A stretch of DNA of 34,973 nt, taken from positions 1-34,973 of IMG/VR virus record IMGVR_UViG_3300013094_000146; one strand, given 5' to 3'. Under the pieces are notes generated by a model that saw nothing but the letters and a program-made list of their open reading frames with translations, did no database searches and was not told the origin of the DNA. The position numbers were made by a program, and so were the translations under genes. The stretch comes from a virus. Every line of letters starts with the position of its first letter. The first letter of the stretch is position 1. This document shows, one piece after another, positions 1-34,973 of the stretch.

Positions 1-3000
1 TCATTACCGATAGTAAAATAATTATTAACAGGAGCACTTAATATTTGTTGGTTAACTCTTACAATCATATTGCTTTCGTTTGGTAAAGTTATTCCAATAG
101 GATATGTTAAAGTATATGTTGATGAGCCTGTTGCGGTAATTCTTTCAGTTTTTGTAGTTGCAAATGTTTGTTGATTGCCGCTAACAATAATAAAATTAAT
201 TAATTTTCCTACAGCAGGTGGTGTTATAAATCTAATTCCAATAGCATTAGTAAATGTGTATGTACTATCAGTTTTAAATAAATTTGCAGGAGTTGAAATT
301 CCGTCAACATATATTAAACTAGTAACAGGAGTAACCCATGGTGCTTGAGTTATAAATTCTGTTGTAACACCGTCACCAACAAAATAATCTAAATCTAAAA
401 TATTAGTACCGTTGAATCCAACACTAAAAATTGTTACCAACTGTCCTGTTGAAAGAATACTATTTCCAGACGGAGTAAATGTTACTGTTCCGTTTGTATA
501 ATCTATTGAGTAGTCGGTTCCGTACGTTTGAATATTATTACCTAATTTTACAATTAATGCTCGAGGACTATTAGGAGTTTGCCCAATGCTGTATGTATTA
601 GTAATACCGTCTGTAATCTGTGAGTTTACTTTTATAGCGGCAGAACCTGCTTGTGATTTATCATAAACTTTAATAGATAATGCATCAACAACTTGTCCTG
701 GAACAACTTCTTCCGGTGCTGGACTTGAAGTTGGGGTTACAAATCCATCTCCATCAACAACTATGTCATCTGCGGCAATACCTGTAGCAGTTGAATAAGT
801 TAAATTTCCGCCATCCATTGATGTATCGTAATTTGCATCAGGGGTTGAAATAGAACCGTCGCTAGTAGATTCTCTTAAAATAAATTCATCTCCTGGTAAT
901 ACTGTAAATGTTGCAGGGATTTCAATTACATTAGTTGGAGAGTCATCAATAATTCCTCCATCAATAATTGATAATTCAACAGTTGATGCTGAACCGCCGT
1001 CGTCTACTCCACTATATGATGAAATTGTCAATGTTGCGCCACCGGCACCACCTTCAACTACGTTTGTAATTACACTAACGCCAATAACCGGAGTAGGAAT
1101 AATAGCATTAGTGTTAATTAATTTCCAATATCCTTGAGCAAAATCTATACTCCATGAAGAAGCGGCAGTGTGTGCAGTCTTACAAATATAAGAAATACTA
1201 TTGTAAAGAACAAGATCATTAACTGCATACACAGTGCCAGTAGCCCAGTTTTGTGTGGCGGACATTCCATAATAAGGATCGTCTAATCTTACTGGTGGTT
1301 TTTGTCCAATAATATTAATTGTACTTCCAGAAGCGTATGCTTCTAATAATTGAATAGTTCCAGATGCATTAATAACTACGTCTGTTGGTTCTACTAAATT
1401 TTTAGTAAAGTTTATATTTGTTCCTGGAGTTATTGTTGAATAAAGTACTTGATTTAAAGTAACAGACGTTGAAGAATTAACTGCTGTCACAGTAGTACCG
1501 TATGCAAAAATTGTTCCGTGAGCAGTTGAGGCTGTCACAACATCGCCAACTGCTAATCCAGTAGTATCAGACACAGTTAAAACAAATCCGCCTGCTAAGT
1601 TAGAGAATGTTATTAATCCGCTCGGAGCAGTATCTGCTACGTTATCAATAGTTAATGTTGTTGAGTTAACTACATTTACAACTTTTTGTCTTCTAGAAAA
1701 ACCAGTTCCACTTACAATCATTCCTGGAACAATTCCAGTAGTATCCGATACTACTAATGTATAGCCGCTACTAATAAATGTTATACCGTTAACAATTTGA
1801 CTTGGAACATAAGTTGCGGTAATTGCTGTTGTTTGAGTAACTGTTACAACATTAACGGATACATCTAATAAAGATAAATCGTAAGCATATTGCAACGAAA
1901 CTCCGTCGGATACGTAAGAAGTTGTTATCAATCTTGAGAAATAAATGTTGATCGCTGTTCCATTAGCAGGTGTATATGGCAACGTAAACACGTGAGTATT
2001 ACCTGTAACTTGTACAGAATAATCTTTAAATGTTGCAGGTCTACTATCCCATGCATCTGTTAAGTACGGAGCAGAACCCCATCCGCCGGCTACATCAAAA
2101 CCTAAACCGCTGACTACAACACCGCCGTAATCAACTCCAGTCATTAACTGTCCTAAATCTTTTCCTAACTGTCCAGATGCTGGATTATAATAGTATTGAA
2201 TACGATCGACCGCTGTTAATACTGACGGTGCTTTATTGTATTTGACAACTATTGTTGATCCAGTTGCCGGAGCTGAGGCAAACGTAATTTTACCTGTATA
2301 TTGTGTATATCCAGATGCAGTTGAGCTTACTACTGACAACGCATACAATTCTCTTAAAACAGGAATACCGTTAACTGTAACACTAGATTCTCCTGCACGA
2401 ATGTCTGGTGCCCAAGTTAACACATACTGTAGTTTAGAACCAGTACCAGTAAATGAATCAACTTGTTGCAAGTTTGCTAGGTAATAAGTTTGGTTAACAC
2501 GGTCAAAACGCAACTCAGTTGATGTTGAACGTACAACGCTATTTCCAATAATTGCAACTGCTTTGGCTGCTACTCCGCCTTTATCTAATCCACCATAAAG
2601 CGTTACGCTCGGCGCACTTAGGTATCCGCTACCAGCACGACCGTATGTATCAATGTTTGTTAATAATATTCTATTAACTACTCCGTTAGTAATAAATGCT
2701 TTAGCCGTAGCTGGAACAGAATTTGCACCAGTTGGCTGATCAATAATTACTACTGGAGCACTAGCATAGCCGCTACCACCACTGACGATTTTAATTTCAA
2801 TAATGCTAAAACCAACATTGTCTAACCAAAACTTCCAAGGATAATTTTGTATTGTTGGATCTACAACACTAATACTGTTGTTAATAAATGTTGTCTCAAC
2901 TGGTTTAATTTTTGTATTTGAATAATTAGGTTGTAAGTCAAAGTCTGTTACTGCTGATTGATTAGTATCAATGCTAGTATATTGACTTACATATTCTCTA

Positions 3001-6000
3001 ATTTTAGTTCTATAAGGTTTAACTTCTGCAACATAATCTTGGAAATTACTTAAATTATCAACAGGATAGTTAACTGGTTGGGATAATTGTCCAACATTAT
3101 GAGTAGCACGGACAAAACTAGTTTTGAACGCCCAGTCAATAAACGGCTGTTCGCTGTGCGCATATCTTAAACCGTTTAAGAATAAATCTAAATAATTTTG
3201 TTTTAGATCGTTTATTAAAATATTATTTTTTATAGTGTTAAGTATAATTCGTAATTCAGCACTAGCTTGAACGTCAAAGTTTGATGTATTAAAAATGCTA
3301 GAGTCGTAACCAATATCAGTTCCTGCAAACTCATACAAGTTAGTATTAAATTGAATTGTTCCGTCTTGAATTCCTACTACGCGATAGCTTTGTGTCCAGT
3401 CTACAGAAACAACTGAAGAGTATCTATACAACAATACCCACTTGTTTGCATTTCCATTTAATACTTTAACTAATTGTCCATTACCAATAGTGTTATTTCG
3501 TGCTTGATTAAAGAATATATCTTGTGTAGTATTCAAATCAACAAAATTGTTAACAGTAATATCAGGAGCACTAAACTGACTGAATCCTGTTTCATACCAG
3601 TCCATATAAGACCAATATTTTCTAACATCGTAACCTTGTGTTAATACTTTAGAATATTGTTTACTAATGGTATTATAAGAATAAATGCTCCATGTGTCAG
3701 ATGAAGTACTGTCACTGTTTACTAGCACAGAGTAACTACGAACTGAGCATTGTGTACCGCTATTATATCCAGTACCGCCATTGATAATAGTTGCACCTGT
3801 AATTTCACCTAACGCATTGATTGTTGTACGTACTACTGCACCTTCACCTGATCCAATAATAGTAACGTAAGGAGCATAAACATATCCTTTGCCTGAATTA
3901 ATTACCGTAATTCCAGTAATGCTACCATTAGTAATAATTGGTGTTAGTACCGGTACTGAGAAATAACCAATACTTGCAAATCCTAATTCTTCATAAGTAT
4001 CAACAATCTTATCATATAATCCATATATTGGATTAGGGATAGGATCATAAGATTCTAAAGAACTAATATCTTTCAATTCTGTAGTTTGATATGTGCTTAA
4101 TGTTGTATTAACACTTTCAATAAATTCTTTTAATGCCTCAATACGGTTCACAAACATACTCTGGCGAGGACGATTTTCAATACCGTAACGTAATTTAATA
4201 GGTAAAGTTGGATCTGGCACTGAACGACCGCCTTCGTCAATACCGCATAAACTATCAAACCATTTTTGTTCAATAACAGCTGGAAGGTTAACAAGTGTAT
4301 CATTACTGATTAATTTCCATTGGCTGTGAACATTTTGATCTGTTTTATCGATTACCCAGTATTCAATAGCAAGAATAACTTCAGTACCTTTTAAATATCC
4401 AGCGGCATTTACTAAACTAAATGTATCAACTCCTGTAATCGCTAAACATGTATAACCTTGTGCTCGTGGATTAGCAATTAATAGTGAAACATCATTTGCG
4501 GCCATGTTTCTACCGCTAGTTGATGCTGGAACTATTTTTCTATTTTTAACCCAGAAATAATATGTATTTCTAAATGTTTTACTAATGTTATCGTATACTT
4601 GTGTTACGCTGTAAGCTGAATTACCATATAAACTTGTTCCGCTGATACCGATAGCAATTCCTGACGGAGTGTCTGCTAAATTATCCCAATTAGATGGCAA
4701 TAAGTTAGTTGAAACCCATTCGTAAATATCAACGCTTGCGCCTTCTGCTAGTGTATTCCAAGCACTGTTTCTATAAGATGGATCATTAAAATTATTTTCT
4801 AAGAACTTGGTAGTTCTTAAATCCCACCATAATTGTCCAACAGGTATATCTGCCCAGAATTCATTTGTATTTAGAACAACACCAGCAGTGCCGTCGCTGT
4901 ACGAGTAACTTGCTGGATCATAGAATGTTTGATATGTAATTTCTTCTTGTGCAGGTCCTGGAATCTTTCCTTGTAGAGGATCAACAATATCAAGATATGT
5001 TACTAGTTTTCCTAATGTTTGATCATACAAGAATGCTTTTCTAATTTTATTAACATCAGGTACTACATCTTGCTGTTCATAGATTGACCAAGAATATGTG
5101 TCATTCTGTTTTCCATAACTATAAACTTGTCCTGATGCAAGACTTTGATCAGATGCATTAGGTGCGCTAACAATTACTTGGTTAGCACCTACTGCAAATC
5201 CTGTTCCGTAACCATCGCTAGGAAGATTTTCTGATTCTAAACTTTCACTGAATACCCAAACATTGTGATATTTGTCATATATATCTACACGCCCACTATT
5301 AACTTCTACTGTTAAGAAATTAGTAGAGCTCTTATCAAATGTAGTAGTATCATTATCAAATGTAGTTGTAATAGTGCTATCGCCATTTTTACTATAAACG
5401 ACAATAGTAGTATCATCCATAAACGCTATCTTATTACCAAACAAACCGTTTGTTTCAGGTTGATGATTAACTAAAGTTTGTGACGAAGTGTATGTACCAT
5501 TGCTATATTGATAAACTGTAACATTACCTTGTTGGCTTACATTACCTGATGTGTCGTCAGATGCGGCAATGTATGTGCCGTCCGGTGATATTGCAATAGC
5601 TTTTCCAAAATATGCATCGCTTCCAGTTAATACTTGTATTTCTTCTAAACCATTACCAGTATTTTTATAAATGTGAGCAGTGCCAACGGCAGTAATAGCA
5701 AGTGTGCTAGCATCTGAACTTATTGATAAATTAGATCCTAATGCATTTGTACCAGTACCAACATAATTTTCTGTCCAGTCATATGCCCAACTATTTGTTA
5801 TAAATTGAAGCATACCTGAAGGTATAACTCCAGTGTCAGGTGTTCCACTTAGTTCTAATGTAGTCTCACTTAACACCGCATCCACTGTTTGTCCGCTAGT
5901 AAACCCAACACCGCTAACAATCATTCCAACTCGAATTCCGTTAGTTGATGTAACTGCTAGTGTACTGTTAATACTGCCTACAGGATTGTATTGTGTTTCA

Positions 6001-9000
6001 ACACGCACTGTACTAGAGTATGATAATTTGTATACTCGACCTGCGCCATTATTATAACCCACAGCACCAACATACAAGGTATTGTTACCAAAAATAAGAC
6101 TAGATCCAAATTGTTCATTTGCGCTTGGCAAAGGACTTATAATAGTATCAACTAAATTATAATTGTTATCTAAATCTTTTAAGTAGATGCTAATTACACC
6201 TTGATTTGCTAAACTTGAATCAGATCCTTGTACTTGATTTACATCAACATAAGGTACTGCATACCAGTAAGTAGTATTAGTTGTTGGAGTGTTAATAGGA
6301 ACTGCTCGGTATGCTTGATAGTAAGAATAATTATTTGTAGAATTTTGTACAGCCACAACACTATTAATAGCGTATGTTGAGCTAGAATTGTAAACGCCTT
6401 TATAATTTGTTCTTGCATAGCCAGCATTAGGACTACCAGTTACTAACCATGTTCCATCCGCACTTATTGCGGTTACTGTAGCAACTTGATCAGCATTTAC
6501 TATGCCGTTCTTTGATATAAAAGGCTCTAACAAATGTCCTCTTGCTTCCCATTTAACTGAACGACCCACTTTATCAAAAATAGATACCGTGCCTTGACTA
6601 TTGCTAACTGCTAATATAGACCCTTGTGTGTTAATTGACAAACTAGAACCAAAATTAAAGTTAGTAGACGGTGTTGCATTTGGAATATTTTGTGTGGCAT
6701 AAACAGAATTGTATTGCCATACTGCCCACTTTCCGCTACCGTCATCATCTGTCCATATTAAAGTTTTAGGTTTTAAATGTGATAACAATAACTTGTCTAA
6801 TGTATCCATAGAACTAGTGCGTTGAGTAGTTAATACATAAACGACTACTTCACTTGTATTTGTAAATGGAGACGGAATTGTTATTGCAGTTGGTGTTACT
6901 ACTGTAAATGAATTTAAAGAAACACTTGCTACTTTATAAAATCCTTTAATACTTGCTACTTGATCTAATCCAATATAATCTCCAGCTTTTAGAACTATTA
7001 GATTTTGTGTAGTCAAAGTTAATGTTTTAGTGTCAGTTGAGTAACTTACATTAAGTACACGGATTTGCAAATCTGTAAATCTGTAGATATTCCATGTGTT
7101 TTCGCTAAATGCAGTCCAAACATATTGACCATTACCTAATAAAGATACATCATAATTAAGTATATCTGAAATATATCCTAGTTTAAATGTCACATCAATA
7201 GGGTTTACATATCCTGCACTACGCAAGACTGGATCAGGATTTTCTAATACAGGGAATGGTTGATTATCATACCCTAAAGGTTTAACATAAATTTCATTAG
7301 GAGTTAATTGATTAATAACAGTACTAACTTTATTATTTTTTCTAGTAGTTAGATAATATCCTTGAGGATTATTTTTATATTCATTTTGATCAATAACAAC
7401 TTCAAAATTTTCAAACGCTTTTGCCGCACCATATTGTCCAACACGGATAGCCCACTCTTCATAGAAAGTTAGACTTTCTGTTCCGTCATTGCTCAATACA
7501 TTAAACAAATGATTCAATACATTCTGTGTACCTTTATCACGAATCATTCCTTGGAAGAATTTAAATTCGCTAACTGGGTCTTGAATAATATTGTCTAAGT
7601 ATTGACGTGTTTGATAACCAATTAAGTGTTGAGCAAACTGCTGTTGCTGAATATTAAAATTATCAATGTCAAGGCCGTAAAAATCTATAAATTGTGTAGC
7701 AGTATTTGTCCAGTTAGGTAATAGCTGTGCAGTTGGTTGATTTTTTAATCTTAACCATTCCACAGAGTTAAACACTGACGCACCTGCTATAAATTTATTG
7801 GCGCTATAATAATTTCCTTGATAGGAAATAATATCAGCCATGTTATAATCTTGCCATGGTTGCCAATTTTGTACTTTAGCACCATCATATATAAATCCAG
7901 GAATATCTAATCCGCCGTACCATCCTTCAGTTACATAACCTGAAACTTTAATACGCTCTCTGCGATATCCGCTTGGTGGATTATATATAACATCGTTGAA
8001 AATATCTGTATTGTCTATAATTACTACATGTTCATTTTGTATTAAGTAAAAACTAGCACAGTAAATTCCAGCAGTTCCTCGAGGACTATAACTTACAACA
8101 TTGTTTTCTCTATAACTATCTAACTCACTTGGTTGTAAAGGTGTGCTGTCTACTTTAAATATTTCGTATTTGTTAAACGGATTACTGATATTATCAACTA
8201 CTGTTAAGTCAGTTGTAAAAGTAATTTTATTTGCAGACGGACTCAAACTAATTACACTACTGCCTACATTGCTTAATCCAGGCAATGCTATCCATTGTGT
8301 AGTATCAAATGTATCTAACTCAGGAATATTATACTGAGCACTGTAGTATTCGCCATTGTATCGAACTATAGTTCCGTAACTATACAGTTGGTTTGGTAAC
8401 CAATCAGTCCATAGTGTTTGTCCACCGGCCCAATTTTGTGTAGTCCAGAACATAAATTCTTTTGCACTAGTTGACCAGTTGGTAACTGCATTTAAATTTC
8501 CATTGAAGTCATCAAATACGAATCCTTGGTCAATTAAATATTGTTCATATCCTAATAAGAAATCTACAACTTCTTGTACAGTAGCAAATTGTGTTCCGTA
8601 AGGAGCAACATTTAAAGTATTTTTATTCCATGTGTCTCTAAATATTGCAGTAACTCCGCCCACTATTGGAAGGCTGGGCAACTGAGTAAACATTGTTTTG
8701 TCAAAAGATACGCCTGCTACATTTTTAACAGTTGTTCTATAATATGCATTTCCATATTGTACTACTTGCCCAACAATATATTGTTGTCCTTGTGTCCAGG
8801 TTGCAACGCTTTCAGAAATTCCGCCTATGTTAATAGCAGTTCCTGATGAAATATAACTGTAATAATTAAAGTAAGGTTGAGATTTGCTATAACCTTTAAC
8901 TTCAAATCCTGTAGATAATTTTGTAATAACTACACCACTGTATGTGATTTTTTTAGTAGGGTTTGAAGAATTTAAAAATACTTGATAACTTTCTTTTGGA

Positions 9001-12000
9001 ATAAACACACTACCAGTTGCTGACGGAGTTTTACTTTCAAGCAACAAATTAAATTGATTTTGATTTGTAAATGATCCAACTCTGTAACTTAATTGTGGAG
9101 TAATTAATTTTAAATCAGACTGATAAGAATTGTAAGAATTTTGATTGTTACTAAAAATAATATTTAAAATAAGATCAACTACGTAATTTACAATACCAGC
9201 AGTTTGCACTCTAGTTGTACTAGAATAAATGCTTGGAATTAAAATATCCGAAGGTTGAATACGTAAATTAGTATCTTTATAAACTAGTTGTCCGGCTTTG
9301 TTACGCACAACTCTTGATCTATCTAACAATAAACCAAAAGTTTTTGCAGGAGTCAATAGCATTGAAGAAATTATTACACCAAATGGATAGTAACTACTAC
9401 GTCTCCATGCGGCTTCTATTGGGCTTACATCGCCAAATACAAAATCGTTTCCAGTGCTTTCTGTTATTACACCTTGTGCTAATCCAGAACGAATAGGACT
9501 TAATAAATCACCGTTCTCATTAACTGGCAAATAATTTAATAAAAATGGTCTAGCATATTTGTCTACAGTAATAACAGGAACGCCGGGTTCTCTTATAGTT
9601 CCAGTAGATAAGTCTGTCCATAAAATTAAGTTATCGCTAGTATATGGAGCAGGTCCGTATACAGAAGTCCACCAAGATGGTTCAGTACTAAATCCTAACA
9701 TCTCCCAAGGACATAGATGTGGACGATCTGTATCTAACATCCAACGATATATGCCTCTCCAGAATCCGGGAGTAGCGGCTTGATTTGGAGCAGAATCGCC
9801 TGAATAGTTATAAGTAAACGTGTTTGAACGATCATAACTTAAAGGTTTAGTAAAGTCAACTCCAACTAAACCAGCCCACTGATAAAAATTAGGTGCAAGT
9901 ACTTGATTAAATTCTGCAAGAGAATAATCATTAGTTCTGCTGTATCCAGGAATGATGTCGTTTACATCAAAAATATTTGAATCGTATTTTACTTTAATAT
10001 TATTGTAGATTCGTAATTCTAGTTCTAATATTAATGCATCTCTGTAGTCACCGTAAGCGGCAATAATACTGCCATCGTGTCCTTGTATTACTTCAATTGG
10101 ATCAAGTAAAGTAGTATCTAAATAAATCTGTGGGATATATGCAGGCCATAAACCTAATTTAGTAGGAGTTGCTGGAACAAAACAACCGTCAGTTGATTCA
10201 TATTCAACTGTGGTAATTGTGTCTCCGTTATTCATTGCTACGCTACTAGATATTTCTATAAATCCTTGACTATTAAATGTATAATCTCTTTGATATACCA
10301 ATTGAGATCCATTTAAATAAACGCCAACTGCTTTATTAGATAATGTATCTAAAGAAAATGCGTTAGACAATGGATATGTTTTTATTCTATAATCAACAAC
10401 AGTTAAATCAGTAGAAACATTTGCTCCGTATGGAACCATATCACTAAAATAGTAAGGTGCAGTATTAGGTCTGTTTGAATTAATTTTTTGCATAATTAAT
10501 TCAATTAATTGAACAGTATCACCGTCAACACCTAATGAGCTAGCAATTTCAATAAAATTTCGTTTGAAGCTATTATAATCATCTCTAGCAGTTTCTAGAG
10601 CCTTGATAATATTATTTGTTTCTGATGCAATATGATACATTGCAAGACTTAGAGGGCCGCTGTGTTGTACAAATTTTGTACCATATTGAGTAATGTTACC
10701 TAAATCTCTTAAGTTTCCATCGCCTGGAAAGACTCCTAAAAATTCGTTAGAAGGCAAATTATCAATTATACTAGACACATGGTCAGTAACTTCACCTAAA
10801 GTAAATGTACCAATATCTGCATTTAAAGGATTGTTTTGTAAATTAGTAGGTATTTCGTAATACCCATTAGAGTTAACTGGCTGACTAGCAAAAGAACGAA
10901 TTGTTAAAACATCTGTTGTTTTAATAGATGTGTTTAAGACTACGGTATAATAGGCGGTACCTTTTACTAATGTCCACAAAGTTGAATCTAATCTAATTCC
11001 ATTTACATAAATTTTTACAGTTAAATCACTAAGATTATTAACATCATCATAAATGTCAATATTAAAATTATTTGTTAATCCAGAATTTTTATAGATTCTT
11101 ACAGCGGCTTGTAATGTTGTAGTATTACAAATTTGCCAGCCGTTTACATATACAGGATTTCCTGCGTAGTCAGAACTAACTAAGTATCCAGCCGCTACTT
11201 TACTAGTCATTAGCTGAGAACTTAATTTGTAATCAAAAGTATCAGTTGCTAAATCAAACTGAAATACTATATCTCCAATATTAGCAACGTTTTGATAGCT
11301 TAATGGAAATCCTAATACAACATCATTGACACCGGTACCAACTGCATAAGAAAATAATTTAGTACCTGTAAAAGTAGATCCGGTGTATACAGAAGTATCT
11401 CCATAACTTACACCATTGTCATCTACTATATCAAATAGCGGTGCTTGATTAGTTGATGTTTTTTGTTGTCCTTTAACCCAGTTGCTACCGTTATACCAGT
11501 ACATTAAACTTTGATTTTTTGCCCCTTGTAAAACTAACGCTGATTCATTCAATGTTGGAGAAGCAATTTGTGTTAATGTTATTTGATTGTAGCCGTTGAT
11601 GTTAACAACTCCTACTTCGTAAATATTATTTTGTACAAGAGGATCGGTATCTGCTAAGAATATTATTTTTTGTCCGTGTACTAACGGAACACCGTCAATA
11701 TTATAACCACGTGATCCTTCAATAGTTGAAAATACGTTAGTAGTAAAATCATCAACTAAATCAATATCAATGATTGCCGTTGTTCCCATATTGAACAATT
11801 TAAGATCTGCTTGGAATTCAATAATTGGTCTAGTTGCTCGAGCTGTTTGATCTAATGAAATTGAATCATTGTTATACAAAGCTGACGCTGATATTACATC
11901 CTTATGGAACCAACGATTGTAACGACTCCATGGGTTATGATCTCGGCTGGCACGATTAATAACTACATAATCTTGCAATGTAGCAAAGCCTGTAGCATCA

Positions 12001-13073
12001 TCAAACGGCTGTGTATCAAATGCCGTCGCGTCAAATTCTATTGATTCATTTGTAGTATAAGGACTAACAATTTCTAAAATTGTTTCAGGTATTAATTTTA
12101 TAGCAACACCTACTCCTTCAACATAAAAATTGCCTTTAGAGTAACTAGCAGGTGTAACGTTTCCTCCAAAAGAAACTTTCATTCCGTTACTTAATTGTGT
12201 GCCATCGTTTAATTTATAAGACTGTTTTCCAATTACTTCATTTTCAACATCAATAGCAGAATTATCTTTGTAATCATAAATTTCAATTGCACCGCCTAAG
12301 TATGAATCTGATTCACTTTGATAGTATAAAATATCAGGTGCATCAATAGGTACGGTAAAAGTTAAGATGCCAGTTAAAACGGCATTATCACTAACACCTA
12401 CAGTATAGCGATCGCCAGTTCCGGCAGTTCTTGATGTTTTAATACTAAATGGATTTGCTGGGCTTGTAATATTAAAATTATAAGTTTGTCCACGATATAA
12501 TTTTATTGTAGGATTAAGATCAAACCCGTTAGGAGTAAACAAATACTCGTTAACATTACCCTCTGATTGAATTTCTACAGTATATGTACTGACTGCATTT
12601 TGTTGCTGTCCATAAATTTTAATAACATCTGGGCCATAAGGCATCCAATAGTAATCTTGGAAATTAACAAATTTGTCCCAGTTAATATGCGGATCCCAAG
12701 AATACATTTCTTGTTTGTTTAATCTTGCATGGTTACTAGTGTTAGCTCCAAATACAGTCAACTGATTGATATAGTCTTGATAGTCTTTAAAAAATGTTAC
12801 ATTGCCTAATGAATCTTTAATTACCATTCCAGGCTCTAATTGATAATTTTGTCTAGATGTAGTAGCCGCTGGAATATACACATCAGCACCAGTGGCTGCT
12901 TTGGCGTTTTCTCTTCCAATAAATCCACTAGTTTTAGTTATTGTACCTGGTTGAAATAACTGGTCAATAGTTGCTTGTAAGAATTTTTTATTCGCAGGAG
13001 TTTGATAAAAGTCTGGAAGAAAGTTTACACCTAGTCCGGTGTTACCCATTGGGATGTTGCCGTTTGTTGCCAT
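1..13073 (-). CDS. Giant virion structural protein, probable baseplate wedge/fibre component (partial, runs off the left edge)
   Basis: I followed one reading frame from the ATG at 13073-13071 to base 1 without meeting a stop, giving at least 4357 codons; the C-terminus lies outside the window. The ATG overlaps the TAA of gp6 (TAATG), so translation is probably coupled. The N-terminus (FLPDFYQTPANKKFLQ, then SWDPHINWDKFVNFQ) looks like the large structural proteins that follow gp6 in environmental T4-like phages; T4 has gp7 in this slot, at about 1030 residues. Visible modules are: W/Y-rich carbohydrate-binding-like units near residues 1426, 1556, 1736, 2224 and 3943; seven FG-GAP-like blades at about 2138-2656; GSGY-type beta repeats near 3040-3105 and 3420-3500; and beta-rich DGxTT-type domains at the end. 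Inference: a baseplate-attached protein that may contact the host surface. The gp7 role rests on position only. Confidence 0.85.
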   Translation of the reverse strand, partial: MATNGNIPMGNTGLGVNFLPDFYQTPANKKFLQATIDQLFQPGTITKTSGFIGRENAKAATGADVYIPAATTSRQNYQLEPGMVIKDSLGNVTFFKDYQDYINQLTVFGANTSNHARLNKQEMYSWDPHINWDKFVNFQDYYWMPYGPDVIKIYGQQQNAVSTYTVEIQSEGNVNEYLFTPNGFDLNPTIKLYRGQTYNFNITSPANPFSIKTSRTAGTGDRYTVGVSDNAVLTGILTFTVPIDAPDILYYQSESDSYLGGAIEIYDYKDNSAIDVENEVIGKQSYKLNDGTQLSNGMKVSFGGNVTPASYSKGNFYVEGVGVAIKLIPETILEIVSPYTTNESIEFDATAFDTQPFDDATGFATLQDYVVINRASRDHNPWSRYNRWFHKDVISASALYNNDSISLDQTARATRPIIEFQADLKLFNMGTTAIIDIDLVDDFTTNVFSTIEGSRGYNIDGVPLVHGQKIIFLADTDPLVQNNIYEVGVVNINGYNQITLTQIASPTLNESALVLQGAKNQSLMYWYNGSNWVKGQQKTSTNQAPLFDIVDDNGVSYGDTSVYTGSTFTGTKLFSYAVGTGVNDVVLGFPLSYQNVANIGDIVFQFDLATDTFDYKLSSQLMTSKVAAGYLVSSDYAGNPVYVNGWQICNTTTLQAAVRIYKNSGLTNNFNIDIYDDVNNLSDLTVKIYVNGIRLDSTLWTLVKGTAYYTVVLNTSIKTTDVLTIRSFASQPVNSNGYYEIPTNLQNNPLNADIGTFTLGEVTDHVSSIIDNLPSNEFLGVFPGDGNLRDLGNITQYGTKFVQHSGPLSLAMYHIASETNNIIKALETARDDYNSFKRNFIEIASSLGVDGDTVQLIELIMQKINSNRPNTAPYYFSDMVPYGANVSTDLTVVDYRIKTYPLSNAFSLDTLSNKAVGVYLNGSQLVYQRDYTFNSQGFIEISSSVAMNNGDTITTVEYESTDGCFVPATPTKLGLWPAYIPQIYLDTTLLDPIEVIQGHDGSIIAAYGDYRDALILELELRIYNNIKVKYDSNIFDVNDIIPGYSRTNDYSLAEFNQVLAPNFYQWAGLVGVDFTKPLSYDRSNTFTYNYSGDSAPNQAATPGFWRGIYRWMLDTDRPHLCPWEMLGFSTEPSWWTSVYGPAPYTSDNLILWTDLSTGTIREPGVPVITVDKYARPFLLNYLPVNENGDLLSPIRSGLAQGVITESTGNDFVFGDVSPIEAAWRRSSYYPFGVIISSMLLTPAKTFGLLLDRSRVVRNKAGQLVYKDTNLRIQPSDILIPSIYSSTTRVQTAGIVNYVVDLILNIIFSNNQNSYNSYQSDLKLITPQLSYRVGSFTNQNQFNLLLESKTPSATGSVFIPKESYQVFLNSSNPTKKITYSGVVITKLSTGFEVKGYSKSQPYFNYYSYISSGTAINIGGISESVATWTQGQQYIVGQVVQYGNAYYRTTVKNVAGVSFDKTMFTQLPSLPIVGGVTAIFRDTWNKNTLNVAPYGTQFATVQEVVDFLLGYEQYLIDQGFVFDDFNGNLNAVTNWSTSAKEFMFWTTQNWAGGQTLWTDWLPNQLYSYGTIVRYNGEYYSAQYNIPELDTFDTTQWIALPGLSNVGSSVISLSPSANKITFTTDLTVVDNISNPFNKYEIFKVDSTPLQPSELDSYRENNVVSYSPRGTAGIYCASFYLIQNEHVVIIDNTDIFNDVIYNPPSGYRRERIKVSGYVTEGWYGGLDIPGFIYDGAKVQNWQPWQDYNMADIISYQGNYYSANKFIAGASVFNSVEWLRLKNQPTAQLLPNWTNTATQFIDFYGLDIDNFNIQQQQFAQHLIGYQTRQYLDNIIQDPVSEFKFFQGMIRDKGTQNVLNHLFNVLSNDGTESLTFYEEWAIRVGQYGAAKAFENFEVVIDQNEYKNNPQGYYLTTRKNNKVSTVINQLTPNEIYVKPLGYDNQPFPVLENPDPVLRSAGYVNPIDVTFKLGYISDILNYDVSLLGNGQYVWTAFSENTWNIYRFTDLQIRVLNVSYSTDTKTLTLTTQNLIVLKAGDYIGLDQVASIKGFYKVASVSLNSFTVVTPTAITIPSPFTNTSEVVVYVLTTQRTSSMDTLDKLLLSHLKPKTLIWTDDDGSGKWAVWQYNSVYATQNIPNATPSTNFNFGSSLSINTQGSILAVSNSQGTVSIFDKVGRSVKWEARGHLLEPFISKNGIVNADQVATVTAISADGTWLVTGSPNAGYARTNYKGVYNSSSTYAINSVVAVQNSTNNYSYYQAYRAVPINTPTTNTTYWYAVPYVDVNQVQGSDSSLANQGVISIYLKDLDNNYNLVDTIISPLPSANEQFGSSLIFGNNTLYVGAVGYNNGAGRVYKLSYSSTVRVETQYNPVGSINSTLAVTSTNGIRVGMIVSGVGFTSGQTVDAVLSETTLELSGTPDTGVIPSGMLQFITNSWAYDWTENYVGTGTNALGSNLSISSDASTLAITAVGTAHIYKNTGNGLEEIQVLTGSDAYFGKAIAISPDGTYIAASDDTSGNVSQQGNVTVYQYSNGTYTSSQTLVNHQPETNGLFGNKIAFMDDTTIVVYSKNGDSTITTTFDNDTTTFDKSSTNFLTVEVNSGRVDIYDKYHNVWVFSESLESENLPSDGYGTGFAVGANQVIVSAPNASDQSLASGQVYSYGKQNDTYSWSIYEQQDVVPDVNKIRKAFLYDQTLGKLVTYLDIVDPLQGKIPGPAQEEITYQTFYDPASYSYSDGTAGVVLNTNEFWADIPVGQLWWDLRTTKFLENNFNDPSYRNSAWNTLAEGASVDIYEWVSTNLLPSNWDNLADTPSGIAIGISGTSLYGNSAYSVTQVYDNISKTFRNTYYFWVKNRKIVPASTSGRNMAANDVSLLIANPRAQGYTCLAITGVDTFSLVNAAGYLKGTEVILAIEYWVIDKTDQNVHSQWKLISNDTLVNLPAVIEQKWFDSLCGIDEGGRSVPDPTLPIKLRYGIENRPRQSMFVNRIEALKEFIESVNTTLSTYQTTELKDISSLESYDPIPNPIYGLYDKIVDTYEELGFASIGYFSVPVLTPIITNGSITGITVINSGKGYVYAPYVTIIGSGEGAVVRTTINALGEITGATIINGGTGYNSGTQCSVRSYSVLVNSDSTSSDTWSIYSYNTISKQYSKVLTQGYDVRKYWSYMDWYETGFSQFSAPDITVNNFVDLNTTQDIFFNQARNNTIGNGQLVKVLNGNANKWVLLYRYSSVVSVDWTQSYRVVGIQDGTIQFNTNLYEFAGTDIGYDSSIFNTSNFDVQASAELRIILNTIKNNILINDLKQNYLDLFLNGLRYAHSEQPFIDWAFKTSFVRATHNVGQLSQPVNYPVDNLSNFQDYVAEVKPYRTKIREYVSQYTSIDTNQSAVTDFDLQPNYSNTKIKPVETTFINNSISVVDPTIQNYPWKFWLDNVGFSIIEIKIVSGGSGYASAPVVIIDQPTGANSVPATAKAFITNGVVNRILLTNIDTYGRAGSGYLSAPSVTLYGGLDKGGVAAKAVAIIGNSVVRSTSTELRFDRVNQTYYLANLQQVDSFTGTGSKLQYVLTWAPDIRAGESSVTVNGIPVLRELYALSVVSSTASGYTQYTGKITFASAPATGSTIVVKYNKAPSVLTAVDRIQYYYNPASGQLGKDLGQLMTGVDYGGVVVSGLGFDVAGGWGSAPYLTDAWDSRPATFKDYSVQVTGNTHVFTLPYTPANGTAINIYFSRLITTSYVSDGVSLQYAYDLSLLDVSVNVVTVTQTTAITATYVPSQIVNGITFISSGYTLVVSDTTGIVPGMIVSGTGFSRRQKVVNVVNSTTLTIDNVADTAPSGLITFSNLAGGFVLTVSDTTGLAVGDVVTASTAHGTIFAYGTTVTAVNSSTSVTLNQVLYSTITPGTNINFTKNLVEPTDVVINASGTIQLLEAYASGSTINIIGQKPPVRLDDPYYGMSATQNWATGTVYAVNDLVLYNSISYICKTAHTAASSWSIDFAQGYWKLINTNAIIPTPVIGVSVITNVVEGGAGGATLTISSYSGVDDGGSASTVELSIIDGGIIDDSPTNVIEIPATFTVLPGDEFILRESTSDGSISTPDANYDTSMDGGNLTYSTATGIAADDIVVDGDGFVTPTSSPAPEEVVPGQVVDALSIKVYDKSQAGSAAIKVNSQITDGITNTYSIGQTPNSPRALIVKLGNNIQTYGTDYSIDYTNGTVTFTPSGNSILSTGQLVTIFSVGFNGTNILDLDYFVGDGVTTEFITQAPWVTPVTSLIYVDGISTPANLFKTDSTYTFTNAIGIRFITPPAVGKLINFIIVSGNQQTFATTKTERITATGSSTYTLTYPIGITLPNESNMIVRVNQQILSAPVNNYFTIGN

Positions 13074-16000
13074 TAACTATTTGCCCCATAATTTGCGCTA
13101 GTAATTTGTTGGCTAGCTACAGTTGCCGCTAACGCAGTTCCTGTTACAGTTTTAAGATTTGTTGAAGTTAAGCCTGATACTACTTGTATATTTGCTGTTG
13201 TAGCGCAACTTAAGAATATACTATTGTTAGGACATTTAATTTCAAATAGACTACCAAAGTATTGTCCTGTTTGTGCAGGAACAATAACAAACGTAATAAT
13301 ATCTGGTGCTAGTTGATTCATTACATAAGTTGATAATTCTGTAAAGTAAAATGTATCACCAAAGTCCCAGTTTTCAAGTGCAAAAAATTCATTAATTGCT
13401 GTTAGTACTCGAGCAGTAACATTTGCTGAACTTACTGCTGAACTAGGATTAATCATAACTTCAAATGTTGCTTGGAAATTAGGATCAGCTAAATTGCCAA
13501 ACAACAATGTATAATTCACAGGATGGTAAACAATTTCATCACTAATAGATTTAATTAGATTTAAATTAGGTGATAGTAATGTGTTTAATTCATATTGACT
13601 TGGCGGTAATGGCTCAGTACCACTACCTCCAGTTGCGGCCCATTGTCTAAATGCAGTATCGTAACTATATGTCAACACATATACATCCATAATATTGCTT
13701 GCGCCTGGATCGATACGACTATCATAATCTGCACTATGAACATATTGGAAACGTAATCCATCACGGCCAACATAAACTTTATAATCTAATGTAGGCTGTA
13801 ATTGTGAAGTAGTATTGCTTGGAACATATTGCATAACAATTTGTGTATCTTCAAAATAAAAATACTGTCCAGTAGTCCATTGACTTAAAGGATAAGATGC
13901 ACTTATAGTACTAAAAATAATTACAGGTCCTGTTAATGGGTTGTTAACAACATACTTGTAATCTTCTTGTCCTGATGTTATTTCATATTTCTTTTCTACA
14001 ATATATTTGTATGCAGTATTAGTTGATGGAGATACAATATCAATAAATTGTTGTGGATTATCAACTACTCCGCTATTAGTAGGATCTGCAAATGTTACTA
14101 CAACTTTTTTAGGGTCAATATATCCATCTTGTCCAATGTATTCAGAAACTACTTGCCATGGATAATCAACTGTAAGTGGAAATACACTATCAGGTTGTGG
14201 ATTAATGTTTAATACTTTCACTGTGTCAGTTACTGTATTAGATCCAACTATGTCATAAATTTTTACGCTGTCATCAAAATAAAATGTTACTTCTGCATCA
14301 CTTTCAAAAATATAACGAACTGTACGTTCTGTAATTGTATAAGTTAAAGTATCGGTACTGAATAACAATATCCAACTAGCATCTAGTTGTGTGTTTGTGT
14401 TATTTCCTTGATATTGCAAATTAAAAGGTGTTGTAGTATTAAGATTTTGTTCAAATACAATTTGCCAGCTAGTTGAACTAGCATCATAGCGTAGACCAAA
14501 TGTTGAGTTACTAAGAATTAAGTCAATCATCGATGTCTGAACACTTGCTGTTAGTGATGTTGAAAACTCAGGAATTACTTCTGAAATTACTGCTTTCTTA
14601 GGTATAACTTTGCTTAGTACAATTGGACCAAACCCAGTTGATAATGTTCCAGTGCCGCTTGCTGTTCCGTCACCGTTTACAGAAATTACTCTAGCCCATA
14701 GATATAATACTCCGTTTGAAGGAACTGCACTAGCTAATGATGGATTAGCAAATGTCACGTATGCATTATTTTGCTTTGTATTAAAATAACCGTAATAGTA
14801 TGTAATTCCTGTAACACTATCAGTATATGAAGGCGCAGTAAATTTAATTAAAGCACCGGATGTAATAAATGATAAGTCTGTTAAAGTATATGAACCTACA
14901 GCAAATGGTGTGCCACTTGTTGTTCCGCCAATATATCCGCTAGATGAATTACTGTCTTTAGTAACTTGGTACCAAGAAACATTTAAACTAGCCGCAGTAT
15001 AAGTTACAAAATTTGAATAAAAGAAGTTTCTAAGATTTGGATCTTCAAGGATAGGCAATACAGTATTATCAATAATACCTTGTACGTATGCGGCATCAAC
15101 TTGAGTTCCTGATGCAGAAAAAGTTGTACCAGTTGTATATTCTTGTTGATATAATACACCGTCATCTGCAAATAAATTAGTACTACTATACTTGCCGGTA
15201 GGATCTGTTAGATCAAAATAACGACTAATACCACTTGATGTTCTGTTAATAGTTTTAACTTTAGCAACTTGTAAGTTGGCGGCCAACGGACTAATATTAT
15301 AGTCCTCGCCGGTAATCATACGGTTTTGTGTATAATATGTTTGAGGAGCATTTTGTTTAATGCTGGCATTAGTTTCCGATGCTGTTGCATTAATTACAGA
15401 GCTTGCTAAACTTAAACTAACTGTTAATGTTTCAGGAGTACCTAGCGCAGAAGTATAAGGAATAGCCACAGATACGTTAACAATGTCTGCTGGATTAATT
15501 GTATAAGTTAATCCATTACTAATTCTATAATAAACTCTAAAGTTTCCGTTTGGCAATTCACCAAAGACACCGTCAGCAAAATTTAAACTAACAGCATCAC
15601 CTACTCGTGTAGTAACTGCATATACTGTGCTGGTTGACTGATTAAGAGAATTATATATAACGTTGTTGCCTGTTAGTGCAGGAATATTTGTCCACAAAGT
15701 TGATTCAAGACCAGATGTTTGACTTAATTGATACAACCATACATCTGAGTTATTAATATTTTGTGTATCAATATCAATTGACTCATTAGTACTAGGATTA
15801 GTAATATTAAATGTGCCGGTGTTTAATGTACCTTGAGTAAAATTAAAAAAGAATCCTGTTCCTGGACTGCCAGCACCGTAGCCATCGTCTTTATAGATAC
15901 ATGCAATTTGATTAGCAATCTTAGGTGGTTCTTCATAGATAAATGTTTCACCTGTAAATGTAGTACTGGTTATTTCAAAATCCATTCCACGTCCAGCTAC

Positions 16001-16612
16001 AGTTTTTGTAAACGAATATACTGGCACATCTGTGTTATTTGCATTAAATCTGTATTGAGCAGTCGGAGTTCCATAGATAGTTGCTGAATCTGCCGGGTTA
16101 CCAAATTGCTGTGTTTGCGGGAATGCCGCATTTAAAATTCTAATAAATTGGTCGTACCAATTAGGATTACTGCTGTCGTTCCAAGAGATATATTGTCCAG
16201 CTAAATCTCTACCATTACTGTCAAGAACATTCTCTGTTGTTTGTACTGTTGTAAACTTTAACAAGCCTTGAGCCGCTACGTTTCTGCTGGCGTTATAGCT
16301 GATTAAACGTGCTAAACGTAATACGCTATCACGGCGCTCTGCTAATTCTAAAAAGTTTTCACGAGCATTTAAATCTGCACGAAAAGCAATATTTTGTCCA
16401 ACATAAGCAATAAGATCAATTAGGGCAAGGTATTCGCTAGACTCGACATAATCGTTAAAATCTTCTGGAAAATTTGTACGGATATAATCAATCATCGTAC
16501 GACGAAGGTTGTCAAAATCATAGCTTTGGAAATCTGCATTTCTAAAACTTTGATATATTTTTTGCCAATCTTCTGCAAGTAGCAGGTTATTTTGTCTTGA
16601 TGTTGAACTCAT
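13073..16612 (-). CDS. 6: Baseplate wedge protein gp6
   Basis: This protein of 1179 residues is the gp6-type wedge subunit, which in T4 dimerises to form the continuous inner ring of the baseplate. The most typical part is the N-terminal segment at about residues 50-120, with YLALIDLIAYVGQNIAFRAD followed by NARENFLELAERRDSVLRLA, a region well conserved among T4-like gp6 proteins. The rest is beta-rich, and the C-terminal part reads like a Baseplate_J-type fold (FALENWDFGDTFYFTELSTY). It is almost twice as long as T4 gp6 (about 660 residues), the extra length being Ser/Thr/Asn-rich beta sequence in the middle. It starts at an ATG with AGGA a few bases upstream and has its own candidate late promoter in the 47-base gap after gp25. 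It ends inside the start codon of the giant gene. Confidence 0.9.
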   Translation of the reverse strand: MSSTSRQNNLLLAEDWQKIYQSFRNADFQSYDFDNLRRTMIDYIRTNFPEDFNDYVESSEYLALIDLIAYVGQNIAFRADLNARENFLELAERRDSVLRLARLISYNASRNVAAQGLLKFTTVQTTENVLDSNGRDLAGQYISWNDSSNPNWYDQFIRILNAAFPQTQQFGNPADSATIYGTPTAQYRFNANNTDVPVYSFTKTVAGRGMDFEITSTTFTGETFIYEEPPKIANQIACIYKDDGYGAGSPGTGFFFNFTQGTLNTGTFNITNPSTNESIDIDTQNINNSDVWLYQLSQTSGLESTLWTNIPALTGNNVIYNSLNQSTSTVYAVTTRVGDAVSLNFADGVFGELPNGNFRVYYRISNGLTYTINPADIVNVSVAIPYTSALGTPETLTVSLSLASSVINATASETNASIKQNAPQTYYTQNRMITGEDYNISPLAANLQVAKVKTINRTSSGISRYFDLTDPTGKYSSTNLFADDGVLYQQEYTTGTTFSASGTQVDAAYVQGIIDNTVLPILEDPNLRNFFYSNFVTYTAASLNVSWYQVTKDSNSSSGYIGGTTSGTPFAVGSYTLTDLSFITSGALIKFTAPSYTDSVTGITYYYGYFNTKQNNAYVTFANPSLASAVPSNGVLYLWARVISVNGDGTASGTGTLSTGFGPIVLSKVIPKKAVISEVIPEFSTSLTASVQTSMIDLILSNSTFGLRYDASSTSWQIVFEQNLNTTTPFNLQYQGNNTNTQLDASWILLFSTDTLTYTITERTVRYIFESDAEVTFYFDDSVKIYDIVGSNTVTDTVKVLNINPQPDSVFPLTVDYPWQVVSEYIGQDGYIDPKKVVVTFADPTNSGVVDNPQQFIDIVSPSTNTAYKYIVEKKYEITSGQEDYKYVVNNPLTGPVIIFSTISASYPLSQWTTGQYFYFEDTQIVMQYVPSNTTSQLQPTLDYKVYVGRDGLRFQYVHSADYDSRIDPGASNIMDVYVLTYSYDTAFRQWAATGGSGTEPLPPSQYELNTLLSPNLNLIKSISDEIVYHPVNYTLLFGNLADPNFQATFEVMINPSSAVSSANVTARVLTAINEFFALENWDFGDTFYFTELSTYVMNQLAPDIITFVIVPAQTGQYFGSLFEIKCPNNSIFLSCATTANIQVVSGLTSTNLKTVTGTALAATVASQQITSANYGANS

Positions 16613-16620
16613 GATTTGTC

Positions 16621-16640
16621 CTAATAAGTGTATTTATTAG
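16621..16640 (-). promoter_or_regulatory. Candidate late promoter inside a hairpin, upstream of gp6
   Basis: On the minus strand this gap reads TAATAAATAC, one base off the T4 late box TATAAATA at its core (16631-16638). The same 20 bases form a perfect 7-bp inverted repeat (CTAATAA/TTATTAG). It lies between the gp25 stop and the AGGA ribosome site of gp6. Transcription starting here would boost gp6 and the giant gene separately from the upstream genes. The hairpin could also be a processing site. Confidence 0.45.
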
Positions 16641-16659
16641 TTTAAATTATGTGCGTATA

Positions 16660-17106
16660 TTATATCGTTTGTGCGGTTAAACCGTTAGTTTGATCAAATT
16701 GAATTTGTAATTGTTCTTGCAAATTATACAAGACATACGTTAAAGTAGCTTCAATTTGTATGCCGTTATCATAAGTTGTAACAAATACATTACTGGCTTG
16801 TATACGCGGATCGCTGTTAACTATTTGATTAACATTTTGTAAAATTAATTCTCTAACATCCTCTGTTAGCGGTTCAAACAACAATTCCCAGATAACGCAT
16901 CCATAGGTAGGATTCATTAATCTTTCACCCTGACGCACATGAAACTGATTAATTAAATCTTGTTTAATTAATTCAAAATCATACAAAGCAAAATTTTGAG
17001 TAGTAGTATTCACTGTACTAAATCCTCGGTACATACGAGGGCTAGAAACTGAATTTGTATTTGCTTTTGTTGTTATTACTTTCTTAGTGTATATGCTATT
17101 AACCAT
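16660..17106 (-). CDS. 25: Baseplate wedge protein gp25
   Basis: At 148 residues this matches the GPW/gp25 family in both size and sequence. Family members are small wedge proteins that pair with the gp6 core and help trigger sheath contraction. The region at about residues 40-135 carries the expected pattern: FALYDFELIKQDLINQF, then GERLMNPTYGCVIWELLFEP, then VNQIVNSDPRI, which corresponds to the conserved EPRI-type core motif. The N-terminal 35 residues are polar and basic. It sits 2 bases after gp5 and 47 bases before gp6, the usual T4-like neighbourhood of 53-5-25-6. No lysozyme motif is present; older annotations of this family as lysozyme reflect an outdated name. Confidence 0.93.
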   Translation of the reverse strand: MVNSIYTKKVITTKANTNSVSSPRMYRGFSTVNTTTQNFALYDFELIKQDLINQFHVRQGERLMNPTYGCVIWELLFEPLTEDVRELILQNVNQIVNSDPRIQASNVFVTTYDNGIQIEATLTYVLYNLQEQLQIQFDQTNGLTAQTI

Positions 17107-17108
17107 AA

Positions 17109-18794
17109 TTATGCTCCAGATTGATTACTACTAGTCGTACCTTTGTATTTTGTAAACGTATCAGTTGCAGTGGTATAAACATTAAAATATTTTGGCACTA
17201 ACTGATTGTTTGAATTTGCTGTAAATTTTATAGGTTCTGAATTTTCTCTATCTGTTGCACTATTAGTCATAAACAACGGATCTAAATTTTCATGTTGAGG
17301 CCAAGGTTCAACGTTTGGAATACGTTTCATAATACTTTTAATTTTATCGCCGTTAGCGTTATAGACATTATCAAATGTACTCAATACTGTTGCTGTAGAT
17401 AACGAAGCATACTCTGAAACAACTGCTGTACCGCCTGATCCAGGTAATTGATAATATCCAGATGCGTTTTGTGTAAATTTTCCAAGTGCTTTGAGATTAG
17501 TATCTGCTTGTGAAAGAAAATTAAGATTTGTTCCGCTATTAAGATTTGTTGCTAATTTAGATGACAAATTAATTTTTCCAGTAGAGCTGACTTGTAAATT
17601 ACCTCCAGTAACAATTTCAGTGTCTTTTTTACTTTCAATATGAACTTTACCAGGAGAAGTATTTCCTGTAGCTTTAATGTTTATATTACGACCTGCTTCC
17701 ATGTTTATATCACGGTCAGCATAAAAATTCATATCTTGTTTAGTATGCACACTTATACTGTCTGCGGCAAAAATGTCAATTTTACCACTACTAGTCAACT
17801 CAATCCAAGTTGTTCCTTTAGCATTGCCAATGTAAATTAAATCTTCTGAATTATGTAAAAGAATTTGATGGCCGGTACGTGTTCTAATACGTACAAGTTC
17901 ATTATGCGGTATTGTTTGATCGCCAGAAGGTGCTTGTTTATCTGGCAATGCTTCGATGGCTTCATAGACTGGTGGACCTGCGTTAGCTTTGGTCATTCTT
18001 ATAAATTTATCATCACCGTCATCCATAACAAATGTGCTTCCACCTAAACGACTAAGCGGAGCATTATTAATTTGCCATTCTAATTTTCCTTGAGTTCCTC
18101 GTCTAGCACCAGCTGTTTTATCTAACGGACCTGGAGTGCTGATACCAAAAACCATACTAGGAGTTTCTCTTCGAGCACTACTTGTAGTAAGTCCTCTGAT
18201 GTCATCAATTGACAATCCTTGACTTGCTAAAATTTTATAAAAAGGATGCTGTGGTTTTTTTAATAACTCTGGATCTTTAGGATTATTATTTTCTGGTATT
18301 AATTTATTATATTCTCCAGTTGGAGAACGACCTTGATGTGCTTCTGGAGTGTTACTATCGCCAGGTACAGTTTCTACTGTGCTTTGTGTTGCGGCAACTC
18401 CTGGTAACATAAAGTTCATAGCATCATCTAATACACATCCCATCCAATAGCCACGTTTTGGATCACCGTCAATAAAAAATATTACTACAGTTGTTCCTAC
18501 ATCTGGAGGAACCATCCACATGCCGTAACTTTGTTGGCTGTTAGTAAAATTGTTTGCGTTAGGATCAGTTGCTGTATCGCTAATTTTTGTTACACCGTAA
18601 AAAGGACTCATATACTTAACTTGATGTAGTTGTCCTTCAGATCCAGATTGTGTTGTACCAGATGGTCTTAAAATTTCAACTTCAATAACACCCATGTAGG
18701 TAGGGTCTTGGTGACTTATTACCGTAGCGAGAAACGGTCCAGGTGATTGTGCTGGAAGGTCTTTAGGTGAATAATAGTCTTGTGCGCTTGCCAT
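17109..18794 (-). CDS. 5: Baseplate hub spike protein gp5 (OB-fold plus beta-helix, no obvious lysozyme domain)
   Basis: This 561-residue protein is the central spike. The N-terminal 150 residues form an OB-fold of gp5/VgrG type (FLATVISHQDPTYMGVIEVE, later WMVPPDVGTTVVIFFIDGDP with KRGYWMG). The part from about residue 300 on has the VgrG/gp5 look: LVRIRTRTGHQILLHNSED, then short alternating strands such as GKIDIFAADSISVHTKQDMN and DINMEAGRNINIKA, expected to form the trimeric beta-helix needle. T4 gp5 has a phage lysozyme between these parts; here residues 150-300 are a Pro/Asn-rich linker and beta sequence in which I cannot find the T4-lysozyme Glu/Asp/Thr pattern. The gene starts 3 bases after the large hub-like gene and ends 2 bases before gp25. 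Confidence 0.88.
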   Translation of the reverse strand: MASAQDYYSPKDLPAQSPGPFLATVISHQDPTYMGVIEVEILRPSGTTQSGSEGQLHQVKYMSPFYGVTKISDTATDPNANNFTNSQQSYGMWMVPPDVGTTVVIFFIDGDPKRGYWMGCVLDDAMNFMLPGVAATQSTVETVPGDSNTPEAHQGRSPTGEYNKLIPENNNPKDPELLKKPQHPFYKILASQGLSIDDIRGLTTSSARRETPSMVFGISTPGPLDKTAGARRGTQGKLEWQINNAPLSRLGGSTFVMDDGDDKFIRMTKANAGPPVYEAIEALPDKQAPSGDQTIPHNELVRIRTRTGHQILLHNSEDLIYIGNAKGTTWIELTSSGKIDIFAADSISVHTKQDMNFYADRDINMEAGRNINIKATGNTSPGKVHIESKKDTEIVTGGNLQVSSTGKINLSSKLATNLNSGTNLNFLSQADTNLKALGKFTQNASGYYQLPGSGGTAVVSEYASLSTATVLSTFDNVYNANGDKIKSIMKRIPNVEPWPQHENLDPLFMTNSATDRENSEPIKFTANSNNQLVPKYFNVYTTATDTFTKYKGTTSSNQSGA

Positions 18795-18797
18795 AAT

Positions 18798-20993
18798 TTA
18801 TTTTTTTGCCGGAGTTGAATTATTAAATGTTTTATCTGGTGTTGATGTATAGCTCTCAGGTAATTCTTGCCCAGGAATTCTAACACCATCTATATTTTGT
18901 ACAAATGTACCACCTTGGAATTTACTAGTAACACCTGTAACTTTATAAACTCCTTGCCATTGTGACACTGGTGCAGTTTTTGATTTGCCAAAATCAAACA
19001 ATCCTGTTGAAAGATTTAAATCTATTGGTGTAGAAAATCCTACACTAATATGCACTTCGCCTGTTTGATGGCACATTGATCCATCAGAATTTAAATTTTG
19101 AGACACTGGTTTTGCAGAGTATGTTCCTGCGCCACTTTGAAAAATATAATATGGATCTCCAAGAATTTCTAAATTTAATTCTATCATTTCTGCTTTACTA
19201 GTTATAGCATCATGCCACAATCTAGCCGCTCGTGTGGCTTCTGTTTCATTACCACCACCGCCTTGTTTATCTGTACCTGTTATCCAGTTAACAAATCGCA
19301 TTGCGGTTGACAGCGTTCCTGGATTTTTTGATGGAGCATTTCCAGGACTGTTTGGATTAATGTCTTCTTGTTTCTTATCTTTTGCTCCACTGCTATCTAC
19401 TGCTTTAACATTGTCTTGTGTTTGTTTAAGTTTTGAACTGCCCATCACACCGACTATACCTAAACCAAATTCAATATTAAATTTTATAATATCAATATTT
19501 TTTCCTGTATAGATATAGTTGTAAGATTTAACTATTTCTTTCTTTAGATTGTCTATGCCAACTGGTCCGGTATTAGGACTTGCAATGTTTGAACTATGAG
19601 TAAGATAAGGGATAACTCTATATACTAATAGTCTTGGTTTTGTTCCTGTATATGGATAATTTGCAGTACTAGTAATATTATAAACTTGACAGTCAATATG
19701 CCACCATTGGCGTTGTCCTTTATCATCTACTTGTCCTGTTGACAATGCTTGTTTTGCATAATCACTATTCAACAGTACTTGATTAATAACGTTCATAATA
19801 TCCATATTCTGAGTAAATTTCATTTCGCCAGTAGTGGGATCAATAAAATTATTTGCTCGAACATTGGTATCTTTATTTTTATCGTAAACCTTGTTGTCTT
19901 TTCCAACACGTTGATCACCTTTACGAGTATCAGTAAATCCTAATATTGATTTTCCTAACGCATTACAAGTTGCATCAGATTGTATCAATGTACTATTTTT
20001 ACTGCTTCGTGTTACACCTAATTGTTTAGCAATTGAGTCTGCATCAACTGCGGTCGTTGCTGGCGCTGGTGTTTCAACTTTGTCGCCTCCTTTTGATCCT
20101 GTATCAGACCAATACTCGGTAGGAAATACTATTACTATTTCGTCAGGCACTTCTACAATGCCTTCTGTTTTTAATTGTTTTAATTTTGCATTAAGAACTG
20201 CTTGCAAACTTTTTTCACCAGTTTGCAAAATTTGCTGTACAGTTTTTCCTGAAACAGATATATCGCCTTTTAATCCTGCGTCAGCAAGAGAGTGTGCTTG
20301 TGCATTCCACGGAATACCTGAACAACTATACGTAGCGCCATTTTCGTTAACTGATATACTAATTTCAGTTATCTTAATAGGAATCTTACGACTTGTATTT
20401 GGAATACTTGCTATTTGTCCTGTTTCGGTGTTACCTCTAAAATCTAATGTTAGCAGAAACGGTGCTTGAACCCAATTGTCATGTCCTGCTTTTTGAGCCG
20501 CAGTTTGTAACGCTATAGGAAACATTCCCATACTATAAGGTTCTATCACAGTAAATGAAAGATTACAAACATTTGATATTGAATTTGTTTGTAATACTGG
20601 CAAGGTGGCTAATTCAAGTTTGTCAATATAGAATTCAAAAGATCCGTAAGGTGTCTTAACTCGATTTTGCGGACTAGCACTTGCATCTTTTAATATTAAA
20701 GGTATTGCTTGCCCCTTCATATATTTTGAAGGATCCTTTAGTTGTGCATCAGTCAGTACACCTAAACCTATTTGATATGTATAACTTGCATATTTAAGTA
20801 AGGGATTAGGTAGTGGTAATTTAGGTTTGGTTAACCCAGAAAAGAAGTTACTAAAAAATCCAGACGAGCCTCCTCCAGACGCCGCAGACAATCCAGTTGC
20901 CGGTCCTGATGATGCTAAAGATTTAGCCGCGGCAGCACCTGCACCAATTGCAACTGTTGCGCCTACGACTGTACCTACATTAACTCCACTCAT
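18798..20993 (-). CDS. Large structural protein, possibly the gp27-like baseplate hub
   Basis: A protein of 731 residues lying directly before gp5. The first 45 residues are Ala/Gly/Ser-rich with a hydrophobic stretch (VGATVAIGAGAAAA), so that part may be flexible or membrane-active. Residues of about 110-230 have a beta-barrel look (YGSFEFYIDKLELATLPVLQ, then CNLSFTVIEPYSMGMFPIAL). The C-terminal third also looks structural (EMIELNLEILGDPYYIFQSG, then GVYKVTGVTSKFQGGTF), a pattern seen in hub proteins of the gp27/gpD type. In T4 the gp27 trimer holds gp5, so an adjacent hub gene fits, but the sequence alone does not prove this and the protein is much longer than T4 gp27 (about 390). It is separated by one base from the gp53 gene. 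Confidence 0.6.
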   Translation of the reverse strand: MSGVNVGTVVGATVAIGAGAAAAKSLASSGPATGLSAASGGGSSGFFSNFFSGLTKPKLPLPNPLLKYASYTYQIGLGVLTDAQLKDPSKYMKGQAIPLILKDASASPQNRVKTPYGSFEFYIDKLELATLPVLQTNSISNVCNLSFTVIEPYSMGMFPIALQTAAQKAGHDNWVQAPFLLTLDFRGNTETGQIASIPNTSRKIPIKITEISISVNENGATYSCSGIPWNAQAHSLADAGLKGDISVSGKTVQQILQTGEKSLQAVLNAKLKQLKTEGIVEVPDEIVIVFPTEYWSDTGSKGGDKVETPAPATTAVDADSIAKQLGVTRSSKNSTLIQSDATCNALGKSILGFTDTRKGDQRVGKDNKVYDKNKDTNVRANNFIDPTTGEMKFTQNMDIMNVINQVLLNSDYAKQALSTGQVDDKGQRQWWHIDCQVYNITSTANYPYTGTKPRLLVYRVIPYLTHSSNIASPNTGPVGIDNLKKEIVKSYNYIYTGKNIDIIKFNIEFGLGIVGVMGSSKLKQTQDNVKAVDSSGAKDKKQEDINPNSPGNAPSKNPGTLSTAMRFVNWITGTDKQGGGGNETEATRAARLWHDAITSKAEMIELNLEILGDPYYIFQSGAGTYSAKPVSQNLNSDGSMCHQTGEVHISVGFSTPIDLNLSTGLFDFGKSKTAPVSQWQGVYKVTGVTSKFQGGTFVQNIDGVRIPGQELPESYTSTPDKTFNNSTPAKK

Positions 20994-20994
20994 G

Positions 20995-21294
20995 TTATAA
21001 ACCTAAGGCAGTTTTTAAACTGCTGTTTTTACAAATATAAATTTGTGTGCCCGGTACAAAATCTAAAATAGGATCTTGTAAAACATCAAGATTTCGTTGT
21101 ATAAAGACCCACCACAAATTAGAATCACCATATAAATCATATGCTAATAAATCTGGTCGGTATGTGTATTGAGGTTCAATAGTATATAGATAATCATCAG
21201 CTTCAGCACTAACTGATCTAATAGACAGTACATCTAAATGATTGTTTACTACCTCAGTAGTATACCAAGGACTTGTATTTGTATAAGTTGCCAT
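20995..21294 (-). CDS. 53: Baseplate wedge protein gp53 (LysM-like)
   Basis: A 99-residue protein with the gp53 signature: YRPDLLAYDLYGDSNLWWVF, then RNLDVLQDPILDFVPGTQIY. This is a LysM-like fold used in T4-like phages to join wedges to the hub. I chose the ATG at 21294-21292 (start MATYTNTSPWY) because it lies one base past the TAA of the preceding gene (TAATATG). The frame stays open five more codons to an upstream TTG at 21309, which has no supporting ribosome site. It is shorter than T4 gp53 (about 196), containing essentially just the core domain. Its order next to the hub genes, gp5, gp25 and gp6 supports the call. Confidence 0.85.
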   Translation of the reverse strand: MATYTNTSPWYTTEVVNNHLDVLSIRSVSAEADDYLYTIEPQYTYRPDLLAYDLYGDSNLWWVFIQRNLDVLQDPILDFVPGTQIYICKNSSLKTALGL

Positions 21295-21295
21295 A

Positions 21296-22288
21296 TTAAA
21301 TATATCCAAATGGGCTGTTTAAATACCCGCCGCCGACAAATCTGTCAAGGCTAAATGTACGAGCACTAGCTCTGCTGTAAATTGGTTGTAGTGTTATAGT
21401 AAACGAACTCTTAGTTGGCACATGGCTAATACCGCCACTAGTCTTTCCACCTAATCCTAAACTACCTGCTAATCCTGCAATAGCACCAACTCCGCCTGCA
21501 ATACTGCTTATGCCATCAGTAAGTCCGCTTGGTATTCCTGGAAATGTATCTCCTAAGCTGTCTGATAATCCACCAATTGAATCCGCAATTCCTTCAATTG
21601 CTCCTGCCATACTGCCTACAACTGGCACACCAATGTAGTCACAGTCATTAGGCAATGTTGTATTAAATGCTGTTACAACAACTGGTACATTTTTAAAAAC
21701 AAATTGTCCGTATCCGTTTAGTTTTACTACTGGTGGAGGGTTTCCTGCCTTTGGATCAAGACCAGTAAACATTTTAGTTAAACTACGTAAATAATGAACG
21801 GCAGCAATCCAATATAATCCTTCAGTAGGATCAGACACATTCATAGGTGCTGTAATTGTAATTGCTCCAGGATCACTATTTTTAAATGCTTGAAATTGAA
21901 AGTTAGTGTGTACCGTTTCAACTTTGTTATACGATGCGGCACTAGCAATAGTAATTGTAGGAGTATACGGAAATATTAATCCGCCTGCATCTTTTAATGG
22001 TGTAAGCACTGGACTATTTCTAAAGCTGGGCCATAATGGGAGACTTAATCTGACACGCCAATCGCTATCGGGAGCATCGCCTCCACCAAATGCGGCAAGT
22101 GCGCTACTTAAATCGCCAATTGCTTCTCCCGCGGCTGGTAAACTGCTCGAACGTAGTGCGCTTCCAACTTCACTTACGGCCGCTACAGCACCAGCTATAT
22201 TTCTAGCAACGTTAATTGAACTAGTTGTTGAGGATATAACACCTGATCCTGCTGATACTCGTGTAATTGTTGATCCGTTAACTGCCAT
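21296..22288 (-). CDS. Tail tube cap-like baseplate protein (gp48/gp54-like)
   Basis: A 330-residue protein, first gene of the leftward baseplate operon. The N-terminal 75 residues are low-complexity Ser/Ala/Gly. The core has LIFPYTPTITIASAASYNKV, then GLYWIAAVHYLRSLTKMF, then GYGQFVFKNVPVVVTAFNT with NDCDYIGVP, and near the end SFTITLQPIYSRAS. This matches the general layout of tube-like proteins such as gp48 and gp54, where a closing beta strand is introduced by a proline-containing turn. A Gly/Ser-rich insert at about 225-290 resembles a membrane-friendly linker. The position before gp53 fits gp48 in environmental T4-like phages. The ATG at 22288 has a good AGAGGA site. Alternative: another tube-related or tail-completion protein. 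Confidence 0.55.
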   Translation of the reverse strand: MAVNGSTITRVSAGSGVISSTTSSINVARNIAGAVAAVSEVGSALRSSSLPAAGEAIGDLSSALAAFGGGDAPDSDWRVRLSLPLWPSFRNSPVLTPLKDAGGLIFPYTPTITIASAASYNKVETVHTNFQFQAFKNSDPGAITITAPMNVSDPTEGLYWIAAVHYLRSLTKMFTGLDPKAGNPPPVVKLNGYGQFVFKNVPVVVTAFNTTLPNDCDYIGVPVVGSMAGAIEGIADSIGGLSDSLGDTFPGIPSGLTDGISSIAGGVGAIAGLAGSLGLGGKTSGGISHVPTKSSFTITLQPIYSRASARTFSLDRFVGGGYLNSPFGYI

Positions 22289-22310
22289 AATAAAATCCTC
22301 TTTTGGTACA

Positions 22311-22318
22311 ATATTTAG
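22311..22318 (-). promoter_or_regulatory. Candidate late promoter for the baseplate operon
   Basis: On the minus strand the sequence is CTAAATAT, related to the T4 late box TATAAATA. It lies 23 bases before the ATG of the first baseplate gene, leaving room for a short leader and the AGAGGA ribosome site. It directly abuts the -35 of the opposite sigma-70 promoter. Confidence 0.5.
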
Positions 22319-22347
22319 TTGACTTTATAAAGTGCGTAGTTTATAAT
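22319..22347 (+). promoter_or_regulatory. Sigma-70-type early promoter for gp55-gp47-gp46
   Basis: TTGACT at 22319-22324 and TATAAT at 22342-22347 are separated by exactly 17 bases: a textbook host housekeeping promoter. It is followed at 22357-22360 by GGAG and then the ATG of gp55 at 22370. It implies that the late sigma factor is itself made early by unmodified host polymerase. Confidence 0.8.
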
Positions 22348-22369
22348 TAACAATCCGGAGAATGAATTA

Positions 22370-23215
22370 ATGACAATACCATCAACCCCAAAAGTAAATT
22401 ACTTAAACAATAAGGATATGCTAGCGGAAATACACAAGTCAAAAAGTAGTTATTGTGTTTTTGCTAAACCAGAATATCATCAATATGATTTAATTGTACC
22501 AAGTTTAGATAAGATTAATATTAGAACAATAGCTGAAGCTAAACGAAATAAAGCTAAACGGTTAGGAGATGCTGATTATCAAACTCGTAAAAAGGCTGGA
22601 GAAAAAATTAAACAAGCCGATTGCGAAGTAGATTATAAAAAGATTCCAAAACAAGATTTAATTTTTAGAGTTATGACATTTGATCATATTCCATTAAACA
22701 ATACTCGTAAAAAGAATCCAAAAAGTCTAGCGGATCATAGAGATAAAGTTAACTTTCCGCCATTCCAACATTGGAAGTTTAATGAAAATGATGAATTAGA
22801 ATGTGTTGGTAAAAGTCATTGGAAAGGTACTCTAGCTAAAGGCAAGTTTGATAAAGATGCTGGCCAAATTACTAACAACTTAGCTAGAATGATGTTAAAG
22901 TTATGTGAAAGGTATGCTACTCGCGGTAACGTTCGCGGCTATACTTACAATGACGAGATGAAAGGGCAAGCCATTTTGCAATTAACACAGATAGGACTAC
23001 AATTTGATGAATCAAAATCAGACAATCCTTTTGCGTATTTTACTGCGGCTGTTACTAATAGCTTTGTTCGTGTTATTAATATAGAAAAGCGTAATCAAAA
23101 CATCCGTGACGACATATTAGAAATGAACGGAATGAATCCAAGTTATAGCCGTACTGGTGCCGGTGAGCATGCCGCGGCGTTAAAACGACATGCAGAGGAC
23201 ACATCTAGTGAGTAA
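22370..23215 (+). CDS. 55: Late-transcription sigma factor gp55
   Basis: A protein of 281 residues whose C-terminal half carries the sigma-like core of T4 gp55: NNLARMMLKLCERYATRGN, then YNDEMKGQAILQLTQIGLQF, then NPFAYFTAAVTNSFVRVIN with EKRNQNIRDDIL. This corresponds to the sigma region 2 helices that bind polymerase and open the TATAAATA late box. T4 gp55 has 185 residues; here about 100 extra N-terminal residues are basic (AEAKRNKAKRLG) and of unknown role. The ATG at 22370 has GGAG nine bases upstream. Its 3' end overlaps the start of gp47. It is placed back to back with a late-type box for the baseplate genes it would switch on. Confidence 0.9.
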   Translation: MTIPSTPKVNYLNNKDMLAEIHKSKSSYCVFAKPEYHQYDLIVPSLDKINIRTIAEAKRNKAKRLGDADYQTRKKAGEKIKQADCEVDYKKIPKQDLIFRVMTFDHIPLNNTRKKNPKSLADHRDKVNFPPFQHWKFNENDELECVGKSHWKGTLAKGKFDKDAGQITNNLARMMLKLCERYATRGNVRGYTYNDEMKGQAILQLTQIGLQFDESKSDNPFAYFTAAVTNSFVRVINIEKRNQNIRDDILEMNGMNPSYSRTGAGEHAAALKRHAEDTSSE

Positions 23216-24221
23216 TTTGTTTAAAAAAATCGCCGCATTTACAGACATTCATTTTGGATTGAAGTCTAATAGCTCTGTTCACAACCAGGACTGCGAAGAC
23301 TTTGTAGATTGGTATATTGCTAAAGCAAAGGAGGAAGGTTGTGATACAGGTATCTTTATGGGTGATTGGCATCATAATCGTAATAGCCTTAACATTACTA
23401 CAATGGATTATAGCCTCAGGGCCTTGGAGAAGTTGGGGCAAGCGTTTGATAACTTCTATTTCTTTCCTGGTAATCATGATTTGTATTACAAAGATAAACG
23501 GGACATACACTCTGTGGAATTTGGAAAATACATTCCTGGCATTACTGTCGTACACGAGCCTACTACTATTGGAGATGTCACAATGTGTCCCTGGCTTGTC
23601 GGTGAAGAGTGGAAAACAATAAGCAAAAAGGGTGGCAAATATTGCTTTGGGCATTTTGAATTGCCTAAATTCTTTATGAACGCTATGGTGCAAATGCCAG
23701 ATCATGGTGAATTGCAAGTAGATGCATTTAAAGGATTTGAAATGGGGTTCAGTGGGCACTTCCATAAGCGCCAGATGAACGAAAATATGTGTTACATTGG
23801 TAATGCATTTCCGCACAACTATTCAGATGCTTGGGATGATGACAGAGGAATGATGATATTAGAATGGGGAGGACAACCTGAATTTCACAGTTGGCCTGCT
23901 CAACCTACATTCCGTACAGTTAAACTAAGCCAACTTATCGATGAAGCTGATACAATTATTAAACCTAAACAACATTTACGTGTTAGTTTAGACATTGATA
24001 TCAGTTTTGAAGAAGCTAGTTTTATTAAAGAAAAGTTTATTGCTGATTATGATATCCGTGAGCTCACTTTAATTGCAGAAAAGAAAGAGATTGAGATTAA
24101 TACCAACATTGATATACAAGCATTTGAAAGTATTGATCAAATTGTAAGCAATCAAATTGTAAGTATTGATTCAGATACCTACGACAAAAATACACTATTG
24201 GCGATTTATAGTAGCCTATGA
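23208..24221 (+). CDS. 47: Recombination nuclease subunit gp47 (Mre11/SbcD-like)
   Basis: This calcineurin-type metallophosphoesterase shows the metal-binding motifs in order: FTDIHFG (D-x-H), GDWHHNR, GNHDLYY, GHFELP and GHFHKR. With gp46 it forms the Mre11-Rad50-type complex that resects DNA ends for T4-like recombination-dependent replication. I prefer the GTG at 23208 (337 residues): it has AGAGGA 8 bases upstream, overlaps the gp55 stop, and leaves the short N-terminus typical of T4 gp47. An in-frame ATG at 23190 would add six residues. The gene ends in an ATGA overlap with gp46, so the two subunits are probably made in a coupled way. Confidence 0.93.
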   Translation: MSNLFKKIAAFTDIHFGLKSNSSVHNQDCEDFVDWYIAKAKEEGCDTGIFMGDWHHNRNSLNITTMDYSLRALEKLGQAFDNFYFFPGNHDLYYKDKRDIHSVEFGKYIPGITVVHEPTTIGDVTMCPWLVGEEWKTISKKGGKYCFGHFELPKFFMNAMVQMPDHGELQVDAFKGFEMGFSGHFHKRQMNENMCYIGNAFPHNYSDAWDDDRGMMILEWGGQPEFHSWPAQPTFRTVKLSQLIDEADTIIKPKQHLRVSLDIDISFEEASFIKEKFIADYDIRELTLIAEKKEIEINTNIDIQAFESIDQIVSNQIVSIDSDTYDKNTLLAIYSSL

Positions 24222-25996
24222 TTAATATTAAGGAATTAACCGTTAGAAATTTTATGAGCGTGGGTAATCAAACCCAGGCTGTAAACTTTGCACAACAAAA
24301 CCTAACACTTGTACTAGGTGAAAACTTAGATCAAGGCGGAGATGACAGCGGTTCACGCAATGGTACAGGTAAAACTACTATTGTAAACGCATTAACCTTT
24401 GCTTTGTACGGACAAGCATTAACCAATATTAAAAAAGATAACCTTGTTAATAAGATTAACAACAAAGGTATGCTAGTTACACTAGCATTTGAAAAAGATG
24501 GTATTGATTATCGTATAGAACGTGGACGTAAACCTAATGTTCTTCAGTTTTATGTTAATGATGTAGAACAAAGTACAGAAGAAACTGATGACGCACAGGG
24601 CGATATGCGTGAAACACAAAAGGATTTAGATGACTTGTTAGGTATGAGTCATGATATGTTTAAACATATTGTGGCACTTAATACCTATACAGAGCCTTTC
24701 CTTAGTATGCGGGCTAACGATCAACGTGCTATTATTGAACAATTACTTGGTATTACTGTATTAAGTGAAAAAGCAGAAGCACTTAAAGAGTTAATTAAGT
24801 CCACTAAAGATGAAATTACACAAGAAAGTGCCGCTATTGAAGCTACTAAACGTAGCAACGAAGGTATACAAAAGAGTATTGATAGTTTAACAACTAAACA
24901 AAGTGCATGGAATACTCAGCAACAAGCAGAGATTGAAAAGATAGCTCGTGCTATTGTAGAGTTAGAAAGCGTGGACATAGATGCTGAGATTGCGAAGCAC
25001 GGCGAGCTAAAAGCCTATGAAGAGAAGGCAGCGAAGCTGAAAAGCCTGAATAAGGAGCGGGCTACGTTAGATAGCGCGATAGCGCAAGCGGAGCGAAGCG
25101 TCACGAAGTATGATCGCGAGCTTGGCCTTCTGGCTAATAAGACCTGTCACGCCTGTGAACAAGAGCTACATGATCACAAACATGAAGAAATGACTGCTAC
25201 CGCACAAGCCCACCTTGACGAGGCCCGGAAATATCACGATAAGGTCACACAAGATTTAGCTAAAATCACTGGTGAGATTGCGCAGTTAGGTGAGCTTACA
25301 CAACGTCCCAACACTTATTATGACACTATCGAGCAGGCTCTCAAGCATCAAAACAACTTAAAAAGTCTGGAAACACAGCTAACAGTTAAAGCAGGAGAGT
25401 CAGATCCTTATCAAGAACAAATAGATGAGCTAAAACATACGGCTATGGTAGAAGTTTCTTGGGATCATGTCAACGCACTCAGCAGTTTAAAGGATCATCA
25501 GGAGTTCTTACTCAAGCTATTGACGTCAAAAGATTCATTTATTCGCAAGAAGATCATAGATCAGAACCTAGCTTACTTGAATAATAGGCTTACCTATTAC
25601 CTTGATAAGATGGGTTTACCACATACTGTGCTGTTTCAGAACGATTTATCCGTGCTGATCACACAGTTAGGGCAAGACTTAGACTTTGATAATCTAAGTC
25701 GAGGCGAACGTAATCGACTAATCCTGGGCTTGTCGTGGGCATTCCGTGATGTTTGGGAGTCACTGTATCAGCAGATTAACTTGTTGTTTGTTGACGAGTT
25801 GATCGATAACGGCTTAGATGCGAGTGGTGTAGAAGGCGCACTGGCTGTACTTAAGAAGATGGCACGTGAACGCAAGAAGAATATATTCTTGATTTCGCAC
25901 AAAGATGAACTAATTGGCCGTGTTAACAACGTATTAAAGGTTGTTAAAGAAAACGGATTCACTAGTTATGCTAACGATTTAGAAATAACCGAATGA
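24218..25996 (+). CDS. 46: Recombination nuclease ATPase gp46 (Rad50/SbcC-like)
   Basis: A 592-residue SMC-like ATPase. The Walker A loop is at about residues 46-54 (SRNGTGKTT, with K52). Long coiled-coil arms follow at about 180-300 and 330-440, flanking a zinc-hook Cys-His-Ala-Cys at 310-313. The ABC signature LSRGERNR is near 492, Walker B (LLFVDEL) near 525, and the final ISHKDE is the switch-histidine region. It partners gp47. The length is close to T4 gp46 (560). The start overlaps the gp47 stop (ATGA) and the end overlaps the next gene. Oddly, base composition rises sharply from about 24970 (about 53% GC over 25021-25140 by hand count), and codon choice differs between the two halves. 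Confidence 0.95.
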   Translation: MINIKELTVRNFMSVGNQTQAVNFAQQNLTLVLGENLDQGGDDSGSRNGTGKTTIVNALTFALYGQALTNIKKDNLVNKINNKGMLVTLAFEKDGIDYRIERGRKPNVLQFYVNDVEQSTEETDDAQGDMRETQKDLDDLLGMSHDMFKHIVALNTYTEPFLSMRANDQRAIIEQLLGITVLSEKAEALKELIKSTKDEITQESAAIEATKRSNEGIQKSIDSLTTKQSAWNTQQQAEIEKIARAIVELESVDIDAEIAKHGELKAYEEKAAKLKSLNKERATLDSAIAQAERSVTKYDRELGLLANKTCHACEQELHDHKHEEMTATAQAHLDEARKYHDKVTQDLAKITGEIAQLGELTQRPNTYYDTIEQALKHQNNLKSLETQLTVKAGESDPYQEQIDELKHTAMVEVSWDHVNALSSLKDHQEFLLKLLTSKDSFIRKKIIDQNLAYLNNRLTYYLDKMGLPHTVLFQNDLSVLITQLGQDLDFDNLSRGERNRLILGLSWAFRDVWESLYQQINLLFVDELIDNGLDASGVEGALAVLKKMARERKKNIFLISHKDELIGRVNNVLKVVKENGFTSYANDLEITE

Positions 25997-26256
25997 GAGA
26001 CAAGGACGAAGAGCTACATCAGCAGTTGATGGATGTGTTTCGTAAGTATTTTGCAGAGAATCAGCAGTGGTTCAATGACGATACTTACGCTAGCACCATA
26101 CGACTTCGTCATTTATTATCAGATATTAGGCACATTTGCTCGGCAAGACGCAAAGAAATTAGGCTTTGGCAAATAGAAAAGCGAGCGCAGTTAGATGAAC
26201 GCAAGGTTCGTCGCGCTCAAAAGAAGGCAAAGGGAGGCGGGGAAGTCGATAACTAG
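25993..26256 (+). CDS. Small basic helical protein of unknown function
   Basis: An 87-residue protein that I do not recognise. It is expected to be mostly helical: an acidic/polar N-terminus (LHQQLMDVFRKYFAENQQW), a middle with RLRHLLSDIRHICSARRKEI, and a strongly basic tail rich in Arg and Lys ending in a Gly run. The ATG overlaps the gp46 stop (ATGA), so it is translated with the nuclease genes, and the start is well supported by that coupling. The basic tail would suit binding to nucleic acid or to the gp46/47 complex, but nothing in the sequence shows that directly. It is 3 bases from the GIY-YIG gene. Confidence 0.75.
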   Translation: MRDKDEELHQQLMDVFRKYFAENQQWFNDDTYASTIRLRHLLSDIRHICSARRKEIRLWQIEKRAQLDERKVRRAQKKAKGGGEVDN

Positions 26257-26259
26257 TTG

Positions 26260-26703
26260 ATGTCATGGTATTATAAAGATCAATTAGTTTCAGAACTTCC
26301 TGAAGACTGTGTAGGATTCGTATATATAATCACGAATATTACATCAGGACGCATGTACATAGGCAAAAAACTAGCAAAATTCTCAAAAACTACTACTAGA
26401 ACAGTAAAATTAAAGAACGGCACTAAGAAAAAAAAGAAAATCCGTAGCAAAATTGACAGCGATTGGCCCGAATATTATGGTTCAAGCCCTGAATTAACCA
26501 AGGATGTTACGCAGTTAGGTAGAGAAAACTTTAAGAGAGAGATACTTTTTTACTGTATCAGCAAGGCAGAAATGTCGTACGTAGAGGCTAGGGAACAGTT
26601 TTCACGCAAAGTTTTAGAGTCAAACGACTACTATAACGGCCATATTCAGGTGCGTGTACACGGTTCACACATTCGTAAACTCCAAGAAAACAAGGAAAAA
26701 TAA
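26260..26703 (+). CDS. GIY-YIG family endonuclease (possible homing type)
   Basis: A protein of 147 residues with a variant GIY-YIG core: GFVYIITNITSGRMYIGKK at residues 18-36 gives the VYI...YIG pair. Further on come WPEYYGSS, GRENFKREIL, a Glu-containing helix (YVEAREQF) and a late Asn (YYNGHI), the positions where the family keeps its catalytic Glu and a conserved Asn. A Lys-rich insert (KNGTKKKKKIRSK) lies between strand and helix and may contact DNA. Similar free-standing nucleases occur in T4-like phages. The ATG at 26260 is chosen; a TTG one codon earlier is also in frame. It follows the 87-residue gene by 3 bases, and its stop codon is the first base of the structured gene-free block. 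Confidence 0.8.
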   Translation: MSWYYKDQLVSELPEDCVGFVYIITNITSGRMYIGKKLAKFSKTTTRTVKLKNGTKKKKKIRSKIDSDWPEYYGSSPELTKDVTQLGRENFKREILFYCISKAEMSYVEAREQFSRKVLESNDYYNGHIQVRVHGSHIRKLQENKEK

Positions 26704-27131
26704 CGCCAAATAAGCCCGCACCGGCGTAGTTATGGTGCCCTAAATCCGTTCTGATGTGCGACGGTAAGGAATCTCTGCTTGGCGCAGAGTAACAAGTCAC
26801 TATCCTTTACCGGACGATGATCAGATATGCCTATAACTGGTTTGACTTGCAGAAAACAAATTTAAAAGGCTAAAAGAAGGGAGAAAAACCCTATGTTAAT
26901 ATATGTGGTAGCGAATGTATATTAACAGCCGTCATATAAAGACTGCGCTCGAGGTACCGGATGACCGCCTCTGTAATGCGTTATTGCTACTGTGATCATG
27001 TTCAACTCAGATAATGTCCACGTTTTGCCCGGCTAGGGCAAAGTGTGACTGAACAATCTAGATAATATCTTAAGTGCTTCGCACTATAAATTGTTAAAAG
27101 AAATAAGAAAAGTTTGAGCGAAAGCGAAAAA
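26701..27131 (+). ncRNA. Candidate structured non-coding RNA region behind the GIY-YIG gene (class unknown, strand uncertain)
   Basis: There is no credible gene in about 430 bases, and GC is about 44% over 26701-27060 by hand count, above most of the window. Many inverted repeats occur: a possible H-type pseudoknot (26703-26707 with 26723-26727, crossed by 26718-26722 with 26734-26738); a long arm 26762-26770/26803-26812 enclosing a 6-bp hairpin 26773-26778/26784-26789; AGGG/CCCT at 26878-26892; a perfect 9-bp stem 26895-26903/26918-26926; a 12-bp stem with two G-U pairs 27019-27030/27036-27047 inside GTTCA/TGAAC; and AGTGC/GCACT at 27073-27085 inside AACAAT/ATTGTT, though the last two outer helices share bases and cannot both form fully. 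I found no tRNA, tmRNA, RNase P or convincing group I core. Confidence 0.5.
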
Positions 27132-27152
27132 CAGAAGAACGCAAGTTCTTCT
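27127..27152 (-). terminator. Rho-independent terminator after gp26 and its extension
   Basis: On the minus strand an 8-bp stem AGAAGAAC/GTTCTTCT with a 4-base loop (27133-27152) is followed by GTTTTT. It begins one base past the stop codon of the -1 extension frame at 27153-27155. On the plus strand the loop is GCAA (a GNRA tetraloop) and the following bases are T-rich (TTATATT), so it may also stop rightward transcription leaving the nuclease genes. Confidence 0.8.
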
Positions 27153-28201
27153 TTATATTAAAGGCATACGTGTTTCTTTAGTAACTTCAAGATTCTCTTT
27201 GATAACTGCATATATCATATCACGATCTTGAAAACTATAGAGATTAAGCAGTTCTGAAACTGTGACTGCGCCTCTCATATACCAAGATATTCTAAATATT
27301 TCTTGTTTAAAAGTTTTAATGTCTTCGTCTAGCCTAATTAGCCGTTGTTCTATATCTTGATTGCTGAGACCAATTAGGCTTGAACGAAAAAATTTGATTC
27401 GTCCAGTTCTACTGCAACTTTATCTTCTTTTCCACAATGCTCACATACAACGGGCATAGGAGGAACAGCCCAAGTAGCATTGTTCTTTTGATTTTGCTGT
27501 TTGATAGCATCAAACACACTCTTGTCGCTGTTTACTAGCCATTCATTGATCCATGTCTTTTCTGACACAATTTGATCGCCAATGTCAATACTTTCAACAA
27601 TGCTCTTAATGATGTCTGTTTGCAAGTCAGCCAGCTGTTCAAATATTGATTTAAGCAGAGCTTTACGTTCGTCATTGTCCGGCATTGCGTCTACTTGCAC
27701 CAGCTTTTGTTGCAGTTGGAAGTTGCGTAGATTAAACGCTGTGCTGTCTTTGTAGGTTAAGGGATGTAGTTTGATCACTAGATCCTTGAGCACTACAGAG
27801 TTTTCATACTGACAAGCCATATAGTGTTCAACAATTCTGTTTAGGTCAACTTCGTACTCTGAACTGTTTTCACATCCTGTGCATTTTACTGTTAGGGTTA
27901 TGGTATTGCCAAATGTAGCAATACGAATTGCCGCTAGTATGATAGTGATATCAATAGTGGGCAAGTCCCAAGGATTAGTTATTGATGGGCAACAGCTGGC
28001 AATAACCTGCACTGTGCTTTCGCCTGTTAGTAGTGCATCGGGCGTTTTCATAATGATTTCGTCCATGCCAGTCATACCATACACGGGCATGTGATTGCTG
28101 TCACCTTGTATGTTGCCCGGCTGACAGTAAACGCCAGCTGAAGGTAGTTTGATAAAAATTTTAGGTTGTCTAAAATACTTCTGTAATGGATTAGTAGCCA
28201 T
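27153..28201 (-). CDS. gp26 frameshift fusion product (gp26 residues 1-271 plus 78 codons of the -1 frame)
   Basis: After the slippery A AAT TTT at 27395-27389 the -1 frame stays open for 78 codons and stops at 27153, giving a product of 349 residues. The extension contains no ATG, GTG or TTG before the Met of SWYMRG, halfway along it, so it cannot easily be started on its own. It reads like a real protein: a charged helix (QDIEQRLIRLDEDIKTFKQE), then ISWYMRGAVTVSELLNLYSF, then DRDMIYAVIKENLEVTKET. An 11-bp stem starts 8 bases after the heptamer. Known analogues are lambda G/GT and P2 E/E+E', where a shifted fraction binds the tape measure. The candidate tape-measure gene lies about 1.1 kb to the right. 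Not tested by experiment. Confidence 0.7.
27331..27395 (-). promoter_or_regulatory. Programmed -1 ribosomal frameshift signal in gp26
   Basis: Slippery heptamer A AAT TTT (27395-27389 read on the minus strand, in the gp26 frame), an 8-base spacer, then AGCCTAATTGG at 27380-27370. The latter can pair with CTAATTAGGCT at 27341-27331: 11 pairs with one G-U and a 28-base loop. The zero-frame TAA lies within the first strand of the stem, so the layout is the classic one for a shift just before a stop. Confidence 0.7.
27374..28201 (-). CDS. 26: Baseplate hub assembly protein gp26
   Basis: A 275-residue protein of the T4 baseplate hub (gp26) type. It begins NPLQKYFRQPKIFIKLPSAG and has YGMTGMDEIIMKTPDALLTG, the strongly conserved stretch of that family, near residues 40-62. 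Two Cys-x-x-Cys pairs, CTGC at about 105 and CEHC near 256, suggest one zinc site joining middle and C-terminal parts. In T4, gp26 acts with gp51, gp27, gp28 and gp29 in hub formation. It lies alone on the minus strand with an exact late box and a GGAG ribosome site upstream. Termination at 27374 gives this form; a -1 shift near the end would give the longer fusion. Confidence 0.87.
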   Translation of the reverse strand: MATNPLQKYFRQPKIFIKLPSAGVYCQPGNIQGDSNHMPVYGMTGMDEIIMKTPDALLTGESTVQVIASCCPSITNPWDLPTIDITIILAAIRIATFGNTITLTVKCTGCENSSEYEVDLNRIVEHYMACQYENSVVLKDLVIKLHPLTYKDSTAFNLRNFQLQQKLVQVDAMPDNDERKALLKSIFEQLADLQTDIIKSIVESIDIGDQIVSEKTWINEWLVNSDKSVFDAIKQQNQKNNATWAVPPMPVVCEHCGKEDKVAVELDESNFFVQA

Positions 28202-28224
28202 ATTAATAACTCCGGATTAGATTG

Positions 28225-28232
28225 TATTTATA
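28225..28232 (-). promoter_or_regulatory. Late promoter for gp26
   Basis: The minus strand reads TATAAATA followed by C, identical to the T4 late box. It is 24 bases upstream of the gp26 ATG, with GGAG at 28213-28210 between them. This is the clearest late promoter in the window and supports gp55-driven expression. Confidence 0.75.
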
Positions 28233-28264
28233 TGCGCACTTTTTGGTGGATTTTTTATTAGAAA

Positions 28265-29320
28265 ATGAATATAGGTAAATATATGACTATGAAAGTCTAC
28301 GAAATCATCAACGAAGAATGGTATAATCCCTTATCGTGGTTCCCATCGCACTCAAATGCAACTGCTAACGTTGCGAAAACACAAATATCTGCGGCCATGT
28401 CCAATGATGATTTAAAACGTGCAATGTCCGGAGAAATCAAAGTTCCCGGCATGAGTCAAAAAGAAGTTGAAGCATTGTACAAGAGCATTGCCTATGATGG
28501 CAATAAAGCCGCAAGAGCTGCCGCTTGGGAAAAGAGAGCAGTTAATCTAGGCAATATTGCTTGGGTTTTAAAGCTACTTGGTGTAGTAACTGTGTGCGCA
28601 GAACTGTGCTATAACTTGGATCAAGCTGAAGAAGCTTACATAAAAGGTCAATTAAAAACTAAAGAACAATTTCAAACTGCTCGTCAAGCATTTATTGGGC
28701 AGTGGATGATTAGATTCTTTACCCCATGGCTGTCATCTATGCTGTTGCGCAGTAAATGGGTATTGGGTATCAGTAGATTTATTTTAGGATTATTAACATT
28801 GGGCACTGGAGTGCTTGATGGTCCTGCGGCACTTGTGGGTATTGTTGCCGAGCAAGCAGTTTTTATTGCTATATCAGAATTTTTACAAAGTAAAATGTTT
28901 GAACAATGGTGCGGAGAGAATGTAGCATTGTTGGCTGTCATGGGCTACTGGCCTGACACTGCTTGGGACAATTTAAGAAAGTATCTAAGCGAAATCCCTG
29001 TGCTAAACACCTTTATGAAAAATAAAGGACAAGGATATTACGACAGCGAAAAAGAAAATCGCAAAAAAGTTAATCCAGAAGCTGATGCAGAAGAAGCTAG
29101 CATTAAAGCTGCCAATGCTAAATCAGCAAAGAACGCAGTGGTAATTGCAGGCATTCGTATAACTGATGCAGATGGTTATATTGATGACGAAGCATACTTA
29201 AATCCTAATGTACAGTACGCAATAAAAAATAATCCTACAGATCCAAATGTACAAAAAGCGGCAACACTTCCAAGACGTCCTGGATCTATTGCTGACAAAC
29301 CTCTAGCACACTTAGTATAA
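28265..29320 (+). CDS. Tail-cluster protein with hydrophobic segments, function unknown
   Basis: A protein of up to 351 residues that I do not recognise. Residues of about 90-120 (NIAWVLKLLGVVTVCAELCY) and about 168-212 (WVLGISRFILGLLTLGTGVL and an adjoining hydrophobic run with VGIVAEQAVFIAISEFL) could be two or three membrane-spanning helices; the rest is polar, with an Ala/Lys/Glu-rich C-terminal part. The start is uncertain: ATG at 28265, 28283 or 28289; the last gives MKVYEIINEEWYNPLSW. It ends one base before the tape-measure candidate (TAATATG), suggesting coupled translation. Position between gp26 and the tape measure suggests a hub or tail-tip role, possibly a protein carried in the tail and inserted in the host membrane at infection; this is inference. 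Confidence 0.75.
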   Translation: MNIGKYMTMKVYEIINEEWYNPLSWFPSHSNATANVAKTQISAAMSNDDLKRAMSGEIKVPGMSQKEVEALYKSIAYDGNKAARAAAWEKRAVNLGNIAWVLKLLGVVTVCAELCYNLDQAEEAYIKGQLKTKEQFQTARQAFIGQWMIRFFTPWLSSMLLRSKWVLGISRFILGLLTLGTGVLDGPAALVGIVAEQAVFIAISEFLQSKMFEQWCGENVALLAVMGYWPDTAWDNLRKYLSEIPVLNTFMKNKGQGYYDSEKENRKKVNPEADAEEASIKAANAKSAKNAVVIAGIRITDADGYIDDEAYLNPNVQYAIKNNPTDPNVQKAATLPRRPGSIADKPLAHLV

Positions 29321-29321
29321 T

Positions 29322-31283
29322 ATGGCAACAGTAGAAGAACAAATCTTAGAACAGTTAAAAGAAAACAACCGCTTACTTAAAAGCGGTGGTGGTACTAGTT
29401 CTACAACATCTGGTACCAGTACAGCTGGTGCATCTGGAGCATTAGGTGCAGTATACAAAAAAGCTGCCGATGATTTTAATCCATTAAGCCTAGCAGTAAC
29501 AGGTGTTAGTGCGGCAATGGGAGCGGCTAAAAGTGTTTATTCTGATTTAGAAAGTGTAATCAAACCTAACTTAGACACTTGGAGAAAACTTAGTGATACC
29601 GGATCGTCATTTGGCGGAAGTATTGTTGACATGGCTTCAAGTGCTAAAGAAGCACGACTAAGTCTTGACTCATTTGCTAACCTTATAGAAAATAATGCAG
29701 GTAGATTTAATGGACTGTCTGGGCAAATTGGCAAAGGTGCAGATGCATTTTCTCATTTTAGTGGAGAATTTTTTGCCAGTACCAATCACGGAGTTGAAAC
29801 ACTAAAAGCATTAGGCTACACTACTGAAGGCATCAATGATGTATTAGCATTACAACTTAACAATTATACAACTATTGATCTTCAAGATAAGAAAGCCAAA
29901 GCAGACGCGATTGCATCTGCAACTGCTCTAGCAGTAGAAATGGATTCAATGGCTAAACTAACAGGTGTTAGCCGTAAACAACAAGAAGAAATAATGAAAA
30001 AAGCCCAAGTTGATGGGCAAGCTGAAGCTAAGTTGCGATTAATCACTGCTGGCAAGGGTGAAGAAGAAACTAGAGCTATTCGTGATAACTATGAAAAACA
30101 AAGACTAGCCGCGGCACTTCGTGGAGAAGAACAATTATTTAAAGAAACATTTGCATTAGGCACTGTGGTCAGTAAAGAAGCACAAATTCAAGTAGCAGTT
30201 AATGGCAAGCAAGCTCAAGCTACTATGGATTCAGCTAATGCCGCAGTAAAAGGAAATATTGAAGAATCTCAACAATTTTCTCAGCAAGCAACTCAAGAGA
30301 TGTTAAAAAATCAAAAAGATGCAAACTATCTAACAATGGCAACTCTTGGACCTTTAAATGCAGTAGGTAAAGCTACTAGTGATCAACTAACAACTAATTT
30401 ACCTTTATATAAAGCTGAACAAGCTGTTAGAGCAGAGATGATGAAAGATGAAAAGTTTGCCGCACTTTCAAAAGACGAACAAGACAAACGCATTTATCAA
30501 GAAGCACTTAATAGAGCTAAAGCGCCACCTACTGGTCCATCAGCTGAAAGCACTAAGATGTTAGTTAATTTAGAATCACGTGCTGACGATGTAGCTAACG
30601 CATTGCAACAAGGCATTGTTAAACCAATGAATGAAGATGTTGCCCCTGCACTGAAAAAATTTAACGAAGGGCTAATTGGTGGCAATGTAACTTACAATGG
30701 AAAGCAAACAACATTTGCTAGAGCTTCAGCAGAAACCGTAGCAAGTGAATTTAAAAATCCTCCATCTACTCAAGGACCCAATTCTAGTCCAATAATTAAT
30801 GCATCAGCTAATTCAAAAGCTCCTGAGTATACCGGTGAAGGGCTTTTAAAAGGTCTAGCCGATTTAGGTAGAACTGCTGATTTGTTACTAGTTAGAACTG
30901 TAAATGCCGCAAGTGATGATAAGAGTCGTGCTAATGGTCGTGCTAATGGTAGTCCAGGCATTAGCTCATTCTTAGGAGGCGGCAATTTTAACAGCATGTT
31001 TGAAAATTTTGGTGCAGGTACACCTATGACATTACATGGTGAGGAAGTAGTTGCTACTAAAGAACAAATGAATCAAATAATGCAAAAGGCTCAAGGTGCT
31101 ATTGGGTCTGCTCAAAATATGTTTGGCAATGCAAAATCCACTCTAGATGACGTTGTACAAGGCTTAGAACGATTAAATAGTAGCATAATGCAGGCAGTGT
31201 CTCACATGTCTTCTGTTGCAGATAATGCACAGAAACAAGTTAAAGCTACTAAGAGTTTGTCAAACAATAGATACGCAGGATAA
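29322..31283 (+). CDS. Candidate tail tape-measure protein (gp29-equivalent)
   Basis: A 653-residue protein, mostly Ala/Lys/Gln/Glu-rich helix, which suits an extended rod. The N-terminus has a coiled-coil start (EEQILEQLKENNRLLKSGGG) and a Ser/Thr/Gly linker. The C-terminal part has FGAGTPMTLHGEEVVATKEQ near residues 565-584, which resembles the G-x-L-x-GE-x-G(P)E motif near the end of many phage tape-measure and tail-lysin proteins. T4 gp29 has 590 residues. At about 1.5 angstrom per helical residue, 653 residues would span about 98 nm, in the range of T4-like tails. Neighbouring gp26 and the membrane-segment gene fit a hub/tape-measure cluster. Alternative: a minor head or tail protein of similar composition. 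Confidence 0.55.
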   Translation: MATVEEQILEQLKENNRLLKSGGGTSSTTSGTSTAGASGALGAVYKKAADDFNPLSLAVTGVSAAMGAAKSVYSDLESVIKPNLDTWRKLSDTGSSFGGSIVDMASSAKEARLSLDSFANLIENNAGRFNGLSGQIGKGADAFSHFSGEFFASTNHGVETLKALGYTTEGINDVLALQLNNYTTIDLQDKKAKADAIASATALAVEMDSMAKLTGVSRKQQEEIMKKAQVDGQAEAKLRLITAGKGEEETRAIRDNYEKQRLAAALRGEEQLFKETFALGTVVSKEAQIQVAVNGKQAQATMDSANAAVKGNIEESQQFSQQATQEMLKNQKDANYLTMATLGPLNAVGKATSDQLTTNLPLYKAEQAVRAEMMKDEKFAALSKDEQDKRIYQEALNRAKAPPTGPSAESTKMLVNLESRADDVANALQQGIVKPMNEDVAPALKKFNEGLIGGNVTYNGKQTTFARASAETVASEFKNPPSTQGPNSSPIINASANSKAPEYTGEGLLKGLADLGRTADLLLVRTVNAASDDKSRANGRANGSPGISSFLGGGNFNSMFENFGAGTPMTLHGEEVVATKEQMNQIMQKAQGAIGSAQNMFGNAKSTLDDVVQGLERLNSSIMQAVSHMSSVADNAQKQVKATKSLSNNRYAG

Positions 31284-31286
31284 CAG

Positions 31287-33050
31287 ATGAGTTGGAAAAA
31301 ATACTTTACCCCAGTACCAGTTAACGGCGAAATGCTCAGCCCAGTCAATGGGCAGTTTAATGGTACCCGCCCAGGCCCAGCTCGAACTAATTATTCTAGC
31401 TATCTTCCAGATGTTTACACCGGCAGTCCAAATCGTGTTGAGCGTTACGGTCAATACGAAGTTATGGATAGTGATCCAGAAGTTAACGCGGCACTGGATA
31501 TTCTTGCAGAATTTTGCACACAAAAATTAAAAGATGGTAAAAGTCCATTTGCTGTACACTGGCGCAGTAAAGCCACTAATGCTGAAGTAAAAATCTTAGG
31601 CGAGTACTTGCAACAATGGAATAAACTACAAAAGTTTGACACTCGTATTTTTAAAATTGTACGTAATGTATTCAAATACGGCGATGCTTTCTTTATTCGT
31701 GATCCAGAAAATCAAAAGTGGTCTTGGGTAGATCCTGCCCAGTTGATTAAGATTATTGTCAACGAGTCAGAAGGCAAGAAACCAGAACAGTATATTATTA
31801 AAGACCTAGCACCTAACTTTGAAAGTCTAGTTGCTACTATGATTACTCCACAAGTTGGCCCACGTCAAGGCGGCCAAGGTTCGCAAACTCCAGGCGGAGC
31901 CTATGGTGGTGGTGGATCAGCAGGTGGAACTGGTAGCAAAGGTCCTACAGCCGGTAACGCAACACGTTTTGGACTTAATCAGAAAGAGTCAGCAGTTGAC
32001 GCTAAACACGTAGTACACCTAAGTTTATCAGAAGGATTAGACAATAACTATCCATTTGGTAACAGTTTATTAGAAAACGTTTTTAAAGTATACAAGCAAA
32101 AAGAATTGCTTGAAGATGCTATTTTAATCTATCGTATAAGCCGCGCACCGGAGCGCAGAGTGTTTACCATTGACGTTGGTAACATGCCAAGTCACTTGGC
32201 AATGGCATTCGTAGAACGTGTTAAAAATGAAATTCATCAGCGCAGAATCCCAAGTCAAACAGGTGGCGGGCAAAATGTCATAGACTCTGCGTATAACCCT
32301 TTGAGTATTAACGAAGATTACTTCTTTCCTAAGACTGCTAACGGTCAAGGAAGTGACGTTAAGATGTTAGAAGGTGGTAAAAACATTGGTGAAATTGATG
32401 ATTTAAAATACTTTACCAACAAGTTATTCCGTGGTTTGCGTATTCCAAGTAGCTACTTGCCAACTGGTGCAGAAGACAGTCAAAATCAATTTAATGACGG
32501 TCGTGTTGGTACAGCATACATTCAAGAACTGCGTTTTAACAAGTATTGCGAACGCTTACAAAGTCTAATTACTACAATATTTGACGAAGAATTTAAGTTA
32601 TACATGCACAGCAAAGGTGTAAACATTGACCCTAGCTTGTTTGAATTAACATTTAATCCGCCAATGAACTTTGCTAGTAGCAAGCAAGCGGCTATTGATG
32701 CAGAGCGTATCAATACATTTAATACAGTACAAGCTATTCCTTATATCAGTAAACGCTTTGCAGTTAAACGATTCCTTGGTTTAACTGATGAAGAGATTGC
32801 AGAAAATGAACGTTTATGGGGCGAAGAAAACGGTAAAGGACAACCTACAAGCACTGATGCCGCCGGTGAAATGCGTTCAGCAGGATTATCTGCAAGCGGT
32901 ATTGAAGGCGATTTAGGTGCGGCAGCTGATATGACTGCACCAGAAGATATGCAAAATCCAGAAGCACAAGCTGGCGCTCCAGGTAGTCCAGGCGGTACTC
33001 CAGGCGCACCTAGTGGCCCTCCAGGTGGCGCCGCGGGTCCAGTTGCATAA
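31287..33050 (+). CDS. 20: Portal vertex protein gp20
   Basis: A protein of 587 residues with clear gp20 content: RVERYGQYEVMDSDPEVNAA, FKIVRNVFKYGDAFFIRDPE, IYRISRAPERRVFTIDVGNM, and DDLKYFTNKLFRGLRIPSSY with a following PTGAEDSQNQFNDGR. gp20 forms the 12-subunit portal through which DNA is packaged and to which neck and tail attach. T4 gp20 has 524 residues. Two additions stand out: a Gly-rich insert at about residues 190-225 (PGGAYGGGGSAGGTG) and a Pro/Gly-rich tail (GAPGSPGGTPGAPSGPPGG) that looks collagen-like. The ATG follows the tape-measure stop by 3 bases. The end overlaps a late-type ATAAATA sequence. Confidence 0.95.
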   Translation: MSWKKYFTPVPVNGEMLSPVNGQFNGTRPGPARTNYSSYLPDVYTGSPNRVERYGQYEVMDSDPEVNAALDILAEFCTQKLKDGKSPFAVHWRSKATNAEVKILGEYLQQWNKLQKFDTRIFKIVRNVFKYGDAFFIRDPENQKWSWVDPAQLIKIIVNESEGKKPEQYIIKDLAPNFESLVATMITPQVGPRQGGQGSQTPGGAYGGGGSAGGTGSKGPTAGNATRFGLNQKESAVDAKHVVHLSLSEGLDNNYPFGNSLLENVFKVYKQKELLEDAILIYRISRAPERRVFTIDVGNMPSHLAMAFVERVKNEIHQRRIPSQTGGGQNVIDSAYNPLSINEDYFFPKTANGQGSDVKMLEGGKNIGEIDDLKYFTNKLFRGLRIPSSYLPTGAEDSQNQFNDGRVGTAYIQELRFNKYCERLQSLITTIFDEEFKLYMHSKGVNIDPSLFELTFNPPMNFASSKQAAIDAERINTFNTVQAIPYISKRFAVKRFLGLTDEEIAENERLWGEENGKGQPTSTDAAGEMRSAGLSASGIEGDLGAAADMTAPEDMQNPEAQAGAPGSPGGTPGAPSGPPGGAAGPVA

Positions 33051-33053
33051 ATA
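33046..33053 (+). promoter_or_regulatory. Possible late promoter at the end of gp20
   Basis: CATAAATA spans the gp20 stop codon, one base different from the T4 late box. Transcripts starting a few bases downstream would begin at or after the ATG at 33058, so it would serve gp67 and gp21 rather than the 82-residue gene. It may be chance in AT-rich sequence. Confidence 0.3.
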
Positions 33054-33057
33054 TAGT

Positions 33058-33306
33058 ATGATCCTAAGAGAATTATTTTATATTGATCCTGACACGAGAC
33101 ACGTGGCTAATGACTTGCGTTACGATGCAGGTCGTGATAACGCTATGTTGCATCGCGACGACACTCGTAAAACAAGATTAACTCTTAGACAAATAAACGA
33201 ACTAAGAAAAAGCACAGAAGCACATATTTTAGAGCAAGAAAGAGAATTAGAATTCATAACCGCAATGTATGCGGCACCTGCTCCGGAAGCTGGCGCTCCT
33301 GCTTAA
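33058..33306 (+). CDS. Small conserved-looking head-cluster protein, unknown
   Basis: An 82-residue protein between portal and gp67-like genes. It starts MILRELFYIDPDTRHVANDL, is highly charged (DDTRKTRLTLRQINELRKST) and probably forms a helix ending in an Ala/Pro-rich tail. The start at 33058 is 7 bases after the gp20 stop; the frame is open further upstream inside gp20, but the ATG is the natural start. T4 has the prohead core genes 67 and 68 between 20 and 21, so this could be a core or scaffold component, but I see no motif that proves it. Confidence 0.7.
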   Translation: MILRELFYIDPDTRHVANDLRYDAGRDNAMLHRDDTRKTRLTLRQINELRKSTEAHILEQERELEFITAMYAAPAPEAGAPA

Positions 33307-33317
33307 TCATCAAAAAT

Positions 33318-33341
33318 TGTCAAAACGACTCGTTTTTGACA
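33318..33341. other. Hairpin in the leader of the gp67-like gene
   Basis: TGTCAAAACG pairs with CGTTTTTGACA, leaving one bulged T and a 3-base loop. It lies in the 109-base gap after the 82-residue gene. On the minus strand it is followed within two bases by a run of five T; on the plus strand no T-run follows directly. It may be a weak terminator, a processing site or an mRNA-stabilising structure. Confidence 0.4.
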
Positions 33342-33369
33342 CATATCCGCCTACTTTTTTAATAAATTT

Positions 33370-33377
33370 GTAAATAT
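33370..33377 (+). promoter_or_regulatory. Candidate late promoter for the gp67-like gene
   Basis: GTAAATAT (with a second A/T-rich box AATAAATT at 33361) lies 39 bases before the ATG at 33416, followed by AGGAG at 33402-33406. Position and similarity to the other boxes in the window suggest a late promoter for the abundant core protein. The match to TATAAATA is imperfect. Confidence 0.45.
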
Positions 33378-33415
33378 ATTACAGCCTTGTATCTATAATC
33401 ACAGGAGAACACAAC

Positions 33416-34423
33416 ATGACTGACCGCGCTCAATTTGAAGCAATGCTTGAAGCTTTGATCAATGAAGATCAAGAAACAGCAAAAGAGATTTTTCACAATA
33501 TCGTAGTAGGCAAAAGCCGAGAAATCTACGAAGAATTATTAGAATCTGATTTTAAACAAGATCAGGGTAATCCTTACAAAGAAGAGGAAGAAGAGGAAGA
33601 AGAAAGTTTTGAACCTAAATCTTCTGAAGAAGGTGAGGAAGAAGAGGAAGAAGAGGAAGATGATGGCGCTGAAGACGACGCAGAAGATGACGGCGCTGAA
33701 GACGACGCAGAAGATGACGGCGAAGAAGATCCATTCGGCGGCGAAGAAGACGGCGAAGGCGAAGAAGGCGGTGATATGGAAGACCGCGTTATGGACCTAG
33801 AAGACGCACTAGAAGACCTAAAAGCAGAGTTTGAACAACTATTGCAAGGCGAAGAACACGAAGAAGAAAACGAGCCAGGCATTCATGGCGACGGTGAACC
33901 AATGCACGATTTAGATGCAGAAATGCATGGCGGAGAGCATGACGGCGCTGGTCCAGATGAATTAGCAGGACTAATGGAATACGTTAACAAGATTGGTGTA
34001 CCATACGGTCAAGGTGCTTACATTGCTAATACAACAGAATTACAAAACGTTGGTGCAAGTACTGGCGGCAGCTACAAAGCTTCTGGCAATACAAAATCAT
34101 TAATTGACAACATGAAGAACGATATGGGTGGTACAACTGCTAACATCGCTCAGAACCATGTTGAAGTACACGGTGACGCAGGTGTTAAAGCTGGCGGAAC
34201 AAAAGGTGGTTTGGAAGCTCCAACTACTAAGCCATTGATTGGTAAAGTACAAAATACACCAGGTGTTGATGCAGGTAAGACAGGTTTCAAGACTCGCGTA
34301 AAAGGCGGCGGTATTGATGCACAGTCTGGCTTTGATCAACCAGGTAAGCAAGTAGGCGCTAAAGATTCAAGCGGACGTGGCGAAAGCAACACGAAGTCTT
34401 TAATCAGTAAGCGTGTACGTTAA
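33416..34423 (+). CDS. Acidic prohead core protein, gp67-like with a long C-terminal extension
   Basis: A 335-residue protein. Residues 1-45 (FEAMLEALINEDQETAKEIF, then GKSREIYEELLES) resemble the start of T4 gp67 (pip), and like gp67 it continues into an extreme Glu/Asp run (about residues 55-125), encoded partly by a 27-base tandem repeat. T4 gp67 has only 80 residues and ends there. Here a coiled-coil-like stretch (VMDLEDALEDLKAEFEQLLQ) and a Gly/Asn/Lys-rich C-terminal half follow, with three copies of a short motif [N/T]TK[S/P]LI at about residues 225, 271 and 326. The ATG has AGGAG at good spacing. Position between portal and protease matches the T4 core cluster. Expected role: internal scaffold core, cleaved by gp21. 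Confidence 0.75.
   Translation: MTDRAQFEAMLEALINEDQETAKEIFHNIVVGKSREIYEELLESDFKQDQGNPYKEEEEEEEESFEPKSSEEGEEEEEEEEDDGAEDDAEDDGAEDDAEDDGEEDPFGGEEDGEGEEGGDMEDRVMDLEDALEDLKAEFEQLLQGEEHEEENEPGIHGDGEPMHDLDAEMHGGEHDGAGPDELAGLMEYVNKIGVPYGQGAYIANTTELQNVGASTGGSYKASGNTKSLIDNMKNDMGGTTANIAQNHVEVHGDAGVKAGGTKGGLEAPTTKPLIGKVQNTPGVDAGKTGFKTRVKGGGIDAQSGFDQPGKQVGAKDSSGRGESNTKSLISKRVR
33662..33721 (+). repeat. 27-base tandem repeat coding for an acidic repeat
   Basis: Two full units (33662-33688 and 33689-33715) differ at one base, and a third starts at 33716 for two codons. Each unit encodes nine residues, DGAEDDAED. It is in frame, so copy number could vary without breaking the gp67-like protein. Confidence 0.9.
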
Positions 34424-34436
34424 TTAGGACACAACA

Positions 34437-34973
34437 TTGAAAAATATGTTATATCTCCGAGAGAATCTCAGTTTCAACGAAGCAAAAATGATCGTTGAGT
34501 CTGATGACAAAGACGGGAAAAATTTATACATGTCTGGTATTTGCATCCAAGGAGGAATCCGTAATGCAAACCAGCGTGTGTACCCTGTGAGCGAGATTGG
34601 CAAGGCTGTCAAAACCCTTAACGATCAGATTCAAAACGGTTATTCAGTTCTCGGAGAAGTGGATCATCCAGATGATCTAAAAATTAACCTGGACCGTGTA
34701 AGCCATATGATAGTTAATATGTGGATGGACGGTCCTAATGGTTACGGTAAACTGAAAATTTTACCAACCCCTATGGGACAACTAATTCGCACAATGCTAG
34801 AAAGCGGAGTCAAGTTAGGTGTTTCAAGTCGCGGATCCGGAAACGTCAGGGATGACGGATCCGGTGAAGTATCAGATTTTGAGATTATCACAGTAGATAT
34901 GGTAGCTCAACCTAGTGCTCCTGGAGCATATCCCACACCAATTTATGAACACCTTATGAATAATAAGGGAGGA
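34437..34973 (+). CDS. 21: Prohead core protease gp21 (partial, runs off the right edge)
   Basis: The window holds the first 179 codons of a gp21-type serine protease. This enzyme matures the prohead by cutting scaffold, core and capsid proteins. The family pattern is clear: NANQRVYPVSEIGKAV, the catalytic-His region LGEVDHP, then VSHMIVNMWMDGPNGYGKLK and the nucleophile region GVSSRGSG; T4 gp21 has GELNHP and GVSSRG in the same places. The AGGA at 34426-34429 is 7 bases from a TTG at 34437 but 16 from the ATG at 34446, so I favour TTG; the ATG form (MLYLRENLSFNEA) remains possible. It lies 13 bases after the gp67-like gene, its expected substrate. The third catalytic residue and C-terminus lie outside or are unassigned. 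Confidence 0.92.
   Translation, partial: MKNMLYLRENLSFNEAKMIVESDDKDGKNLYMSGICIQGGIRNANQRVYPVSEIGKAVKTLNDQIQNGYSVLGEVDHPDDLKINLDRVSHMIVNMWMDGPNGYGKLKILPTPMGQLIRTMLESGVKLGVSSRGSGNVRDDGSGEVSDFEIITVDMVAQPSAPGAYPTPIYEHLMNNKGG

Follow-up and report, generated by a model that had tools for sequence, protein, structure and literature searches.

Ribosomal frameshifting that makes a short and a long tail assembly chaperone from one gene is known from several phages. In lambda, the G/GT pair uses the heptamer G GGA AAG, and the contractile-tail phage P2 has, in its E / E+E' pair, a poly-T heptamer and a -1 extension, features that it shares with the locus described here. The lambda heptamer differs from that of our locus, where the short protein belongs to the T4 gp26 family (PF12322). 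In T4 itself PF12322 is found in the products of two genes, gp26 of 208 aa and gp51 of 249 aa, with gp51 being the long form in which a C-terminal tail follows the common domain. The tail assembly chaperone (TAC) locus of Adele and the Vandenendeviridae (PMC12846349) likewise has a conserved -1 shift placed at a T-rich motif, and its downstream ORF is annotated as a hypothetical gene of its own, but the motif is GTTTTT and it belongs to a different phage family. T4-like phages were treated by Vladimirov et al. 2022 (Virology 566:9), a study represented here by two papers that cite it: the PRFect paper (PMC10885494) for T4-like phages in which frameshifting is replaced by one gene for the short form and a second, fused gene for the long one, and the Adele paper for T4-like tail assembly chaperones with poly-T slip signals in TAC-N genes. 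As cited there, this kind of system is therefore already known. Our literature search, in which Vladimirov et al. 2022 was represented by its citing papers, returned no paper that describes this frameshift for jumbo phages. The device is thus known in other phages and unannotated in this phage group, and we add its extent in the jumbo group, the exact heptamer, a covarying stem and a trade-off with a second gene.

The stretch of DNA analysed here (the window) comprises the 34,973 bases of an IMG/VR virus record and is a fragment of a T4-type phage, as assigned from its baseplate wedge proteins, gp5-like hub, gp53, late sigma factor and portal. We propose that, at one of its loci, a single gene very probably gives rise to two proteins through -1 programmed ribosomal frameshifting, and that these would be, by homology, tail assembly chaperones of the gp26 and gp51 types. 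The features of the locus are collected in Table 1.

Table 1. Coordinates of the features at the gp26-like locus, given as positions in the window.
Feature	Position	Strand	Basis or remark
gp26-like gene, 275 aa	27374..28201	minus	PF12322, phrog_150; predicted short form (TAC-N), tail assembly chaperone
A AAT TTT, overlapping T TTT TTC	27389..27395	minus	carried by 48/127 loci
Slippery heptamer T TTT TTC (0-frame TTT TTC, Phe Phe)	27386..27392	minus	T TTT TTY in 127/127 loci
0-frame stop TAA of gp26	27374..27376	minus	sequence; inside the 5' arm of the stem
Stem, 5' arm	27370..27379	minus	10 pairs, 6 nt past the heptamer, contains the 0-frame stop
Stem, loop of 28 nt	27342..27369	minus	length identical in all stem-bearing relatives
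Stem, 3' arm	27332..27341	minus	folding, covariation, further loci
-1 extension, 77 codons + stop (RSSLIG...TRMPLI)	27153..27385	minus	open, conserved, selected; putative C-terminal end of TAC-NC, the long form equivalent to gp51
Intrinsic terminator-like hairpin, then GTTTTT	27133..27152	minus	directly after the extension stop

The gp26-like gene and its extension

The gp26-like protein matched PF12322 above the family cut-off (E 9.4e-16) as well as phrog_150, a baseplate hub family (E 2.6e-20). Its AlphaFold model (pLDDT 86.5) matched T4-like baseplate hub proteins in BFVD, with a best E of 2e-21, and PDB searches by sequence and by fold gave nothing significant. The gene ends in TCA AAT TTT TTC GTT CAA GCC TAA. 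Its reading frame, the open -1 frame behind it with a stop ending at position 27,153, the absence of ATG, GTG and TTG from the extension until its codon 37, and the terminator-like hairpin directly after the extension stop are all as they had been described in an original prediction made for this DNA. No matches were found for the neighbours at 28265-29320 and 29322-31283, and no tape measure gene was recognised in the window of this phage.

The extension of the window had no match among named families in Pfam and PHROG searches, and a PDB search by sequence gave nothing significant. It was modelled by AlphaFold as helical (pLDDT 91), with only weak matches in BFVD, including a 'baseplate hub assembly catalyst' of phage ZZ1 (E 2.7). 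The extension is under purifying selection, and in the -1 frame only. Among 51 loci of equal length, pN was lower than pS in all 1275 pairs when the region past the 0-frame stop was compared; for the codons preceding codon 37 this held in 99% of pairs. Between the window and one relative (L002) dS was 0.94 and dN 0.20 in the -1 frame, with dN exceeding dS in the other two frames.

A rival reading is that the extension is a small gene in its own right, with translation that reinitiates at the gp26 stop or is coupled to it. GenBank annotates a separate hypothetical protein overlapping or adjoining that stop in 121Q, Phosso, GAP32, Munch and others; early possible start codons are present in the extension of some relatives, and the ATG that lies 3-4 codons past the slip in cyanophages and 121Q favours this reading. 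However, 64 of the 110 loci of the close group have none of the starts ATG, GTG and TTG among extension codons 1 to 36 (97 are without ATG), yet this stretch is under purifying selection. The motif FFR..L is conserved as far back as the slip site, and separate translation leaves the invariant T TTT TTY described below unexplained. A start codon of its own, named beforehand as an observation that would speak against frameshifting, was thus missing at these 64 loci while some relatives do have candidates, and we consider a separate gene very unlikely.

Indels do occur in metagenomic contigs, and a sequencing or assembly error could have split one continuous gene. This explanation, also anticipated in the original prediction, is refuted because the same break recurs in finished genomes of phages as well as in more than 100 contigs of the non-redundant set, and its probability is negligible. 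We continue with the reading in which the extension is joined to gp26 by a -1 ribosomal shift.

The slip site

A search with the gp26-like protein gave 80 IMG/VR loci and 60 phage records, mostly of jumbo phages. To these were added eleven jumbo phages with annotation and a further six phages of the T4-like type, and all 68 non-redundant loci with a complete extension had T TTT TTY in frame near the end of gp26. In another scan, which used the extension alone, T TTT TTC stood at the end of an upstream 0-frame ORF in 80/80 loci, with three of these ORFs truncated by a contig end. The combined set, after an ungapped filter at 95% identity, consisted of 127 non-redundant loci, every one with T TTT TTY at the gp26 end (T TTT TTC in 123) and an open -1 frame. 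For Phe-Phe elsewhere in the long ORFs of the same loci (246 cases), T TTT TTC was used in 9% and T TTT TTY in 18%, and the conservation of the heptamer is therefore not due to chance.

The positions of the stops narrow the site further. A -1 frame stop directly precedes the heptamer in 18 loci, and in L044, L051, L141 and L175 the 0-frame stop also lies just 3 nt past it. In these four loci both frames are open only over TTTTTTCG and the two bases before the 0-frame stop, a stretch with a sequence such as TAATTTTTTCGAATAA, and given the stops in both frames the shift is essentially confined to T TTT TTC. Across loci the 0-frame stop is found 0-33 nt past the heptamer, and the length of the -1 extension is constant within each group.

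The original prediction had placed the shift at A AAT TTT. In the window this motif does fit the X XXY YYZ pattern, and a slip there or at T TTT TTC would give the identical fusion (...SNFFRSS...). The expectation that heptamer and open -1 frame would be conserved in relatives was borne out, with no interrupted frame among the 127 loci, except that the conserved heptamer is T TTT TTC, one codon downstream of the motif that had been named. A AAT TTT is missing in 79 of the 127, including loci with a -1 stop directly before TTTTTT. With A AAT TTT kept in 48 loci only, we rejected it as the slip site and hold a shift at this motif to be highly improbable.

An alternative that uses the same sequence is transcriptional slippage, in which the T run would gain one U in some mRNAs and so open the -1 frame. 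The run is six T long, extended to seven or eight at four of the loci, and one inserted base would lead to the same frame. Six T is, however, a short run for polymerase slippage. Furthermore, the run stands in the register of a ribosomal heptamer, since T is the last base of the codon before it in 127/127 loci, and the stem described below sits at ribosomal spacing. Transcriptional slippage consequently has only a slight chance of being the mechanism, and slippage of the ribosome at T TTT TTC remains our preferred reading.

The downstream stem

RNA folding in the window gave -24.2 kcal/mol as against a mean of -10.2 for shuffled sequences (z -5.4). The stem of 27379-27370 with 27341-27332 was formed in nearly all cells of a 31-locus comparison, where four pairs had changed on both sides, giving a covariation score that was reached by 0/500 shuffles. 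Changes of the 0-frame stop from TAA to TGA are matched by compensatory changes in the stem of the relatives. Out of sample, all ten pairs were present in 51 of 59 further independent loci, with the same spacing and loop length, and the slid-partner control in the out-of-sample loci had a mean of 2.9. The stem of 11 bp that had been predicted in the window therefore exists, with ten of its pairs conserved and the outermost A-U pair (27380/27331) found in 17/31 relatives only, and the spacer of 8 bases that had been given with it becomes 6 nt when counted between the conserved heptamer and the conserved stem. In the clade of the window, a 0-frame heptamer of the X XXY YYZ type is thus followed by a structure within 5-9 nt and by a -1 frame that is coding and selected, as expected of a frameshift site.

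The 10-bp stem was not found in the sister clade or in the reference jumbo phages, and some of these phages have other structures at a similar place, such as Atu_ph07 and S-PM2 (z -4.1). The structure of Atu_ph07 (L081) is very stable (-30.7 kcal/mol, z -6.4) and begins 6 nt past the heptamer.

Taken together, we envisage that most ribosomes would translate gp26 to its TAA, while a fraction would pause at the stem, where the two Phe-tRNAs on T TTT TTC could re-pair one base back and reading would continue in the -1 frame. The predicted product of the slip would be a fusion of ~349 aa, gp26 up to ...SNFF followed by RSSLIG...MPLI. By homology and by analogy with lambda gpG/gpGT, the short (gp26-type) and long (gp51-type) forms may act jointly as chaperones on the tape measure and the baseplate hub.

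One-gene and two-gene phages

The slip site and a second PF12322 gene trade off against each other. T4 gp26 has its Phe-Phe encoded as TTC TTT, and the slip site is therefore gone; there is also no extension after the gene. RB69, RB49, 44RR and RB43 similarly have two PF12322 genes and neither slip site nor extension, in contrast to the window locus with its single gene and predicted frameshift. In Aeh1 the only PF12322 gene carries T TTT TTC and is followed by an extension, and KVP40, S-PM2, P-SSM2, HTVC008M, phiM12 and phiW-14 have one gene with slip site and extension, as do most jumbo phages. Among the jumbo references, one PF12322 gene was detected in 10/11, with SCTP-2 falling below detection. 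A second PF12322 gene was absent from four IMG/VR contigs and from seven other single-copy T4-like phages with the slip site; the window, for its part, is a fragment. The T4-like phages can in this way be viewed as a natural experiment: those that encode the long form in a gene of its own have lost both slip site and extension.

Exceptions are Vi01, RM378 and PAU, which are single-copy and without T TTT TTY. In Vi01 (L106), a -1 extension follows gp26 around position 2262. In RM378 (L110), a gp51-like extension at 2015-2245 is read, with respect to gp26, in the +1/-2 frame and meets it at seven consecutive T, and this run and frame suggest a different kind of shift.

When the extensions of the single-gene T4-like phages except P-SSM2 were compared with phrog_634 ('baseplate hub assembly catalyst'), those of S-PM2, HTVC008M, KVP40, phiM12 and phiW-14 matched clearly. 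The extension of the window's clade had a moderate similarity to the gp51 tail (profile comparison probability 55%, E 1.2e-4, 34 columns). Given that the extensions of cyanophages, KVP40 and others match the gp51 family, these comparisons support the fusion as the probable counterpart of T4 gp51, with the chaperone made in short and long forms. The original suggestion of a T4-type equivalent of lambda G/GT, in which the extension stands in for gp51, is supported by the composition of T4 gp51 as a gp26-family protein with a C-terminal tail.

Considering these data jointly, we lean towards a history in which the ancestral state of the T4 superfamily and its jumbo relatives was a single gene that shifted frame at T TTT TTY, and in which T4 and its close kin would have lost the slip site after a duplication had made the long form gene 51. 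Individual lineages would have acquired stimulatory stems of their own, set at roughly equal distances from the heptamer, one of them burying the 0-frame stop. If our reading is correct, it would explain the absence of a separate full-length gene 51 in most such jumbo and cyano-type phages, would correct the annotation of many small ORFs that follow gp26 and are listed as 'hypothetical protein', and would tie the lambda G/GT chaperones to genes 26 and 51 of T4.

Neighbouring elements

A Polynucleobacter-1 RNA (Rfam RF01718) is encoded on the plus strand at 26713-26852 (80.5 bits, E 7e-17). Of 20 contigs of related phages that were tested, 18 had the same RNA downstream of their gp26 locus, and this RNA, named after a bacterium, therefore looks like a conserved phage RNA. 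Just before it, also on the plus strand (26257-26703), lies an ORF for a SegE-type GIY-YIG homing endonuclease (PF19835, E 2.3e-32). T4 segE is likewise located within a few kb of gene 26.
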